Shown piece after piece: positions 1-64,000 of a stretch of 64,000 bases of DNA (position 1 is the stretch's first letter; each line of letters starts with the position of its first letter). This DNA is from Acidimicrobiia bacterium (GTDB taxonomy: Bacteria > Actinomycetota > Acidimicrobiia > Acidimicrobiales > AC-14). The notes below the pieces were generated by a model that saw nothing but the letters and a program-made list of their open reading frames with translations, ran no database searches and had not been told where the DNA came from. A program made the translations under genes and the position numbers. The stretch is from positions 1 to 64,000 of the forward strand of contig JAHFUR010000017.1 of assembly GCA_023264995.1 (NCBI GenBank). Reading direction: 5' to 3'.

Positions 1-2250
1 CACGGGCCCGACCCGGCGCCGGCCGGCGTGGACGTACGGGTCGCCCGGGCCCCCGAGCCGGCGGCGCTGGTGGCCGACGCCACCGCCGCGACCAGCCCGC
101 TCTGCTCGGGCGACGGGACGACGGGCCAACGCGTCCAGCTCGTCTACGCCAACATCGCCGGCAAGCCCGACCGGTTCGCCACCTACGCCAGCTCGTTCCA
201 GACGTGGGCCGCGGCGATGGACTCGGTCTTCAGCACCAGCGCGGCGGAGACGGGCGGCGGCCGGCGCATCCGGTTCGTCCACGACCCAGCGTGCGCGCCG
301 ATCGTCAGCCGGGTCACGCTGTCGACCGCGGCCGAGAGCGACTTCAACGTGACGGTCGACGAGCTGGCGACCAAGGGCTACAACCGCGACGACCGGAAGT
401 ACCTGGTGTGGGTCGACGCCAACGTCTACTGCGGGATCGGCCAGGTCTACAGCGACGACCGGGCCGGCCAGAACAACGCCAACAACACCTACGGGCTGGT
501 CTCCCGGGTCGACAACGGCTGCTGGGGCCTGGCCGGCCAGTCCATCGAGGCCCACGAGCTGATGCACAACCTGGGCGGCGTGCAGCAATCGGCCCCGCAC
601 GCCACCGCCTACAACCACTGCACCGACGAGAGCGACCGCATGTGCTACGCCGACGGCTCAGGCGCGGCAATGACCCAGGTCTGCCCGGCGGCCCACGAGA
701 ACGTCTTCGACTGCAACCACGACGACTACTTCTCGACCGCGGCCCCGACCGGCAGCTACCTGGCCACCCACTGGAATGCGGCGAACAGCGCCTGGCTGGT
801 GACGACCTCCGTGGCCAGCGCTCCCTCCGCCCCCCTGAACGTCGGCGGTACGCCGGGTGAGGGCACGGTCACCCTGTCGTGGAGCCCACCCACGTCGGCG
901 GGGACGTCGGCGGTCACCGGCTATGTCGTCACCCCCTACGTGGGCACGACGGCCAAGCCGGCCCAGACCTTCGGGTCGACGGCCACGTCGCAGGTCGTCA
1001 CCGGCCTGACCAACGAGACGGACTACACGTTCAAGGTGGCGGCGGTGAACACCGTCGGCGCCGGCCCCCAGTCGGTGGCGTCACCGGTCATCACGCCTTC
1101 GGCCGGCGCCCGCTTCAACCCGCTGGTCCCGGCCCGGATCCTCGACACCCGGACGGGCACCGGGGCACCAATGGCGACCGTCGGCGCCGGTGCGAGCATC
1201 GACCTCCAGGTCACCGGCCGTGGAGGCGTGCCCGCCACCGGCGTGTCAGCGGTGGTGCTCAACGTCACGGTGGTCGACCCCGACGCCCCGGGGTACCTCA
1301 TCGCGTGGCCCACCGGCGAGGTCCGGCCCCTGGCGTCCAACCTCGACTTCACCTCCCACCAGACGGTGCCCAACCTGGTCGTGGTCAAGGTCGGGACGGC
1401 CGGCAAGGTCAGCCTCTACGACGGCAGCGCCGGCGCCACCCACCTGATCGCCGACGTGGCCGGCTGGTACGGCGCCGGCGGTGGCACAACCGGGTCCCTC
1501 TACCACCCGCTGGCACCGGCCCGGGTGCTCGACACCCGATCGGGCAACGGGGCGGCCGCGGCGAAGGTTGCCGGCGGGATGGTGCTCGACCTTCAGGTTG
1601 CGGGTCGGGGCGGCGTGCCCGCCACCGGCGTGGCCTCGGTGGTGCTCAACGTCACGGTCACCGAGCCGGCGATCGGCGGGTACCTCACCGCATGGCCGAC
1701 CGGCGACCCGCTCCCTCTCGCCTCGAACCTCAACTTCTCTACCGGCCAGACGATCGCCAACCTGGTGATGGTGAAGGTCGGGGCCGCGGGCAAGGTGAGC
1801 TTCTACGACGGCGCCGGCGCCACCCACATCGTGGCCGACGTCGCTGGCTGGTTCGGCGTCTCCGGTGAGACCACCGGCGCCCGGTTCCACCCGGTGTCAC
1901 CGGCCCGCGTGCTGGACACCCGGGACGGCACCGGCGCCCTCCAGCTCCCGCTCGTCTCCCTCACCGCCCTCGACCTCCAGGTCGCCGGCCGGGGCGGCGT
2001 ACCGGCCAGCGGGGCCAGCGCCGTGGTCGTGAACCTCACCGTCGTCGACCCGCTCACCCTCGGCTTCCTGACCGCTTGGCCGACCGGGGACCTCCTCCCG
2101 CTGGCGTCGAACCTGAACTTCGACGCCCACCAGGTGCTGCCCAACCTGGTGGTGGCCAAGCTCGGCACCGGCGGGAAGCTGAGCATCTACAACGGCGGCG
2201 GCGCCGCCAACCTGGTGGCGGACGTCAGCGGCTGGTACGGCGCCGGCTGA
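1..2250 (+). CDS. Secreted metzincin-like protein with FnIII domain and three LDTR repeats (5' partial)
   Basis: The frame is open to the first base of the window, so the true start and any signal peptide lie upstream; the GTG at 28 is only an internal candidate. The first third has a zinc-protease motif, HELMHNLGGVQ, followed by RMCYADG, which looks like a metzincin Met-turn. The usual third metal ligand position holds Gln; a later His (AYNHCTDE) may replace it. A fibronectin type III domain follows at about 820-1100. Three repeats of roughly 120 residues then start at about 1108, 1497 and 1881. Each begins with PAR(I/V)LDTR and ends with DV(A/S)GW(Y/F)G, a module common in exported actinobacterial proteins. 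It is probably an extracellular or surface protein. The substrate is unknown and proteolytic activity is inferred from the motif alone. Confidence 0.85.
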   Translation, partial: HGPDPAPAGVDVRVARAPEPAALVADATAATSPLCSGDGTTGQRVQLVYANIAGKPDRFATYASSFQTWAAAMDSVFSTSAAETGGGRRIRFVHDPACAPIVSRVTLSTAAESDFNVTVDELATKGYNRDDRKYLVWVDANVYCGIGQVYSDDRAGQNNANNTYGLVSRVDNGCWGLAGQSIEAHELMHNLGGVQQSAPHATAYNHCTDESDRMCYADGSGAAMTQVCPAAHENVFDCNHDDYFSTAAPTGSYLATHWNAANSAWLVTTSVASAPSAPLNVGGTPGEGTVTLSWSPPTSAGTSAVTGYVVTPYVGTTAKPAQTFGSTATSQVVTGLTNETDYTFKVAAVNTVGAGPQSVASPVITPSAGARFNPLVPARILDTRTGTGAPMATVGAGASIDLQVTGRGGVPATGVSAVVLNVTVVDPDAPGYLIAWPTGEVRPLASNLDFTSHQTVPNLVVVKVGTAGKVSLYDGSAGATHLIADVAGWYGAGGGTTGSLYHPLAPARVLDTRSGNGAAAAKVAGGMVLDLQVAGRGGVPATGVASVVLNVTVTEPAIGGYLTAWPTGDPLPLASNLNFSTGQTIANLVMVKVGAAGKVSFYDGAGATHIVADVAGWFGVSGETTGARFHPVSPARVLDTRDGTGALQLPLVSLTALDLQVAGRGGVPASGASAVVVNLTVVDPLTLGFLTAWPTGDLLPLASNLNFDAHQVLPNLVVAKLGTGGKLSIYNGGGAANLVADVSGWYGAG

Positions 2251-2257
2251 ACGCAGC

Positions 2258-2662
2258 TCAGGCCTCGTCGGTGGCCGGCTCCAGCTCGAGCGACACCGAG
2301 TTGATGCAGTACCGCATCCCGGTCGGCCCCGGGCCGTCGGGGAAGACGTGCCCGAGGTGGCCGCCACAGGCCCGGCAGGTGACCTCGGTCCGGCGCATCC
2401 CGAACTTCCGGTCCTCATGCAGCTCGACCGCCTCGGCGAGAGCCGGCTCGGTGAAGCTCGGCCAGCCCGTCCCCGACTCGAACTTGGCATCCGAGCTGAA
2501 CAGCGCCGCCCCGCACGCCGCGCACCGGTACATCCCGTCGTCCTTGGAGTAGGCGTACTTGCCAGTGCCGGCGCGCTCGGTGCCCTTGCGCCGGAGCACT
2601 TCGTACTGCTCGGGCGTGAGCTGCTCCCGCCACTCCTCGTCGGTCCTCACGATCTTGCTCAT
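2258..2662 (-). CDS. msrB: Peptide-methionine (R)-S-oxide reductase MsrB
   Basis: Reduces the R epimer of methionine sulfoxide in proteins, repairing oxidative damage in the cytoplasm. The 134-residue length is that of a stand-alone MsrB domain. Two zinc-binding CxxC pairs are visible (C47/C50 and C96/C99). The family motif GTGWPSF precedes them, GHVFPDGP follows, and the catalytic cysteine is C119 in RYCINSVSL. The ATG at 2662 is supported by a TAGCCT -10 box ending 8 nt upstream, so the message is probably leaderless. It converges with the preceding secreted-protein gene with only seven bases between stop codons. Confidence 0.96.
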   Translation of the reverse strand: MSKIVRTDEEWREQLTPEQYEVLRRKGTERAGTGKYAYSKDDGMYRCAACGAALFSSDAKFESGTGWPSFTEPALAEAVELHEDRKFGMRRTEVTCRACGGHLGHVFPDGPGPTGMRYCINSVSLELEPATDEA

Positions 2663-2670
2663 GGTCCGCC

Positions 2671-2676
2671 AGGCTA
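2671..2676 (-). promoter_or_regulatory. -10 box of msrB
   Basis: TAGCCT on the minus strand lies 8 nt before the msrB ATG. It matches the TAnnnT boxes at the same distance from many starts in this window. Confidence 0.55.
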
Positions 2677-2691
2677 CGCCCGCGCCGGCGG

Positions 2692-3501
2692 CTACTCAGT
2701 GTCAGGACCGGGCGCACCCGGTGGGGCCGCCGGCGGGTCAGCAGCACGGCGAGCTGCGGTGAGGAACCCGGTGTGGGCGACCATCCGGTGGTCCGGCCGC
2801 ACCGATTGGCCCTCGACGTGCCACGACCGCTGGAGGACCTCGATCGTCTCGGCCAGCACGAACGATGCCGCGTCGAGAGCCTCTCGGAGCTGGGCCACCT
2901 GGACGATCGTCGGGAGGTAGGAGACGAAGATGCCGCCGGGGCGAAGGGCGCCGAGCGCGGGCTTGACCACCCGCCACGGTTCGGGGAGGTCGAGCAGGAT
3001 GCGGTCGAGCCCCGTCTCGTCGATGCCGTCGTAGACGTCGCGCAGCTCGACCCGGTACGGGAGGCCGTCGCCCAGGAACGACGCCACGTTGGCCTGGGCC
3101 TTGGCCGCGAAGTCCTCCCGCAGCTCGTAACCGACCACTTCGGCCCCGGCTCGCAGGAGCGTCATCGAAAGGGCGCCCGAGCCCACGCCGGCCTCGAGGA
3201 CCCTGGCCCCGGGGAAGATGTCGGCCAGGATGAGCAGCGGCCCGAGGTCCTTGGGGTAGATGACCTGGGCGCCCCGGGGCATGGACAGGACGAAGTCGGC
3301 CAGGGTGGGCCGCACGGCCAGGTAGCGGGCACCCGAGCCCGACCGCACCGTCGACCCGTCGGGCGCGCCGATGAGCGAGTCGTGCGGGGTGATCCCGGCG
3401 TGGGTGTGGAACTCACCTCCTTCGCGCAGGGTGATGAGGTAGCGCCGGCGCTTGGCGTCGATCAGGAGCACTCGGTCGCCGACGGAGAAGGTGGGGTCCA
3501 C
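2692..3501 (-). CDS. trmI: tRNA (adenine-58-N1)-methyltransferase TrmI
   Basis: A SAM-dependent methyltransferase that makes m1A58 in the T-loop of tRNA and normally acts as a homotetramer. The 269-residue protein has an N-terminal beta-rich domain (about 1-70), the linker IYPKDLGPLLILADI that precedes the Rossmann domain in this family, and SAM motif I EAGVGSGA at residues 103-110. It also has DLPEPW and a C-terminal RPDHRMVAHTGFL stretch. The GTG at 3501 fits the conserved N-terminus. The extreme C-terminus is a Pro/Ala-rich tail. It is followed by msrB but separated by about 30 bp. Confidence 0.93.
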   Translation of the reverse strand: MDPTFSVGDRVLLIDAKRRRYLITLREGGEFHTHAGITPHDSLIGAPDGSTVRSGSGARYLAVRPTLADFVLSMPRGAQVIYPKDLGPLLILADIFPGARVLEAGVGSGALSMTLLRAGAEVVGYELREDFAAKAQANVASFLGDGLPYRVELRDVYDGIDETGLDRILLDLPEPWRVVKPALGALRPGGIFVSYLPTIVQVAQLREALDAASFVLAETIEVLQRSWHVEGQSVRPDHRMVAHTGFLTAARRAADPPAAPPGAPGPDTE

Positions 3502-3529
3502 GGCCCCATCATCGCTCCCGGCCGGAGGG

Positions 3530-3724
3530 CTACTTCACACGGGGGAGGTGCTGGATCACAAGTGACTGGCCCGGGTGGAGCTCTTCGAGGTAGACGACCT
3601 TGGCGTCGCGGGTGGCCAGCCGGTGAAGAAGCCGCAGCCCGCCGGCCGTCACGCCGAGGGCCAGCCAGCCACGCGAGCCGCCAAGGCCGCGGCTGAACCC
3701 GATCCTGACGAGGGACTTGAGCAT
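3530..3724 (-). CDS. Small conserved-type protein of unknown function
   Basis: A 64-residue basic protein with a short hydrophobic stretch (WLALGVTAGGL) that is marginal for a membrane segment, then a polar C-terminus with YLEELHPGQSLVI. I do not recognise a family. It is the last gene of a leftward operon. Its ATG overlaps the stop codon of the upstream small membrane protein by one base (TGATG), the strongest evidence that it is real. Confidence 0.6.
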   Translation of the reverse strand: MLKSLVRIGFSRGLGGSRGWLALGVTAGGLRLLHRLATRDAKVVYLEELHPGQSLVIQHLPRVK

Positions 3725-3930
3725 CAGACCCGGCGGATCTCGACGACCGTGGACTTGCGCCGGCCACGGCGCTTGCCGAACAGGAAGGCCAGGATCACGA
3801 TGGCCACGCCGATGCCGCCGGCGATGGCCAGGAGCGGCGCCTTGGCCGCCTCGGCCGATTCCTCGACCTCACCCCGCATCTCGCGGAGCTTGCCCTCGAT
3901 GTCGGCCCGGGTGATGCGGCCTTCGGTCAC
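3724..3930 (-). CDS. Small single-pass membrane protein
   Basis: 68 residues: a charged amphipathic N-terminus (about 1-30, Glu/Lys/Arg-rich, probably helical), one clear membrane helix (about 32-50, APLLAIAGGIGVAIVILAF) and a very basic tail (GKRRGRRK). The GTG start overlaps the stop of the upstream holin-like gene (GTGA). Function is unknown. With its two neighbours it forms a small envelope-protein set read together with the DacB-type carboxypeptidase. Confidence 0.7.
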   Translation of the reverse strand: MTEGRITRADIEGKLREMRGEVEESAEAAKAPLLAIAGGIGVAIVILAFLFGKRRGRRKSTVVEIRRV

Positions 3931-4271
3931 GTCGTGTCCCTTCTCTGGCCGCGCGTCCGGGCCTTCATGGCCCCGCCGGCGATCGCCCCGCTGGCCACGA
4001 GGACCAGCACGTACGGGACGAAGGAGAGCTTGCCATCGAACGCGTCGCCGGTCTCGGTCTGGAGCAGCCGGAGGCCGCCGAGCAGCAGGAGGACGGCGCC
4101 GAGGCTGCCGAGCAGTGCCCCCGCCAACCCGTAGCCGACGAACCGGCCGAGGTTGCGGATCGGGTCGAGCGTCTCCTGCTTGGCGTACCCGACGACGAGC
4201 TGGAAGAGGTCCTGCGCCTCGCCGGGCAGGCCCTTGTCCTTCCTCTTGTCCTGTCCCTGCCGCCTGGCCAT
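3927..4271 (-). CDS. Holin-superfamily-III-like membrane protein
   Basis: 114 residues from the ATG at 4271. A longer frame is open upstream, but it would run through the end of the preceding LON-domain gene. The N-terminus is a basic Gln/Lys-rich segment. Two hydrophobic helices follow, GYGLAGALLGSLGAVLLLL and FVPYVLVLVASGAIAGGAM. The pattern resembles the actinobacterial putative holin superfamily III (DUF1469-like) proteins, which are chromosomal membrane proteins and no proof of a phage. It sits in the leftward operon 7810-3530. Confidence 0.65.
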   Translation of the reverse strand: MARRQGQDKRKDKGLPGEAQDLFQLVVGYAKQETLDPIRNLGRFVGYGLAGALLGSLGAVLLLLGGLRLLQTETGDAFDGKLSFVPYVLVLVASGAIAGGAMKARTRGQRRDTT

Positions 4272-4281
4272 GATGTGCTTC

Positions 4282-4908
4282 CTATCCCCCGGCCAACCGC
4301 TGCGCAAGCACGGCGGCTTCCTCGCCGAGCAGCGAGAGCACCAGGTCGAGCCGGTCGCCGGCTCCGTCGGTGCCCAGGAGGCGCTGGGCGTCAAGGGGCC
4401 CGAGGGGGGCTTGGCCGGCGGCCTGCCACGTGGCGACCGCCGGATCCATGCTCAGCTCCACCGCCACGCCGGCGGCCGCGTCGCCCAGCTCGGCCTTCTG
4501 GGCCAGCAGCCGGCGCAGGAGCCGAGCCAGCTCGTCACGCCGGGCGTCGGCGTCGGGCCCGATCGGGCCTTCCGGGCAGGGCACGACCTCGGCCCGGGGA
4601 TAAGGGTCCTCCGCCAGCCAGCGCCGGACCCGGACCCGGTCCTCGCCGACGAGGACCACGACCCACCGGCCGTCGTCGAGCTCGACGGAGTCGGCGATCA
4701 CCGCCCGGGTGGCGACATCGAAACGTACGTCGCCACCACCCACCTCGCTCCCCCGCTCGATCAGGACGACACCGAGCCGCCCGTCACCGTCCACGCAGTG
4801 CCGGGCCAGGGCCCGGTAGCGGGGCTCGAAGATGTGCAGGGAGAGGAGCGTCGAGGGGAACAGCACGTTTCCCAGGGGGAACATCGGTAGTTCGACTGCG
4901 GCGGTCAC
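4282..4908 (-). CDS. LON peptidase substrate-binding domain protein
   Basis: 208 residues matching the stand-alone N-terminal LON domain: ELPMFPLGNVLFPSTLLSLHIFEPRY is the classic opening, followed by RLGVVLIERGSEVGGG. No AAA+ or Ser/Lys protease part is present, so it is not Lon itself. Proteins of this type may bind substrates or act as adaptors; the role here is unknown. The GTG start overlaps the dacB stop (GTGA), so translation is probably coupled to the cell-wall gene upstream. Confidence 0.88.
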   Translation of the reverse strand: MTAAVELPMFPLGNVLFPSTLLSLHIFEPRYRALARHCVDGDGRLGVVLIERGSEVGGGDVRFDVATRAVIADSVELDDGRWVVVLVGEDRVRVRRWLAEDPYPRAEVVPCPEGPIGPDADARRDELARLLRRLLAQKAELGDAAAGVAVELSMDPAVATWQAAGQAPLGPLDAQRLLGTDGAGDRLDLVLSLLGEEAAVLAQRLAGG

Positions 4909-6302
4909 CCGGAGGTAACCGCCTTCGGGCCCAGCTCATCGGCCGAAGGGGCGCGGGGGAACGCGGCGAGCACGTTCACGACACGGTCCTGGAGGGCGGC
5001 GCCGGCCGCCGCGGTCGGGAGGTCGTTCAGGAGGAGGCTGAAGGAGACGTTGCGGTTCCCCTGGCCGGTCACGAACCCGCTGAGCCCGGCGACGCCCTCC
5101 AGGGAACCGGTCTTGGCCCAGACCCGCCCGGCGGCCGGCGTGCCGAGGAACCTGCGGAACAGGGTGCCGTTGCGCCCGGCCACGGGCAGGCCGGCGGCCA
5201 GCGCCGGCGGCGCGCCCGCCACCACCCGTTGGAGCACCGAGCAGCTGACCTTGTCGCCCCGGTCGAGGCCGGAGCCGTCGATCGCCGCCACTTCCTCGGC
5301 CGACACGCCGGCCATCTGTCGCAGGCGGTCGGCGACGACGGCCAGGCCGGCGGCCGTGGACCCTGGAACGCCGGGCCGGGTGCCCATCTCCTTGACCAGC
5401 ATCTCGGCCGCCATGTTGTCGCTGTTCTGGAGCGTCTCGGCCACGACCTCGCTCAACGGCGCCGAGTCGATCGAGGCCACCTGTGGGGCGCCGGCGGGCG
5501 CCTTGCCGGTCCCGGTGTCGCCGACGGTGACCCCCCGGGCACGCAGGAGCGTGGCCAGGACGCCGGCCGCGTGGGCCGCCGGGGAGGTGGCCACCGCCGG
5601 CGGGTTCTCGCTGGTGAACGACTTGTTCACGACCAGGGCCGACAACGGGCTGATGTCGAAATTGGCGATGTAGCGGGGGTTCCAGCTCGGGACCAACCGC
5701 TCGGTGTCGTAGCGGCTCTCGTCGCCAAGGAGGCGCCCGACCCGCCGGACACCGGCACCGACCACCTTGTCGGCCAGGGCCTCGATCGACGTCGACAGCC
5801 GGGGCTGGCCGAGGTAGCCGCCGTCGGACGCGAACTCGGCGGTGGACAGCAGCGGGTCGCCGCCGCCGACCAGGTACAGGTCGCCGACCGCCCCGTCGGC
5901 CGGCGGGGCCCCGGCCCGCACCGAGGTGGTGAACCGCGTGTCGGCCCCGAGCTGGGCGAGGGCCGCCGACGCGGTCAGGAGCTTGAAGGTCGACGCCGGG
6001 ATGAGCCCGAGCGCCGGCTGGCGGGCGTAGTGCACCGTCCCCCCACCCGGGTCGCCCACCACCAGGCACGACCGGTCGCGGGCCGGCCCGTAGACCGGGT
6101 CGGTCATGATGCGGTCGAGGTCGCTGCGGAGGTGGGTCTCGGCCACCACCCGGGAGAGCAGCGCCGGCACCCTCCGAAGACTGAACAGCGGGGTCGCCAA
6201 GGCCGGAGCGGCGCCGGCCGGCGCCGGCGCCGCCGCCCCAGCCGGCCCGGGGATGCTCGCCAGGGCGATACCAAGGGCCAGCACCCCGGCGCTGCGCCTC
6301 AC
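4905..6302 (-). CDS. dacB: D-alanyl-D-alanine carboxypeptidase/endopeptidase (PBP4/DacB type)
   Basis: A penicillin-binding protein of the S13 serine peptidase family that trims peptidoglycan cross-links outside the membrane. An N-terminal signal peptide (about 1-25, ending near AGA) is visible. The active-site serine is in PASTFK (S104, K107). The second motif is SDN (QNSDNMAAEML) and the third KTG (WAKTGSLEG). The length of 465 residues is usual. The GTG start overlaps the stop of the upstream acyl-CoA synthetase (GTGA), and its own stop overlaps the LON-domain gene, so these genes are co-translated. Confidence 0.93.
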   Translation of the reverse strand: MRRSAGVLALGIALASIPGPAGAAAPAPAGAAPALATPLFSLRRVPALLSRVVAETHLRSDLDRIMTDPVYGPARDRSCLVVGDPGGGTVHYARQPALGLIPASTFKLLTASAALAQLGADTRFTTSVRAGAPPADGAVGDLYLVGGGDPLLSTAEFASDGGYLGQPRLSTSIEALADKVVGAGVRRVGRLLGDESRYDTERLVPSWNPRYIANFDISPLSALVVNKSFTSENPPAVATSPAAHAAGVLATLLRARGVTVGDTGTGKAPAGAPQVASIDSAPLSEVVAETLQNSDNMAAEMLVKEMGTRPGVPGSTAAGLAVVADRLRQMAGVSAEEVAAIDGSGLDRGDKVSCSVLQRVVAGAPPALAAGLPVAGRNGTLFRRFLGTPAAGRVWAKTGSLEGVAGLSGFVTGQGNRNVSFSLLLNDLPTAAAGAALQDRVVNVLAAFPRAPSADELGPKAVTSG

Positions 6303-7810
6303 CGGTCGCCCCGGAGGGCCCGGCGGAGCAGCTTCCCGCTCTCGGTGCGAGGCAGCGCCGCGCAGACTTCCCAGGACCGCGGCCGCTTGAACGGGGCCAG
6401 GCGGGGCGCGAGGAAGGCATCGAGGCCGGCGGGGTCGAGCACTCGCCCCGGCCGGGGCGTGACCACGGCATGGACCCGCTCCCCCCAGGCGTCGTCGGGG
6501 ACGCCGATCACGGCGGCGTCGGCCACGTCGGGGTGGGCGTGCAGGGCGGCTTCCACCTCGGCCGGGTACACGTTGACGCCCCCGGTGATGACCACGTCGG
6601 TCTTGCGGTCACAGATGTGCAGGTAGCCCTCGGCGTCGAGCCGGCCCATGTCACCGACCGATTTCCAGCCCCCGCCGCCGGCCAGCTCGGCCATGGGCGC
6701 CACCGCGCCGTGGTAGCCGTCGATGGCCTGATCGGTGCGGACGAAGACCTCACCGACCTCGCCGGCCGGCACGTCGGCCCCGTCGGTGCCGACGATCCTG
6801 ATCCCGATCCCCCCGTAGGGCCGCCCGCAGGAACCAGGCTTGCGCAATTGGTCCTCGGGCCGGAGGACGGTCACGATCCCAAGCTCGGTGGCGCCGTAGA
6901 CCTCGTACAGGAAGCCGGCCCCGAGCCGGGCGACCACCTCCTCCTTCAGCGAGTAGGGCACGGGCGCGGCGTTCACGATGACCGTCCGCAGGCACGACAG
7001 GTCGGCCTCGGACAGCAGGTCGTCGGGCAGGGCCACGATGCGCTTCAGGTGGACGGGTGCCACGAACGCCGAGGTCACCCGGTGCCGGGCGACGAGCCTC
7101 ACCCATGCGGCGGGGTCGAAGGCCCGGGAGACGACCAGGCGGCCGCCGGTGAGGTGGGCCAGCAGGGCGAAGGCGTGCGGGCCGGCGTGGTAAAGGGGCC
7201 CGGTCACCAGATGGACCTCGTCATCCCCGAAGGCGAGCTCGGCCAGCATGGCCTGGCGCGGCGCCGGCTCCGTGCGGGGCCGGACCGCGCCCTTGGGCCG
7301 CCCGCTCGTGCCCGACGTGTAGAACATCGTCCGGCCGGCGCCGGCCGGCGTCGCCACCCCCGACGGCGTCCCGAGGGCGACGACCTCCTCCCAGGAGCGC
7401 AAGCCGGCCACCGTGCCCCCGAACACCAAGGCATGGCGCAGCCGGCGCAGGGACGGCAGCAGGCCGGCCACCGTCGCCCCGCACGCGGCATCGACGACCG
7501 CCACGACCGCTCCGCTGTCCTCGAGCACGTGGCGGGCCTCGCCGGCGGTGAGCCGGTGCGGCATGGGGACGGCGACCGCACCCACGGCGCGCAGGGCATG
7601 GATGACAACCACGACATCGGTGCTGTTCGGCCCGCTCCAGACCACCCGCTCGCCCGGCTTCACCCCGAGAGCCGCCAGGCCGCTGGCCAACCGGGCCACG
7701 CGGTCGTCCAAGCCAGCCCAGGTCAGGGCGCCGTCCCCCTCCGACACCGCCACTCCGCTCGCATCCGTCGCCGCCCGGAGCGCCTGCGGGCCCAATGCGG
7801 CGTCGAGCAT
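6299..7810 (-). CDS. Fatty-acid/acyl-CoA synthetase (AMP-dependent ligase)
   Basis: A 503-residue ANL-superfamily enzyme that activates a carboxylic acid with ATP to the acyl-adenylate and transfers it to CoA. The phosphate-binding motif is FYTSGTSGRPKGA, with EVYGATELG, SVGDMGRLD and the hinge region DRKTDVVITGGVNVYPAEVE; the near-C-terminal catalytic lysine is in TESGKLLRR. The frame stays open far upstream, but the ATG at 7810 starts the conserved fold. Its upstream region abuts the divergent ABC exporter gene (ATG 7868), so the two promoters lie in about 57 bp. First gene of the leftward operon; the substrate cannot be read from sequence. Confidence 0.88.
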   Translation of the reverse strand: MLDAALGPQALRAATDASGVAVSEGDGALTWAGLDDRVARLASGLAALGVKPGERVVWSGPNSTDVVVVIHALRAVGAVAVPMPHRLTAGEARHVLEDSGAVVAVVDAACGATVAGLLPSLRRLRHALVFGGTVAGLRSWEEVVALGTPSGVATPAGAGRTMFYTSGTSGRPKGAVRPRTEPAPRQAMLAELAFGDDEVHLVTGPLYHAGPHAFALLAHLTGGRLVVSRAFDPAAWVRLVARHRVTSAFVAPVHLKRIVALPDDLLSEADLSCLRTVIVNAAPVPYSLKEEVVARLGAGFLYEVYGATELGIVTVLRPEDQLRKPGSCGRPYGGIGIRIVGTDGADVPAGEVGEVFVRTDQAIDGYHGAVAPMAELAGGGGWKSVGDMGRLDAEGYLHICDRKTDVVITGGVNVYPAEVEAALHAHPDVADAAVIGVPDDAWGERVHAVVTPRPGRVLDPAGLDAFLAPRLAPFKRPRSWEVCAALPRTESGKLLRRALRGDR

Positions 7811-7854
7811 CGCCCGAACTGTAATTGCCACCCGAGTACCCGCCACGGTCACCG

Positions 7855-7860
7855 TACGCT
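7855..7860 (+). promoter_or_regulatory. -10 box of the ABC exporter gene
   Basis: TACGCT ends 7 nt before the ATG at 7868. The spacing predicts transcription starting at or within a base or two of the start codon. Confidence 0.5.
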
Positions 7861-7867
7861 CGACCGC

Positions 7868-10800
7868 ATGTCCCGAGGCTGGATCCGACGGTTGTGGCCG
7901 TACCTCATGGCCCACCGCCGCGACCTCATCGTGTCCTTCGGGGCCGCGTTCGTCGGCCTGGCCGTGTCGGCGTTCACCCCCGTCGTCGAGAAGGTGATCA
8001 TCGACGACGTCATCCTTGCCCACCGCCGGCCCTTGGCCCCCTGGCTTGCCGTTCTCATCGCGGCCGGCGTGTTCCGGTTCGGCGTGGCCCACGTCCGGCG
8101 CTTCGTCGGCGGACGGGTCGCCCTGAGTGTCCAGTTCGACCTGCGCAACGCCATCTACGAACGCCTGCAACGGCTCGACTTCGCCCGCCACGACGACTTC
8201 CAGACCGGTCAGCTCGTCTCGCGTGCCGGCTCCGACGTCGGCCTCATCCAGACCCTCCTGGCCTTCCTCCCCCTGGCCAGCGGCAACCTGGTGATGGTCG
8301 TCCTGTCGCTCGGGATCATGGCCGTCCTCTCCCCGGTGCTGACCCTGGTCAGCCTGGTCGTGGTCCCCCTCCTCCTCTTCCTCGCCGTACGCCTCCGGGA
8401 CACGGTGTTCCCAGCCTCGTGGGACGCCCAGCAGCGGGCCGGCGAGGTTGCCGGCGTGGTCGACGAGGCCGTCTCGGGCGTGCGGGTGGTGAAGGGCTTC
8501 GGGCAGGAGGGCCGCGAGCTGGAGCGGCTGGCCGGGGCGTCGGAGGACCTGTTCGCGTCCCGGTTGCGGGCCCTGCGCATCCAGGCCAGGTACGGGTCGG
8601 CGCTCTCGGCTGTCCCCGCCCTCGGCCAGGTGGCCGTGCTGGCCTTCGGCGGGTGGCTGGCCATCGAGGGCCGGATCAGCCTGGGGACGTTCCTGGCCTT
8701 CTCCACCTACCTGCTGCAGATGGTCGGCCCGGTACGGATGCTGTCGGTACTCACCGTGATCGCCCAGCAGGCCCGGGCCGGCGCCGAGCGCATCTTCGAG
8801 CTGCTCGACTCCACGCCGGTGGTCGTCGAGCGCGAGGACGCCACCGCCCTGCCCGGCGTCACGGGCGGCCTTGACTTCGACGACGTCACGTTCGGCTACC
8901 TCCGGTCGGAGCCCGTCCTGCGCCGGTTCTCGCTCCACGTCGCCGCCGGGGAGACCGTCGCCCTGGTCGGGCCATCGGGATCAGGCAAGTCCACCGTATC
9001 CCTGCTCCTCCCCCGCTTCTACGAGGTGCAGTCGGGCTCGGTCCGTCTCGACGGCATCGACGTGCGCGACGTCACGCTCGGCTCCCTGCGGCGCCAGATC
9101 GGCGTGGTCTTCGAAGAGTCGTTCCTGTTCTCCGACACCGTGGCGGCCAACATCGCCTACGGCCGGCCCGACGCCACGGCCACCGAGGTCGAGGCCGCGG
9201 CCCGGGCGGCAGAGGCCCACGCTTTCGTCGCCGCGCTCCCGCAGGGGTACGCCACCCGCCTCGGCGAAGGCGGGCTCACGCTCTCCGGCGGGCAGCGCCA
9301 GCGCCTGGCCCTGGCCCGGGCCCTGCTCACCGACCCGAGGGTGCTCGTGCTCGACGACGCCACCTCGGCCGTCGACGCCCGCACCGAGGAGGAGATCCAC
9401 GCCACCCTCCACCGGCTCATGGAGGGTCGGACCACGCTGCTCGTCGCGCACCGCCGGTCGACCCTGCGCCTGGCCGACCGCATCGCCGTCGTCGACGGGG
9501 GGGAGGTCGTCGATACCGGCACCCACGACGAACTGCAGGCCCGCTGCCGGCTCTACCGCCAGCTCCTGGCCGGGCCGGGCGACGGCATCGAGGAGGTGGC
9601 CGCCGAGGAGGCCGACGAGGAGCCGTTGCCTGCCGGCGGGACCACCCCGTCGGCGTGGGGCATCGGCCGCGACGCCCCGCCGGCGCCCCGGGCACGCGTC
9701 CAGGTCAGCGGCGGTGGCGACTCCTGGGCCGGCGGGGGCGGGGGCGGCATGGGTGGCGGCGGCGACCGGATGGCCATGATGTCGGCCACCCCCGAGCTGC
9801 TCGCCGCGGTGGCCGCCCTGCCGCCGGCGGTGGACCGCCCCGAGGTCGACGTCGCCCAGGAGTCCCGGCCGGGCCCCGAGTTCAGCCTGGCCCGGTTCCT
9901 GCGCCCCTATCGGGTGCCGCTGGCCCTCGGCCTGGTCCTCGTCGTCGTCGACGCCCTCGCCGCGCTGGCCGGGCCGGCGCTCGTGCGCACCGGGCTCGAC
10001 CGCGGCGTCGTCGCCCGGTCGACGGGCGCGCTGTGGGCCACTGTCGCCCTCTTCGCCGTGGTCGTCCTCGCCGACTGGGCCGTCGTCTGGGCCCAACAGC
10101 GGTACACGGGCCGCACCGCCGAGCGCCTGCTCTTCGCTCTGCGCATCCGCATCTTCGCCCACCTCCAGCGGCTCGGGATCGACTACTACGAGCGAGAGAT
10201 GGCCGGGCGGATCATGACCCGGATGACCACCGACGTGGAGTCGCTGTCGACCCTTCTCCAGAACGGGCTCATCAATGCGGTGGTGAGCGTGCTGACACTC
10301 GTCGGTGTCGCCCTCGTCCTGCTGGTGATGAACCCGGCGTTGTCCCTTGCCACCTGCACCGTGCTCGTGCCCCTGGTCGCGGCCACCATCTGGTTCCGGC
10401 GGATGTCCAACCGGGCGTACGGGATGGCCCGGGAGCGCATCGCCACCGTCAACGCCAACTTGCAGGAAAGCGTGTCGGGCGTCCGGGTGGCCCAGGCCTA
10501 CGGGCGCCAGGACCGCAACATCACCGACTTCCGCCAAGTGTCCAGGGGCCACCTCGACGCCCGCATGCGGGCCCAACGCCTGGTCGCCACCTACTTCCCG
10601 TTCGTCGAGATGCTGTCGGAGGTGGCTGCCGCCGTCGTCCTCGGCGTCGGCGCCGGGATGGTGGGCGGCGGTGGGCTGTCGTCGGGCGAGCTCATCGCCT
10701 TCCTCCTGTACCTGAACCTCCTGTTCGCCCCGATCCAGCAGCTGTCACAGGTGTTCGACACCTACCAGCAGGCCAAGGCGTCGGTGTCGCAGATCGACCT

Positions 10801-11620
10801 GCTGCTGGCCACCCCGCCGTCGGTCGTCGAGGCGGGCGAGCCCGTCGACCCCGGTCGGCTGCGCGGCTCGATCCGCTTCGAGGGTGTGCGCTTCTGCTAC
10901 CCGGGCGTGGCCGAGGAGGCGTTGGCCGGCGTCGACCTCGACATCGCCCCGGGTGAGTCCGTCGCCCTGGTCGGCGAGACCGGCGCGGGCAAGTCCACCG
11001 TCCTCAAGCTGCTCGCCCGCTTCTACGACCCGACTGGCGGCCGGGTGCTCGTCGACGGCCATCCCCTGCGCGACCTGGACCTGGGCGCCTTCCGGCGCCA
11101 GCTCGGCTACGTGCCCCAGGAGGCGTTCCTGTTCTCGGGCACGGTACGCGACAACATCGCCTACGGCCGCCCGGACGCCACCGACGCCGAGGTGGAGGCC
11201 GCGGCTCGGGCCGTCGGCGCCCACCCCTTCATCGCCGGGCTCCCGGGCGGCTACCTCCACCCCGTGACCGAGCGGGGCCGGTCGTTGTCCTCGGGGCAGC
11301 GCCAGCTCATCGCCCTGGCCCGGGCCCGGCTGGTCGACCCGGCCATCCTGCTCCTCGACGAGGCGACATCCACCCTCGACCTGGCCAGCGAGGCGCGGGT
11401 GACCCGGGCCATGGGCGCGGTCGCCGCGGGCCGGACCACCCTGCTGATCGCCCACCGGCTCCAGACCGCCCAAGGGGCCGACCGCATCGTGGTCATCGAC
11501 GGGGGCCAAGTGGTGGAACAGGGCCGGCATGCCGAACTGCTGGCTCGGGGCGGCCGCTACGCGGCCATGTGGCAGTCGTTCGAGGGCGGGGCGCCGGCAC
11601 TGGCCGAACGGGGCGCCTGA
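7868..11620 (+). CDS. Single-chain two-half ABC exporter (TMD-NBD-TMD-NBD)
   Basis: 1,250 residues holding two complete type IV exporter halves. NBD1 has Walker A GPSGSGKST (368-376), LSGGQ (472-476) and Walker B ending VLVLDD (D497 where catalytic Glu is expected); its Q-loop reads VVFEESF (E416 for Gln). NBD2 has GETGAGKST (from 1036), LSSGQ (1140-1144) and ILLLDE with E1165. A Gly-rich low-complexity linker lies near 9710-9770. The degenerate pieces of NBD1 pair with the degenerate signature of NBD2, as in asymmetric exporters such as BmrCD or TM287/288, leaving one intact ATP site. It may export a drug, lipid or peptide; the substrate is unknown. The ATG at 7868 is set by a TACGCT box and the start of TM1. 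Confidence 0.92.
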   Translation: MSRGWIRRLWPYLMAHRRDLIVSFGAAFVGLAVSAFTPVVEKVIIDDVILAHRRPLAPWLAVLIAAGVFRFGVAHVRRFVGGRVALSVQFDLRNAIYERLQRLDFARHDDFQTGQLVSRAGSDVGLIQTLLAFLPLASGNLVMVVLSLGIMAVLSPVLTLVSLVVVPLLLFLAVRLRDTVFPASWDAQQRAGEVAGVVDEAVSGVRVVKGFGQEGRELERLAGASEDLFASRLRALRIQARYGSALSAVPALGQVAVLAFGGWLAIEGRISLGTFLAFSTYLLQMVGPVRMLSVLTVIAQQARAGAERIFELLDSTPVVVEREDATALPGVTGGLDFDDVTFGYLRSEPVLRRFSLHVAAGETVALVGPSGSGKSTVSLLLPRFYEVQSGSVRLDGIDVRDVTLGSLRRQIGVVFEESFLFSDTVAANIAYGRPDATATEVEAAARAAEAHAFVAALPQGYATRLGEGGLTLSGGQRQRLALARALLTDPRVLVLDDATSAVDARTEEEIHATLHRLMEGRTTLLVAHRRSTLRLADRIAVVDGGEVVDTGTHDELQARCRLYRQLLAGPGDGIEEVAAEEADEEPLPAGGTTPSAWGIGRDAPPAPRARVQVSGGGDSWAGGGGGGMGGGGDRMAMMSATPELLAAVAALPPAVDRPEVDVAQESRPGPEFSLARFLRPYRVPLALGLVLVVVDALAALAGPALVRTGLDRGVVARSTGALWATVALFAVVVLADWAVVWAQQRYTGRTAERLLFALRIRIFAHLQRLGIDYYEREMAGRIMTRMTTDVESLSTLLQNGLINAVVSVLTLVGVALVLLVMNPALSLATCTVLVPLVAATIWFRRMSNRAYGMARERIATVNANLQESVSGVRVAQAYGRQDRNITDFRQVSRGHLDARMRAQRLVATYFPFVEMLSEVAAAVVLGVGAGMVGGGGLSSGELIAFLLYLNLLFAPIQQLSQVFDTYQQAKASVSQIDLLLATPPSVVEAGEPVDPGRLRGSIRFEGVRFCYPGVAEEALAGVDLDIAPGESVALVGETGAGKSTVLKLLARFYDPTGGRVLVDGHPLRDLDLGAFRRQLGYVPQEAFLFSGTVRDNIAYGRPDATDAEVEAAARAVGAHPFIAGLPGGYLHPVTERGRSLSSGQRQLIALARARLVDPAILLLDEATSTLDLASEARVTRAMGAVAAGRTTLLIAHRLQTAQGADRIVVIDGGQVVEQGRHAELLARGGRYAAMWQSFEGGAPALAERGA

Positions 11621-11631
11621 CGCGATCAGGC
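11615..11631. terminator. Short hairpin holding both convergent stop codons
   Basis: GCCTGA and TCAGGC form a perfect 6-bp stem with a 5-nt loop. The left arm contains the exporter stop and the right arm the stop of the minus-strand gene. It is weak as a terminator by itself. Confidence 0.3.
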
Positions 11632-12120
11632 CTGGCCGGGCGTGGCCTGCTCCTCGAAGAGCATGGTCCAGGCCACGACCAGCCCGTCGAAGAGCAGCAG
11701 GCAGAACAGGAAGAACTCGGTCCGCCGGGGCAGTGCGGGTAGGCCGAGGGTGTCGATGATGTCCGGGGCGACCGCCACCACGGCCACGCAGCCGAAGATG
11801 GCCACCGCCAGCCAGTTGCCTAGCTCGTTCGCCCGGCCCCACCCGTGCGTCGAGCGCCGGCGCAGCCCCGTCAGCAGGAACATCGCCGCGATCGACGTGG
11901 CGCCGAAGGCCGCCTGCCAGAGCACCTTGCTCTTGGGGTCGATGAGGGCGAACAGGCACATCAGCCCGGGGAAGGCCAGCTGCACCGAGACGGCCGACGC
12001 CCGGCGGTAGTGGTCGCGGTCGGCCATCCAATCCCGGAACCGGACGGACGCGACGTACATCCAGAGCCCAGTGACGGTGAGCGAAACGGTGGCGAAGGTG
12101 CCGTAGAAGTCTTCGAGCAC
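11626..12120 (-). CDS. Multi-pass membrane protein of unknown function
   Basis: 164 residues with four or five hydrophobic segments: near the N-terminus, SVQLAFPGLMCLFALI, AAFGATSIAAMFLLTGL, LAVAIFGCVAVVAVAPDII and FFLFCLLLFDGLVVAWTMLF. No known motif is seen. The GTG at 12120 is supported by a TACGTT box ending exactly 6 nt upstream. It is divergent from the sensor kinase gene, whose ATG is 46 bp away, and convergent with the ABC exporter. Confidence 0.75.
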   Translation of the reverse strand: MLEDFYGTFATVSLTVTGLWMYVASVRFRDWMADRDHYRRASAVSVQLAFPGLMCLFALIDPKSKVLWQAAFGATSIAAMFLLTGLRRRSTHGWGRANELGNWLAVAIFGCVAVVAVAPDIIDTLGLPALPRRTEFFLFCLLLFDGLVVAWTMLFEEQATPGQA

Positions 12121-12126
12121 GAGGGC

Positions 12127-12132
12127 AACGTA
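12127..12132 (-). promoter_or_regulatory. -10 box of the membrane protein gene
   Basis: TACGTT on the minus strand with 6 nt to the GTG at 12120. This is leaderless spacing. Confidence 0.5.
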
Positions 12133-12148
12133 CCGGAGGCGGCCCCCC

Positions 12149-12154
12149 TACGCT
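12149..12154 (+). promoter_or_regulatory. -10 box of the kinase-phoU operon
   Basis: TACGCT ends 11 nt before the ATG at 12166, predicting a leader of at most a few bases. No PHO-box repeats are seen beside it. Confidence 0.45.
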
Positions 12155-12165
12155 GGTTGGAGCCC

Positions 12166-13263
12166 ATGAGGAAGCAGCGACTGCTGGAGCAACTGGCTGC
12201 GGCCGAACGCCGGTGTGCCGACGTCCAGGAGCGCGCCCGGCGGGAGGCGGCAGAGTCGGCCCGCCTGCGCGACGCCATCGAGGCGCTCCCCCACGCCGTC
12301 GTGGTGTGCGACGCCGGCGGCAGCATCGTCCTGCGCAACCGGCGCAGCCTCGACCTCGAAGGCGGCCGTCACGCCGCCGCACTGGTGGAGCGGGCGGTCG
12401 AGGAGGTCGTCGCCGCCGGTGGCGGGGTACGGCCGGTGACCCAGACCCTGGAGCTGCGCGGCCCGCCGCCCCGCACGCTGGAAGTAATGGGGACGCCGCT
12501 CGGCCGGGCCGACCGGGCCTCCGGCACGGTCGTGCTGGTCGACGACGTGTCGGAGCTGCGCCGGCTCGAGGCGGTCCGCCGCGACTTCGTGGCCAACGTG
12601 AGCCACGAGCTGCGGACGCCGGTGGGCGCCATGGGCCTGCTGGCCGAGACGCTCGCCGACGAGCGGGACCCCGACGTCATGCGCCGCCTGGCCACCCGCA
12701 TCACCGCCGAAGCCGAACGGGCCGGCCGGCTCATCGACGGTTTGCTCGACCTCTCGCGCATCGAGGCGGCCGGGTCCCAGGGCGAGGCCGCCGTCGCCCT
12801 CGCGTCGGTCATCGAGGCCGCAGTCGAGCGGGTCGGCAACCTGGCCGAGGGCCTCGGCGTCGTCTTGGTCGCCGAGCCGCTCGCCGTCGACGCCATGGTC
12901 GCCGGCGACGAGGAGCAGCTCATCTCCGCCCTGGTCAACCTGCTCGAAAATGCGGTGAAGTACTCCGACACACAGTCTGCGGTGGAGGTGCGCACGGCCG
13001 CGCCGTCGCCCGGGTGGGCCGACATCGTCGTCCGCGACCGGGGCATCGGGATCCCGGCCAAGGACCTCGAACGGATCTTCGAACGGTTCTACCGGGTCGA
13101 CCGGGCGCGCAGCCGGGAAACCGGCGGCACCGGGCTCGGCCTTTCGATCGTGCGGCACGTGGCCACCAACCACGGTGGCGACGTGCTGGTCGAGTCCCAG
13201 GAGGGCATAGGGTCGACGTTCACCCTCCGCCTCCCCACGATCGACCTGGTGCGACATGCCTGA
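12166..13263 (+). CDS. Soluble PhoR/SenX3-like sensor histidine kinase
   Basis: 365 residues. An Arg/Glu-rich N-terminus (about 1-38) predicts a coiled coil; a small PAS-like domain follows (about 38-135, ALPHAVVVCDAGGSIVLRN). Then come HisKA with H147 in FVANVSHELRTPVG and a HATPase with NLLENAVKYSD, DRGIGIPAKDLERIFERFY and GGTGLGLSIV. This is the SenX3/PhoR layout, but no membrane helix is present, whereas SenX3 and PhoR are membrane anchored. The overlap with phoU and proximity to pstSCAB point to phosphate sensing through PhoU/Pst. Its probable partner is the response regulator at 19230-19952. Confidence 0.88.
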   Translation: MRKQRLLEQLAAAERRCADVQERARREAAESARLRDAIEALPHAVVVCDAGGSIVLRNRRSLDLEGGRHAAALVERAVEEVVAAGGGVRPVTQTLELRGPPPRTLEVMGTPLGRADRASGTVVLVDDVSELRRLEAVRRDFVANVSHELRTPVGAMGLLAETLADERDPDVMRRLATRITAEAERAGRLIDGLLDLSRIEAAGSQGEAAVALASVIEAAVERVGNLAEGLGVVLVAEPLAVDAMVAGDEEQLISALVNLLENAVKYSDTQSAVEVRTAAPSPGWADIVVRDRGIGIPAKDLERIFERFYRVDRARSRETGGTGLGLSIVRHVATNHGGDVLVESQEGIGSTFTLRLPTIDLVRHA

Positions 13264-13915
13264 AACCCGCAAGGTCTTCCACGAAGAGCTTGACCAGCTG
13301 CACGCCGACGCAGTGCGGCTGGCCGCCCTGGCCTCGGAGGCCATCCAGGCCGGCACGGCCTGCCTTCTCGACTTCGACCTGGCCGCGGCCAAGGCGGTCA
13401 TCGCCGGCGACAAGGTCCTCGACGACCTCACCCATTCCATCGAGGAGCGCACCTACCTGCTGCTGGCCCGCCAGCAGCCGATGGCCGTCGACCTGCGCAT
13501 GTTGGTCACGACACTGCGGATCATCCACGAGCTCGAGCGCATCGGCGACCTCATGGTCAACGTGGCCAAAGGCGCCCGCCGGCTCTACCCGGGGCCGCTC
13601 GACCCGAAGCTCCGGGGCATCATCGACCGGATGCGCAGCCAGGCCACGGCCCAGCTGCAGCTGGCCACCGACACCTTCGCCGAACGCGACCCGGCCAAGG
13701 CGTCGGCCCTCGCCGACATGGACGATGTCATGGACGACCTGCAGAAGGAGCTCTACCGGACCATCTTCGGGGCCGGCGCCCACGACGAGGCCGAGGTGCA
13801 ACGGGCCGTCCAGATCGCGTTGCTCGGCCGCTACTTCGAGCGCATCGCCGACCATGCGGTGAACATCGGCGAGCGGGTCGGCTACATGGTGACGGGCGAA
13901 TTCAACGCGGACTGA
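13256..13915 (+). CDS. phoU: Phosphate signalling protein PhoU
   Basis: 219 residues with the two PhoU three-helix repeats. The metal-binding signatures are ELERIGDLMVNVAKGA and YFERIADHAVNIGERVGY. PhoU links the PstSCAB transporter to the phosphate sensor kinase and keeps the kinase in its repressing state when phosphate is plentiful. The ATG lies inside the 3' end of the kinase gene (8-bp overlap), so the two are co-translated. The gene ends at a large inverted repeat. Confidence 0.95.
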   Translation: MPETRKVFHEELDQLHADAVRLAALASEAIQAGTACLLDFDLAAAKAVIAGDKVLDDLTHSIEERTYLLLARQQPMAVDLRMLVTTLRIIHELERIGDLMVNVAKGARRLYPGPLDPKLRGIIDRMRSQATAQLQLATDTFAERDPAKASALADMDDVMDDLQKELYRTIFGAGAHDEAEVQRAVQIALLGRYFERIADHAVNIGERVGYMVTGEFNAD

Positions 13916-13969
13916 CCGAACTGGTGACGCCGGCAAGGGCTCAGGCCCCGCTTGTGTCACCGGTTCGGT
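13915..13969. repeat. Dispersed palindromic element, copy A (likely bidirectional terminator)
   Basis: Arms at 13915-13928 and 13956-13969 pair over 14 bp with one mismatch. It starts at the phoU stop and lies between convergent genes. Its ends, GAACTGGTGACG and GTGTCACCGGTT, recur in inverted orientation at 41717-41764, with an unrelated middle of nearly the same length. Confidence 0.7.
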
Positions 13970-13982
13970 GGGGGGACGCCGT

Positions 13983-14948
13983 TCAGACCCGCCCGCAGAG
14001 CGGAGCGGTCGTCCACGGGCCCCACCCATCGCGGGCCTGGAGCTTCCGGGCCGCTTCGTCCTGGACCGCCGGCGGGGCGTCGGACGCCGTGCCGGAGTAC
14101 CCGAGGGAGTGCCAGGTGGCGTCCTGGAACTGGTAGGCACCGCCGCCGGGCGCCTTGTAGTTGTTCCCCGACTCGAGCTGGCGGATGCAGGAGAAGGTCG
14201 CGTCCACCGACCCGGACGAAGCCGGGAGCGCCTGGGCGACGAGCGTGGCCGGCGGCGACGTGGTGCTCGCCCCCGCCTTCGGCGCGGCGGTGGTCGTGGT
14301 CGTGGCTTGCCGGGCGGCCGCTTCGGCGTCCCGCCGGTCCTGCTCGGCCGCGACCATCGCGGCCAGCTCGCCGTTGGTCCGGGCCAGGAGGGCGCGCTGG
14401 CCGTCCATGGCCTTCTCGAGCCCGGCCAGGTCGGCGTCGGCCGCGTCGCTCTGGCGGGCCGCCGCTCTCCGGGCCTCGACCAGGCTGCGCTGGCGGATCT
14501 GCAGGTCCTCACGCGCCGCCTGGAGACGGCCGATGGCTTGGCGGTCCTCGCCGGCAACGACGTGGAGGTAGGTACGCCGGGCGCCCGCGTCGAGCACGGT
14601 GGCCCGCGCCATCTGGGCCAGGAAGGTCACGCTGCCACCGCCGGCGTACGCGGCTTGGGCGTGGGCGGCGAGCAGCCGGCGGGCCTCGTCCTGGCGCCGG
14701 TCGGCCGCGGCGAGATCGGCCTCGGCCCGGGCCACGGCCGCGTCGGCGGCGAGAACGGCGTCGCGGGCCTTGCGGTGCTCCTTGTCGAGGGCGACGATCA
14801 CCCGCGCCTGCTCCTCGAGCTTGGACGCGACGTTGGCCGCTTCGGCTCGCTTCACCTCGATCTGCGCGCCGGCCGCCGGCGCCGTGGCCAGGAGCGCGAC
14901 CAGCACGGTCGCGAGTGCGCCGATCTTCCTCCGAGGTGGTGCGGCCAT
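13983..14948 (-). CDS. Secreted coiled-coil protein with C-terminal transglycosylase-like (Rpf-type) domain
   Basis: 321 residues from the ATG at 14948, chosen because GGGAGG lies just upstream and the signal peptide begins at once; a GTG at 14963 would add five residues. A signal peptide ending near APAAGA is followed by a long Ala/Glu/Arg-rich coiled coil (about 30-220), a Thr/Ala linker, and a C-terminal domain. That domain has FSCIRQLESGNNY with a catalytic-type Glu, YQFQDATWHSLGYSG and WGPWTTAPLC. The layout resembles peptidoglycan hydrolases of the RipA/resuscitation-promoting type, with the coil for autoinhibition or partner binding. It probably acts in the cell wall. Its position between phoU and pstS may be incidental. 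Confidence 0.82.
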   Translation of the reverse strand: MAAPPRRKIGALATVLVALLATAPAAGAQIEVKRAEAANVASKLEEQARVIVALDKEHRKARDAVLAADAAVARAEADLAAADRRQDEARRLLAAHAQAAYAGGGSVTFLAQMARATVLDAGARRTYLHVVAGEDRQAIGRLQAAREDLQIRQRSLVEARRAAARQSDAADADLAGLEKAMDGQRALLARTNGELAAMVAAEQDRRDAEAAARQATTTTTAAPKAGASTTSPPATLVAQALPASSGSVDATFSCIRQLESGNNYKAPGGGAYQFQDATWHSLGYSGTASDAPPAVQDEAARKLQARDGWGPWTTAPLCGRV

Positions 14949-15068
14949 CGGCCTCCCAGGCACGGCTGACTGGCCCGGCCGGCGCCCCGCCGCCCGACAC
15001 GGTTCCCATCACCATACCGACGTCCTCCCCCCGGCGCCTACTTCCCGGCGGTTCGGGCCACCGGCGGG

Positions 15069-15221
15069 CTAGTGAAGGACGGTGGTCACGACCCGGGACC
15101 CGGCCCACACCAGCAGGGCAGCCCACGCCACGACGACCACGAGGACGGTCGCCAGGATGGCGGCGGGCACGGCCTTCCCTTCACGCCTTTCGTGCTGCAC
15201 GGTGATCACGGAACGCCTCAC
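15069..15221 (-). CDS. Small single-pass membrane protein, 50 residues
   Basis: A short frame with GTG start and TAG stop. The product has a charged N-terminus (MRRSVITVQHERREGKA) and one strong membrane helix of Ala, Val, Leu and Trp, ending VVTTVLH. A TATTCT -10 box lies exactly 7 nt before the GTG, the same leaderless geometry as in established genes nearby; this is the main support. It lies between the coiled-coil hydrolase and divergent pstS. Function is unknown. Confidence 0.55.
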   Translation of the reverse strand: MRRSVITVQHERREGKAVPAAILATVLVVVVAWAALLVWAGSRVVTTVLH

Positions 15222-15228
15222 GGGTACG

Positions 15229-15248
15229 AGAATATCAGTCTAACTGAT
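15229..15248 (-). promoter_or_regulatory. -10 box and overlapping inverted repeat before the 50-residue gene
   Basis: TATTCT (15229-15234, minus strand) overlaps by one base a perfect 6-bp inverted repeat, ATCAGT-CTA-ACTGAT, at 15234-15248. A protein bound there would block the promoter. The regulator is unknown. Confidence 0.4.
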
Positions 15249-15305
15249 GCTAGATCAGCCATGGTGGTCAGACGCGCCGCATGCCGGGCCACGCCATTGG
15301 GCTGG

Positions 15306-15338
15306 CGTTCACCTCCCGTTCACCTGGCGTCCATGACC
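15306..15338 (+). promoter_or_regulatory. PHO box upstream of pstS
   Basis: Three contiguous 11-bp direct repeat units: CGTTCACCTCC, CGTTCACCTGG and a weaker CGTCCATGACC. The GTTCACC core and 11-bp period match the PhoP/RegX3-type PHO boxes known in actinobacteria. It ends 17 bp before the -10 box, so the third unit covers the -35 region. Confidence 0.8.
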
Positions 15339-15355
15339 CGGACGACTGCCGTCGG

Positions 15356-15361
15356 TACGTT
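15356..15361 (+). promoter_or_regulatory. -10 box of pstS
   Basis: TACGTT with 6 nt to the ATG at 15368. This implies a leaderless pst transcript driven from the PHO-box promoter. Confidence 0.6.
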
Positions 15362-15367
15362 CCCCCC

Positions 15368-16453
15368 ATGAGGCACCGCCGGGCCGGGGTAGTCGTGCTG
15401 GCGCTGGCCGTCGTCGCCGGCGCGGCGACCGCGTGCGGGACCGACGACAACAGTGCCCGCCTGTCCGCCGGGCGTGCGCCCTCGGTACCCGTACCCGGTG
15501 CCACGGACCAGGCCACCCTGTCAGGCGCCGGCGCCACCTTCCCGGCCACCCTCGTGCAGGAGTGGATCAAGCAGTACCGGGTGCTCGCCCCGGGCGTCAC
15601 GCTGAACTACCAGCCCATCGGCTCCGGCGCCGGCATCCAGCAGCTCACCTCCAAGACGGTGGACTTCGCCGGCTCCGACGTGCCGCTGAAGGAGAGCGAG
15701 GTGGCGGCCACCGGCGGCCCCGGCGCCGTGGTCCAGGTCCCGTGGACCGCCGGCGGGGTGGCCGTGGAATACAACCTGCCCGGCCTCCCCGGCCTGCGCC
15801 TGGCGCCCGAAGCCCTGGCCGGCATCTTCGCCGGGAAGGTCACCCGGTGGAACGACGCCGCCATCAAGGCGGACAACCCGAGCGTCGCCCTGCCGGCGTC
15901 GGGCATCCAGGTCGTCCACCGCTCCGACGGGTCCGGGACGACCCAGGTCTTCACCGACTATCTCAGAGCGGCGGCCCCTGCCGTCTGGGCGTTCCCGACC
16001 GGGAAGGACTGGCCGGCCGACGCCGCCGGCACCGGCGCCAAGGGCTCCGACGGCGTCACCGCCGCGGTCAAGCAATCCGTCGGCGCCATCGGCTACGCCG
16101 AACCGAGCTTCCCGAAGCAGGCTGAGCTCGGGGTCGTGGCCGTCCGCAACGAGGCCGGGCGCTTCGTCGGGCCCGAGGCCAGAGCCGTGAGCGCCGCCCT
16201 GGCGACGGCCACGGTCAACCCCGAAGGCACGCTGAAGCTGAACTTCACCCCGAAGGACCCCGAGGCCTACCCCATCAGCAGCACCAGCTACCTGATGTTC
16301 TACCGGTCCGCACCCGACGCGGCCCGGGATCTCGCGCTCCGGCATTTCGCCACCTGGGCCCTCACCGCCGGGCAGGCGTTCGCCGAGGGCCTGGACTACG
16401 CACCCCTGCCCACATCGGTCGAGGCCAGCGCCCTCGGGGCGGTGAAGCTCTGA
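15368..16453 (+). CDS. pstS: Phosphate-binding lipoprotein PstS
   Basis: Binds phosphate outside the membrane for the PstSCAB importer. The 361-residue protein begins with a basic and hydrophobic signal ending in ATAC, a somewhat weak lipobox whose cysteine would be lipidated. Phosphate-binding motifs include LSGAGATFP, GSGAGIQQLTSKTVDFAGSD and HRSDGSGTTQVFTDYL. The ATG at 15368 is set by the -10 box; a longer frame starting at 15281 would cover the PHO box. First gene of pstSCAB and the regulator gene. Confidence 0.96.
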   Translation: MRHRRAGVVVLALAVVAGAATACGTDDNSARLSAGRAPSVPVPGATDQATLSGAGATFPATLVQEWIKQYRVLAPGVTLNYQPIGSGAGIQQLTSKTVDFAGSDVPLKESEVAATGGPGAVVQVPWTAGGVAVEYNLPGLPGLRLAPEALAGIFAGKVTRWNDAAIKADNPSVALPASGIQVVHRSDGSGTTQVFTDYLRAAAPAVWAFPTGKDWPADAAGTGAKGSDGVTAAVKQSVGAIGYAEPSFPKQAELGVVAVRNEAGRFVGPEARAVSAALATATVNPEGTLKLNFTPKDPEAYPISSTSYLMFYRSAPDAARDLALRHFATWALTAGQAFAEGLDYAPLPTSVEASALGAVKL

Positions 16454-16470
16454 GCACACCGACCGAGACC

Positions 16471-17418
16471 ATGCCGGACGCCCGCGCCATCCCGACCGGT
16501 GGCACCCAGACCGGCGACCGGGTCTTCCAAGGCATCACCACCGCGGTGGCGTTGGCCGTCGTGCTCGTGCTCCTGGCCATGACCGCCTTCCTCGTCGTGC
16601 GGGCCTGGCCCGCGGTCCGGACCGCGGGTGGTGACTTCTTCACGGAGCGGCAGTGGTTCCCCGACGCCGAGCCGGCCCGCTTCGGCATCGCCGCCCTGGT
16701 GTGGGGCACGCTGGTCTCGAGCGTGCTGGCCCTGGCCGTCGCCGTCCCGGTGGCGATCGGCTCGGCGCTCTACGTCACCGAGTACGCCCGTGCCGCCGTG
16801 GGCCGGTGGATCGGCTACCTCATCGACGTGCTGGCCGCCGTGCCGAGCGTCGTGTACGGCCTGTGGGGCCTCCTCTTCCTCGTCCCCCGCATGGTCCCGG
16901 CCCAACGCTTCCTCGCTCAGCACTTCGGGTTCATCCCGTTGTTCGACAACCCCGACGGGGCGTACGGCAAGTCGGTGTTCGCGGCATCCGTCGTCCTCGC
17001 CCTCATGGTCCTCCCGATCGTGGCCGCCGTGTCCCGCGAGGTGTTCCGCCAGGTCCCGGGCGACCTGCGGGAGGCGGCGTTGGCCCTGGGCGCCACCCGG
17101 TGGGAGGTCATCCGGACCGCTGTCCTCCCTTCCAGCCGCAGCGGCGTGGTCGGCGCGGTGATCCTGGGACTGGGCCGGGCGCTCGGCGAGACGATCGCCG
17201 TGGCCCTCGTCCTGGCCGCCACCTTCGATGTCAACCTGCACATCCTCCGCCCCGGGGGGAACACCATCGCCGCCAACGTGGCCACCAAGTTCGGCGAGGC
17301 GGGCGACGTGGGCCGCTCGGCGCTGATCGCCAGCGGCCTGGTCCTGTTCGCCATCACCCTGGCGGCCACCGTGGCCGCACGTGGGGTCATCCGACGCACC
17401 GCGGCGGCGGCCCGGTGA
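16471..17418 (+). CDS. pstC: Phosphate ABC transporter permease PstC
   Basis: Inner-membrane permease of the phosphate importer. Its 315 residues hold about six membrane helices and the EAA-type loop REAALALGATRWEVIRTAVLP that docks onto PstB. The ATG is 17 bp after the pstS stop. A CTG start flush with that stop is possible but unnecessary. The 3' end overlaps pstA (GTGA). Confidence 0.95.
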   Translation: MPDARAIPTGGTQTGDRVFQGITTAVALAVVLVLLAMTAFLVVRAWPAVRTAGGDFFTERQWFPDAEPARFGIAALVWGTLVSSVLALAVAVPVAIGSALYVTEYARAAVGRWIGYLIDVLAAVPSVVYGLWGLLFLVPRMVPAQRFLAQHFGFIPLFDNPDGAYGKSVFAASVVLALMVLPIVAAVSREVFRQVPGDLREAALALGATRWEVIRTAVLPSSRSGVVGAVILGLGRALGETIAVALVLAATFDVNLHILRPGGNTIAANVATKFGEAGDVGRSALIASGLVLFAITLAATVAARGVIRRTAAAAR

Positions 17419-18455
17419 CGTCGCCGGCCGCCGGCACGAGCGTCCTGCGGTCAGGCCGCCTCGGCCGCCGCCAGGGCGCGGCCGCCGCGCTGGCGGGTAC
17501 CGCCGTCGCCGCCGGCGCCTTCGTGCTGACGCCGCTCCAGGGCCGGGCCGACTTCCTCCTCGTCGCCTACCTGTCGGCCACCGCCGGGTACCTGGTGGCC
17601 GCGGCCCGCACCGAGGGCCGGCGGTCGGTGGTCGACCGGCTGGCCGCCGTGCTCGTGGCCACCACCGTCGGCATCTGCCTGCTGGCCCTCGGGTCCGTGC
17701 TCGTGTACACCGCGGCGCGCGGCGTCAAGGCCCTCGACTGGTACTTCTTCACCCACTCCATGAACGGGGTGGGCCCGCGCGACGACGCTGGCGGGGCCTA
17801 CCACGCCATCATCGGGACGCTCGAGCAGGTGGTGCTGGCCTCCGCGCTCTCGGTGCCCACGGGGCTCCTCGTCGCCATCTACCTCACCGAGTACGGGCAG
17901 GGCCGGCCGGCGCTGGTGGTGCGCACGGTCGTCGACGTGATGGTGGGGATCCCGTCGATCGTCGCCGGCCTTTTCATCTACGCGTTCTGGGTCCTGGGCC
18001 TCGGCCAGGGCTTCTCCGGGTTCGCGGCGGCGATGGCCCTGTCGATCCTGATGCTGCCCATCGTCGTCCGTTCCGCCGAGGAGATGATCAAGCTGGTGCC
18101 CTCCGCGCTGCGGGAGGCGGCGTACGCCCTCGGCATCCCTCGGTGGAAGGCCATCCTCCGGGTCGTGCTGCCCACGGCGTCGGCCGGCATCACCACCGGA
18201 GTCATGCTGGCCGTGGCCCGGGTCACCGGCGAGACCGCGCCGTTGCTCTTGACCGCCTTCGGCTTCGACTCCATCCACAACGACCCCTTTTCCGGGCCGC
18301 AGTCGTCGCTGCCGTTGTTCGTGTTCAGCCAGGCATCGTCGGCGTTCGGGACGGCCATCGACCGGGCGTGGGCCGGCGCGCTTACGCTCATCGCAGTGGT
18401 CCTGCTCCTCACCGTGACCGCCCGCCTGCTCACCCGCCGGAGCGGGTTGGCCTGA
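17415..18455 (+). CDS. pstA: Phosphate ABC transporter permease PstA
   Basis: Second permease subunit. From the GTG at 17415, which overlaps the pstC stop (GTGA), the product is 346 residues. An N-terminal pair of helices (about 15-60) precedes the standard six-helix PstA core, so it is longer than typical PstA. The core has [24 protein letters not shown] and the EAA loop [21 protein letters not shown]. The longer open frame upstream is the shadow of pstC. Confidence 0.94.
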
Positions 18456-18459
18456 CGTC

Positions 18460-19233
18460 GTGAAGCGCATCGAAGCCAACCATGTGAGCGCCTGGTACGG
18501 CGGGTTCAAGGCCGTCGACGATGTCAGCCTGACCATCGAGCCCAAGCAGGTCACGGCGCTCATCGGGCCTTCCGGGTGCGGCAAGTCGACCTTCATCCGC
18601 ACTCTCAACCGGATGCACGAGGTGATCCCCGGGGCCCGCATCGAGGGTGAGGTCCTGCTGGACGGCGAGGACATCTACGCCACCGGCATCGACCCCGTCT
18701 CGGTCCGCCGCACCATCGGCATGGTCTTCCAGCGCCCCAACCCGTTCCCGACGATGTCGATCCGCGACAACGTGTCGGCGGGCCTCCGCCTCAACGGCAC
18801 CCGCAAGCGAGCCGACCTCGACCCCGTCGTCGAGCGGGCCCTCCAGGGCGCCGGCCTGTGGAAGGAGGTGCGCGACCGTCTCGACCGTCCCGGGGCCAGC
18901 CTTTCCGGTGGCCAGCAACAACGCCTCTGCATCGCCCGGGCCATCGCGGTCGAGCCGCAGATCCTGCTTATGGACGAGCCGTGCTCGGCCCTCGACCCGG
19001 TGTCGACCCTCCGTATCGAGGATCTCATCGCCGAGCTGAAAGACCAATACACGATCGTGATCGTCACCCACAACATGCAGCAGGCGGCCCGGGTGAGCGA
19101 CTCAACCGCCTTCTTCACCCTGCAGGCCGCCGGCGACCCGGGACGCCTGGTGGAGTTCGGGGCGACGTCGAAAATCTTCACCCGCCCCGACGACGAGCGT
19201 ACCGAGGCCTACATCACCGGCCGGTTCGGGTGA
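18460..19233 (+). CDS. pstB: Phosphate ABC transporter ATPase PstB
   Basis: ATPase of the Pst importer, 257 residues. Walker A is GPSGCGKST, the signature LSGGQQQR and Walker [14 protein letters not shown], with the H-loop in [14 protein letters not shown]. The family-typical RTLNRMHEV and FQRPNPFP stretches make the assignment specific to phosphate. The GTG start lies four bases after the pstA stop. The stop codon overlaps the GTG of the response regulator gene. Confidence 0.97.
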
Positions 19234-19952
19234 CCGGCCCGGTGACGGAGCCGGCGACCACCATCCTGGTGGTCGAGGACGAGGAGTCCTTCGTCGAGGC
19301 CCTCACCGTCGGCCTGAAGCGGGAGGGCTTCCGCGTGCGGGTCGCCCGCGATGGTGTCGAGGCGCTGGCCATGTTCGACCTGGTCCAGCCCGACCTCGTG
19401 CTGCTCGACGTGATGCTGCCCCGCATCTCCGGTATCGACGTGTGCCGGGAGATCCGCACGCGTTCGACCGTCCCGATCATCATGGTCACGGCCCGGTCAT
19501 CGGAGATCGACACGGTCGTCGGCCTAGAGGTGGGGGCCGACGATTACGTGTCCAAGCCGTACCGGCTCCGCGAGCTCGTCGCCCGAATGCGGGCCGCGCT
19601 CCGGCGAGCGCCCCGCTCAGACGAGCCGGCGCCGAGCCCGTCGACCATGGAGGTGGGCGATGTCCGCCTCGACCCCGAGCGCCACGAGGTGTTCGTCCGG
19701 GACCAGGCCGTGACCATGCCCCTGAAGGAGTTCGAGCTACTGGCGGTCCTGCTCGACAACGCCGGCCGGGTCCTGACCCGGGAGGTCCTCATCGACCGCA
19801 TCTGGGGTGCCGACTACGTGGGCGACACCAAGACGCTCGACGTCCACATCAAACGGCTGCGGGCCAAGGTGGAGCTTGACCCGTCGAAGCCCGTCAACAT
19901 CGTCACGATCCGGGGGCTGGGCTACAAGTTCGACACGCCGGCGAGAGCCTGA
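19230..19952 (+). CDS. OmpR/PhoB-family response regulator (RegX3-like)
   Basis: 240 residues. The receiver domain has the acidic pair VVEDEES, phospho-acceptor D60 in [10 protein letters not shown] and K109 in YVSKPYR. A winged-helix DNA-binding domain follows (about 140-238, [39 protein letters not shown]). The start GTG overlaps the pstB stop (GTGA); a second GTG at 19242 is also possible. It is probably the partner of the soluble kinase at 12166 and the protein that binds the PHO box. Lying at the end of the operon it controls would give positive feedback. Confidence 0.93.
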
Positions 19953-19972
19953 ACGACCACAACGCGAGCGCG

Positions 19973-19978
19973 TAGCCT
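19973..19978 (+). promoter_or_regulatory. Candidate -10 box of the hydrolase-STAND cassette
   Basis: TAGCCT lies 35 nt before the GTG at 20014. A start about 7 nt downstream would give a real leader of around 30 nt, containing the AAGGAG ribosome-binding site at 20001-20006. This differs from the leaderless neighbours. Confidence 0.4.
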
Positions 19979-20013
19979 GCCCCGAACGGGTCCCGCCTGA
20001 AAGGAGCGCGGCG

Positions 20014-21465
20014 GTGGCGGTACAGCTCAGGGACATGGTGGTCCTGCTCCCAGGGATCGGGGGCAGCGTCCTGCAGCGGCACGGCACAGATGCGTGGGCG
20101 ATCTCGGGACAGGCTTCGTGGCGGGCGCTGGCCACGCTCGGGCGGTCGATCGCCGATCTGGCCCTCGACGGCGACGACCATGAGGTCGACGACCTCGACG
20201 ACGGCGTCACGGCGACGAAGCTCATGGCGGGCACCGTCATCGTGCCGGGCCTCAAGAAGGTGAACGGGTACTCGGCCACGTCGGAATGGCTGCGCAGCAA
20301 CTTCGAAGTGGTCCAAGGTTCCATCGACGATCCCCCCGAGAAGGCGGCCAACTTCTACGAGTTCCCCTACGACTGGCGGCGCGACGTCCGTGTCGCCGCC
20401 CGGAAGCTCGAACGCCTGGTCGCCGCCCGCCTACCTCGTTGGCGCACGGCGAGAGGCGCTGACGACGCCAAGGTGGTCCTTCTGGCCCACAGCATGGGCG
20501 GGTTGGTGGCACGCCACTACGTCGAGGTCATGGGGGGCTGGGAGCACTGCCGGGCACTCGTCACCTTCGGCACTCCGCACCGGGGTTCGGTCAGCGCCCT
20601 CGAGTTCCTCGCCAACGGCTACAAGAAGGCCTTCGTCGACCTGACCGAGCTCATGCGCTCGTTCACGTCCGTCCACCAGCTACTCCCGATCTACCCGGTC
20701 CTCGACACCGGTACGTCGATGACGAGGGTCGCCGAGACCCGCGTCGATGGCGTGAACGCCGACGCCGCGGCGGAGGCCCTGGCGTTCCACCGGGCCATCG
20801 AGGCCGCCGTCGCGGAGAACCGGCGCGACCTCCGCTACCGGGACGAGTTCTCCACCCTGGTGGTGGTCGGTACCCACCAGATGCAGACGCTGCAGTCGGC
20901 TCGGATGGCGAACGGCCAGGTCACGACCGGAACTGCGCTCCCCCCCGGTGTCCCAGCGGAGATGGACGGCGGTGACGGCACCGTGCCGATGATCTCTGCC
21001 GTCCCGCTGGAGCTTTCGACCGGATGGTTCGACACGTTCGTGCCCGAGCGCCACAGCTCGATCCATCTACCGGTGGTTCTCGGCCCCCACCTGCTGGAGC
21101 GGCTGAAGAAGGCCCAGGCTCCCGGTCTGGCCCAGATCCGGGGTGATCTCGCCGCCGAGCGACCGGACCGCCGAGCGATCAGCGTCCGTGTCGACGACCT
21201 CTACCTCCCGGGCGAGCCCGTCGAGCTGGGTGCCCGGCTGATCAACTTCCCATCCGCTCCCGGGGGCGTCCGGGTAACTGTGACCCCGGTCGGCGGCGAC
21301 ACCACTCGTCGAGCCGACATGGCGCCCGTCGCCGACGACCAGTGGTCGGTGAGCCTTGAAGGGCTCCCGGCCGGGGTCTACGCGGTCGAGGTGCGGGCCC
21401 GCCAGGTTGCTTCCGGTGCAACCCTGCCGGCGCCCGTGCACGACATCTTCGAAGTGGGGGGCTGA
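20014..21465 (+). CDS. LCAT-like alpha/beta-hydrolase (putative phospholipase/acyltransferase)
   Basis: 483 residues, no signal peptide, so probably cytoplasmic. The opening VVLLPGIGGSVLQ, then FPYDWRRDV and the nucleophile elbow LAHSMGGLVARHY (S160), match the lecithin:cholesterol acyltransferase family. FGTPHRGS, GGDGTVP (D321) and ERHSSIH (H347 or H351) supply the rest of a triad. About 100 C-terminal residues form a separate beta-rich, Ig-like domain (GEPVELGARLINFP). The GTG has AAGGAG 7 nt upstream, and the next ATG follows the stop by four bases, so the two genes form an operon. The pairing suggests a membrane-lipid-directed effector controlled by the STAND partner; that role is inference. 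Confidence 0.85.
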   Translation: MAVQLRDMVVLLPGIGGSVLQRHGTDAWAISGQASWRALATLGRSIADLALDGDDHEVDDLDDGVTATKLMAGTVIVPGLKKVNGYSATSEWLRSNFEVVQGSIDDPPEKAANFYEFPYDWRRDVRVAARKLERLVAARLPRWRTARGADDAKVVLLAHSMGGLVARHYVEVMGGWEHCRALVTFGTPHRGSVSALEFLANGYKKAFVDLTELMRSFTSVHQLLPIYPVLDTGTSMTRVAETRVDGVNADAAAEALAFHRAIEAAVAENRRDLRYRDEFSTLVVVGTHQMQTLQSARMANGQVTTGTALPPGVPAEMDGGDGTVPMISAVPLELSTGWFDTFVPERHSSIHLPVVLGPHLLERLKKAQAPGLAQIRGDLAAERPDRRAISVRVDDLYLPGEPVELGARLINFPSAPGGVRVTVTPVGGDTTRRADMAPVADDQWSVSLEGLPAGVYAVEVRARQVASGATLPAPVHDIFEVGG

Positions 21466-21469
21466 TCCG

Positions 21470-24400
21470 ATGGGGTGGGAACCGTGGTCGAAGGCGGAGC
21501 CGACAAGCCTTGCCCGCTACGTCACCGCCCAGGCCGCAGCCCTGCTCACCCTGCCCGCCGATTGGCCGACGATGCCGAGGTACGAGCTGGTGCGGGAGCT
21601 GTACGGCGCCCTCCAAGCCCAAGGGATCCCGTACCTGCCCGAGCGGTACAACCCGGTCGACGAACTGCAGGACGTACGGGCTCCCGAGGAAGTGCTCCGG
21701 GCTCCTCGGGGCGGGACCTGCCTCGACCTTGCCGCCCTCTTCTGCGGTGTGTGCCTCGCCGTCGACATGGTGCCGCTGCTGATCGTCTGCCAGGGCCACG
21801 CGTACGCCGCGGTGTCGTTGCGCTGGTCCCGGCGGGCGCAGCGCGACCCGGGCCGCGGCCCCGAGCTGAACTGGTCCGACGCAACTGGGCTGGTCGACCC
21901 GTCGGCGTTGACCGAACTGGTCGGCGACGGTGACTACGTCGTCGTCGAGTGCACGGGGTTCGCTCGGTCCACCGCGCTGACGACCGCCTTCCCGGAGGGC
22001 AGGGGCAGGGTGGACGGGTACCTGTCCTTCGAGCGGGCGCAGGCCGCGGCCAAAGAGCAGCTCCAGGAGCGGGCCTGGGTGTTCGGGCTCGACATCGCGT
22101 CGCTCCAGGACCGGTGGGGCGTACGCCCCCGCGGCCCGGTCGGGCCGCGGGCCGACTACCGGAGGGAGATCGCCGAGCTGGTCGACTCCTACGCCCGGCT
22201 GTTCGTCGGACGTCGAGCCGAGATGGACACGCTCAGCGCCTTCGCCGGCCGACAGGAGCCCGGGTACCTCATCGTCGAGGCGCCCGCCTACCACGGCAAG
22301 TCGGCGCTGTCCGCCCACCTCGTCCGGGCCAGCGAGAACGGCACGTGGGGGCACCCACCGGTCCCCGACATCGTCTGCTTCTTCGTCCGGGAGAACGCGA
22401 AGCGGAACACGGCCGGCGCCTTCCTGTCGGCCGTCAACCCGCAGCTCCTCCAGTTGGTCGGGTCGCCCGAGGGTGTCGGCGGCGACTTCGAGGCCCTCCG
22501 CGGCCAGTTCCTCCGGCTCTGGGACCAGGCGGCGGGTGCGGCCCGAGCCGAGCGGCCCCTCCTCCTGCTCGTCGATGGGCTCGACGAGGCCGCCGGCCCG
22601 GACATCGCCCTGCTCCTGCCCAGCGGCCTGCGCGACTACGTCCATGTCGTCGTGTCGTGCCGCTCGGACCAGGTGCCGGTCATGGACGACTCGTGGCACC
22701 CCATGAACCGTGCCCGCCGGCTGGTGCTGGGATCGCTCACTGTGCCCGAGGTCGAGGACATGCTGGAGGCGGCAGGGGTGGACGCCGGCCTCTCCCCGGC
22801 GCTGGGCGCCCGGGTGCACCAGCTGGCAGGCGGGTCGCCGATCTTCGTCAGCTTCATCGTGGAGGATGTGGCCGAGAACGGCACCGGGGTTCTCGACACT
22901 CTGGAGCGGACACCCCCGACCGGCTTCAGTGAGTACTTCCGCCGAGAGTTCACCAGGATGGAGCGCCATGCCGAGTCGGAGACGGCATGGGATCTGATCG
23001 CCCTGCTCGTCGTGGCCCGGCCCCCCATGCAGATCCAGGACATCGCCGACGTGCTGGGAGTGCCGAAGCGTCGGGTCGTACGGGAGGGGGTGGCCCAGGT
23101 ACGGCGCTTCCTGCGAGGGACGGAACGGGTGGACCTCACCCACCTCGAGCTACGAAGGGTCGCGGGCGAGGAGATCGGGCCGGCCGACCAATCGCGGTAC
23201 CGGGAGAAGCTGCTGGCGTGGTGCATGAGATCGATGAGCAACCGATGGCCGGGTGCGACCACGCCGGACTACGTGCTCCGTTACTGCCTCGCCCACCTGG
23301 CCGAGGCCGCCGAATCGGGCCCGGAGGCCGACCGGCATCGCCGCACGGTGGAGCTGGTCGACGCCGCGCTGAGCCCGGAGTTCCAGGCCCTCTACCTCGA
23401 GCGGTTCAAGGACCTGGCCGGGCTCGGCGCCGAGCTCGACCGGGCGCTCGTCGCGTGCGCCCGCGACCAGGACGCCGCAGCTCCCATCCTCCTTGTCGAC
23501 TGCGCCCGCCGCTCCGACCGGTCGCGGCGGGAGCGGCTCGACCCTGAGCCCCTCTTCCGGTACGCGGCCGCGGGCGACCTCGACGCGGCCCGGGCGTGGC
23601 TCACCGGGTTCCCCTGCGAGGACAACTGGCGCGTCGCCGTGCTCCTCACGTGCGCCTGGTTGGCGGGGCCGGTCGTGGGTGAGCAGGGTCGGGCGCTCCT
23701 CGCCGAGTTGCGCCCGAACGTCGGCGACGACCCGACGCTCGACCGTCTCGCCCATCGGGTCGCCGCCGATCTTGAGGGTGCTCCCCTCCCGGCCCCCCAC
23801 CTGGTCGACCCCCCAACGGAGTCCGACGCTCGCGCCATCGTCGCCCGCATCGGCGGCCGGGTCGACCCCGACGGGCCGTCGACCTTCGCCGACGCTGCCC
23901 TCGGTGGGCTGCGCGACGCGGGTTGCGACCCTCTCGACCCGGGCTCCGACGAGGACGTCGGGTCTCCCGCCCCGACGAAGGGTGACGGGTTCGCGGCCGA
24001 CATCGAAGGCCCGCGGCTCGTGTCCTTCTCCGCCGCGTCACCGGATCCCGGGGACCGCCTGGTGCGGGACTTCATGCTGCTGCATGCGTCCAACCAGTAC
24101 CCGGAGTACCGACGGCGAGCGCTGTGGGGGATACTCGGGGCCGCCCTCCACCACCCCAGACAGGAGTGGCTGCGGGCGCTGCTCCCCGACCTGCTGGCGC
24201 CCGCGCTCGCCGGCACGAGCATCCACTTCGACGAAGCCGTACCACTCACGGCCTTGGCCGCGATGGGGACGGGGCCGCCCGACAGCGACCGCTTCGACCG
24301 CGCCGTCGAAACCGTGATCGCCGACGCCGACCGCCTGGGGTGGGCTCCTGGAGAGGGCGACTCGTGGGGCGCCTACAAGCGGCGGCTGGCGGCGTTGGCC

Positions 24401-25207
24401 GAGGCGGCGGCCGTGCTTCGGGGTCAGCCCGACCGGGGCGCCGAGCTTCTCATCCGGGCCCAGGGCCTGCCTTTTGGCTACGCCGGCTACCAAGCCCCGG
24501 CGTGCCTCACCCTGGCCGAGTCGTCCCTGGTGTGCGCCCCCACCGACGCCGGGCAGGCTGGCGATCTCCTGGCCCAGGCCCGCAGCGCGGCCCACAACGT
24601 GCAGGAGCGCGTCTTCTGTGCCCGGACCACGAGCCGGGTGAACGCGCTGGCGAGGTGGTGGACCTCGGGCCGCGCTGACCCGGCCGGCACAATCGCCCGG
24701 TTCGTGGCCGACCCCGGCGCCGCGGCGTTCGCCGCTGTCCACGTGGTCGGCGAGGAATACGCCGAGCGCAGCCACAGCGAGGTCAGGGCCACACTGCCTT
24801 CAGCATTCCGCCGGGCCGACTCTCTCCGCACCTTGGCCCAGCACACCTACCGTTGCCCGGTCACCGATCTCGTGCGCCTCAACGTGGGCAGCGGTTGGGC
24901 GCCCGACCAGCGGCTGGACGAGGGGACGGAAGTGGCGGTCCCCGACCCCGACATCTCGCCGCTGATGGCGGCGTACCTGAGCGCGCTCGCGCTCGTCGAC
25001 CCCGCACTCGATGTCGCCGGCCGGACCGGCTGCATCCGGCGGCTCGTGCCGCTGGCGGCACGGAACCCGACCGCCCTTGACACCGTGCTCGCCCGCCTCC
25101 TCCTGGCCTTCGGCGCGTCCGACCGAGTGGCTGTGGCCGGTCTCGCGACCTCGATCCCCTGGCAGCCGACCTCACCTCCGAAGTTCTATGTCGGCCTCGA
25201 GAGCTGA
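21470..25207 (+). CDS. Transglutaminase-like protease domain fused to STAND NTPase with helical repeat tail
   Basis: 1,245 residues. Residues about 35-200 look like a transglutaminase-fold cysteine peptidase: RGGTCLDLAALF (C84), QGHAYAAV (H110) and VVVECTGF (E160) as a possible third residue. An NTPase module follows: EAPAYHGKSALS (P-loop near 271-279, with Ala at the first Gly position), LLLLVDGLDEA (Walker B near 364-374, STAND/NACHT style), an arginine-bearing sensor-like VVSCRSD, and a winged-helix-like region (about 530-600). The remaining 600 residues are mostly Ala/Leu/Arg-rich helices with no clear motif, as in ligand-sensing repeat domains. No membrane segment is seen. It may sense an invader and activate its own protease domain or the upstream hydrolase. 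Domain calls are by eye. Confidence 0.8.
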   Translation: MGWEPWSKAEPTSLARYVTAQAAALLTLPADWPTMPRYELVRELYGALQAQGIPYLPERYNPVDELQDVRAPEEVLRAPRGGTCLDLAALFCGVCLAVDMVPLLIVCQGHAYAAVSLRWSRRAQRDPGRGPELNWSDATGLVDPSALTELVGDGDYVVVECTGFARSTALTTAFPEGRGRVDGYLSFERAQAAAKEQLQERAWVFGLDIASLQDRWGVRPRGPVGPRADYRREIAELVDSYARLFVGRRAEMDTLSAFAGRQEPGYLIVEAPAYHGKSALSAHLVRASENGTWGHPPVPDIVCFFVRENAKRNTAGAFLSAVNPQLLQLVGSPEGVGGDFEALRGQFLRLWDQAAGAARAERPLLLLVDGLDEAAGPDIALLLPSGLRDYVHVVVSCRSDQVPVMDDSWHPMNRARRLVLGSLTVPEVEDMLEAAGVDAGLSPALGARVHQLAGGSPIFVSFIVEDVAENGTGVLDTLERTPPTGFSEYFRREFTRMERHAESETAWDLIALLVVARPPMQIQDIADVLGVPKRRVVREGVAQVRRFLRGTERVDLTHLELRRVAGEEIGPADQSRYREKLLAWCMRSMSNRWPGATTPDYVLRYCLAHLAEAAESGPEADRHRRTVELVDAALSPEFQALYLERFKDLAGLGAELDRALVACARDQDAAAPILLVDCARRSDRSRRERLDPEPLFRYAAAGDLDAARAWLTGFPCEDNWRVAVLLTCAWLAGPVVGEQGRALLAELRPNVGDDPTLDRLAHRVAADLEGAPLPAPHLVDPPTESDARAIVARIGGRVDPDGPSTFADAALGGLRDAGCDPLDPGSDEDVGSPAPTKGDGFAADIEGPRLVSFSAASPDPGDRLVRDFMLLHASNQYPEYRRRALWGILGAALHHPRQEWLRALLPDLLAPALAGTSIHFDEAVPLTALAAMGTGPPDSDRFDRAVETVIADADRLGWAPGEGDSWGAYKRRLAALAEAAAVLRGQPDRGAELLIRAQGLPFGYAGYQAPACLTLAESSLVCAPTDAGQAGDLLAQARSAAHNVQERVFCARTTSRVNALARWWTSGRADPAGTIARFVADPGAAAFAAVHVVGEEYAERSHSEVRATLPSAFRRADSLRTLAQHTYRCPVTDLVRLNVGSGWAPDQRLDEGTEVAVPDPDISPLMAAYLSALALVDPALDVAGRTGCIRRLVPLAARNPTALDTVLARLLLAFGASDRVAVAGLATSIPWQPTSPPKFYVGLES

Positions 25208-25690
25208 CGGGCGGCGACCGATGTTGACCGGGGGTCGGCGGCGCCCGAGTGTTCCCCGCCTCGCCATCGTCCCGACCGCCGGCGTTCATCAGCCCGTCAT
25301 CTCCGCGGCGTAGACAAGCTCCGAAGGCCTTCGCCCGGTCCCGCCGCACCACGACAGCGGCGGACCGGGACCAAGATCCACAGCTCTGCCCGCCAATTCC
25401 CCAGGTTGCTCCCCTTCCAATGCACAGCCGGCCCGGTCCATACTCTCCTTGTCCGGGACGGAACGGAGGTTGCGCAAGCGGCCGAAGGGACAGAACGGGC
25501 AAGGCTTCACACTCACCGGTGTTCCTCCCGGGGAATATCGGGCTGGCCGGTGCCTGCCTCTGGGCGGCACAGGGTGGTCGTGTGAGGCTGCGAGGTTGGT
25601 CCCGAGAAGTTCAGCGGCTCCGGCTGCAGGGCTACTCGGGGCCGCTTCGCGTCCGGCCCAAAATCGCGTCGCCGCTACGATGACCTCCAC
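25208..25690. other. Gene-free stretch between the STAND gene and ppk1
   Basis: About 480 bp with no frame resembling a protein, no tRNA-like clover leaf and no strong hairpin next to the STAND stop. The only recognisable element is the ppk1 -10 box at its right end. An 8-bp inverted pair (GGACCGGG and CCCGGTCC, about 70 bp apart) may be chance. It is the longest non-coding gap in the window and could be the scar of the cassette insertion. Confidence 0.6.
25676..25681 (+). promoter_or_regulatory. -10 box of ppk1
   Basis: TACGAT ends 9 nt before the GTG at 25691, a near-leaderless arrangement. No PHO box is seen upstream. Confidence 0.45.
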
Positions 25691-27817
25691 GTGACCGACC
25701 TGGACCAGGCGGCCGTCGAGGCCCCGCACGAGGAGCCGGGGCGGCCTCGCTTCCTCAACCGTGAGCTGTCGTGGCTCGATTTCAACGCGCGCGTCCTAGC
25801 CCTGGCCGAGGACCACGACACGCCGGTCCTCGAGCGGGCCAAGTTCCTGGCGATCTTCGCCAACAACCTGGACGAGTTCTTCCAGGTGCGGGTGGCGGCC
25901 CTCCACGACAAGCAGTCCGCCGGCCTCGGGTCGACGTCGCCTGACGGGCTGACGCTCGCTGAGCAGCTTCGGGCCATCCGGGCCCGGGTCACCGAGCTCA
26001 TCGCCCGCCAGGCCCGGGTCTTCCTCGACGACATCGCACCCGCGCTCGGCGACGCCGGCATCGTGCTCTCCGACTGGGAGTCGCTCGACGACGACGACCG
26101 TGAGTACCTGGTCGACGTGTTCAACCGCCGCATCTTCCCGGTGCTGACGCCGCTGGCGGTGGACCCCGGGCACCCGTTCCCGTACATCTCCAACCTGTCG
26201 CTCAACCTGGCGGTCAGCGTGCGTGACCCGAGCAACGGGGCCCGCCGTTTCGCCCGCCTGAAGGTCCCGCCCCTCCTCCCCCGGTTCGTCGTCATGCCCG
26301 ACGGCGAGCGGTTCGTGGCCGTCGAGCAGGTGATCGCCGCCCATCTCGGGCTGCTGTTCCCGGGCATGGAGATCGAAGAGCACGACACCTTCCGGGTCAC
26401 CCGCAACGCCGACGTCACGCTTGAGGACGACGAGGAGGCCGACGACCTGCTGGCTGCCGTGGAGCTCGAGCTCCGCCGCCGGCGCTTCGGTCGCGCCGTG
26501 CGCCTCGAGGTGTCCACCACCATCTCCGCCGAGACCGTCGAGCTCTTGCTCCGGGAGCTGGAGCTGGCGGCTGACGACGTCTACGTCGTCGACGGCCCCC
26601 TCGAGCTGAACGGGCTCATGGCCGTCTACGACCTCGACCGCCCCGACCTGAAGGACCCGGCGTGGGTCGGGGTGACCCAGCCGGTCCTTGTCGACGAGGA
26701 CGGCGACGCCCTCGACCTGTTCGCCGTCCTCCGCCAGGGCGACGTCCTGGTCCACCACCCCTACGACTCGTTCTCGACGTCGGTGGTCGCCTTCATCGAG
26801 CAGGCCGCGCTCGACCCCCAGGTCCTGGCCATCAAGCAGACCCTGTACCGGACCTCCGGCGACAGCCCGATCATCAAGGCCCTGATCCGGGCGGCCGAGG
26901 GCGGCAAGCAGGTGGCCGCCCTGGTCGAGCTCAAGGCCCGCTTCGACGAGCAGGCCAACATCGCCTGGGCCCGGGCGCTGGAAGAGGCGGGCGTCCATGT
27001 GGTCTACGGGCTGGTCGGCCTCAAGACCCACACCAAGACCTCATTGGTGGTCCGGGACGAAGGCGACAGCATCCGCCACTACTGCCACATCGGGACCGGC
27101 AACTACAACCCGAAAACGGCCCGGATCTACGAGGACCTCGGCCTCCTCTCGGCCGACGCCGAGCTGGGCGCCGACCTGGCCCAGTTGTTCAACTACCTCA
27201 CCGGCTACAGCCGACAGACCCGCTACCGCCGGCTCCTGGTCGCTCCTGCCGGGCTCCGTCAGGCCGTCCTCGACCTCATCGCCACCGAGCGCGACGCCAC
27301 CGACCGGCGAGGCCGCATCGTCATGAAGATGAACAGCCTCGTCGACACGACGATCATCGACGCCCTGTACGAGGCGTCCCAGGCGGGGGTCGAGATCGAC
27401 CTGGTCGTGCGGGGCATCTGCTGCCTGCGCCCCGGCGTGCCCGGCCTTTCGGGCAGCATCCGCGTGCGGTCGGTCGTCGGGCGCTTCCTCGAGCACTCCC
27501 GCGTCCTGGCCTTCGGGGAGCGGGGCCAGCGCCGCTATTTCATCGGGTCCGCGGACCTCATGCCCCGCAACCTCGACCGGCGGGTGGAGGCCATCACGCC
27601 CATCGACGACCCCGCCCTCCAGGCCCGCATCCAGGAGGTGCTCGACGTCAACCTGGCCGACGACACCTTGGCGTGGGAGCTGACCGCCGACGGCGCCTGG
27701 ACCAAGGTGACCACCGTCGAGGGCACCAACACCCATCTCCGGCTCCAGGAGCTGGCCTTCGAACGGGCCCGGCGCCACCGGGCCCCCGGCGCCGAGGACG
27801 TGCCCGGTGCCGACTGA
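25691..27817 (+). CDS. ppk1: Polyphosphate kinase PPK1
   Basis: Makes long-chain inorganic polyphosphate from the gamma phosphate of ATP, reversibly. 708 residues is the full family length. The N-terminal domain opens FLNRELSWLDFNARVL. The head domain has the AIFANNLDEFFQVRVA stretch. The catalytic histidine is in HYCHIGTGNYN (H466), followed by YEDLGLLSAD. GSADLMPRNLDRR marks the C-terminal domain. The next gene starts inside its 3' end (11-bp overlap), coupling it to a polyphosphate-associated CYTH-CHAD protein. Confidence 0.97.
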   Translation: MTDLDQAAVEAPHEEPGRPRFLNRELSWLDFNARVLALAEDHDTPVLERAKFLAIFANNLDEFFQVRVAALHDKQSAGLGSTSPDGLTLAEQLRAIRARVTELIARQARVFLDDIAPALGDAGIVLSDWESLDDDDREYLVDVFNRRIFPVLTPLAVDPGHPFPYISNLSLNLAVSVRDPSNGARRFARLKVPPLLPRFVVMPDGERFVAVEQVIAAHLGLLFPGMEIEEHDTFRVTRNADVTLEDDEEADDLLAAVELELRRRRFGRAVRLEVSTTISAETVELLLRELELAADDVYVVDGPLELNGLMAVYDLDRPDLKDPAWVGVTQPVLVDEDGDALDLFAVLRQGDVLVHHPYDSFSTSVVAFIEQAALDPQVLAIKQTLYRTSGDSPIIKALIRAAEGGKQVAALVELKARFDEQANIAWARALEEAGVHVVYGLVGLKTHTKTSLVVRDEGDSIRHYCHIGTGNYNPKTARIYEDLGLLSADAELGADLAQLFNYLTGYSRQTRYRRLLVAPAGLRQAVLDLIATERDATDRRGRIVMKMNSLVDTTIIDALYEASQAGVEIDLVVRGICCLRPGVPGLSGSIRVRSVVGRFLEHSRVLAFGERGQRRYFIGSADLMPRNLDRRVEAITPIDDPALQARIQEVLDVNLADDTLAWELTADGAWTKVTTVEGTNTHLRLQELAFERARRHRAPGAEDVPGAD

Positions 27818-29297
27818 GACCGAGGTGAAGATGGGGGCGTGGGCCGGCTTCGCCGTCCCCGACCTCGACGGGGTCGTCGACGGCGTCACCGCCACCACCC
27901 GGGCGACGCGCACCCTCCTCGCCGTCTACTACGACACCGCCGACCTGCGCCTGGCCCGCTGGGGCGTCACCCTGCGCCACCGCACGCGCGTGGGGGGCGG
28001 GACCGGGACCTGGACGGTCAAGCTGCCCGACGGCAACGACGGGCCGGCGCTCGTGCGCCGTGAGCTGTCGTTCGAGGGCTCGGCCGCGAAGATGCCGGCG
28101 GCAGCGGCGTCACTGGTCATGGCCTTCGCCCGGACATCGCCGCTGGCGCCGGTGGCCCGCCTCCGGACCGTGCGTACCGGCGTCAACCTGCTCGACGGTG
28201 AGGGCGCCGTCGTCGCCGAGGTCGTCGACGACGAGGTCTCGGTCCTCCATGCCGGCCGCGTCGCCGCCCGGTTCCGCGAGGTCGAGGTGGAGCTGGGCGA
28301 GCGACCGCCGCCCGCACTGGCCGCCGCCGTCGTCGCCCGCCTCCGCGCCGCCGGCGCCGGCCCGCCCGACACCATGCCCAAGGTCATCCGTGCCCTCGGC
28401 CCGCGCGCCCTGGCCCCGCCCGACGTCGCGCCGGCGCCGCTGGGCCGGAACCCGTCGGGCGCGGTGTTCGTCCGCCGGGCGATCGCCGTTGCTGTCGAGC
28501 GCATCCTCCGCCACGACCCCGGTGTGCGCATCGGCGACGACCCCGAGGACGTCCACCAGGCCCGTGTCGGCACCCGCCGGCTGCGCTCCGACCTGCGCAC
28601 CTTCGCCCCGCTCATCGACGAGGCATGGCTGTCGTCACTGCGCGACGAGCTGCGCTGGCTGGGCGGCGCCCTCGGGAAGGTGCGCGACGCCGATGTGCTC
28701 ACCGAACGCCTGCACGCCCAGGCGGCCGGCGTACCTGAGATCGACGGCGCCGGGCTGGCGCCCATCTTCCTCCGGCTGGCGCTCGAGCGTGACGAGGCAC
28801 GCCACGAGCTGCTGGCGGTCATGGCCGGCGCCCGCTACCTCGACCTCCTGGACCGGCTCGTCGCCGGCGCCGCCGCGGCGCCGTGCCGGCACATTGCCGA
28901 GAAGCGGGCTTCCGCCACCATCCCCGGGCTCGTGGCCGGCCCGTGGGGCCGGCTGGCCAAGGCCGTCGCTGCCCTCCCACGCCACCCCCCCGACGCCGAC
29001 CTGCACCGGGTACGCATCCTGGCCAAGCGGGCCCGCTATGCCGCCGAGGCCGCCGCTCCGTTGGCCGGGCGGAAGGCGGCGGCGCTCGCCACCGCGCTGG
29101 CCGGCCTCCAGACCGTGCTCGGCGACCACCAGGACGCTGTCGTCGCCGAAGCGTGGCTGCGGGCGGGCCCGAGCCCGACCGGCCCGGCGACGAACGCGCT
29201 GATCGCCCGGCAGCAGGCCGAGGCCGAGATGGGCCGGCGGCAGTGGCGAGCGGCCTGGGCCAAGGCCTCGGCCCCCCGCCTGCGGACATGGCTGTGA
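27807..29297 (+). CDS. CYTH-CHAD domain protein
   Basis: 496 residues. The N-terminal CYTH (triphosphate tunnel) domain starts with the ExExK motif ETEVK at residues 4-8 and binds triphosphate-type ligands with metal. The C-terminal CHAD domain is all-helical with conserved basic residues, beginning VHQARVGTRRLRSDLRTF and later HRVRILAKRARYAAEA; CHAD domains bind polyphosphate. The GTG start lies within ppk1, and the following Nudix gene starts within this one, so polyphosphate synthesis, binding and hydrolysis are linked. It may be an inorganic triphosphatase or polyphosphate-granule protein. Confidence 0.92.
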   Translation: MPTETEVKMGAWAGFAVPDLDGVVDGVTATTRATRTLLAVYYDTADLRLARWGVTLRHRTRVGGGTGTWTVKLPDGNDGPALVRRELSFEGSAAKMPAAAASLVMAFARTSPLAPVARLRTVRTGVNLLDGEGAVVAEVVDDEVSVLHAGRVAARFREVEVELGERPPPALAAAVVARLRAAGAGPPDTMPKVIRALGPRALAPPDVAPAPLGRNPSGAVFVRRAIAVAVERILRHDPGVRIGDDPEDVHQARVGTRRLRSDLRTFAPLIDEAWLSSLRDELRWLGGALGKVRDADVLTERLHAQAAGVPEIDGAGLAPIFLRLALERDEARHELLAVMAGARYLDLLDRLVAGAAAAPCRHIAEKRASATIPGLVAGPWGRLAKAVAALPRHPPDADLHRVRILAKRARYAAEAAAPLAGRKAAALATALAGLQTVLGDHQDAVVAEAWLRAGPSPTGPATNALIARQQAEAEMGRRQWRAAWAKASAPRLRTWL

Positions 29298-29707
29298 CGG
29301 TGCCTGGCACCACCGTCGTCCAGGCCGCCGGCGGCGTGGTGTGGCGCCGGACCGCCGCCGGCGGGCTCGAGGTCCTGCTGGTGCACCGGCCCCGCTACGA
29401 CGACTGGACGGTGCCCAAGGGGAAGCTGGAGACGGGCGAGGACCACGCCGGCGCCGCCCTGCGTGAGGTCGAGGAGGAAACCGGCCTGCGCTGCTCCCTC
29501 GGACCGGAGCTGGGGTCAACCTTCTACCGCGACCGCCGGGACCGCCCGAAGCAGGTCCGGTACTGGGCCATGACGCCGGCCGGCGGCGCCTTCGTGGCCA
29601 CCGAGGAGGTCGACGAGCTGCGGTGGTTGCCGATCGCCGCCGCCCGCACACTCATCACCTACCCGCGCGACCAGGTCATGTTCGACGCATTGGAGCGGAC
29701 CGTCTGA
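29288..29707 (+). CDS. Nudix hydrolase (N-terminal half of a MutT1-like pair)
   Basis: 139 residues with a perfect Nudix box: GKLETGEDHAGAALREVE followed by EETGL. The opening VQAAGGVVWRR and HRPRYDDWTVPKG are typical of mycobacterial MutT1-type enzymes, which hydrolyse 8-oxo-GTP/dGTP and diadenosine polyphosphates. In mycobacteria the Nudix domain is joined to a histidine-phosphatase domain and the gene lies beside ppk1. Here the second domain is a separate gene overlapping by one base. The start is ATG 29288, or GTG 29294 (GTGA overlap with the CYTH-CHAD stop). Confidence 0.88.
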   Translation: MAVTVPGTTVVQAAGGVVWRRTAAGGLEVLLVHRPRYDDWTVPKGKLETGEDHAGAALREVEEETGLRCSLGPELGSTFYRDRRDRPKQVRYWAMTPAGGAFVATEEVDELRWLPIAAARTLITYPRDQVMFDALERTV

Positions 29708-30150
29708 TGGCCGTCCTCCTCGTCCGCCACGCCAAGGCCGGCAACCCCGGGAGATGGCCCGGACCGGACGACCTCCGGCCGCTCACGGCCAAGGGGGACG
29801 CCCAGGCGGCCGGCTTGGTCGAGGCCTACGCCGGCTTCGACATCGGACGCGTCCTGTCCAGCCCGTACCTCCGCTGCGTCCAGACCGTCGCCCCGCTCGC
29901 CGCCGACCGGGGCGCCGTCGTCGAAGCGTGTGCCGACCTCGCCGAGGGCCACGGCCACGCCGGCGTCGCCCTGGTACGGAGCCTGTTTGCCGGCGCGGCG
30001 AGCGACGTCGTCCTCTGCACACACGGCGACGTGATCGAGGAGGTGCTCGACGCCCTCGGCGTCGTGCGCGACGGCTGGACGGCGAAGGGCGCCACCTGGG
30101 TGCTCGACGCAGCCGGTGCCCGCCACCTGCCGCCGCCCGAGGCCGGGTAG
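29707..30150 (+). CDS. Histidine phosphatase (SixA/RHG type), C-terminal half of a MutT1-like pair
   Basis: 147 residues starting MAVLLVRHAKAG, with the RHG-type phosphohistidine motif. SSPYLRCVQT and VLCTHGDVIEEVL supply the other catalytic residues of the SixA-like branch. The ATG overlaps the Nudix stop codon (TGATG), so the two proteins should be made in step. It could dephosphorylate the product of the Nudix reaction or act on phosphohistidine proteins. It converges with the PadR gene, with four bases between the stops. Confidence 0.88.
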   Translation: MAVLLVRHAKAGNPGRWPGPDDLRPLTAKGDAQAAGLVEAYAGFDIGRVLSSPYLRCVQTVAPLAADRGAVVEACADLAEGHGHAGVALVRSLFAGAASDVVLCTHGDVIEEVLDALGVVRDGWTAKGATWVLDAAGARHLPPPEAG

Positions 30151-30154
30151 CGCC

Positions 30155-30532
30155 TCAGCTCGCGGCAGGTACGCCGGCGACGCTCACCGGCCCGCCCCGG
30201 CGCAGCAGGCTGCGGTACCGGGCCAGCCAGGCGACGAGATGGCGGTCGGCCTCCCGAAGGCTGACCGACGCCACGGCGGCCCAGTCGCGGCCGGCGTGGG
30301 TGACGGTGTAGGTCCGCCGGGCCGGCCCGGCCGGTGACGCGTCCCACGCCGACGCCACGAGGCCGTCGGCCTCCATGACCCGCAGGGTGCGGTAGACGAA
30401 GCCCCGGTCGGCGGTTCCCAGACCGAGCGGGGCGAGGAGGGCGGGGAGGTCGTAGCCGTGGGTCGGCGCCTCACCCAGCACAAGCAGTAGCGAGGCCCGG
30501 AAGTGGTCACGGGGCAGCACTGTCGGCTCCAT
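30155..30532 (-). CDS. PadR-family transcriptional regulator
   Basis: 125 residues. An N-terminal winged helix (ASLLLVLGEAPTHGYDL, DRGFVYRTLRVMEADGLVAS) is followed by RRTYTVTHAGRDW and a short helical dimerisation tail, the PadR layout. PadR proteins usually repress stress or efflux genes. The ATG at 30532 is fixed by a TAGGTT box 7 nt upstream; the longer frame to 30619 would cross that promoter. It is divergent from ppx with about 90 bp between the starts, so it might regulate itself and ppx. Confidence 0.85.
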   Translation of the reverse strand: MEPTVLPRDHFRASLLLVLGEAPTHGYDLPALLAPLGLGTADRGFVYRTLRVMEADGLVASAWDASPAGPARRTYTVTHAGRDWAAVASVSLREADRHLVAWLARYRSLLRRGGPVSVAGVPAAS

Positions 30533-30539
30533 GGCCCCG

Positions 30540-30545
30540 AACCTA
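30540..30545 (-). promoter_or_regulatory. -10 box of the PadR gene
   Basis: TAGGTT on the minus strand with exactly 7 nt to the ATG at 30532. Confidence 0.5.
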
Positions 30546-30607
30546 CGGCCCCAACATGATCGGCCGGTTTCCTGACGACGACGTCCGGGTGAACAGGGCG
30601 CGGGGCC

Positions 30608-30613
30608 TAACCT
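30608..30613 (+). promoter_or_regulatory. -10 box of ppx
   Basis: TAACCT ends 8 nt before the ATG at 30622. This favours that start over the in-frame ATG at 30556. Confidence 0.5.
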
Positions 30614-30621
30614 CGTCACAG

Positions 30622-32151
30622 ATGCGCATTGCCGCCTTCGACCTCGGGTCGAACTCGTTCCATCTCCTCGTGGTCGACGCCCACGCCGACGGCACCTTCG
30701 TCCCCCTCATCAAGGACAAGGACATGCTCCGCCTCGGCGACGCCGTCGGCCGTGAAGGCCGGATCCCGGACCTGTTGGCCGACCGGGCGGTGGAGACCGT
30801 CGAGCGGTTCCGGCGCATGGCCATCGGCGCCGGTACCGAGGAGATCCATGCATGCGGCACGGCCGCCCTGCGCGAGGCGGAGAACGGCGGCGAGGTCGTC
30901 GACCGCATGGCCGTCGAGGCCGGCGTCAAGGTGCGGGTCATCAGCGGCCAGGAGGAGGCCCGCCTGATCTTCGACGCGGTGCGCACCGCGGTGGTCATCG
31001 ACCCGGCGCCGGCGCTGTGCCTTGACCTGGGCGGCGGCAGCCTGGAGATCATGGTCGGCGACCGCTCGGGCCTGCGCCTGGCGGCCAGCGTGCAGCTCGG
31101 CGTGGCCCGGCTGGCCGCCGAGCTGGTCACCGGTGACCCCTTCACGCCCGACGACGTCCGCCGGGTCGACCAGCGGGTCACGGGCGTGCTGGCACCGCTG
31201 GCCGACGAGGTCGCCCGGCTGCGCCCGGCCATGGCCGTCGGCAGCAGCGGGACCTTCTGCGACCTGGCCCAGATGGTGGCCGCCCGGAGGACCGGGAGCG
31301 TGCCGCTGTCCATCAACCAGTTCACGTTCAGCCGCGACGAGCTGCTCCCGCTGCACGAGGAGCTGCTCTCCCTGCGGTCCTCGGAGCGGGCCGGCCTGGC
31401 CGGGTTGGAGGACAAGCGGGCCGACATCATCCCGGTCGGGTCCACGCTCCTGCTCACGGCGATGGAGCTGTTCGGGTTCGACCGCATGACCGTCAGCGAA
31501 TGGGCCCTGCGCGAGGGCATCGTCCTCGACGCCATCCCCCGGCACGAGGCGGCCGACTGGTCCGGTGACCCCCGGGCCATCCGCGCCGCCTCGGTGCTGC
31601 AACTGGCCCGCCGGTGCAACTGGGACGAAGGCCACAGCCGCCAGACCGCCCGCCTGGCCCTCGACCTCTTCGACCAGACCCTCGCCCTCCACGGGCTCGG
31701 CCCTGACGACCGGGAGCTCCTGGAGCACGCCAGCATGCTCCACGACATCGGCGAGCACGTCGCCACCGCGTCGCACCACAAGCACACCGCGTACCTCATC
31801 CAGCACGGACGCCTGCGGGGCTTCACCCCCGGGGAGGTCGACTTCGTCGCCGCCCTGGCCCGGGCACACCGCGGCGGGGGGCCAAAGCCGTCCCATGAGC
31901 CCTTCGCGTCCCTCGACCGCGACGCCCGCGACAGGGTCACCCGCCTCGCCGCCCTCCTGCGCATCGCCGACGGCCTGGACCGCGGCCGGGCCGGGAAGGT
32001 GAGCGGCATCGAGGTCACCGTCGGCACCACGAGAGCCCGCCTCGTCGTCCACACGGAGTCCGACGTCGACATCGAGCTGTGGGGGGCGCGGCGCAAGCGG
32101 GAGCTGTTCGAGCGGCTCTTCCGCCGGCGGCTCGATGTCGTGGCCGGCTAA
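30622..32151 (+). CDS. ppx: Exopolyphosphatase / GppA phosphatase
   Basis: 509 residues of the ASKHA-fold Ppx/GppA family, which release phosphate from polyphosphate ends or convert pppGpp to ppGpp. FDLGSNSFHLLVV binds phosphate 1, CGTAALREAEN and SGQEEARLIF follow, then LDLGGGSLEIMVG and VGSSGTFCDLAQM. An HD-type helical domain begins near residue 330, with EHASMLHDIGEHV carrying the HD pair. The start at 30622 fits both the conserved N-terminus and the -10 box. It closes the polyphosphate section with ppk1, CYTH-CHAD and the Nudix pair. Confidence 0.94.
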   Translation: MRIAAFDLGSNSFHLLVVDAHADGTFVPLIKDKDMLRLGDAVGREGRIPDLLADRAVETVERFRRMAIGAGTEEIHACGTAALREAENGGEVVDRMAVEAGVKVRVISGQEEARLIFDAVRTAVVIDPAPALCLDLGGGSLEIMVGDRSGLRLAASVQLGVARLAAELVTGDPFTPDDVRRVDQRVTGVLAPLADEVARLRPAMAVGSSGTFCDLAQMVAARRTGSVPLSINQFTFSRDELLPLHEELLSLRSSERAGLAGLEDKRADIIPVGSTLLLTAMELFGFDRMTVSEWALREGIVLDAIPRHEAADWSGDPRAIRAASVLQLARRCNWDEGHSRQTARLALDLFDQTLALHGLGPDDRELLEHASMLHDIGEHVATASHHKHTAYLIQHGRLRGFTPGEVDFVAALARAHRGGGPKPSHEPFASLDRDARDRVTRLAALLRIADGLDRGRAGKVSGIEVTVGTTRARLVVHTESDVDIELWGARRKRELFERLFRRRLDVVAG

Positions 32152-32186
32152 CGCCGGGCACCTTGCGCCGCCGCCGTGGGGACCAC

Positions 32187-32209
32187 TACATTCATCAACA
32201 CATGTTGAT
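32187..32209 (+). promoter_or_regulatory. Promoter and palindromic operator of the SsuABC-like operon
   Basis: A TACATT -10 box (32187-32192) is followed directly by a perfect palindrome, ATCAACA-CA-TGTTGAT (32194-32209), over the likely start of transcription. A repressor bound here would block initiation. The binding protein is not identified. Confidence 0.55.
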
Positions 32210-32224
32210 TTCTGCGCGCACCCG

Positions 32225-33259
32225 ATGACCGATCTCGAAGTCTCCCGGCGGCGGTTCCTCGGGCTGGCTGCCGGCGGTGCTGCCGCGGCGGCCCTCCTGG
32301 CCGCATGCGGGAGCGACGACAGCAAGAACGCGGCTGCGCCGACGACCACGGTGCCGGCGAAGGCGCCGGTGAAGGACTTCGGCGGGAAGACCATCACCAC
32401 CGCGGTCTACGCCAAGAACCACGCCTCCTCGATGCTGTACTGGCAGCAGTTCGCCCCGCCCGGGCTGATCATCAAGCCGGTGATCGTCACCGCCGCGGCC
32501 GAGATCAGCCGCCTTTTGGTCACCGGCGACCTCGACTTCGGCCTGATGGGCTACTACAACACCATCATCGAGGCCAGCACCTCGGGCATCCCCTCCAGGA
32601 TCATCTGCATGTGCTCGCGCCAGGGCATCGGCCTTATCGCCCGGTCGGACCGGGGCATCAAGACGGTTGCCGACCTCAAGGGGAAGAAGGTGGCCGTGCC
32701 GCCCCCCGGCGTGCAGGTGCTGGCCCTGACCGCGGCCCTCGACAAGGTCGGGCTCAAGCTCGACCGTGACGTCACCGCCGTGCCCGTCGCCTTCGCCGAC
32801 CAGCCGGCCGTGCTCGAGCGGGGCGACGTGGATGCCTACATGGGCACCGAGCCGCTGTGCACGCAGAGCGTCGTGTCCGGTCGGGGGATCCGCATCAATG
32901 AGGTGTACGGCACCCCCGCCGGCGACATCAACACCGCCATGTGGGCCGCACCGAAGAACCTCAAGGACGCCGACCTGCTGACCGCGGTGGCCAAGATGCA
33001 GCGCGACGCCGCCGAGTACTTCACTCCGAACGGCGTCAACGCCGCCGACCCCTGGCACAAGCTCCTCGTGGACCAGTTCGAGTACTCCGAAGCGGTGTAC
33101 AAGGCCGTGCTCGACAACGTCGGAGCGGTCTGGAAGTTCGACCAGGCTCGCAAGGCCCAGTTCGAGGGGGCGGCCGACATGATGCTGGCCCAGGGCATCA
33201 TCACCACCAAGCCCAAGATCGACGACCTCCTCCTCCTGGACTACCAGCCCAAGAGCTGA
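32225..33259 (+). CDS. SsuA/NMT1-like ABC substrate-binding lipoprotein (Tat signal)
   Basis: 344 residues. The N-terminus has a twin-arginine motif (SRRRFLGLAAGG) and a lipobox (LLAAC), so it is probably exported folded and lipid-anchored. The mature part resembles periplasmic-fold type II binders for sulfonates, taurine or thiamine precursors: TAVYAKNHASSMLYWQ, GDLDFGLMGYYNTIIEAS, DLKGKKVAVPPPGVQ and AYMGTEPLC. It lies five bases before the permease gene. The ligand is uncertain; alkanesulfonate or another organosulfur compound is suggested by the monooxygenase at the end of the operon. Confidence 0.88.
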   Translation: MTDLEVSRRRFLGLAAGGAAAAALLAACGSDDSKNAAAPTTTVPAKAPVKDFGGKTITTAVYAKNHASSMLYWQQFAPPGLIIKPVIVTAAAEISRLLVTGDLDFGLMGYYNTIIEASTSGIPSRIICMCSRQGIGLIARSDRGIKTVADLKGKKVAVPPPGVQVLALTAALDKVGLKLDRDVTAVPVAFADQPAVLERGDVDAYMGTEPLCTQSVVSGRGIRINEVYGTPAGDINTAMWAAPKNLKDADLLTAVAKMQRDAAEYFTPNGVNAADPWHKLLVDQFEYSEAVYKAVLDNVGAVWKFDQARKAQFEGAADMMLAQGIITTKPKIDDLLLLDYQPKS

Positions 33260-33263
33260 CCCC

Positions 33264-34145
33264 ATGGCGCTCCGCGAGGTGGAGGGCGACGCCGGCTTGG
33301 ACCTCGGCGAGGTCCTCGGGCCGAGCAGCGAGATCGCCACCCGCCGGCCGCTGTCCGGCTGGCGGCGGGTGCTGGCCGGCCTGGCCCTCCCGGCCGTCCT
33401 GCTGGCCACGTGGGCCGTGCTGAGCGGTACCGGGGTGCTGTCCGACCGTATCTTCCCGTCGCCCGGCGACCTGGCCCACAGCGCCCACGACTTTGTCGCC
33501 GCGCCGCGCCGGGCGCCGGTCCCCGGTGTCGTCCCGTTCAAGGGCGCGGCGGTCCGTCACATCCGGGCCAGTGTCGGCCGCTGGGCGCAGGGGTACGCCA
33601 TTGCCGTCTGCGTCGGGCTGCCCCTCGGCCTGGGCCTTGGGCTCTCCCGATGGATGGCGGCCGCCCTCGACCCGCTCTACCAGGCCGTGCGCTCCGTGCC
33701 GATCACGGCCTGGCTGCCGATCGCCCTGGTGTGGTTCGGCCTGGGTGAGGGGGCAGCCCGGTTCCTGATCTTCATCGGGGCCGTCTCGCCGATCGTGGTG
33801 GCCACCGCCGACAGCACGGCGCGCGTCCCCCGCCAGCTGGTGGACACCGCCCGCATGCTCGGTACCCGGCCCCGTGACCTGGCCCGCCGGGTCTACCTCC
33901 CCGCCGCCCTCCCCGGCATCGTCACCGGCCTGCGGCTCGGGCTGACCCTCGGCTGGACGAGCGTGATCGTCGCCGAGCTGTCCGGGTCGACGAGCGGCCT
34001 GGGCGCCATGATGTTCGCGGCCCGGGAGGTCACCCGCCTCGACCAGATCATCATCGGGATGGCCACCTTCGGGATCATCGGCCTGGTGGGCGACGTGCTC
34101 CTGCGCACGGTCGCCCGACCGTTCGTCCGGTGGGCCGACGCCTGA
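33264..34145 (+). CDS. SsuC/TauC-like ABC permease
   Basis: 293 residues with a polar N-terminus of about 30 and then six or so membrane helices. The docking loop TARMLGTRPRDLARRVYLPAAL is the EAA-type sequence of this permease family. SVPITAWLPIALVWFGLGEG is the typical SsuC/TauC stretch before it. The ATG follows the binding-protein stop by four bases. It imports the ligand delivered by the lipoprotein, together with the ATPase encoded next. Confidence 0.92.
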   Translation: MALREVEGDAGLDLGEVLGPSSEIATRRPLSGWRRVLAGLALPAVLLATWAVLSGTGVLSDRIFPSPGDLAHSAHDFVAAPRRAPVPGVVPFKGAAVRHIRASVGRWAQGYAIAVCVGLPLGLGLGLSRWMAAALDPLYQAVRSVPITAWLPIALVWFGLGEGAARFLIFIGAVSPIVVATADSTARVPRQLVDTARMLGTRPRDLARRVYLPAALPGIVTGLRLGLTLGWTSVIVAELSGSTSGLGAMMFAAREVTRLDQIIIGMATFGIIGLVGDVLLRTVARPFVRWADA

Positions 34146-34155
34146 GCCGAGCCCG

Positions 34156-34902
34156 ATGAACCAGCCGGCGGCCCTCGCCGCCACCGGCGTGACCAAGGCG
34201 TACGGCCGGCAGGAGGTGCTGAGCGGCATCGACCTCGCCGTGGCCGCCGGCGAGGTGCTCGCCGTGCTCGGCCCGAGCGGGTGCGGGAAGTCCACGCTCC
34301 TGCGGGTGCTCGCCGGCCTGGAGCGGCCGGACCAGGGCCGGGTCGAGGCGGGCGGGGCCGCGGTCACCCGCCCGTCACCGGAACGGCCGATGGTCGTCCA
34401 GGGCTCGACGCTTTTCCCCTGGCTGTCCCTGCGGGACAACCTGGCGTGGGGGCCGCGTGCCCTCGGGGACCGCAAGGCCGGCGCCATCGTCGACGAGCTG
34501 CTCGAGGCCACCGGGCTCACCGGTTCGGCCGACCTGCTCCCCCGCCAGCTCTCCGGGGGCATGCGCCAGCGGGCCGCCATCGCCCAGGTGCTGGCCAACG
34601 GGCCGCCGCTGCTCCTGCTCGACGAGCCGTTCGGGGCCCTCGACGCCCAAACCCGCCTGCGGATGCAGGAGTGGCTGATCGGCCTGCTCGCCGACCGGGC
34701 CACGGCCACGGTCCTGGTCACCCACGACGTCGAAGAGGCCCTCCTCCTCGGCCACCGCCTCCTCCGGCTCTCCCATCGCCCGGCCCGTGTCGTCGACGAG
34801 GTGCGGGTCGACCTGGCGCCGCCTCGGGGCCGGGCCACCCTGACCGATCCCCGGTTCGTAGCCCTCAAGGCCTCCGTCCTGGCCCAGGTGCTCGATGCCT
34901 GA
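34156..34902 (+). CDS. SsuB/TauB-like ABC ATPase
   Basis: 248 residues. Walker A is GPSGCGKST, the Q-loop region VVQGSTLFPWLSL, the signature LSGGMRQR, Walker B LLLLDEPFGALDA and the H-loop VTHDVEEALLLG. This matches the nitrate/sulfonate/taurine ATPase group. The gene lies ten bases after the permease. Its 3' end is overlapped by the methyltransferase start. Confidence 0.94.
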   Translation: MNQPAALAATGVTKAYGRQEVLSGIDLAVAAGEVLAVLGPSGCGKSTLLRVLAGLERPDQGRVEAGGAAVTRPSPERPMVVQGSTLFPWLSLRDNLAWGPRALGDRKAGAIVDELLEATGLTGSADLLPRQLSGGMRQRAAIAQVLANGPPLLLLDEPFGALDAQTRLRMQEWLIGLLADRATATVLVTHDVEEALLLGHRLLRLSHRPARVVDEVRVDLAPPRGRATLTDPRFVALKASVLAQVLDA

Positions 34903-35662
34903 GGCGGCTCACGTCGAGCGGTGGTCCCGGTACGTCGCCGAGTACCACGAAGCCCATCCGGGCATCACCGAGGACCTCCTGACCGCCGCCTGCGATGACA
35001 CCGGCCGGTCGCCTTACGACTGGCTGGTCGAAGCGGTCCCCGCAAGCGCCACGACCGTCATCGACCTGGCCTGTGGGAGCATGCCGCTGGCCCGTCGGCT
35101 TGCGCCCCGGCGGGTGGTCGGGGTCGACCAGTCGCCCGGTGAGCTGTCGCGTGCCGCCGCTGGGCCGGGCTGGCCGGTGCGGGGCCGGGCCTCGGCACTC
35201 CCCGTCGCTGACGGCGCCGCCGGCGCCGTCGTGTGCTCGATGGCCCTGATGCTGCTCCACCCCCTCGAGCCGGTGCTGCGCGAGGTGGCCCGGGCCCTGG
35301 GCGCCGGCGGCACGTTCGCCGCCACCGTCCCGGTCCGGGCTGCGACGCCGGCGGCGTCGCCCTTCGGCCGGGTCCTGGCCGCCCTGGGCCAGGACGGGGA
35401 GCCCTACCCGGAGGCCCTCGACGGCCCGACCCTGGCGCCGCGGTTGGCGTCGGCCGGCCTGGGCCTGCGTTCGGACGAGACGACCACCTTTCGCCGGGAC
35501 GTGGACGGTCCCGCCGACGCCGAGCGGGTGGTCCGGTCGTTCTACGCCCCCGGCGCCGGCCCCACGCGCGTGGCCGCGGCCGTCGACGAGCTCCGCGACC
35601 AGCTCCGGGCCGGGCCGGTCGCCATCGACTACCGCGTGCGCCGGCTGGTGGCGCGACGATGA
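34895..35662 (+). CDS. Class I SAM-dependent methyltransferase
   Basis: 255 residues. The SAM-binding motif is VIDLACGSMPLARRL (about 52-66), then VVGVDQSPGEL and a post-motif AAGAVVCSMALMLLHPLEPVLREVARAL, as in small-molecule methyltransferases of the Methyltransf_11 type. The substrate is unknown. The ATG lies inside the ATPase gene (8-bp overlap) and its stop overlaps the next ATG (ATGA), so it belongs to the same uptake operon. Confidence 0.87.
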   Translation: MPEAAHVERWSRYVAEYHEAHPGITEDLLTAACDDTGRSPYDWLVEAVPASATTVIDLACGSMPLARRLAPRRVVGVDQSPGELSRAAAGPGWPVRGRASALPVADGAAGAVVCSMALMLLHPLEPVLREVARALGAGGTFAATVPVRAATPAASPFGRVLAALGQDGEPYPEALDGPTLAPRLASAGLGLRSDETTTFRRDVDGPADAERVVRSFYAPGAGPTRVAAAVDELRDQLRAGPVAIDYRVRRLVARR

Positions 35663-36819
35663 CGGCGATGACGCAATGGCCGGCCGTCCGACTCCTCGCC
35701 GAGGCCGTGGCGCCGCGGTCGGGGGCCATCGAAGCCGCCGGCCGGCTCCCCGCCGACGTGGTGGCCGACCTCCGGGCCAGCGGCATCCCCGCCCTGTGGC
35801 TCCCCGCCGAGCTCGGGGGCGCCGAGGCTGCCGCCGTCGACGTGGTCGACATGGTCGGCACCCTGGCCGCGGCCGACGGCTCCGCCGGCTGGTGCGCCGC
35901 GGTCGCGGTCGGCACCAACGCCGTCGCCGCCTACCTTCCCGCCGGCGGGGCCCGGGAGATCTTCGCCAGCCCCGCGGTACTGAGCGGCGGCTCCTTCAAC
36001 CCGGCGGGCCGGGCCACCGTCGACGGTGACGGCACGCTCCGGCTGCGCGGGCGGTGGGGCTTCGGTAGCGGCGTCTCGCACTCGGACTGGATGGCCGGCG
36101 CCTGCCTGCTCGTGGACGCCGACGGGGAGCTGCTCCTCTCCCCCGAGGGGCGGCCGGAGGCCCGGCTGGCGTTCTTCCCCGCCGCCGACGTCACGGTCCA
36201 CGACACCTGGCACACCTCGGGCCTGCGGGCCACCGCCAGCCACGACTACGAGGTCGTCGACCTGGAGGTGCCCGCGCCGCACACGATGACCTTCGCGTTC
36301 TCGCCCTGGGCGGCCGGTGCCATGTGGCGGATGCCGCCGATGCCCCTGTTCTTCGCCCCCCTCGCCGCCGTCGCCATCGGCATCGCCCGCGGCGCGGTCG
36401 ACGACCTCATCGCCCTGGCCCGGACCAAGACGCCCTACCGCAGCGCCCGCCGGCTGGCCGAGCGCGACGTCGCCCAGGCCATGGTGGCCCAGGCCGATGC
36501 CGCCACCCGGTCGGCTCGGGCCTTCCTGGTGGAGACCCTCGACGGGTTGGCGGCCGCAGCAGCCGCGGGCAAGGAGGTCAGTGTGCAGGAGCGGGCCGTC
36601 GCCCGGCTGGCCGTGGTCAACGCCGCCCAGGCCGGGCGTACCGCGGTCGACCTGTGCTTCGAGGCGGCCGGCACGACCGCCCTGTTCGAGGACCACCCGC
36701 TGCAGCGCCGCCACCGCGACATCCACGCCATCGGCCAGCACGTGGTCCTGGCGTTCCCCGGGCTGGAGACCGTGGGACGGGTCCTGTTCGGGCTGGAGCC
36801 CGATACCCCGCTGCTGTAG
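35659..36819 (+). CDS. Acyl-CoA-dehydrogenase-fold flavin monooxygenase (DszC/HsaA-like)
   Basis: 386 residues with the three-part acyl-CoA dehydrogenase fold: an N-terminal helical part (GIPALWLPAELGGAEA), a central beta domain (RLRGRWGFGSGVSHSDW) and C-terminal helices (DLCFEAAGTTALFEDHPLQRRHRDIHAIGQH). The catalytic Glu of true dehydrogenases is not evident, and the C-terminal pattern matches two-component flavin monooxygenases such as DszC, SfnB or HsaA. At the end of an SsuABC-like operon it could oxidise an imported sulfur or aromatic compound with reduced flavin. No flavin reductase is next to it. Confidence 0.8.
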   Translation: MTAMTQWPAVRLLAEAVAPRSGAIEAAGRLPADVVADLRASGIPALWLPAELGGAEAAAVDVVDMVGTLAAADGSAGWCAAVAVGTNAVAAYLPAGGAREIFASPAVLSGGSFNPAGRATVDGDGTLRLRGRWGFGSGVSHSDWMAGACLLVDADGELLLSPEGRPEARLAFFPAADVTVHDTWHTSGLRATASHDYEVVDLEVPAPHTMTFAFSPWAAGAMWRMPPMPLFFAPLAAVAIGIARGAVDDLIALARTKTPYRSARRLAERDVAQAMVAQADAATRSARAFLVETLDGLAAAAAAGKEVSVQERAVARLAVVNAAQAGRTAVDLCFEAAGTTALFEDHPLQRRHRDIHAIGQHVVLAFPGLETVGRVLFGLEPDTPLL

Positions 36820-36822
36820 CGG

Positions 36823-37089
36823 TCAGGCCGGCGAGTCAGCCGCTTGAAGCCGGGAGTCCACCCGCTCCTGCACGAGGGTGACCACGTCGCCGAAGGTGCG
36901 CACGCACCCCAGGACCTCCTCGGGCAGGGCGATGTCGAACTCGTCCTCGAGGACCATGGCCATCTCGATGGCGGCGAGGGAGTCGACACACAGATCCTCG
37001 CCCAGACGGGCATCGGGCCGGAGACGGCCGGGGTCGACGTCGAGGTGGAGGGCCACGACACTGCGCACGCGCGGCTCAGTGTCGCTCAT
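36823..37089 (-). CDS. Acyl carrier protein
   Basis: 88 residues. The phosphopantetheine attachment site is S37 in CVDSLAAIEM, followed by EDEFDIALPEEV, typical of type II carrier proteins. The ATG at 37089 overlaps the stop of the adjacent acyl ligase gene (ATGA), so it is probably the carrier loaded by that ligase or extended by the ketosynthase at 39118. It is not in a primary fatty-acid operon. It converges with the monooxygenase gene. Confidence 0.9.
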   Translation of the reverse strand: MSDTEPRVRSVVALHLDVDPGRLRPDARLGEDLCVDSLAAIEMAMVLEDEFDIALPEEVLGCVRTFGDVVTLVQERVDSRLQAADSPA

Positions 37090-38705
37090 CGGGCTGCTTC
37101 TCGGACCGACGTCGCCTGTAGTTCCAGTTCCATGCTCTCCCTCAGTGCCAACTTGTCGATCTTTCCAGTCCGGTTGCGGGGGATCACGTCGACGATGCGG
37201 ACGTGACGGGGGACCGCGTAGTCCGCCATGTGGGCGGCCACCCATTGCTGCACCGTCGGCACGTCCACGGTGCGCCCAGTGGCGGGGACCACGTAGGTGG
37301 CCACCGACTCATAGGCCAGGCGGTCGGGCACGCCGAACACTGCGGCTTCGGCGATGTCGGGGTGGGTCACGAGGAGGTACTCGAGCTCGACGGAGTACAC
37401 CTTGTTCCCTCCCCGCATGATCATGTCCTTCTTGCGGTCGAGGATGAAGACGTAGCCCTCGTCGTCGACCTTGGCGTAGTCACCGGTGTGCAACCACCCG
37501 CCGGTGATGGCCGCGTCGGTGGCCGTCGGGTCGCCGTAGTAGCCGAGGGTGACCATCGGGCCCCGCACCAGCAGCTCCCCGGGCTGGCCCACCGGCACGT
37601 CGTGGCCGTCGTCGTCGACGACCCGCACGTCGGCGCAGGGCAGGGGCCGGCCGACCGAGCCGGGCTTCCGGCGGAACTCCGCGTCCAGGAGGATGGTGGC
37701 CGGCGAGTGCGTCTCGGTGAGCCCGTAGGCGTCGTACAACCGGAGCTGGGGCATGCGCTGGCGCAGGGCGGCGATGGTGGAGATCGGCACCGGTGACCCG
37801 CCGAACGCGCCGATCTCGACGTGGGCCAGCGCCGGCCACCCGAAGCCAGGGTCGCGCAGCAGGAGGGGCCAGATCGAGGGGACGACCATCAGGTAGGTGA
37901 TACGGCGCCGACCGATGAGCTGGACGAGCTCGCGGGGCACAACCTCGGCCACGGTGACTGACGTGCCGCCGACCAGCATCATGGGCGTGACCTGGGCCAC
38001 GTGGCCGGTCACGTAGTACAGGGGGAAGACGATGGCCGTACGGTCCGCGGCGGTCAGGGCCAGCGTGCGCACGTAGGCGATGGCGGAGTGCATCGTCCCC
38101 CGGTGGATGAGCCGGCTGGCCTTCGGCCGGCCGGTGGTGCCCGAGGTGTAGATCACGCCATAGGTGCTGTCCTCGTCGGGGAAGGCCACCGCGTCTCCTC
38201 GCCAGGGCCGCCGGCGCCCGGTGAGGTGGTCGCCGACCTCGCGCACCCGGTCGGCCGGCATCCCGGCTTCAGCCCCGGCCCGGCGGAGACCGTCGATGAA
38301 GTCGGGGTGGCCCACGGCCAGCGATGGGCCGGAGTGGGCCAACATGTAGGCCCACTGGGTGGGTGAGAGCCGGGTGGACAAGCCGACGAACACCAGGCCG
38401 GCCCGGGCCGCGGCCCAGATGGCGACGACGATGTCGAGCCCGTTGCGCAGGCAGACGGCCAGGCGGTCGCCGGCCACCAGGCCCTCCTCGACCAGCCGTT
38501 CGGCCGCGCCCTCCACCAGTTCGGCCAGCTCGGCGTAGGTGACGTCGCCCTCGGGGGTCTCGAGGGCGACGGCCTCGGGGAACAGGCGTACCGCCCGGTC
38601 GAGGGCCTCGACGATCGTGCGAGGCCGGCCCGGGTAGCAGCGGACCTCGCCGGCGGGCGACGCCTCCAGGACCAGGCTCCCGGAGGCCTCGGCCGTCGTC
38701 AGCAC
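37086..38705 (-). CDS. Acyl-CoA/acyl-ACP ligase (ANL superfamily)
   Basis: 539 residues from the GTG at 38705, which overlaps the ArsR stop; the longer open frame upstream is a shadow of that gene. The AMP-binding signature is VIYTSGTTGRPKAS, with YDAYGLTETHSP, WLHTGDYAKVDDEG, DRKKDMIMRGGNKVYSVELE and the C-terminal catalytic lysine in NRTGKIDKLALRE. With a dedicated carrier protein downstream it may load an acid onto ACP rather than CoA. The substrate is unknown. Confidence 0.87.
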   Translation of the reverse strand: MLTTAEASGSLVLEASPAGEVRCYPGRPRTIVEALDRAVRLFPEAVALETPEGDVTYAELAELVEGAAERLVEEGLVAGDRLAVCLRNGLDIVVAIWAAARAGLVFVGLSTRLSPTQWAYMLAHSGPSLAVGHPDFIDGLRRAGAEAGMPADRVREVGDHLTGRRRPWRGDAVAFPDEDSTYGVIYTSGTTGRPKASRLIHRGTMHSAIAYVRTLALTAADRTAIVFPLYYVTGHVAQVTPMMLVGGTSVTVAEVVPRELVQLIGRRRITYLMVVPSIWPLLLRDPGFGWPALAHVEIGAFGGSPVPISTIAALRQRMPQLRLYDAYGLTETHSPATILLDAEFRRKPGSVGRPLPCADVRVVDDDGHDVPVGQPGELLVRGPMVTLGYYGDPTATDAAITGGWLHTGDYAKVDDEGYVFILDRKKDMIMRGGNKVYSVELEYLLVTHPDIAEAAVFGVPDRLAYESVATYVVPATGRTVDVPTVQQWVAAHMADYAVPRHVRIVDVIPRNRTGKIDKLALRESMELELQATSVREAAR

Positions 38706-39037
38706 GGGTCGTCGGCGGCGGGCCGGCCTTCGGACACCGCGCCGGAGGCACCGACCAGGCGGCCCATCGTGCGGTGCAGCTCCTTCACCCGGTCGTGGTC
38801 GGCGGCGTAGCAGGTGAACCGGCCGTTGCGGCGCTTGGTGATCAGGCCGGCGGCAAGCAGCACGGAGAGGTGGTACGCCGCCAACGGCTGGGGCAGGTCG
38901 AGGGCTTTGGCGAGGTAGCCGGCGCTGCGGGGGCCCCGGCGCAGATAGCGGAGCATGAGCAGCCGGTGGGGTTCGGCGATGACGGCCAAGTCCTCGGAGA
39001 GACTGTCCGCCTCCTTCTGTGTCACGGCGCTGACCAT
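38699..39037 (-). CDS. ArsR-family winged-helix regulator
   Basis: 112 residues from the ATG at 39037. The winged helix reads AEPHRLLMLRYLRRG, LPQPLAAYHLSVLLAAGLITKRRNG and FTCYAADH. Metal-binding Cys/His clusters are not obvious. The start is set by a TACAGT box 8 nt upstream. It is the first gene of ArsR-ligase-ACP and divergent from the ketosynthase, so it probably controls both transcripts. Confidence 0.85.
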   Translation of the reverse strand: MVSAVTQKEADSLSEDLAVIAEPHRLLMLRYLRRGPRSAGYLAKALDLPQPLAAYHLSVLLAAGLITKRRNGRFTCYAADHDRVKELHRTMGRLVGASGAVSEGRPAADDPC

Positions 39038-39045
39038 GGCGCCCA

Positions 39046-39051
39046 ACTGTA
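39046..39051 (-). promoter_or_regulatory. -10 box of the ArsR-ligase-ACP operon
   Basis: TACAGT on the minus strand with 8 nt to the ATG at 39037. Confidence 0.5.
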
Positions 39052-39086
39052 GGGGGGTGGAGGCGGGGACGCGCTCGGGACCGCAC

Positions 39087-39107
39087 ATCAACGGGCGCTG
39101 ATATCGT
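39087..39107 (+). promoter_or_regulatory. -10 box and imperfect palindrome before the ketosynthase
   Basis: TATCGT (39102-39107) precedes the GTG at 39118. ATCAAC-GGGC-GCTGAT (39087-39102; five of six arm bases pair) touches it. It is a candidate site for the divergently encoded ArsR protein. Confidence 0.4.
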
Positions 39108-39117
39108 CCGACCTGCC

Positions 39118-40353
39118 GTGACCGACGCCGACGCAACGGTCGCTCTGACGGGGATCGGGGCGATCACCCCCCTGGGTGATGCGGCCGCCACCTGGTCAGG
39201 CCTGCTGGCCGGGGGGTCGGGCCTGGTTGCCGCCCCGGCGCACCTGCGCCGGGCCGGGTGCCAGGTCGTGGGCCCGGCCGACTGGTTCGACGTCGGCGCG
39301 TTCCTCGGCCGGAACGAGGCCCGGCGCATGGGCCGTTTCAGCCAGTTCTCGGTGGCCGCCGCCGGTCTGGCCCTGGCCGACGCCGGCTTGGAGGGGTACA
39401 CCGGCGACGGCCTGGGCGTGGTCGTCCACACCGGCGCCGGCGGGCTGATCGAGGCCGAAGCCGCCGCCGGCCCGGCGGAGGCCCGGCCGACGCGGGTCAG
39501 CCCGCTGTTCACCCCCGTCTACGGGCCGAACATGGCCGCCTGCCAGCCGTCGATCGTGTTCGGGGCCACCGGCCCCGTGCTGGGAGGGGTCGGGGCCTGC
39601 GCGGCCGGCGTGCAGGCCGTCATCGACGGCTTACGGGTGCTGCAGCGCGGCGACGCCGAAGTCGTGCTGGCCGGGGCCACCGACGGCGCCCTGTCCCCCC
39701 TGATCCTGGGATCGCTGGCCAACGCCGGGGCGCTGGCGCCGGCGGGCGACGACCCGGCCTCGGCCTGCCGGCCCTACGCGCTGGGGCGGGCGGGCATGGT
39801 GGCGTCGGAGGGCGCAGCCGTGTTCGTGCTGGAGCGGCTCGACCGGGCGCGGCGGCGGGGCGCCCGGGTCCTGGCCGTGGTGGCCGGCGGGGGCAGTGCC
39901 GGCGACGCCTACCACCTGGCCGCCCCCCATCCCGAGGGGCGGGGGGCGGCGTCGGCCATGCGCCGGGCGCTGGCCGACGCCGGCGCGGTGCCCGATGAGG
40001 TCGACGCCCTCGTGGCCCACGCCACGGCCACGGTGGCCGGCGACCTCTCCGAGGCCCGGGCCCTCCGGGCCGTGTTCGGGGCGGCGCCGGCCCTGGCCGT
40101 CACCGCGCCGAAGGCCGCCCTCGGCCACGGGCTGGGTGCCGCCGGCGCCTTCGGGGTGCTGGTGGCCGCACTGGCCCTCCACCACCAGATCCTCCCGGCC
40201 ACCCGGGGCCTCACCGCCGGGGCCGTCGACCCGGAGTGCGCCTTCGACCACGTCCTCGGCGCACCCCGGGCCGGCGTGCTGCGGTCGGTGATGGTGAACG
40301 CTGCCGGCTTCGGCGGGCAGAACGCCGCCCTGCTCCTGCGGGCCGCGCCGTGA
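39118..40353 (+). CDS. Beta-ketoacyl synthase (FabF/KAS II type)
   Basis: 411 residues of the thiolase fold. The condensing triad is intact: C161 in GACAAGVQAV, H301 in VAHATATVAGD and H337 in PKAALGHGLGAAGA. Sequence outside the motifs departs from housekeeping FabF (ATATVAGD for GTSTPLND), suggesting a specialised lipid or secondary-metabolite enzyme. The divergent ligase-ACP operon supplies the likely partners. No ketoreductase or dehydratase lies beside it. Confidence 0.88.
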   Translation: MTDADATVALTGIGAITPLGDAAATWSGLLAGGSGLVAAPAHLRRAGCQVVGPADWFDVGAFLGRNEARRMGRFSQFSVAAAGLALADAGLEGYTGDGLGVVVHTGAGGLIEAEAAAGPAEARPTRVSPLFTPVYGPNMAACQPSIVFGATGPVLGGVGACAAGVQAVIDGLRVLQRGDAEVVLAGATDGALSPLILGSLANAGALAPAGDDPASACRPYALGRAGMVASEGAAVFVLERLDRARRRGARVLAVVAGGGSAGDAYHLAAPHPEGRGAASAMRRALADAGAVPDEVDALVAHATATVAGDLSEARALRAVFGAAPALAVTAPKAALGHGLGAAGAFGVLVAALALHHQILPATRGLTAGAVDPECAFDHVLGAPRAGVLRSVMVNAAGFGGQNAALLLRAAP

Positions 40354-40369
40354 CCGCTCCTGCGTCCGC

Positions 40370-40555
40370 TCAGGCCTCGGGGCCGGCCACAGGGTGCTGC
40401 CGGCGATAGGCCTCGACGTCCTCGACGAGCAGCCGCACCCGCCGGCCGATCCGATAGGCCGGGAGCGCACCCTGGTTGATCAGGCGGAGGAGGGTCGTGC
40501 GGGACACCTCCAACCGGCGGCTGGCCTGCTGCACGGATATCCATTCCGAGGGCAT
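40370..40555 (-). CDS. Excisionase/BldC-like small MerR-type DNA-binding protein
   Basis: 61 residues holding a single winged helix-turn-helix: WISVQQASRRLEVSRTTLLR, INQGALPAYRIGRRVRL and EDVEAYRRQ. Such proteins are annotated as excisionases, but no integrase or att site is nearby. The size and fold are closer to BldC, a developmental regulator that binds AT-rich direct repeats cooperatively. The only strongly AT-rich stretch in the area, with two 10-bp direct repeats, lies right before its ATG, so autoregulation is likely. Confidence 0.82.
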   Translation of the reverse strand: MPSEWISVQQASRRLEVSRTTLLRLINQGALPAYRIGRRVRLLVEDVEAYRRQHPVAGPEA

Positions 40556-40560
40556 TTTTC

Positions 40561-40580
40561 TAGTTTTTCATAGTTTTCCA
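40561..40580 (-). promoter_or_regulatory. AT-rich tandem 10-bp repeats before the BldC-like gene
   Basis: TAGTTTTTCA and TAGTTTTCCA stand head to tail on the plus strand, 5 bp from the ATG. They resemble BldC-type direct-repeat sites. TATGAA on the minus strand within them could be the -10 box. Confidence 0.5.
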
Positions 40581-40636
40581 CTCTAGGCCGGTACCGGAGC
40601 CGTGCCCTCGCGCCGCGTCGGTGGCAATGTCTGGGC

Positions 40637-41053
40637 ATGGTCGGGTACTCCGGCACGCCGCTGGCCACCAAGCTCGGGATCAAGGAGGGAGCACGGGTCG
40701 CCCTGCTCGGCGCGCCGGCGGGTTTTGACACCGTGCTGGCACCCCTGCCCGCCGGCGTCCGGATCCTGCACCGCCTCGGCCCCGACCTCGACGTCGCCCT
40801 GCTCTTCGTCACCGAACGGCGGGCCTTGGCCCGGCGCTTCCCGGCCGTCGCCGGGTCGATCACGCCCGCCGGCGGGTGCTGGGTGGCGTGGCCGAAGCGG
40901 GCGTCGAAGGTGCCCACCGACCTGACCGAGGACGTGCTGCGGGAAGTCGGGCTGCCCTTCGGCCTGGTCGACAACAAGGTCTGCGCCGTCACCGACGTGT
41001 GGTCCGGCCTGCGCTTCGTGTGGCGCCGGGAGAACCGGCCGGCGCCAGCATGA
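40637..41053 (+). CDS. DUF3052 family protein
   Basis: 138 residues starting MVGYSGTPLATKLGIKEG, the characteristic opening of the actinobacterial DUF3052 family, with FVTERRALARRFPAV, WVAWPKRASKVPTDLTED and VTDVWSGLRFVWRRE. The function is not established. The stop overlaps the next ATG (ATGA), so it is co-translated with a DedA-like membrane protein. Confidence 0.88.
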   Translation: MVGYSGTPLATKLGIKEGARVALLGAPAGFDTVLAPLPAGVRILHRLGPDLDVALLFVTERRALARRFPAVAGSITPAGGCWVAWPKRASKVPTDLTEDVLREVGLPFGLVDNKVCAVTDVWSGLRFVWRRENRPAPA

Positions 41054-41709
41054 ACGGGGGCCTGCCGGCCATTACGGCCCTGCTGATCGCCATGGAGGCG
41101 GGCGTCCCCATCCCGTTGCCCTCCGACGTCCTCCTGCTCGTGCTCGGGGAGCGGACCTCGGCGGGGCGCTTCCCGTTGTTCCTGGTGGTCCTCGCCGTCG
41201 AGCTGGTGGCCGCGGTCGGCACGGCCACCCTCTTCTACGCGGTGCGGGGCCCGGGCCGGGCCGTGCTCGACCGGTTCGGGCCGCGGATCGGCCTCACCCC
41301 CGAGCGGCTGGACCGGGCCGGTGGCCTGCTGGAGCGCCGAGGCACGGCGGCACTGCTGGTGGGTCGGGCCACGCCGGGCCTGCGCACGGTCACGGTGGTC
41401 GCCGCTGGCGGGTCGACGCTGGCGCCGCGGCGGGCCCTGCCTGCCCTCATCCTTGGCAGCAGCATCTTCGTGCAACTCCACATCGCCCTGGGCTACGTCC
41501 TCGGGCCGGCGGCCCGCGACGCCCTCGACGCGGCGAAGGGCCCGACCGTGGCCGTGCTCGCCGTACTCGCCGCCGGCGCCGTCGCCGTCTGGATCCGCCG
41601 GCGGGGCGCCCGCCAGGGCCTCCAGTCCGCCGGCGAGGCGTGCTGCCCGGCCTGCATGGCCCTGAGTGCGCTGACGCCGAAGCGGTTCTCCCTCGTCGAC
41701 CTGGGCTGA
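41050..41709 (+). CDS. DedA/VTT-family membrane protein
   Basis: 219 residues with about five hydrophobic segments. The re-entrant loop signature of the family is present: EAGVPIPLPSDVLLLVLG near the start and LLVGRATPGLRTVTVVAAGGS later. DedA proteins are linked to lipid flipping (undecaprenyl phosphate, phosphatidylethanolamine) and envelope stress. A Cys pair (EACCPAC) in the tail is unusual. The ATG overlaps the DUF3052 stop; the ORF extends upstream only as a shadow. Confidence 0.86.
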   Translation: MNGGLPAITALLIAMEAGVPIPLPSDVLLLVLGERTSAGRFPLFLVVLAVELVAAVGTATLFYAVRGPGRAVLDRFGPRIGLTPERLDRAGGLLERRGTAALLVGRATPGLRTVTVVAAGGSTLAPRRALPALILGSSIFVQLHIALGYVLGPAARDALDAAKGPTVAVLAVLAAGAVAVWIRRRGARQGLQSAGEACCPACMALSALTPKRFSLVDLG

Positions 41710-41716
41710 CCCTCCC

Positions 41717-41764
41717 AACCGGTGACACGAACGCCGGGTCGCGCCCCAACTTCCGTCACCAGTT
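41717..41764. repeat. Dispersed palindromic element, copy B (likely bidirectional terminator)
   Basis: Arms 41717-41726 and 41755-41764 pair with one G-T. It lies between convergent DedA and TetR genes. In reverse complement its ends match copy A at 13915-13969 (GAACTGGTGACG and GTGTCACCGGTT) around a different middle. Confidence 0.7.
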
Positions 41765-41782
41765 CGTGAGTGGGGCCGCCGG

Positions 41783-42394
41783 TTAGGGCTGTAAGGCAGC
41801 CCGGAGCAGGGAGCGGAGGTGCTCCAGCCGGGCCATGACCACGTCGGTGGCCAGGGGGTCGCCGCCGAGCAGGCCCTCGAGCAGCGGGATGTCGCTGAAG
41901 TAGCTGACCAGCGCCCCGTAGATGGTGAAGAACAGCTGCTGGGGGTCGTGGCGGCGGAGGCGGCCGGCCGCCATCTCCCGCTCGAAGAAGGCCACGGCGG
42001 TCTCGAAGTACGGGCGGAGCCCCTCGCCTAGCTCAACACCGAGGCGGCTGCCACCCTCCAGGGCCTCGCGGCGCACCAGGCGGACGAACTCCGGGTGGTC
42101 CATGAAGAACTGGAAACCGGCGGTGAGGATCTTGTCGACCTGGGGCCAGCCCACTTCGGGGACCTCGGTGGCCAGGTTCACCTCGAGGTACCAGTCAGCC
42201 AGGGCCCGCTCGAACACCTGCCGGTACAGCGCTTCCTTGGACGGGAAGTGGTGGAGCAGGCTGGGCCGGCGGATACCGACGCCAGCGGCGATGTCGTTGA
42301 GCGACGTCCCCTCGTAGCCGTGCTCGGCGAAGCACCGAAGGGCCTCGGCGAGTATTGCGTCACGCGTGGAGAGTGGGGGCGTCGTCGTGGTCAT
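41783..42394 (-). CDS. TetR-family transcriptional regulator
   Basis: 203 residues. The helix-turn-helix is [40 protein letters not shown] and [11 protein letters not shown], then an all-helical ligand domain (TetR_C type, [19 protein letters not shown]). TetR proteins are usually repressors released by a small ligand. No leaderless -10 box is visible before its ATG. The target is not clear: the upstream neighbour is the 3' end of the transketolase gene. Confidence 0.88.
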
Positions 42395-42459
42395 CCGGCC
42401 CTGGGCCCGTTCAGTCAGGGAAGAGGCCGAACGCGCTCAGAGACCCTCATGGGACGCAG

Positions 42460-42491
42460 GCTACCCGCCCAGGCGTTCCCGGGCGGGTAGC
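42460..42491 (-). terminator. Hairpin terminator after the transketolase gene
   Basis: An 11-bp perfect stem (GCTACCCGCCC / GGGCGGGTAGC) with a 10-nt loop, 11 bp beyond the transketolase stop. No U-tract follows, as is common in actinobacterial terminators. Confidence 0.65.
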
Positions 42492-42502
42492 GACCGCCAC
42501 AC

Positions 42503-44350
42503 TTACCCCGCGAGCTTGCGGGCCGCGCCGGCGATGGACTCGGCGTCGATCCCCGCGGCGGTGATGCACTCGTCGGGCTTGGCCGAGCCGGGCATGGCGG
42601 TCACGGCCACCTTGACCAGGCGCAGCGGGATGTCGAGCTGGGCCTCGGCCAAGGCGGAGGCGACGGCATCGCCGATGCCGCCCTCGGCCCAGTGGTCCTC
42701 GACGGTGAGCACCCGGCCCCCCGTGGCCCGAGCGGCCTCGACCAGCGTGGCCGAGTCGATCGGCTTAACCGAGTACAGGTCGATCACCCGGGCCGCGACC
42801 CCCTCCGCGGCCAGGGCGTCGGCGGCCTTGAGGGCCTCGTGCAGGGTGATGCCGGCGGAGACGATGACGACCTTGTCGTCGTCCGACGAGCGCAGGACCT
42901 TGGAACCCCCGACAGCGAAGGTCTCGTCGGGCCCGTAGAGCACCGGCGTGTTGCCGCGCGTGGTGCGCAGGTAGGCGGTGCCCTCCGCGATGTCGGCCAT
43001 CAGGGAGACCAGCGCCACGGTCGACACGGCGTCGCTCGGGTAGAGCACGGTGCTGTTGTGGATGGCCCGGAACATGGCCAGGTCCTCGAGGCCCATCTGC
43101 GACGGCCCGTCCTCGCCGATCGACACGCCGGCGTGCGAGCCGCAGACGTTGATGCGCACCTGGCTGACCGCGCCCATGCGGATGAAGTCAGCGGCGCGGG
43201 TGAGGAAGGCGGCGAAGGTGGAGGCGAAGGGGACCCAGCCCCGGACCTGCAGGCCGACGGCCGTGGCAATCATCTGCTGCTCGGCGATGTAGCACTCGAA
43301 GTAGCGGTCGGGGTGGGCGGCGCGGAAGATCTCGGAGAAGGTCGAGTTCGACACCTCTCCGTCGAGGACGACGACATCGCCGCGGACCGAGCCCAGGGCG
43401 GCCAAGGCGTCGCCGTAGGCCTTGCGGGTGGCCACCTGCTGGCCCAGCGTGTAGCTGGGCATGGCCCCGCCGGTGGTGGCGAAGACGTGGGGGGACGTGC
43501 CGGTGGGCGGCTTCGGGACCGACACACGGATCCCGCGGTCCCCGCCCAGCTCGGCGACGGCGTCCTCCCAGTCGGGGACGGGCTTGCCGTGGGCGTTGAG
43601 CTGGTCCTCGACCGACTTCACGCCGGCGCCCTTCTTGGTCCGGGCGATGAGGACAGTGGGCTTGCCGGTGATGGACGCGGCCTCGGCGAAGGCCAGGTCG
43701 ATGGCGTGCACGTCGTGGCCGTCGAGCACGATGGCGTGCCACCCGAAGGCCTCGGCCCGGGCCTTGTAGGCGTCGAGGTCCCAGCCGTGGCGGGTCTGGC
43801 CGCTCTGGCCGAGACGGTTCACGTCGATGATGGCGGTGAGGTTGTCGAGGCCGGCGAAGCTGGCCTCCTCGAAGGCCTCCCACATGGAACCCTCGGCCAT
43901 CTCGGAGTCGCCGCACAGCACCCAGGTGCGGTAGTCGAGCTTGTCGAGCCGCTTGGCGGCCAGGGCGACACCGACGGCGATGGGCAGGCCCTGGCCGAGG
44001 GAGCCGGTGGCCACGTCGACCCAGGGGATGTCGGGCGTGGGGTGGCCCTCGAGCCGGCTGCCCAGCTGGCGGTAGGTGGCCATCTCCTCGCCGGTGACGG
44101 CGCCGACGGCCTTGTAGATGGCGTAGAGGAGGGGCGAGGCGTGGCCCTTGGAGAAGATCAGGTGGTCGTTGGCCGGGTTGTCAGGCGTGTCGAAGTCGTA
44201 GTGGAGGTACTTGCTGATCAGCACGGCCATCAGGTCGGCGGCCGACATCGACGATGTCGGGTGGCCCGACCCGGCGACCCCACTGACCCGCACTGCATCG
44301 ACTCGCAGCTGCTGCCCGAGCTCCGTCCACCCCTGCTTCTCTTCGTCCAT
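42503..44350 (-). CDS. tkt: Transketolase
   Basis: Transfers two-carbon units between sugar phosphates with thiamine diphosphate in the non-oxidative pentose phosphate pathway. 615 residues, close to the shorter eukaryote-like class rather than the longer E. coli type. The ThDP motif begins VLCGDSEMAEGSMWEA and includes AIIDVNRLGQSG; GHASPLLYAIYKAVG, GSLGQGLPIAVG and the pyrimidine-domain GSHAGVSIGEDGPSQMGLED are clear. The ATG at 44350 follows a TAGGAT box by 7 nt; the open frame above it is a shadow. Confidence 0.95.
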   Translation of the reverse strand: MDEEKQGWTELGQQLRVDAVRVSGVAGSGHPTSSMSAADLMAVLISKYLHYDFDTPDNPANDHLIFSKGHASPLLYAIYKAVGAVTGEEMATYRQLGSRLEGHPTPDIPWVDVATGSLGQGLPIAVGVALAAKRLDKLDYRTWVLCGDSEMAEGSMWEAFEEASFAGLDNLTAIIDVNRLGQSGQTRHGWDLDAYKARAEAFGWHAIVLDGHDVHAIDLAFAEAASITGKPTVLIARTKKGAGVKSVEDQLNAHGKPVPDWEDAVAELGGDRGIRVSVPKPPTGTSPHVFATTGGAMPSYTLGQQVATRKAYGDALAALGSVRGDVVVLDGEVSNSTFSEIFRAAHPDRYFECYIAEQQMIATAVGLQVRGWVPFASTFAAFLTRAADFIRMGAVSQVRINVCGSHAGVSIGEDGPSQMGLEDLAMFRAIHNSTVLYPSDAVSTVALVSLMADIAEGTAYLRTTRGNTPVLYGPDETFAVGGSKVLRSSDDDKVVIVSAGITLHEALKAADALAAEGVAARVIDLYSVKPIDSATLVEAARATGGRVLTVEDHWAEGGIGDAVASALAEAQLDIPLRLVKVAVTAMPGSAKPDECITAAGIDAESIAGAARKLAG

Positions 44351-44357
44351 GGCGACA

Positions 44358-44363
44358 ATCCTA
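44358..44363 (-). promoter_or_regulatory. -10 box of tkt
   Basis: TAGGAT on the minus strand with exactly 7 nt to the ATG at 44350. Confidence 0.6.
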
Positions 44364-44423
44364 TGTTTTCTTTCTGGCCCCTCCCCAACCCGAGCTTCGA
44401 GCGACTTCGGGAGGGCTCCGGGG

Positions 44424-44429
44424 TAGCGT
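44424..44429 (+). promoter_or_regulatory. -10 box of the DUF-FIST operon
   Basis: TAGCGT with exactly 6 nt to the ATG at 44436, divergent from tkt. Confidence 0.6.
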
Positions 44430-44435
44430 CGGCCC

Positions 44436-44822
44436 ATGGACATCGTGGCTGCACTTTTCGTGGAGGGCATCGAGCAGCGCTCGGTCGCCGGCCCTGCCAC
44501 CCGTTTCGACCTGACTGGCGTCATGTTCTCGCTGGCCGCCCCCGGCGAGCTCCCCGTGCACATCTCGCCCCACCTCGTCGTGTTCGTCCGGTGCCCGCCC
44601 GACGACCCGGGGACCGGCACGCTCGTCGTCGAGTTCCTCGACGCCGCCGGCACCGAGGTGGCCCGCAACGCCCAGGCCGTCAGCGTGCAGCCCGGCAAGT
44701 TCGGCCGCCTGCTCGTCAAGGGCGAGCTGAACTACGAGAGCTACGGCACCATCGAGGCCCACGTGCAGCTCACAGGCGGCAACTCGGTGGTAGTGCCCCT
44801 CACCCTGCTCGCCCCCGCCTGA
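44436..44822 (+). CDS. Small beta-sandwich protein, unknown function (DUF6941-like)
   Basis: 128 residues, mostly beta strands: FDLTGVMFSLAAPGELPVHI, LVVFVRCPPDDPGTGTLVVEF, VSVQPGKFGRLLVKGELNYE and SYGTIEAHVQLTGGNSV. It resembles a family of uncharacterised actinobacterial proteins (perhaps DUF6941), with no catalytic motif. Its stop overlaps the ATG of the FIST gene (TGATG), so the two are made together. Gene reality is well supported by the leaderless promoter. Confidence 0.78.
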   Translation: MDIVAALFVEGIEQRSVAGPATRFDLTGVMFSLAAPGELPVHISPHLVVFVRCPPDDPGTGTLVVEFLDAAGTEVARNAQAVSVQPGKFGRLLVKGELNYESYGTIEAHVQLTGGNSVVVPLTLLAPA

Positions 44823-45979
44823 TGGCCCAGTCCTTCGCTGCCGCGCTCTCCCAGCACCCCGACCCGGCCGAAGCCGCCCGGGATGTCGTCGGCCGGGTGC
44901 TCGCCGCCCTGGGCGGCGACGCCGGCCCGCCGCCGGACCTGGCCATGGTGTTCGTGACGCCGGCGCACGTCGCGGCCCTCGACGAGATCGTGGCCACAAT
45001 CAGCGCCGCCCTGCGGCCGGCGGCCCTGCTGGGCTGCGCCGCGGTGTCGGTCGTCGGCGGCGCCACCGAGGTCGAGGGGGGCCCGGCCATCTCCCTGTGG
45101 GCGGGCCGCACCGGGCCGGTCACGCCGTTCCACCTCACCGTCGCCGAGTCGCCGGACGGGCTGACCTTCACCGGGTGGCCCGACGCCATCCCCGACGACC
45201 CGAGCGCCCTGCTCCTTCTCCCCGACCCCTTCACCTTCCCCACCGACGACCTTCTACGCCGGCTGGGCGAGGACCGGCCGGGCATGCCGGTGGTCGGTGG
45301 GCTGGCCTCCGCGGCCCGGGCGCCGGGCGGCAACCGGCTCGTCATCGACGACCGGGTCGTGACCACCGGCGCGGTCGGCGCCTTCCTCGGCCCCGAGGTC
45401 GAGGTGGCCACCGTCGTCTCCCAGGGCTGCCGGCCCGTGGGCAGCCCCTTCGTGGTCACCCGGGCCGAGCACAACATCGTCTACGAGCTGGCTGGTCGCA
45501 CGGCCGTCGACCGCTTGCAGGAGGTGGCCGCCGCCCTCGCCGACGAGGACCGGGAACTGCTGGCCGACATGGTGCAGATCGGCCGGGTGATCGACGAGCG
45601 CAAGCTCGACTTCGGTCCGGGCGACTTCCTGGTCCGCCAGGTGGTGGGGGCCGACCCCAACAGCGGGGCCCTGCGGGTGGGCGACATCGTGGAGGTGGGG
45701 TCCACCGCCCAGTTCCAGGTGCGCGACGCCACCTCGGCCGACCTCGACCTGCGGCGCATGGTCGACGGCCTCAACGCCGACGCCGCCCTGGTCTTCACCT
45801 GCAACGGGCGGGGGACCAACCTGTTCCCCGAGCCCCATCACGACGCCTCGGTGGTCTCCGAGAGCCTCGGGGGTGCGCCGGTGGCCGGCATGTTCTGCGC
45901 CGGCGAGCTCGGGCCCATCGGTGGCCAGAACTTCATGCACGGGTTCACCGCGTCCGTCATCCTCCTCAGCCGGACCTGA
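44822..45979 (+). CDS. FIST-domain sensory protein
   Basis: 385 residues with the FIST_N and FIST_C ligand-sensing domains: ALLGCAAVSVVGGATEVEGGPAISLWAG in the first half and VFTCNGRGTNLFPEPHHDASVV, AGMFCAGELGPIGGQNFMHGF in the second. FIST proteins sense small molecules, perhaps amino acids, and usually act with kinases or methyl-accepting proteins. Here it has no output domain and its partner is the small beta protein upstream. The start ATG overlaps that gene's stop. Confidence 0.9.
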   Translation: MAQSFAAALSQHPDPAEAARDVVGRVLAALGGDAGPPPDLAMVFVTPAHVAALDEIVATISAALRPAALLGCAAVSVVGGATEVEGGPAISLWAGRTGPVTPFHLTVAESPDGLTFTGWPDAIPDDPSALLLLPDPFTFPTDDLLRRLGEDRPGMPVVGGLASAARAPGGNRLVIDDRVVTTGAVGAFLGPEVEVATVVSQGCRPVGSPFVVTRAEHNIVYELAGRTAVDRLQEVAAALADEDRELLADMVQIGRVIDERKLDFGPGDFLVRQVVGADPNSGALRVGDIVEVGSTAQFQVRDATSADLDLRRMVDGLNADAALVFTCNGRGTNLFPEPHHDASVVSESLGGAPVAGMFCAGELGPIGGQNFMHGFTASVILLSRT

Positions 45980-46020
45980 GGCTCCGGGCCACCACGGCCC
46001 CGCAGCATCGGGAAGAGGAA

Positions 46021-46026
46021 TAGCGT
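46021..46026 (+). promoter_or_regulatory. -10 box of tal
   Basis: TAGCGT with 7 nt to the ATG at 46034. Confidence 0.55.
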
Positions 46027-46033
46027 CGCGGTC

Positions 46034-47137
46034 ATGACGACGCGACTCGAGCGGCTCTACCACGAGCAGGGCCAGAGCCCCTGGCTGGACAACCTCAAGC
46101 GGGGGTACCTCACGAGCGGCGACCTCTCGCGGCTGATCAACGAGGGCATCCGAGGCATCACCTCGAACCCGACGATCTTCCAGAAGGCCATCGAGGGCCA
46201 CGCCGAGTACGACGAGCAGTTCCGCGCTCTGATGGACCATCACGAGTCCGTCGACGACGCGTACTGGGACCTGGTCATCGACGACGTGACCCACGCGCTC
46301 GACCTGCTGCGCCCGCTCTATGACGAGAGCGGGGGGGCCGACGGGTTCGTCTCCATCGAGGTCGCCCCCGGCCTGGCCCACGACACCGAGGGCACCATCG
46401 CCTCGGCCCGCCAGCTCGACGAGCGGATCACCCAGCCCAACCTGCTGGTGAAGATCCCCGGTACCGCCGCCGGCATCCCGGCCATCCGCCAGATGATCTC
46501 CGAGGGCCGCAGCATCAACGTGACCCTCATCTTCTCCATCGAGCGGTACGCCGAGGTGATCGAGGCCTACCTCGCCGGCCTGGAGGCCTGCGGCGGCGAC
46601 CTGGCCCGCGTCCACAGCGTGGCCTCGTTCTTCGTCAGCCGGGTCGACACCGAGGTCGACCGCCGGCTGCAGGAGATCGGCACCGAGGAGGCGCTCGGCC
46701 TGCGGGGCAAGGCCGCCGTGGCCCAGGCCAAGCTGGCCTACGAGCTGTTCTGCTCCAAGTTCCACGGCAGCCGGTGGGACGCCCTGAGCGACCAGGGCGC
46801 CCGGGTGCAGCGCCCCCTGTGGGCGTCGACGTCGACCAAGAACCCGGCCTACCCGGACACCCTCTACATCGACAGCCTGATCGGGCCCGACACCGTCAAC
46901 ACCATGCCCGACGCCACCATCGACGCCTTCGAGCGGCACGGCACACTGGCCTGCACGATCAACAAGGATCTCGACCAGGCCCACCAGGTGATGGACGGCC
47001 TGGCCCGGGTGGGCGTTGACATGACCGAGGTCGGCCACACCCTCGAGGCGGAGGGCGTCGCCTCCTTTGCCAAGTCGTTCGACGAGCTGATGGCCGCCCT
47101 GAACGCCAAGGCCGCCGACCTCCTCTCGCCGAGTTGA
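46034..47137 (+). CDS. tal: Transaldolase
   Basis: Transfers dihydroxyacetone units between sedoheptulose-7-phosphate and glyceraldehyde-3-phosphate. 367 residues, the long actinobacterial type. GIRGITSNPTIFQKAIEG opens the barrel, VSIEVAPGLAHDTEGT follows, and the Schiff-base lysine is in NLLVKIPGTAAGIPAI. FFVSRVDTEVDRRL and LWASTSTKNPAYPDTLYID complete the pattern. It has its own leaderless promoter and is followed by zwf with its own promoter. Confidence 0.96.
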   Translation: MTTRLERLYHEQGQSPWLDNLKRGYLTSGDLSRLINEGIRGITSNPTIFQKAIEGHAEYDEQFRALMDHHESVDDAYWDLVIDDVTHALDLLRPLYDESGGADGFVSIEVAPGLAHDTEGTIASARQLDERITQPNLLVKIPGTAAGIPAIRQMISEGRSINVTLIFSIERYAEVIEAYLAGLEACGGDLARVHSVASFFVSRVDTEVDRRLQEIGTEEALGLRGKAAVAQAKLAYELFCSKFHGSRWDALSDQGARVQRPLWASTSTKNPAYPDTLYIDSLIGPDTVNTMPDATIDAFERHGTLACTINKDLDQAHQVMDGLARVGVDMTEVGHTLEAEGVASFAKSFDELMAALNAKAADLLSPS

Positions 47138-47161
47138 GCGTCGCCCGCCGGATCCCTCCCC

Positions 47162-47167
47162 TAGCAT
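47162..47167 (+). promoter_or_regulatory. -10 box of zwf-opcA-pgl
   Basis: TAGCAT with exactly 7 nt to the ATG at 47175. Confidence 0.6.
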
Positions 47168-47174
47168 TCGCCCG

Positions 47175-48701
47175 ATGACCGACAACCCCCTGGCCGAGGC
47201 CACGGTCGACCGCGTCGCCCCGCCGGCGGTGCTGGTCGTCTTCGGGGCCTCCGGCGACCTCACCAGCCGCAAGCTCATGCCGGCGGTCGAGAACCTGGCC
47301 CTCCGCCGGCTCCTCCCGCCGGGCTTCTCGGTGGTGGGCGTCGCCCGCACGCCGATGGGCGACGACGAGTTCCGCGAGCGCATGCGGGCCACGGTGGAAG
47401 AGATGGGCGGCGGGGGCGAGGAAGCCAAGCACGTCTGGCAGGCCTTCTCCGGTGGGTTCCGGTACGTGGCCGGCGACTACTCGGACCCGAGCACGTTCAC
47501 GAAGCTCCGGGACGTCCTGGACGAGATCGACGCGCAGCGGGGCACGGCCCAGAACCGCCTGATCTACCTGGCCACCCCCCCCGACACGTTCCCGGTCGTC
47601 GTGCGAGGGTTGGCCGCCTGTGGCCTCAACCGCCCGGCCCACGACAACGCCTTCGTCCGTATCGTCATCGAGAAGCCCTACGGCCGCGACGCCCGCTCGG
47701 CCGAGAAGCTCGACGCCACCGTCCACGAGGCCTTCGACGAGCACCAGGTGTACCGGATCGACCACTACCTGGGGAAGGAGACGGTCCAGAACGTCCTGGC
47801 CCTCCGCTTCGCCAACGCCATCTTCGAGCCCATCTGGAACCGGCGCTACGTCAACCACGTCCAGATCACCGTGGCCGAGTCGCTGGGCGTCGGGCACCGG
47901 GGCGGGTTCTACGAGAAGGCCGGCGCCCTGCGCGACATCGTGCAGAACCACGTGATGCAAGTGCTGGCCCTCACCCTCATGGAGCCGCCGGCCACCTTCG
48001 ACGCCGGCGGTATCCGCGACGAGAAGGTCAAGGCCCTGCGGGCCGTCGACCTCATGAACGCCGAGGAGGTGACCCAGAACGTCGTCCGGGCCCAGTACCG
48101 CTCGGGATGGGTCCAGGGTTCGGAGGTGGGCGGCTACCGAGACGAGGAGGGCGTCGACCCCCACAGCCAGACCGAGACCTACGTGGCCATGCGGCTCAAG
48201 GTCGACAACTGGCGGTGGGCCGGCGTGCCGATCTACATCCGCACCGGCAAGTACCTGCCCAAGCGGGTCACCGAGGTGGCCATGGAGTTCAACAAGGTCC
48301 CCCACCTGCCCTTCGCCATGAGCCAGGCCGAGGGTCTGGAGCCCGACGCCCTGGTCCTGCGCATCCAGCCGGACGAGGGGATCACGCTGCGGTTCGGCGC
48401 CAAGGTGCCGGGCCAGGCCTTCCGGGTGCGGTCGGTGTCGATGGACTTCTTCTACGGGGCCGCCTTCCTGGAAGAGACGCCGGAGGCCTACGAGCGGCTG
48501 CTCCTCGACGCCCTCCTCGGCGACCCGACCCTGTTCATCCGCTCGGACGAGGTGGCCCAGGCCTGGCGCATCTGCGACCCGGTGCTGGCCGCCTTCGAGG
48601 ACGGCGACCTGCCCCTGGCCCGCTACGAGGCCGGCACCTGGGGCCCGCCCGAGGCCGACGCCCTGCTCGACCGCGACGGTCGGCGCTGGCGCAAGCCCTG
48701 A
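47175..48701 (+). CDS. zwf: Glucose-6-phosphate dehydrogenase
   Basis: Oxidises glucose-6-phosphate to 6-phosphogluconolactone and makes NADPH. 508 residues. The nucleotide site is FGASGDLTSRKLMPAV, with FVRIVIEKPYGRD and the active-site signature RIDHYLGKETVQN. The standard NAD(P) enzyme is present although the organism also makes F420. Eight bases separate it from opcA. Confidence 0.97.
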   Translation: MTDNPLAEATVDRVAPPAVLVVFGASGDLTSRKLMPAVENLALRRLLPPGFSVVGVARTPMGDDEFRERMRATVEEMGGGGEEAKHVWQAFSGGFRYVAGDYSDPSTFTKLRDVLDEIDAQRGTAQNRLIYLATPPDTFPVVVRGLAACGLNRPAHDNAFVRIVIEKPYGRDARSAEKLDATVHEAFDEHQVYRIDHYLGKETVQNVLALRFANAIFEPIWNRRYVNHVQITVAESLGVGHRGGFYEKAGALRDIVQNHVMQVLALTLMEPPATFDAGGIRDEKVKALRAVDLMNAEEVTQNVVRAQYRSGWVQGSEVGGYRDEEGVDPHSQTETYVAMRLKVDNWRWAGVPIYIRTGKYLPKRVTEVAMEFNKVPHLPFAMSQAEGLEPDALVLRIQPDEGITLRFGAKVPGQAFRVRSVSMDFFYGAAFLEETPEAYERLLLDALLGDPTLFIRSDEVAQAWRICDPVLAAFEDGDLPLARYEAGTWGPPEADALLDRDGRRWRKP

Positions 48702-48708
48702 CCTCCTC

Positions 48709-49722
48709 ATGACCCAACCCGCGATCACCACCCTCGGCTCGTGGGAGTCCGACAACGTCACCCTGGCCCAGGTCGAGCGGGAGCTCTCGAACCTCCGCCG
48801 TCACGAGCAGAAGGCCGCGGTCCGCACCAGCGTGCTGACCCTCGTCGCCGTCGTCGGCTCCGACGCCGAGGCCGACGGCGCCCGCCAGATCATCTCCGAC
48901 CTGGGCGCCCGCCACCCGTCGCGGACGCTCATCATCGTCGCCCTCCCCGACGAGCCCGGAGTCCCCAGCGGCACCGACGCGGCCGTGTGGGTGCACGCCA
49001 TCGAGCGCGAGGGCCGGGCCGTTTGCTTCGAGGAGGTCATCCTCCGGGTGCGGGGCACGGCCCGCCACCACCTTGACTCGGTCGTCGAGCCGTTCGCCCT
49101 CCCCGACGTACCCCTCGTGGTCTGGCTGCCGGCGGGCCTCCCCGCGCCCGGCGACCCACTGATGCAGGCCGCCAACCGAGTGGTGGTCGACAGCCGCGCT
49201 GTCGCCGAGGCCGGCGGCGACGTGCTGGCCCGCAGCACCACCCTTTCCAAACGCCTTCCCGTTGCCGACCTGTCGTGGATGCGGCTCGAGCAGTGGCGGA
49301 GCATGCTGACCGGGCTGTTCGAGGGCGGTCTGTACCGTCCCTTCCTCGACGCCGTTGACCGGGTCGAGGTGTCCGGCAACCACGGCCCTCGCTACCTGCT
49401 GGGAGGGTGGCTCCTCCGCCGGCTCCGGCTGCCCCCGGCTCGGGTCGTCCTGCAGCCCGCCGACCACGTCTCGGTGGTCGTCCACGCCGTGTCCGACGGC
49501 CGGGCCGGCACCTTCTCGGTCGACCGGCGGGGCGAGGCCCGGGAGATCCACTCCTGCGTCGACATCGAGGGTGGGCCCCGGGTCGAGCAGACGGTGACGA
49601 TGCGCCAGCAGTGGCCGTCGCTGGCCCTGGCCGCGGCCCTGACGAGGGTGGGCCACGACGAGGCCTACGAGGAAGCGCTGGCCGGCGCCCGCGAGCTGCG
49701 CGCTGCCGAGGGAGGCCAGTGA
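48709..49722 (+). CDS. opcA: Glucose-6-phosphate dehydrogenase assembly protein OpcA
   Basis: 337 residues of the OpcA family, found in actinobacteria and cyanobacteria next to zwf and needed for full assembly or redox control of that enzyme. Typical stretches are VPLVVWLPAGLPAP, DSRAVAEAGGDVL, LPVADLSWMRLEQWRSML and HGPRYLLGGWLLRRLRL. The last residues (EGGQ) and the stop lie in the first copy of a perfect 20-bp duplication that runs into pgl. Confidence 0.94.
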   Translation: MTQPAITTLGSWESDNVTLAQVERELSNLRRHEQKAAVRTSVLTLVAVVGSDAEADGARQIISDLGARHPSRTLIIVALPDEPGVPSGTDAAVWVHAIEREGRAVCFEEVILRVRGTARHHLDSVVEPFALPDVPLVVWLPAGLPAPGDPLMQAANRVVVDSRAVAEAGGDVLARSTTLSKRLPVADLSWMRLEQWRSMLTGLFEGGLYRPFLDAVDRVEVSGNHGPRYLLGGWLLRRLRLPPARVVLQPADHVSVVVHAVSDGRAGTFSVDRRGEAREIHSCVDIEGGPRVEQTVTMRQQWPSLALAAALTRVGHDEAYEEALAGARELRAAEGGQ

Positions 49723-49750
49723 ACGGCGAAGGAGGCCAGTGAACGGCGAA
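49711..49750 (+). repeat. Perfect 20-bp tandem duplication at the opcA-pgl junction
   Basis: GGAGGCCAGTGAACGGCGAA occurs twice without a gap. Copy 1 holds the opcA stop and a GTG; copy 2 holds the pgl GTG. The GTG of copy 1 opens a 7-codon frame that ends in a TGA overlapping the pgl start (GTGA). Confidence 0.95.
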
Positions 49751-50404
49751 GTCATCACCGTCGACGATGTGCCCGGGGAGTTCTCCGAGCGGGTGGTCGA
49801 GGCGTTCCTGAACCGCCCGGGCGACGGGTTCTCCCTCGTCCTCTCCGGGGGCTCGACGGCGCGCCGGTGCTACGAGCGGCTGGCGGCCGACGGCGCCGAC
49901 CAGATCGACTGGTGGCAGGTCGACGTCTATTGGGGCGACGAGCGGTGCGTACCGCCCGGCGACGCCGACTCCAACGAGCGCCTGGGCCGGGAGGCCCTGC
50001 TCGAGCGGGTCGGGGCGGCCAACGCCGTCTACCCCATGCGCTGCGACGAGGGCCCCGACCTCTACCAGCAGCGGGTGGCCCAGGCCGGCCGCCTCGACGT
50101 GGTCCACCTGGGCCTCGGCCCCGACGGCCATACCGCGTCGCTGTTCCCCGGCTCGGCCGGGCTCGAGGCCGACCCCGGCCGGCTCGTCGTGATGAACGAC
50201 GACCCCGCCGGGCACAACGTGCACCGGCGGATGACCCTCACCTTCTCCGGCATCGCCCGGGCCCGGCTGGCCGTCGTGACGGTGGAGGGCGAAGAGAAGC
50301 GCGACGCCTTCGCCGCCCTCCGCCGGGGCGACCCGGACATCCCGGCCACCCGGATCCAGGCCGACCGCCTCATCTGGCTGGTCGACCCGGCCGCCGCCGG
50401 CTAG
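49739..50404 (+). CDS. pgl: 6-phosphogluconolactonase
   Basis: Hydrolyses 6-phosphogluconolactone, the product of Zwf. 221 residues. FSLVLSGGSTARRCYERLA, DVYWGDERCVPPGDADSNERLGREALL and LGLGPDGHTASLFPGS are family hallmarks. The GTG at 49739 lies in the second copy of the 20-bp duplication with GGAGG only 3 nt upstream, so initiation may depend on ribosomes terminating just before it. The stop shares CTAG with the convergent ferredoxin gene. Confidence 0.95.
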   Translation: MNGEVITVDDVPGEFSERVVEAFLNRPGDGFSLVLSGGSTARRCYERLAADGADQIDWWQVDVYWGDERCVPPGDADSNERLGREALLERVGAANAVYPMRCDEGPDLYQQRVAQAGRLDVVHLGLGPDGHTASLFPGSAGLEADPGRLVVMNDDPAGHNVHRRMTLTFSGIARARLAVVTVEGEEKRDAFAALRRGDPDIPATRIQADRLIWLVDPAAAG

Positions 50405-50631
50405 CGCCGGCGCTCGGCCGCCGGCGCCTCGAGGCGGAGGGCGAGGGCCGGGCAGTTCGATACCGCCCACCGGGCGTGCGCCATCAGCTCGTCGGGCACC
50501 GGGCCGGGGCGGAGGATCGGGTACCCCCAGTCGTCGAGGCGGATCCCTTCGGGAAAGAGCTCGGCACACCCGCCGTGGCCCTGGCAGGCGATGGGGTCCA
50601 CGGCCAGGACGAGCGACCGCCGGGGGCTCAT
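50401..50631 (-). CDS. Small [3Fe-4S]-type ferredoxin
   Basis: 76 residues. Three cysteines, C16 and C22 in ACQGHGGCAELFP and C60 in NCPALAL, give the one-cluster pattern of P450-associated actinobacterial ferredoxins, in which a Gly or His replaces the fourth cysteine. The ATG overlaps the stop of the NuoF-like gene (ATGA), so the two are co-translated and this is probably its electron acceptor or donor. A P450 gene lies 4 kb away at 54617. Confidence 0.9.
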   Translation of the reverse strand: MSPRRSLVLAVDPIACQGHGGCAELFPEGIRLDDWGYPILRPGPVPDELMAHARWAVSNCPALALRLEAPAAERRR

Positions 50632-51923
50632 CGCCAGCCCTCCCCCGGCGCCGGCACCCGCAACGCCGGCGGGCGCGAGGAGCCGGCGCACGGGGCGCCG
50701 CCGGCGTGGGCCTCGACGTCGGCGGCGAACACCGTGAGCGCGCTGCGCAGGAGCGCGGTGGCCCCATCGGGGTGGCGGCAGGCGCCTCGGCCCTCGATCT
50801 CGCCGGCCCATCGGCGCAAGCGGTCGACCTCGGCCGGGCCGGCGGCGCCCCGGGCCAGCTCGGCCGCAGCCGTCGCCAGCGCCGGGAGCCCGAAGGCGCA
50901 GGGGCCGCATTGGCCGGCGCTCTCGCCGGCGAACCAGGCCAGCACGCGGGCGGTCTCGGCCACCCCGCAGGCCGTCGCCGGCAGGGCGATCACCACGCCG
51001 GCACCTGGCCCGGCGCCCAGAGGCGCCAAGCCGGCCCGGCTGTACCGGGCCTGGAGGCCGGCCCGGGCGTCGACCCACGTCCCGAAGTAGCCGCCGATGA
51101 GGAGGGCCTGGAGCGGCTCGCTCGAGCCCCCCGCCCGCCGGATGATGTCGGGCACCGGCGACCCGAGCGCAACCTCGACGACCGACGGCCGGGCCACCGC
51201 GCCGGTGACGGTGACCAACGTGGTCCCCGGCTCGTCGACCGTGCCCAACGACCGGAACCACGCCGGGCCCTGGCTGGCGACCAAGGCCAGGTGGGCCAGG
51301 GTCTCGACGTTCTGCACGAGCGTGGGCCGGCCATCGACCCCACGCTGGTGGGCGTGGACACCTGTCGGCACCGCCGGCCCGCCGCCCAGCCACTGGACGA
51401 TCGCCGACGACTGCCCGGTCACGTAGCGCGACGGGCTGGCCGCCACCTGCCACGCGGCACCGTCGCTCTCGGCGGCCCGCTCGGCGAGGGCCGTGCGGAT
51501 GGCAGCCAGCGCCTCGGGCTGCGACCGGTCGACGCACACGACGACCCGGGCCGCGCCGACAGCGGCGGCCGCGACCACGGCGCCGTCGAGGACCAGGTGG
51601 GGGGCATGGGTGAGCAGGACCCGGTCCTTGCCGCTCGCCGGCTCCCCCTCCGCGCCGTTGACCACGACGACCCGTGGGCCACGGGCTGCGCCGACGGCCC
51701 GCAGCTTCTGGGCCGTCGGGAACCCGGCGCCCCCCCGGCCGGTCAGCCCCGACCGCTCGATGGCGTCGAGCAGGTCAGGGTCGGGCTGGCGGCCCGGCGC
51801 CGGCGGGCGCGGGTGGCGCCGGCGGTGGCCGGCCAGGTCGGTCGGGCAGGCGGCCAGCAGGCGCTCGTCGTCGCCGGCCTGGTCGAGGAGCAACGTCGGC
51901 ACGGCCCGTCCCGGGCCGGTCAC
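50628..51923 (-). CDS. NuoF-like NADH:acceptor oxidoreductase (FMN/SLBB/FeS protein)
   Basis: 431 residues from the GTG at 51923. The NADH/FMN region is SGLTGRGGAGFPTAQKL, VVVNGAEGEPASGKDR; an SLBB domain follows (VTVTGAVARPSVVEVALG). The FeS region reads ESAGQCGPCAFGLPAL with a later GACRHPDG: the first cysteine of the usual ESCGxCxPC is Ala, leaving three. The frame is open upstream through the 68-bp repeats, but those residues are repeat-derived; GTG 51902 is another possible start. It probably passes electrons from NAD(P)H to the adjacent ferredoxin or the membrane heme protein. Confidence 0.82.
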   Translation of the reverse strand: MTGPGRAVPTLLLDQAGDDERLLAACPTDLAGHRRRHPRPPAPGRQPDPDLLDAIERSGLTGRGGAGFPTAQKLRAVGAARGPRVVVVNGAEGEPASGKDRVLLTHAPHLVLDGAVVAAAAVGAARVVVCVDRSQPEALAAIRTALAERAAESDGAAWQVAASPSRYVTGQSSAIVQWLGGGPAVPTGVHAHQRGVDGRPTLVQNVETLAHLALVASQGPAWFRSLGTVDEPGTTLVTVTGAVARPSVVEVALGSPVPDIIRRAGGSSEPLQALLIGGYFGTWVDARAGLQARYSRAGLAPLGAGPGAGVVIALPATACGVAETARVLAWFAGESAGQCGPCAFGLPALATAAAELARGAAGPAEVDRLRRWAGEIEGRGACRHPDGATALLRSALTVFAADVEAHAGGAPCAGSSRPPALRVPAPGEGWR

Positions 51924-52127
51924 TGGCCCACACTCCCCTCGGGAGTGCGTCCCAGTGAATGCTCGATGGACCGACCTCCCGGGCCGGTCACTGGCCCACA
52001 CTCCCCCTCGGGAGTGCGTCCCAGTGAATGCTCGATGGACCGACCTCCCGGGCCGGTCACTGGCCCACACTCCCCTCGGGAGTGCGTCCCAGTGAATGCT
52101 CGATGGACCGACCTCCCGGGCCGGTCA
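51911..52127. repeat. 68-bp tandem repeat, three units plus a 12-bp partial
   Basis: Units start at 51911, 51979 and 52048 (68, 69 and 68 bp; unit 2 has one extra C), then a 12-bp remnant at 52116-52127. Each unit contains the hairpin CACTCCC-loop-GGGAGTG inside an outer CACTGG/CCAGTG pair. It overlaps the start of the NuoF-like gene on one side and the stop of the heme-protein gene on the other. It resembles mycobacterial MIRU/VNTR loci in size and placement. Confidence 0.93.
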
Positions 52128-52703
52128 TCCCTGCGTCCGGGCGCCGGCCGGCGTCACCGCCGGGCCGGGCCCCGCCGGCTGGGTGGCCGCGTTCACCCGC
52201 ATGGCGGTGAGCATGACCACGGCGGCGCTGACGAGGACGGCGGCGAACCACGTTGCCGGTTGGTGGCGCTCGGTACCGGCCGAGAGCATGTGGACGGTCG
52301 ACAAGGCGAAGACCGGGAAGCTCAGGAGATGGGTCAGCCGCCAGGCCCGCACCGACAACCGCGCCCGCAGCAGCGAGGTCACCTCCACGGCGACCAGCAG
52401 GTACATGGACACGATGCCCCACGCCACGGCGACGGGGTGCCAGGTCGCGGCCAGCGGCTGCAGCACCTGGACCAACCCGAAGTCCACGTAGCTGTCGAGG
52501 AGGATACTGGTGACGTGGATGCCCACGAAGGTCAGGCCCGCGGCCCCGAGGAAACGGTGGAGGTCCACCACCCACGCCGGCCGGGGCCGGCTGGTCACCA
52601 GCTTGGTGGACAGGAGCAGGCCCCAGAGCACGCCCGCGGCCAGGAGGCCCCAGGCCACCAGGCCGCTGGCCCGCGTCGTGTACCACCAGAGCTTTCCGTC
52701 CAT
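52125..52703 (-). CDS. Ferric-reductase-like heme b membrane protein
   Basis: 192 residues from the ATG at 52703 (GAAGG 8 nt upstream); an in-frame start at 52745 would add 14. About five or six membrane helices carry histidines at the right depth: DLHRFLGAAGLTFVGIHV, ATWHPVAVAWGIV, WRLTHLLSFPVFALSTVHML. This is the ferric-reductase-like transmembrane (FRD/MsrQ) pattern that binds two hemes. It may carry electrons across the membrane from the NuoF-like protein and ferredoxin. The stop codon lies in the last partial copy of the 68-bp repeat. Confidence 0.8.
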   Translation of the reverse strand: MDGKLWWYTTRASGLVAWGLLAAGVLWGLLLSTKLVTSRPRPAWVVDLHRFLGAAGLTFVGIHVTSILLDSYVDFGLVQVLQPLAATWHPVAVAWGIVSMYLLVAVEVTSLLRARLSVRAWRLTHLLSFPVFALSTVHMLSAGTERHQPATWFAAVLVSAAVVMLTAMRVNAATQPAGPGPAVTPAGARTQG

Positions 52704-52775
52704 GTGCCTACCTTCAAGTCTGCACCTGTGGCCGGGCTCGACCAACCCTGGGAACGTGCTGGGAGCACCAGGTCG

Positions 52776-52796
52776 GAGCCGGCTCCGAGCCGGCTC
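52776..52796. promoter_or_regulatory. Two tandem 10-bp palindromes in a divergent promoter region
   Basis: GAGCCGGCTC occurs twice, 11 bp apart, between the divergent heme-protein and membrane-anchored protein genes. The one-helical-turn spacing suggests a dimeric repressor bound twice on one face. Confidence 0.4.
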
Positions 52797-52813
52797 TCAG
52801 CCAACTGACAGCA

Positions 52814-53140
52814 ATGGCACCCATCATGGGCCCCATGGAACCGGTGCTCCCGCCCCGCCGGCACCCGGCCCGCCGGGCCCGCCTGGCCGCCGGCGCGGCC
52901 AGCGCCGCCGCCATGGTCGGGCTGACGGGGTGGATGGCCACCAGCTCGGCGTCGACGACCTCGACGGGCCAGCCGGCGGCGACGCCCCAGGCCGGCGCCA
53001 CCGCGGCCCCGACCACGACGCCGACCACCGCCTTCACCCCGCGGTACGAGGGCTCGACGGTGACCACCTTGCCGGCGGTCACGCCGGCGCAGCCCGCCTT
53101 CCCATCGGGGCGGATCCGGACCCGAAGCCGTGGAAGTTGA
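52814..53140 (+). CDS. Small membrane-anchored Thr/Ala/Pro-rich protein
   Basis: 108 residues (an ATG at 52835 would also serve). A basic N-terminus (PPRRHPARRARL) precedes one hydrophobic helix (AAGAASAAAMVGLTGWMA) and a low-complexity Thr/Ala/Pro tail. In related clusters an FMN-binding protein with an SGAT-type flavinylation site occupies this place before ApbE; no such site is seen here. The apbE GTG lies within its 3' end (11-bp overlap), supporting co-translation. Function is unknown. Confidence 0.55.
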   Translation: MAPIMGPMEPVLPPRRHPARRARLAAGAASAAAMVGLTGWMATSSASTTSTGQPAATPQAGATAAPTTTPTTAFTPRYEGSTVTTLPAVTPAQPAFPSGRIRTRSRGS

Positions 53141-54056
53141 GCTGGAGTTCCGGGCCATGGGCAGCCACGCCCAGGTCGTCGTCGTCGGCGGCCGCCCCGG
53201 CCTGGCCGAGGACGCCCGCCGGCGGGTCGACCAGCTCGAGGCCCGCTGGAGCCGGTTCCTGCCGGCCAGCGAGGTCAGCGCCCTCAACCGCCGAGCCGGC
53301 GAACCCGTCCCCGTCTCGGCGGACACCCGCCTGCTCGTGACCCGGGCCGTCGAAGGGTGGCGCCTCTCCGGCGGGGCGTTCGACCCCACTGTGCTCGGCC
53401 CGGTCATCCGGGCCGGCTACGACCGGACCTTCGACGAAGTGGTGGCCCGGCCGGCGCCGGGCCGCAGCACCCTGGACCTCGGGGCCGCTGGCATCGTGGT
53501 CGACGGGCCGACGGTCTGCATCCCACCGGGGACCGGCTTCGACCCCGGAGGCATCGGCAAGGGCCTGGCCGCCGACCTGGTGTGCGATGAGCTCATGGCC
53601 GCCGGGGCCGAGGGGGCATGCGTCAACCTCGGCGGCGACGTGCGCGTCGCCGGTACCGGCGCCGACGGGGAGGCCTGGACGGTCTCGGTCGAGCACGAGT
53701 GGGCCGAGGAGCCCGTCGCCGTCCTCGGCCTGGCCGCCGGTGCCGTCGCCACCTCGACCACCCTCCGCCGGCGGTGGGTCATCGCCGGCGATGGCGCCCG
53801 CCACCACCTGATCGACCCCCAGACCGGGCTCCCCTCGGGCACCGACGTGACCAGCGCCACCGTGGTGGCCGGCGCGGCGTGGGCCGCCGAGGTCCTGGCC
53901 AAGGCCGTGCTGCTCCGAGGCTCGGCTACGGCGTTCGACATCCTCGGCGGCACGGGCGCCGAAGGCCTGGTCGTCGACGCCGGCGGCCGGACCGCGGCAA
54001 CGCCGGGCTTCGCCGCCTACCTCGGTGTTGCCCGGCCTCGCGCCTCGGTGCGCTGA
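53130..54056 (+). CDS. apbE: FAD:protein FMN transferase ApbE
   Basis: 308 residues. ApbE attaches FMN to a Thr or Ser of extracytoplasmic redox proteins using FAD. The family motifs are EFRAMGSHAQVVV, WSRFLPASEVSALNR, FDPGGIGKGLAADLV and VNLGGDVRVAG, with HHLIDPQTGLPSG for the metal/nucleotide site. No signal peptide is seen. Its presence implies a flavinylated partner, perhaps the NuoF-like or heme membrane protein; none with a clear site is in the window. Confidence 0.93.
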   Translation: MEVELEFRAMGSHAQVVVVGGRPGLAEDARRRVDQLEARWSRFLPASEVSALNRRAGEPVPVSADTRLLVTRAVEGWRLSGGAFDPTVLGPVIRAGYDRTFDEVVARPAPGRSTLDLGAAGIVVDGPTVCIPPGTGFDPGGIGKGLAADLVCDELMAAGAEGACVNLGGDVRVAGTGADGEAWTVSVEHEWAEEPVAVLGLAAGAVATSTTLRRRWVIAGDGARHHLIDPQTGLPSGTDVTSATVVAGAAWAAEVLAKAVLLRGSATAFDILGGTGAEGLVVDAGGRTAATPGFAAYLGVARPRASVR

Positions 54057-54073
54057 CCGGCCCGCCGGTCAGC
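54052..54073. terminator. Perfect hairpin holding both convergent stop codons
   Basis: GCTGACCGGC-CC-GCCGGTCAGC, a 10-bp stem with a 2-nt loop. The left arm carries the apbE TGA and the right arm the stop of the SnoaL-like gene. Confidence 0.6.
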
Positions 54074-54575
54074 GCCGGCGGCGGAGCGCTCGGAGCAGGG
54101 CGCCGGCGATCGTCACCGGGTGGGTGGCCAGGACGGTGAGGCGACCGCCCAGGCTGGTCGGGTCCCGGGACACGCCAAGCTGGCGCAGCGGGGTGCCCAG
54201 GTCGAAGTAGACCCGCTCGCACACCAGGTCGTCGCCGGCGAACTCGAACACCACCGCCATCCGGAAGTCGACGGACCGACCGGTGGCCGGCAGGCCCCGC
54301 CAGGTGCCTTCGTGGGTGCCGGTGAAGGCCCCTTCGACCAGGACAGTGTCGGTGCCGGCGGTGACCCGGGAGGGCTCGAAGTGGAAGTCCGGGAAGGCCC
54401 GGCGGTTCTCGGCCAGGAACGCGTCGACGGCCGCCGGGCCGTCGTGGACCTCCCCAGTCGCCACGATCTCGTAGCGGGGGTGGGCGAAAGCCCCGATGCA
54501 GCCGGGGAAGTCGTAGTCGTTCTCGAGCCGCATGTGCTCGAGCACCGTCGCCACCCGTGGATCATCGGACGCCAC
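54069..54575 (-). CDS. SnoaL-like / NTF2-fold polyketide cyclase-type protein
   Basis: 168 residues, cone-shaped NTF2 fold. LENDYDFPGCIGAFAHPRYEIVATGE, AVDAFLAENRRAFPDFHFEP and EGAFTGTHEGTWRGLPATGRSVDFRMAVVFEF are the SnoaL-like pattern. Such proteins catalyse cyclisation, isomerisation or epoxide hydrolysis, or bind ligands. The GTG at 54575 follows a TACCGT box by 8 nt. It is divergent from the P450 gene (starts 41 bp apart), so both may act on one lipid or terpenoid substrate. Confidence 0.83.
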   Translation of the reverse strand: MASDDPRVATVLEHMRLENDYDFPGCIGAFAHPRYEIVATGEVHDGPAAVDAFLAENRRAFPDFHFEPSRVTAGTDTVLVEGAFTGTHEGTWRGLPATGRSVDFRMAVVFEFAGDDLVCERVYFDLGTPLRQLGVSRDPTSLGGRLTVLATHPVTIAGALLRALRRRR

Positions 54576-54583
54576 GGACGCGG

Positions 54584-54589
54584 ACGGTA
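54584..54589 (-). promoter_or_regulatory. -10 box of the SnoaL-like gene
   Basis: TACCGT on the minus strand with 8 nt to the GTG at 54575. Confidence 0.5.
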
Positions 54590-54604
54590 GCAGCCGCCCG
54601 TCGG

Positions 54605-54610
54605 TAGCCT
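54605..54610 (+). promoter_or_regulatory. -10 box of the P450 gene
   Basis: TAGCCT with exactly 6 nt to the GTG at 54617, leaderless and divergent from the SnoaL-like gene. Confidence 0.6.
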
Positions 54611-54616
54611 CGGCCC

Positions 54617-55948
54617 GTGGGCGACGATCTGACTGCCGGTCTGCCGCCGGGCCGGCTCGGGCTCCCCTGGCTGGGCGAGACGCTGGCCCTGCTCCGGAAC
54701 CCGTTCGGGTTCCTCGACGCTCGCCGGCGGCAGTACGGCCCCGTGTTCAAGTCCCGGATCCTGGGCCGGCCGACCGTGTTCCTCGGCGGCGCCGAGGGCG
54801 CGGCAGCCTTCTACGACCCCGACAACGTCCGCCGGGACGACGCCCACCCCTACCCGATCGTCGACCTGTTCGGCGGCGTCAACATGGAGATGTACGACGG
54901 GCCGCGCCACCTGGCCCTCAAGACGATCACCCTGGCTGCCTTCGATGCCGATGCCCTCGCCGCCTACCTCCCGGGGATGGAGCGCCTCGTCGGGGACCGC
55001 CTCGACCAGTGGTCGCGCCGGTCCGAGCTGTCGGCGACCGCCGAGCTCCGGCGGCTGGCCATCGAGATCATCGCCCTGAACCTCCTGGGCCTCCCGCCCG
55101 GCCCTCGCACCGACGCGGTGTGCGACGACTACGGGCGCGTGCTCCGGGGCATCGTCTCGCTGCCCCTCGGCATCCCCGGGACGCCGTACGGCCGGGCCCG
55201 GGCGTCCCGCGACCGGCTCCTGGCCATGTTGCGCGAGCTGGTCCGGGCCCGGCGGGCCGAGCCCACGGGCGACGGCCTGTCCCGCCTCCTCGCGGCTCGG
55301 GGCCCCGACGGCCGCACCTGCACCGACGAGGAGGCCGTCCTCGAAGCCCACCACGTCGTCATGGCCGGCTTCATCGTCTACGCCCTCATGGCCGAGGGCA
55401 TGCGCCGGCTGGCCGAGGACCGCGGGCTCGCCGCCCGCTGTACCGAGGAGGTGCAGCGCGAGCAGCCGGCGGGCGCGCCACTGAGCCTCGAAGGACTCGG
55501 ACGCCTCACCACGTGCACGGCCGTGGTGAACGAGGCCAAGCGGTTGGTCCCCCTCGTGCCCCTGGCCTTCGGGCGGGCGCGGCGCACCTTCGACTGCGGG
55601 GGCCACCGCGTGCCGGAGGGCTGGCGGGTCTACCTGGCCCTCAGCCTGCGCAACCACGACCCGGCCGTGTGGCTGGATCCCGACCGGTTCGACCCTGGGC
55701 GGTTCGGCGCCGGGCGGGCCGAGCACGAGTCCCACCCCCTGGCCTTCATCCCCCAGGGGGCCGGCCCGATCACCGGCCACCAGTGCCTGGGGCTCGAGTA
55801 CTCCACCGTGATGAGCCTGGCCTTTCTCACCTTGCTCGCTCGCGACCACGAGTGGGAGCTGCCGGCCCAGGACCTCAGCTACCGATGGAACACGATCCCA
55901 CCCGAACCCCGCGGCGGGCTCCGGGTGCGGGTCCGCCGGCACGCCTGA
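54617..55948 (+). CDS. Cytochrome P450 with atypical I-helix
   Basis: 443 residues. Heme cysteine C390 lies in FIPQGAGPITGHQCLGLEYS, and the ExxR pair is E306/R309 (NEAKR). The I-helix reads VVMAGFIVYALMAEG (248-262): where AGx(D/E)T is expected it has AGFIV, with no acid or alcohol for oxygen activation. The heme loop and the C-terminal PAQDLSYRWNTIPPEPR recall CYP152-type peroxygenases, but their Arg-Pro pair is also absent. It may use peroxide, act as an isomerase, or be catalytically unusual. The last 74 bp overlap the convergent di-iron protein gene. Confidence 0.87.
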   Translation: MGDDLTAGLPPGRLGLPWLGETLALLRNPFGFLDARRRQYGPVFKSRILGRPTVFLGGAEGAAAFYDPDNVRRDDAHPYPIVDLFGGVNMEMYDGPRHLALKTITLAAFDADALAAYLPGMERLVGDRLDQWSRRSELSATAELRRLAIEIIALNLLGLPPGPRTDAVCDDYGRVLRGIVSLPLGIPGTPYGRARASRDRLLAMLRELVRARRAEPTGDGLSRLLAARGPDGRTCTDEEAVLEAHHVVMAGFIVYALMAEGMRRLAEDRGLAARCTEEVQREQPAGAPLSLEGLGRLTTCTAVVNEAKRLVPLVPLAFGRARRTFDCGGHRVPEGWRVYLALSLRNHDPAVWLDPDRFDPGRFGAGRAEHESHPLAFIPQGAGPITGHQCLGLEYSTVMSLAFLTLLARDHEWELPAQDLSYRWNTIPPEPRGGLRVRVRRHA

Positions 55949-56780
55949 GCGCGCCCGCCCGGGCCCGCTCGAACAGACGGAGGCCGTCGAGGCCGGGCAG
56001 GCCGTCAACCGTCCGGTCCATCTCCCGGGCCGCCAGCAGCCCGTCGCCGTCACCGAAGAGGTGCAGCACGACGAAGTCCGTCTCGGCCAGGGGCCGCACG
56101 CCGGTGCCGACGATGGCCCAGGCCCGGTCGAAGGCCAGACGCGCCGCTCGCCGGGCCCGCGCATCGGCGGCCAGCCGGCGCTCGGCCTCCACCCGGTAGA
56201 AGGAGTAGTGCCGGCGCTCGTCACGGACGATGCGGCCGAGCAGGTCGACCAGTACCGGGTTGGCCGTGCCGCGGACCAGGCGCTCGTAGGCGGTGAGCGT
56301 CGACAGCTCATTGACCGCGCCCCATGCCATGTGCACGGCGGGGAACCCACCGATGCACCACGATGCCGCGGCCAGCGCCCGCCGGCCGAGCGTGGCCCGG
56401 GCACCCGTGGCGCCGGCCCGGACCCGCCCGATCCGGCCGACGCAGCTCGGGTAGGGGTCGTCCCAACGGGGCAGGTCCTGGCCCGGCCCGGGGCGCGCTC
56501 CCGCCTCGCCCAGGAAGCGACCGAGCGCCTCGCCGTGCCACAGCTCCTCGTAGGCCCACGAGGCCAGGAAGGCCGTGAGGCGGGCGTCGTGGACCGCCCG
56601 GGTGGCCAGGAGGTCGCGGAGGAACACCATGGTGTGGCTCTCGATGTCCATCATGTAGGTCAGGCACCGCGCCTCGGCACCCGACAGCGGATGGTCGGCG
56701 ATCCGTTCCCACGCCACGCCGGTCAGGTCGAGCCGCCTCGATCCCCGCAGGTGGCGGTCGAGGTTGGTGCGTTCGTCCAT
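55875..56780 (-). CDS. Ferritin-like di-iron protein (acyl-ACP desaturase-like)
   Basis: 301 residues, all-helical. Candidate iron ligands are E47 (MDIESHT), E79 and H82 (YEELWH), E158 (VNELSTL) and E188 and H191 (RDERRHYSF), giving the two ExxH pairs of di-iron oxidases such as acyl-ACP desaturases and AurF-like N-oxygenases. The C-terminal 25 residues are encoded on the strand opposite the P450 3' end. The ATG at 56780 begins the folded part; a frame continues upstream without support. With the P450 it may form an oxidative pathway. Confidence 0.78.
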   Translation of the reverse strand: MDERTNLDRHLRGSRRLDLTGVAWERIADHPLSGAEARCLTYMMDIESHTMVFLRDLLATRAVHDARLTAFLASWAYEELWHGEALGRFLGEAGARPGPGQDLPRWDDPYPSCVGRIGRVRAGATGARATLGRRALAAASWCIGGFPAVHMAWGAVNELSTLTAYERLVRGTANPVLVDLLGRIVRDERRHYSFYRVEAERRLAADARARRAARLAFDRAWAIVGTGVRPLAETDFVVLHLFGDGDGLLAAREMDRTVDGLPGLDGLRLFERARAGALRRAGGPAPGARRGVRVGSCSIGS

Positions 56781-56859
56781 GGGCCCTCCCCCGGTCCTCG
56801 TCGTTGCCAGCGCCGCGTGGAGCCGGCCCGCGGTCCCGCTGGCACGGGAGGTCGCCTGC

Positions 56860-57150
56860 TTAGCCGATCTCCTCGATGAGGTCGAGGTTGTAGAAGGTCG
56901 GGGGGCCCTCGGTGAGCTTGGCCATGTCGCCGGCAAGGGCCTGGGTACGGGGGTCGTCGGAGTTCCTCATGGCGTCGTCGTAGGAGCTGAACCGGCCGAT
57001 GATGAAGTAGCGGCCCGGGTTGTCCCGGTCGGCGCAGACCATGGCGGCGCCGGCGCGGTCGTCGCCCATCTCCTGCTCGTAGGCCCGTCCCCGCGCCCGC
57101 AAAGCCTCGATATCGCTGGTGCGGAACTCGACGATCTGTACGAACTCCAT
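56860..57150 (-). CDS. ABM/dimeric alpha-beta barrel protein
   Basis: 96 residues in the ferredoxin-like alpha+beta fold of antibiotic-biosynthesis monooxygenases: MEFVQIVEFRTSDIEALR, GAAMVCADRDNPGRYFIIGRF and FYNLDLIEEIG. It may be a heme-degrading or cofactor-free oxygenase or only a binding protein. Unlike many neighbours it has a good ribosome-binding site (AAGGAGA) before its ATG, so its message has a leader. It precedes the di-iron gene with an 80-bp gap. Confidence 0.78.
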   Translation of the reverse strand: MEFVQIVEFRTSDIEALRARGRAYEQEMGDDRAGAAMVCADRDNPGRYFIIGRFSSYDDAMRNSDDPRTQALAGDMAKLTEGPPTFYNLDLIEEIG

Positions 57151-57238
57151 CGTGTTGCTCTCCTTGTTCGAGGGTCATGACGCTCGTGGTCGAGCGACCC
57201 GACGGTGTACTGGAAGGGGTGAGCGGCGGTTCGTGGCG

Positions 57239-57727
57239 TCACGGCACAGTGAGCGTGCCAGTGGCTCGGGCGATGCCCCAGCTGCGGATGGGGAACGGCG
57301 CACAGCCATCGGCGGTGCGGTCGAAGATGAACTTCAGGTCGCCGATGACCGTACCTGTGCCGCTGGCCCCCGCGTACGCCCGGCTGCCCCCACTGACGCT
57401 GAAGGGAGCCACGAAATGGCCCGTACCGACGCAGCTCCTCGGGTCCAGCGTCAGCTGGGCGGTCCCGTGGTCCTCGAACTCCAGCGTGCCTGCCGCCAGC
57501 ATCATGACCGCGTGGTTGGAGAAGGCACCCGTGAACGGGTCGAGGACGACGTTGTCCACCACCGTCCCGCGATCAGTGACGGCGCCGGTGGCCTCCACGC
57601 GGGTGGGCTCGCCGGACCGGCTCTCGATCACCATCCGCTCGGGGCCGGACGTCTGTGCCAGCGCCATCGGCGCGTGCGCACCGAGGAGCCAGGCAACACT
57701 TGCCGCGAACACGAACGTCTTCCGCAT
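57239..57727 (-). CDS. Secreted protein, possibly allene-oxide-cyclase-like barrel
   Basis: 162 residues from the ATG at 57727. A signal peptide ([19 protein letters not shown], cleavage near ALAQ) is followed by a beta-rich domain with Gly-rich turns: [42 protein letters not shown]. The repeated strand-turn pattern ([10 protein letters not shown]) resembles the allene oxide cyclase/dirigent-like barrel, but this is a weak visual match. Two cysteines (SCVG, DGCAPF) may form a disulfide. It is divergent from furA. Confidence 0.72.
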
Positions 57728-57850
57728 GTCCTCTCCCCCAAGCCACACGATCTGGGCGGCACGCCCGATCGCGCCGACGATATGGCACCGACCGGCTCCG
57801 GGCAACGCGCCCGGACTGCTCCGCCGATGACACTCACGGCGGTCCACATT

Positions 57851-57878
57851 TGGATGTAGTCCAGTATGAGGCTAGAAC
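57851..57878 (+). promoter_or_regulatory. furA promoter and possible Fur-type operator
   Basis: A comparatively AT-rich stretch upstream of furA contains TGGA-TGTAG-TCCA (57851-57863) and a TAGAAC box (57873-57878) 7 nt before the ATG. Autoregulation of furA-katG is known in mycobacteria; this exact site is a guess. Confidence 0.35.
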
Positions 57879-57885
57879 TACGGCC

Positions 57886-58332
57886 ATGTCCGTGGAGTCG
57901 CCCGTTGACCCCGCCGATCTTCTCCGCCGGCACGGCCTGCACGTCACTGCGCAGCGCCTGGCCGTCCTGCGGGCCGTGTCCGACGGGCCGCACCGCACCG
58001 CGGACGACATCGACAAGGTCGTCCGGGCCGAGATCGGGGCCATCTCCCGCCAGGCGGTCTACGACGTCCTCGCCGCGCTCACGGAAAAGGGCCTCTTCCG
58101 GCGCATCCAGCCCGCAGGGTCGTCGGCCCGTTACGAGAACCGCGTCGGCGACAACCACCACCACCTCATCTGCCGGACCTGCAGCCAGATGGTCGACGTC
58201 GACTGCGCGGTCGGGGAGACCCCGTGCCTGACCGCCGCCGACGACTCGGGCTACGAGATCGACGAGGCCGAGGTCATCTACTGGGGCCGGTGCCCGGCGT
58301 GCGTCGCGTCGGCGGCCTCGTCCGGCGGCTGA
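57886..58332 (+). CDS. furA: Fur-family regulator, FurA/CatR (peroxide-responsive) type
   Basis: 148 residues. The winged helix is [39 protein letters not shown]; metal sites are in [15 protein letters not shown] and the C-terminal CPAC, giving two CxxC pairs for structural zinc. It precedes katG by 69 bp, as furA does in mycobacteria, where it represses katG until oxidised by peroxide. The start at ATG 57886 is preferred over the longer frame, which would cross the promoter. Confidence 0.92.
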
Positions 58333-60594
<2,262 letters not shown>

Positions 60595-60607
60595 TCGACG
60601 TCGTCGG

Positions 60608-60644
60608 CCTGGCTGACTGGTCGGTCTCCGACCGGTCAGCCAGG
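60608..60644. terminator. Strong bidirectional hairpin between katG and the minus-strand gene
   Basis: Arms 60608-60624 and 60628-60644 pair over 17 bp with one mismatch and a 3-nt loop. The right arm contains the stop codon of the minus-strand gene at 60636. Confidence 0.75.
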
Positions 60645-61145
60645 GCTGGCGTCGTAGACCTCGTCCGCCGGCAGGCTCATGAGCCGCTCGGCCATCTCCT
60701 CCTTCAGGGCCTGGGCGCGCTGGGCTTCGGCCGGCGTCGGCGCGTCCCGGCAGGCGAGCTGGAGGAAGTCCTCCGGGATGTGCCCGGGACGCAGCACCAG
60801 GTCGACGAAGGTCCCCCGGTAGCCGAGCCGGAAGTAGAACCGGCCGCCCGGTGCTTCCGGGGCGTCGGCGCCGGCCGTGGCCGGTGCCGGCCCGTAGCGG
60901 TCGCCCGTGACGGCGCGGGTGACCATCTCAAAGGCGTCGCGAGCCCCGCCGCCGGGGAACCCGCTCTCGACGGTGATCTCCGAGCGCTCCGGCGGCCCCG
61001 CAGGCGACAGCAGGGGGAAGGCCCGCTCCATGGCCTTGAACGCGTGGGCCACGCCGGCGATCGAGCTCCGCCCGTGGTACTTCAGGAGGTCCTCGAAGGA
61101 GATGGAGATCGACCCGCCCTGATCAAGGACCACGAGTGACGCCAT
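60636..61145 (-). CDS. Protein of unknown function (weakly FmdE-like)
   Basis: 169 residues from the ATG at 61145. SFEDLLKYHGRSSIAGVAHAF, ERSEITVESGFPGGGARDAFEM and GRFYFRLGYRGTFVDLVLRPG are the notable stretches. The HG turn near the N-terminus loosely recalls the FmdE fold of formylmethanofuran dehydrogenase subunit E, but its metal-binding cysteines are missing. It is divergent from fbiC (starts about 80 bp apart). No firm function. Confidence 0.65.
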   Translation of the reverse strand: MASLVVLDQGGSISISFEDLLKYHGRSSIAGVAHAFKAMERAFPLLSPAGPPERSEITVESGFPGGGARDAFEMVTRAVTGDRYGPAPATAGADAPEAPGGRFYFRLGYRGTFVDLVLRPGHIPEDFLQLACRDAPTPAEAQRAQALKEEMAERLMSLPADEVYDASPG

Positions 61146-61212
61146 GGCGAATACTGCCCGATCGGCGCCGGCTGCGGCGGGCGGGGGTGACGCCGCCGTG
61201 CCGCACGCCACC

Positions 61213-61218
61213 TACGCT
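61213..61218 (+). promoter_or_regulatory. -10 box of fbiC
   Basis: TACGCT with exactly 6 nt to the GTG at 61225. It selects that start over the in-frame ATG at 61144. Confidence 0.6.
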
Positions 61219-61224
61219 GGCGGC

Positions 61225-63489
61225 GTGACACCGGCCGAGCTCCTGGGAATGCCGCTGCCCGACCTGCTGCCCGCCGCCGCGGCCGTACGCGACCGGGCCC
61301 ACGGGCCACGCGTGACCTACTCCCCGAAGGTGTTCATCCCCCTCACCCGCCTGTGCCGCGACCGGTGCGGCTACTGCACGTTCGCCACCGCTCCGGCCCG
61401 GCTCCCGTCGCCCTATCTCTCGCCCGAAGAGGTGGTGGCCATCGCGTCGGCCGGCGCCGGCGCCGGCTGCCACGAAGCCCTCTTCACGCTGGGCGAGGCC
61501 CCCGAGGACCGCTACCCGGCGGCCCGGGCCTGGCTGGACGAGCACGGCTACCGGTCCACCGTCGACTACCTGGCCGCCATGTGCGCCCTGGTCCTGGCCG
61601 AGACCGGCCTCCTCCCCCACGCCAACGCCGGCGCCCTGGCCCCGGCCGAGCTGGCCCGGCTGCGGCAGGTGTCGGCGTCGCAGGGGATGATGATCGAGAC
61701 GCTCAACGCCGGCCTCGACTGCCACCGGGGGGCGCCCGACAAGGCGCCGGCCCGCCGGCTGGCCACCCTCGACGCCGCCGGCGCCCTCGGCATCGCTTTC
61801 ACCACCGGGATCCTCGTCGGCATCGGCGAGAGCCGGGCCGACCGCATCGAGGCCCTGGAGGCCATCGCCGCCAGCCATCGGCGCCACGGGCACGTGCAAG
61901 AGGTCATCGTCCAGAACTTCGTGCCCAAGCCGGGTACGGCCATGTGGGGGGCGCCGGCGTGCCCGCCCGAGGAGGAGCTGTGGACCATCGCCGTCGCCCG
62001 GCTCCTCCTGCCGGCCGATGTGTCCCTCCAGGCCCCGCCCAACCTGTCGGAGGACTTCGGCCGCCTGCTCGACGCCGGGATCGACGACTGGGGCGGCGTC
62101 TCCCCGGTGACCCCCGACCACGTCAACCCGGAGCGCCCCTGGCCGGAGATCGAGCGACTGGCCGCCGTCACCGAGGCCCGGGGTTTCGAACTGGCGCCCC
62201 GGCTCACCATCTACCCCCGGTTCGCCCGCCAGCCCGAGCGGTGGCTCGACCCCGCCCTGCGCACCTCGGTGCTGGTCCGCGCCGATGCCGAGGGCCTCGG
62301 GCGCGACCGGCCCGACTGGCACGCCGGCGGTACCGCCCCGCCGCCTGTGCTCCTCCCCGGCTCCCCCCGGGCCGGATCGGCCGTCGCCGAGGTCCTCGCC
62401 GGCGTGCTGGGCGGCCAGGAGGTCGGCGTCGAGGAGATCGTGACGCTCTTCTCGGCCCGCGGCCGGGAGGTGGCCGCGGTGGCCGAGGTGGCCGACGACT
62501 TGCGCCGGCGCACCGTCGGCGAGGCGGTCACGTGGGTGGCCAACCGCAACATCAACTACACCAACGTCTGCACGTTCAAGTGCCGGTTCTGCGCCTTCTC
62601 CAAGGGCCCGCTCTCGCTGAACCTCCGGGGCGACCCGTACCTGCTGGGCGTGGAGGAGATCCAGCGCCGGGTCGTCGAGGCCGTCGAGCTCGGCGCCACC
62701 GAGGTGTGCCTCCAGGGCGGCATCCACCCCAGCTTCGACGGCAATTACTACGTCGACGTGTGCCGGGCGGTGAAGGAGGCGGCCCCAGGCATCCACGTCC
62801 ACGGGTTCACTGCGCTGGAGGTCACCGAGGGGGCGCGGCGGCTCGACGAGCCGCTGGCCGACTACCTGCGCCGGCTGATGGACGTCGGGTTGGCCACCCT
62901 GCCCGGGACGGCGGCCGAGATCCTCGACGACGAGATCCGCGCCGTGCTCTGCCCGGACAAGATCGACACCGAGCAGTGGCTCGACGCCCACCGGACGGCC
63001 CACTCGCTCGGGCTGCGGTCGAACATCACCATCATGTTCGGGGCCGTCGAGCAGCCCGTCCACTGGGCCCGGCACATGGTCCGGACCCGGGCGCTCCAAG
63101 CCGAGACCGGTGGGTTCACCGAGTTCGTACCGCTCCCCTTCGTGCACATGGCCACCCCGCTCTACCTCCAAGGCCGGGCCCGGCGGGGCCCGACGTTCCG
63201 CGAAACGCTGCTCATGCACGCCGTGGGGCGCATCGCCTACACCGGGTACGTGCCCAACATCCAGGTGTCGTGGGTCAAGCTCGGCGCGGCGGGCGCCCGC
63301 CAGATCCTCCAGGCCGGCGCCAACGACCTCGGCGGCACGCTCATGGACGAGAACATCTCCCGGGCCGCCGGCGCCGCGCACGGCCAGGGCATGGACGAGG
63401 CCGCGTTCGAGGCCATCGTGGCCCCCCTCGGGCGGCCCCTCGAGCAGCGGACCACGTTGTACGGCCGGGTGGCCGTGACCGCTGGCTAG
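61225..63489 (+). CDS. fbiC: FO synthase FbiC (CofG-CofH fusion)
   Basis: Makes the deazaflavin FO, precursor of coenzyme F420, from tyrosine and a ribityl pyrimidine. 754 residues with two radical-SAM domains: CofG-like first (CRDRCGYC, cysteines 44, 48, 51) and CofH-like second (CTFKCRFC, cysteines 449, 453, 456). LCLQGGIHPSFDG-type and GGTLMDENISRAAG stretches mark CofH. The GTG start is set by the leaderless promoter; an ATG 27 codons upstream gives a non-conserved extension. The stop shares CTAG with the convergent gene. The other F420 genes are not in the window. Confidence 0.96.
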   Translation: MTPAELLGMPLPDLLPAAAAVRDRAHGPRVTYSPKVFIPLTRLCRDRCGYCTFATAPARLPSPYLSPEEVVAIASAGAGAGCHEALFTLGEAPEDRYPAARAWLDEHGYRSTVDYLAAMCALVLAETGLLPHANAGALAPAELARLRQVSASQGMMIETLNAGLDCHRGAPDKAPARRLATLDAAGALGIAFTTGILVGIGESRADRIEALEAIAASHRRHGHVQEVIVQNFVPKPGTAMWGAPACPPEEELWTIAVARLLLPADVSLQAPPNLSEDFGRLLDAGIDDWGGVSPVTPDHVNPERPWPEIERLAAVTEARGFELAPRLTIYPRFARQPERWLDPALRTSVLVRADAEGLGRDRPDWHAGGTAPPPVLLPGSPRAGSAVAEVLAGVLGGQEVGVEEIVTLFSARGREVAAVAEVADDLRRRTVGEAVTWVANRNINYTNVCTFKCRFCAFSKGPLSLNLRGDPYLLGVEEIQRRVVEAVELGATEVCLQGGIHPSFDGNYYVDVCRAVKEAAPGIHVHGFTALEVTEGARRLDEPLADYLRRLMDVGLATLPGTAAEILDDEIRAVLCPDKIDTEQWLDAHRTAHSLGLRSNITIMFGAVEQPVHWARHMVRTRALQAETGGFTEFVPLPFVHMATPLYLQGRARRGPTFRETLLMHAVGRIAYTGYVPNIQVSWVKLGAAGARQILQAGANDLGGTLMDENISRAAGAAHGQGMDEAAFEAIVAPLGRPLEQRTTLYGRVAVTAG

Positions 63490-63725
63490 ACGGCGGGAGT
63501 GCGCTCGGCCCGCTCGGCCGGGCTCAACGAAAGGCCGTGCAGCAGGCGCTCGGACTGGCGGGCCACCAGCTTCTCGACATGCTCAGGCGAGGCCTGGCGG
63601 GACCGGGCGGCGTGGAGGATCACAGCCTTGGGGGACAGCACCCGCTGCTCAAACCACGACATGCCGAACAGCAGGAGGCTGAGCAGCCCCAACGACATCG
63701 GGACCAGGACCAGCGGGGACAACAT
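63486..63725 (-). CDS. Small single-pass membrane protein
   Basis: 79 residues from the ATG at 63725; a GTG at 63743 would add six. One membrane helix at the start (SPLVLVPMSLGLLSLLLFGMSW) is followed by a soluble, mostly helical tail (ARSRQASPEHVEKLVARQSE). No family is recognised. Its stop overlaps the fbiC stop (CTAG) on the other strand. Confidence 0.65.
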   Translation of the reverse strand: MLSPLVLVPMSLGLLSLLLFGMSWFEQRVLSPKAVILHAARSRQASPEHVEKLVARQSERLLHGLSLSPAERAERTPAV

Positions 63726-63796
63726 GCCTACATACTGCCCCACCGGAGGTGTCCCAAACGAGGATGGGCGCCCGACCGGCCGTGAGAAGGTGGGAT

Positions 63797-64000
63797 ATGA
63801 CCGAGCGTGAGCGCTACCGGACCGGCGACCCCGACCTCGACCAGCGCCTTCTGGACCTGCTGGCGGCCGCCGGCGCCGGCCGCGACGTCGACCAGCTCTT
63901 CGAGATCCTCGTGTCGGCGGTCAAGCTGGCCGGCGACGACGCCGACCGGCTGAACCTCAAGATCACCAACGCCGCCCTCCGGGAGATGCGGGAGGCGTTC
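63797..64000 (+). CDS. LOG-family (TIGR00730) Rossmann-fold protein, 3' truncated by window
   Basis: The first 68 codons only: TGDPDLDQRLLDLLAAAGAG, LFEILVSAVKLAGDDADRLN and LKITNAALREMREAF. This helical lead-in is typical of the longer actinobacterial LOG-family proteins, in which a nucleotide-binding Rossmann domain follows. Such proteins cleave nucleotide monophosphates or are uncharacterised. GAAGG lies 8 nt upstream of the ATG. The catalytic part lies beyond the window, so the assignment rests on the N-terminus. Confidence 0.7.
   Translation, partial: MTERERYRTGDPDLDQRLLDLLAAAGAGRDVDQLFEILVSAVKLAGDDADRLNLKITNAALREMREAF

Follow-up and report, generated by a model that had tools for sequence, protein, structure and literature searches.

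The window, a 64,000-nucleotide stretch of an Acidimicrobiia bacterium contig (JAHFUR010000017.1), encodes a protein in which a cysteine-protease-like domain precedes a STAND NTPase. The earlier note had placed the motifs around C84, H110 and E160, the P-loop APAYHGKS and the Walker B sequence LLLLVDGLDEA in this gene, and all of them, with their coordinates, were found in a single 1245-aa frame (Table 1).

Table 1. Positions of the two genes, their predicted domains and motifs, and the inserted unit that contains them (window coordinates).
Feature	Position	Strand	Basis
Two-gene insertion flanked by the response-regulator gene and ppk	19946..25282	.	Congener comparison; limits approximate
LCAT/phospholipase-like alpha/beta hydrolase, 483 aa, predicted effector	20014..21465	+	LCAT PF02450; S-D-H triad
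TGL-STAND protein, 1245 aa	21470..25207	+	ATG 21470, stop 25207, uninterrupted frame
Probable transglutaminase-like (TGL) thiol-peptidase-type domain, aa 1 to ~215	21470..22114	+	Alignments (n = 6, n = 10); Pfam TGL-family matches in relatives; antiphage_ProA partial match
C84 in GGTCLDLA, codon	21719-21721	+	
H110 in GHAYAAV, codon	21797-21799	+	
E160 in VVVECTGF, codon	21947-21949	+	
STAND NTPase region, aa ~216-620	22115..23330	+	NPHP3_N, AAA_16, PADLOC STAND_TPR
P-loop A271-P-A-Y-H-G276-K277-S278	22280-22303	+	
Walker B LLLLVDGLDEA, residues 364-374	22559-22591	+	
C-terminal region, aa ~621-1245, predicted sensor	23331..25204	+	HEAT/TPR repeats at equivalent place in relatives

The TGL-STAND protein

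The N-terminal domain was compared in two alignments, one of six TGL-STAND sequences (the window protein, its ortholog in the congener G002, a paralogue on contig C65 of the same genome, and sequences from Rhizobium, Sphaerospermopsis and Streptomyces) and one of ten sequences from several architectures, among which were DUF4011-type helicases and TGL proteins that stand alone. Across the latter, C84, D86 and H110 were invariant (10/10), upholding the choice of C84 and H110 in the earlier note, and position 160 was either E or D (10/10). In the window protein, C84, H110 and E160 follow the required TGL residue order of Cys, His and acidic residue, and the pattern is above chance because it is kept across ten sequences of such diverse architecture. 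The window domain itself scored under every Pfam cut-off (Transglut_core, 15.4 bits; cut-off, 23), while the isolated domain of the C65 paralogue fell just under the cut-off for the same family (E = 2.6e-4, 21.7 bits) and another relative, L031, passed DUF553, a transglutaminase-like family (22.6 bits; cut-off, 20.5). The Pfam scores of relatives thus converge and point to one superfamily, TGL.

An AlphaFold model of residues 1-240, built from the window and congener sequences only, had a mean pLDDT of 36.5, and at that confidence its order of elements (a helix at 84-97 led by C84, and strands at 102-107, at 110-116 with H110, and at 156-160 ending in E160) does no more than agree with a TGL core. 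When the TGL alignment was compared, profile to profile, with 23 canonical transglutaminase domains, whose own alignment was noisy, nothing aligned, and a profile search of the PDB that started from the TGL alignment returned no more than a marginal match to a transglutaminase-like protein (E = 0.86). Membership of the N-terminal domain in the TGL superfamily is likely, not proven, because the conserved residues and the Pfam TGL-family matches of relatives stand against an unconfirmed fold and a window domain below cut-off; the fusion of a TGL peptidase to a STAND module, as proposed in the earlier note, gained support from the former and not from the latter. TGL-like domains were also seen at the N-terminus of large DUF4011-type helicase proteins, or in an ORF adjoining them (L055), and these domains (L025, L026, L027 and L055) retain the C and H motifs where aligned.

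The central part of the protein matched Pfam NPHP3_N at 24.9 bits, barely above the cut-off of 24.8, and AAA_16 below cut-off, whereas PADLOC STAND_TPR covered aa 191-616 (1.7e-28). With a Walker A and a Walker B motif in addition to the STAND-class profile match, the protein can be classed as a predicted STAND NTPase. The congener ortholog shares 47% identity over the full length. No repeat or other family was recognised in the C-terminal region by a Pfam search, and HEAT or TPR repeats occupy this place in the relatives L047, L051 and C65. A LysM-like look near aa 1120-1160 was dropped, as Pfam gave it no support.

The earlier note had also drawn attention to a variant P-loop. The substitution of Ala for the first Gly is genuine, G276, K277 and S278 are kept, and the Walker B sequence is as it was described, but the P-loops of the ortholog (GDAMFGKS) and of other relatives (GVGGAGKT, GEPGIGKT, GSGGAGKT) all start with Gly. 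The Ala is a private conservative change of the window protein; it was rejected as a functional hallmark and, as a private substitution, carries little weight. DnaB-type P-loops likewise start with Ala.

The upstream hydrolase gene and its protease neighbours

Overlooked in the earlier note, a second gene ends 4 bp 5' of the TGL-STAND gene and has a GTG start behind an AGGAG-like site. The product scored 42.9 bits against LCAT (PF02450; Pfam cut-off, 21) with an intact triad of S160, D321 and H347, and this combination of profile match and S-D-H triad identifies a putative LCAT-type alpha/beta hydrolase. The protein begins straight at the first strand, a signal peptide is not evident, and the C-terminal part is an all-beta (Ig-like) region. 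In a profile search of solved structures, the nearest chains were group XV phospholipase A2 (E = 2.9e-5) and 4r1d, a PADLOC search returned no match for the hydrolase, and an AlphaFold model based on the window and congener sequences only had a pLDDT of ~37. Among aligned hydrolases with a protease partner, the S-D-H triad was kept in every sequence (22/22).

For both the congener G002 and C65, the stop of the hydrolase overlaps the GTG start of the TGL-STAND gene (GTGA). Long ORFs that would fuse the lipase to the TGL-STAND protein at these two loci were rejected as an out-of-frame shadow; the genes are separate. At the G002 locus (L022), a TIR-domain gene (6271-7065, minus strand; TIR_2, 5.5e-8) has a start that overlaps the TGL-STAND stop, and is possibly a third component.

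Searches of the proteins in plasmid records and of whole genomes yielded 26 non-phage hydrolase loci, which were examined for neighbouring proteases. A protease neighbour was recognised in 24 of the 26, one of them by motif only. Six loci, in three phyla, had an adjoining TGL-STAND gene with the hydrolase directly upstream (Acidimicrobiia, including the second copy in the own genome; Streptomyces; Rhizobium; and a cyanobacterium), four had a CHAT (caspase-like) gene, including CHAT proteins that lack a STAND domain, and 13 had a caspase-like STAND gene, mostly in divergent orientation and several with WD40 repeats; the locus on contig C81 of the own genome is one of these 13. The motif-only case (L063) is a hydrolase convergent with a protein that bears caspase-clan motifs (His-Gly and Cys), and the remaining two loci (L068 and L069) had no recognised protease neighbour. 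Neighbours were assigned to the caspase and CHAT groups by Pfam CHAT matches and by blastp against N-terminal regions that carry GHG and NxC/DxC motifs; no Pfam caspase family match occurred for the caspase-like neighbours among the matches listed. The 26 loci are not independent, because many of the Streptomyces loci are closely related.

Mapped on the hydrolase tree, the labels of the three partner types needed three changes (minimum, two), with at least two changes of the TGL label forced by well-supported branches. With one hydrolase family beside all of these partner types, the lipase was retained while the type of protease was exchanged. The varied proteases, CHAT partners without a STAND domain among them, suggest that the lipase is linked to the protease and not to the STAND module. 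Because distant bacteria have this lipase family next to cysteine proteases of three kinds, the pair looks like an immune or self-destruct device, one in which a membrane-attacking enzyme would be turned on by a protease. Phage records held no hydrolase match. Viral contigs held no TGL relative, and neither of the two distant lipase-like matches in them had a recognised protease next to it.

Several loci vary in the genes that accompany these families. Within the own genome, the second hydrolase and TGL-STAND pair (C65; L023, 6667-13169) has a long TPR array in place of the window-type C-terminus and a DNA cytosine methyltransferase-like gene upstream (4428-5417, minus strand), a third hydrolase is divergent from a caspase-like-STAND-WD40 gene (contig C81; L042, 9401-14688), and a STAND relative with 34% identity in the NTPase region (contig C79; L024, 7174-11673) has another N-terminus and long C-terminal helical repeats. 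Rhizobium johnstonii (L046, 11427-14099) carries a short TGL-STAND gene (651 aa), and the next gene, of 890 aa, may encode a split-off C-terminal sensor. On Streptomyces plasmids (L053, L054, L070-L075), the hydrolase and a caspase-like STAND gene are divergent, and a RES-domain gene often comes after the latter, which suggests an additional component directed at NAD. In a hydrolase relative from Streptomyces clavuligerus (L069, 5992-7371), both the catalytic Ser (HATGG) and the catalytic His are lost.

In the window, the pair is flanked by a Pho-type response regulator gene (downstream of pst genes) on one side and by ppk on the other. The pair is absent from the congener G003 (L089), where the regulator and ppk are ~490 bp apart and the DNA (regulator 3' end and intergenic sequence) aligns to the window as far as 19945 and again from 25283 onwards. 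The same site is empty in G002, which has its ortholog on another contig. Since the G003 DNA matches on both sides, the two genes were either gained here in one joint insertion or lost together from the congeners, and they move or are lost as a pair. Across the six TGL pairs, the identities of hydrolase and TGL sequences were correlated (r = 0.95, Mantel p = 0.006), with shared descent contributing to the correlation. The genes have the make-up expected of an effector pair, a predicted effector conserved beside a protease and co-diverging with it, and very probably act jointly.

A proposed mechanism and its alternatives

In the mechanism that we infer, the C-terminal region of the TGL-STAND protein would detect a signal from a phage or another invader, and the STAND NTPase would then switch and oligomerise, activating or concentrating the TGL-type cysteine peptidase at the N-terminus. 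This enzyme would cleave and so activate the LCAT/phospholipase-like hydrolase encoded upstream, and the activated hydrolase would attack membrane lipids, with the infected cell killed or arrested as a result. A defence role for the pair is probable, and we give an even chance to the whole chain, from an invader-triggered NLR-like sensor through the fused protease and partner lipase to membrane damage. The weakest link of the chain is the direction of the protease-lipase step. By analogy, protease-activated nucleases (PMC12799240) and the association of hydrolases with caspases (PMC7159879) provide precedents. The conserved upstream lipase is more likely to be the target of the protease, and the effector, than is the protease itself, and therefore a test of self-cleavage or toxicity with the protease alone, as suggested in the earlier note, would probably offer the wrong substrate.

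A single STAND switch could instead control two effectors in parallel, with no zymogen involved, the lipase being recruited or activated by contact and the TGL domain cutting other host or phage proteins. Neither a cut site nor an insert blocking the active site was identified in the hydrolase, multi-effector STAND systems are known, and the congener operon has the extra TIR gene, all of which fit this arrangement. However, the hydrolase family accompanies varied cysteine proteases, CHAT proteins without a STAND domain included, and we consider parallel action rather unlikely. The TGL superfamily also takes in cross-linking and deamidating enzymes, which sequence is unable to separate from peptidases, and the domain might be a transglutaminase, a deamidase or a ligase-type acyl-transfer enzyme that modifies the lipase or another target; as the caspase-like and CHAT domains that accompany this lipase family elsewhere have peptidase folds, we regard this as improbable. 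Dead peptidase domains are found in related conflict systems (PMC7159879), a precedent for a TGL domain that is catalytically dead or a mere binding module with an incidental hydrolase neighbour, yet the C, H and E/D residues are retained in all aligned sequences and the pairing recurs in three phyla, making a dead domain very unlikely. A module for phosphate-stress or polyphosphate regulation instead of defence, as the position between the Pho-type regulator and ppk might suggest, was rejected as highly improbable, since two congeners have regulator and ppk adjacent at an empty site, an ortholog lies elsewhere in a congener and other loci are on plasmids, in unrelated contexts.

Activation of the lipase by the protease may also describe a wider class. 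We tentatively propose, at somewhat less than even odds, a widespread form of defence in which an LCAT-type phospholipase zymogen would be activated by an interchangeable TGL, caspase-like or CHAT protease, often carried on an NLR-like sensor.

Relation to known systems

Activation of a nuclease by protease cleavage is proven for Avs1, Hachiman and Canu, and the authors of that work expect further enzyme classes in bacterial immunity (PMC12799240). Like the Avs1, Hachiman, Lamassu, DRT and Canu pairs described there, the window locus has a protease fused to or beside a core immune protein with a separate effector gene adjoining, and in both cases one effector family occurs with different protease families and the genes travel together. 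Those pairs combine an MBL-fold nuclease with a trypsin- or caspase-like protease, whereas here a putative LCAT-type hydrolase accompanies a TGL-type domain, and cleavage activation, which is proven for the nucleases, is a step that we infer for the hydrolase and TGL-STAND pair. In the VMAP (MoxR-vWA) systems, caspase domains always have a neighbouring alpha/beta-hydrolase gene and TGL peptidases are rare (PMC7159879). The shared arrangement of peptidase and hydrolase neighbour is a likeness at the level of alpha/beta hydrolases in general, and the MoxR and vWA genes needed in VMAP are absent from the pair and its immediate flanks (response regulator and ppk).

The layout of an N-terminal effector or protease, a central STAND NTPase and a variable C-terminal sensor is common to AVAST/Avs and other bacterial STAND (NLR-like) proteins, though the window protein scored 15.2 bits against Avs1b (AVAST type 1; equivalog cut-off, 1500 bits), in which the protease is trypsin-like. 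A TGL-like stretch is shared with NCBIfam antiphage_ProA (NF058533; window aa 40-123 to profile positions 161-243, E = 3e-10), but the 1903-position profile was matched in the C/H stretch only (38.2 bits; equivalog cut-off, 1500 bits); the open-licence literature yielded no description of ProA. The hydrolase has the fold family and S-D-H catalytic residues of LCAT and group XV phospholipase A2, and differs from these secreted or lysosomal eukaryotic enzymes in having an Ig-like C-terminal region and no evident signal peptide.

STAND-protease fusions and hydrolase/caspase pairs are already published ideas, and no description of an LCAT/TGL/STAND system was found in the open-licence literature. 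The pairing of a TGL-STAND protein with a dedicated LCAT-type lipase, and the sharing of one lipase family by TGL, CHAT and caspase-like partners, appear to be new relative to that literature. The locus and its relatives are concrete candidates for the other proteolytically activated immune enzymes suggested by the 2025 nuclease-protease work. If the proposed mechanism is true, membrane-lipid attack would join protease-triggered bacterial cell death, with a lipase in the place that gasdermin has in caspase-driven pyroptosis and the nuclease has in the nuclease-protease pairs, and an NLR-like switch, a protease and an effector would be testable within a two-gene system.
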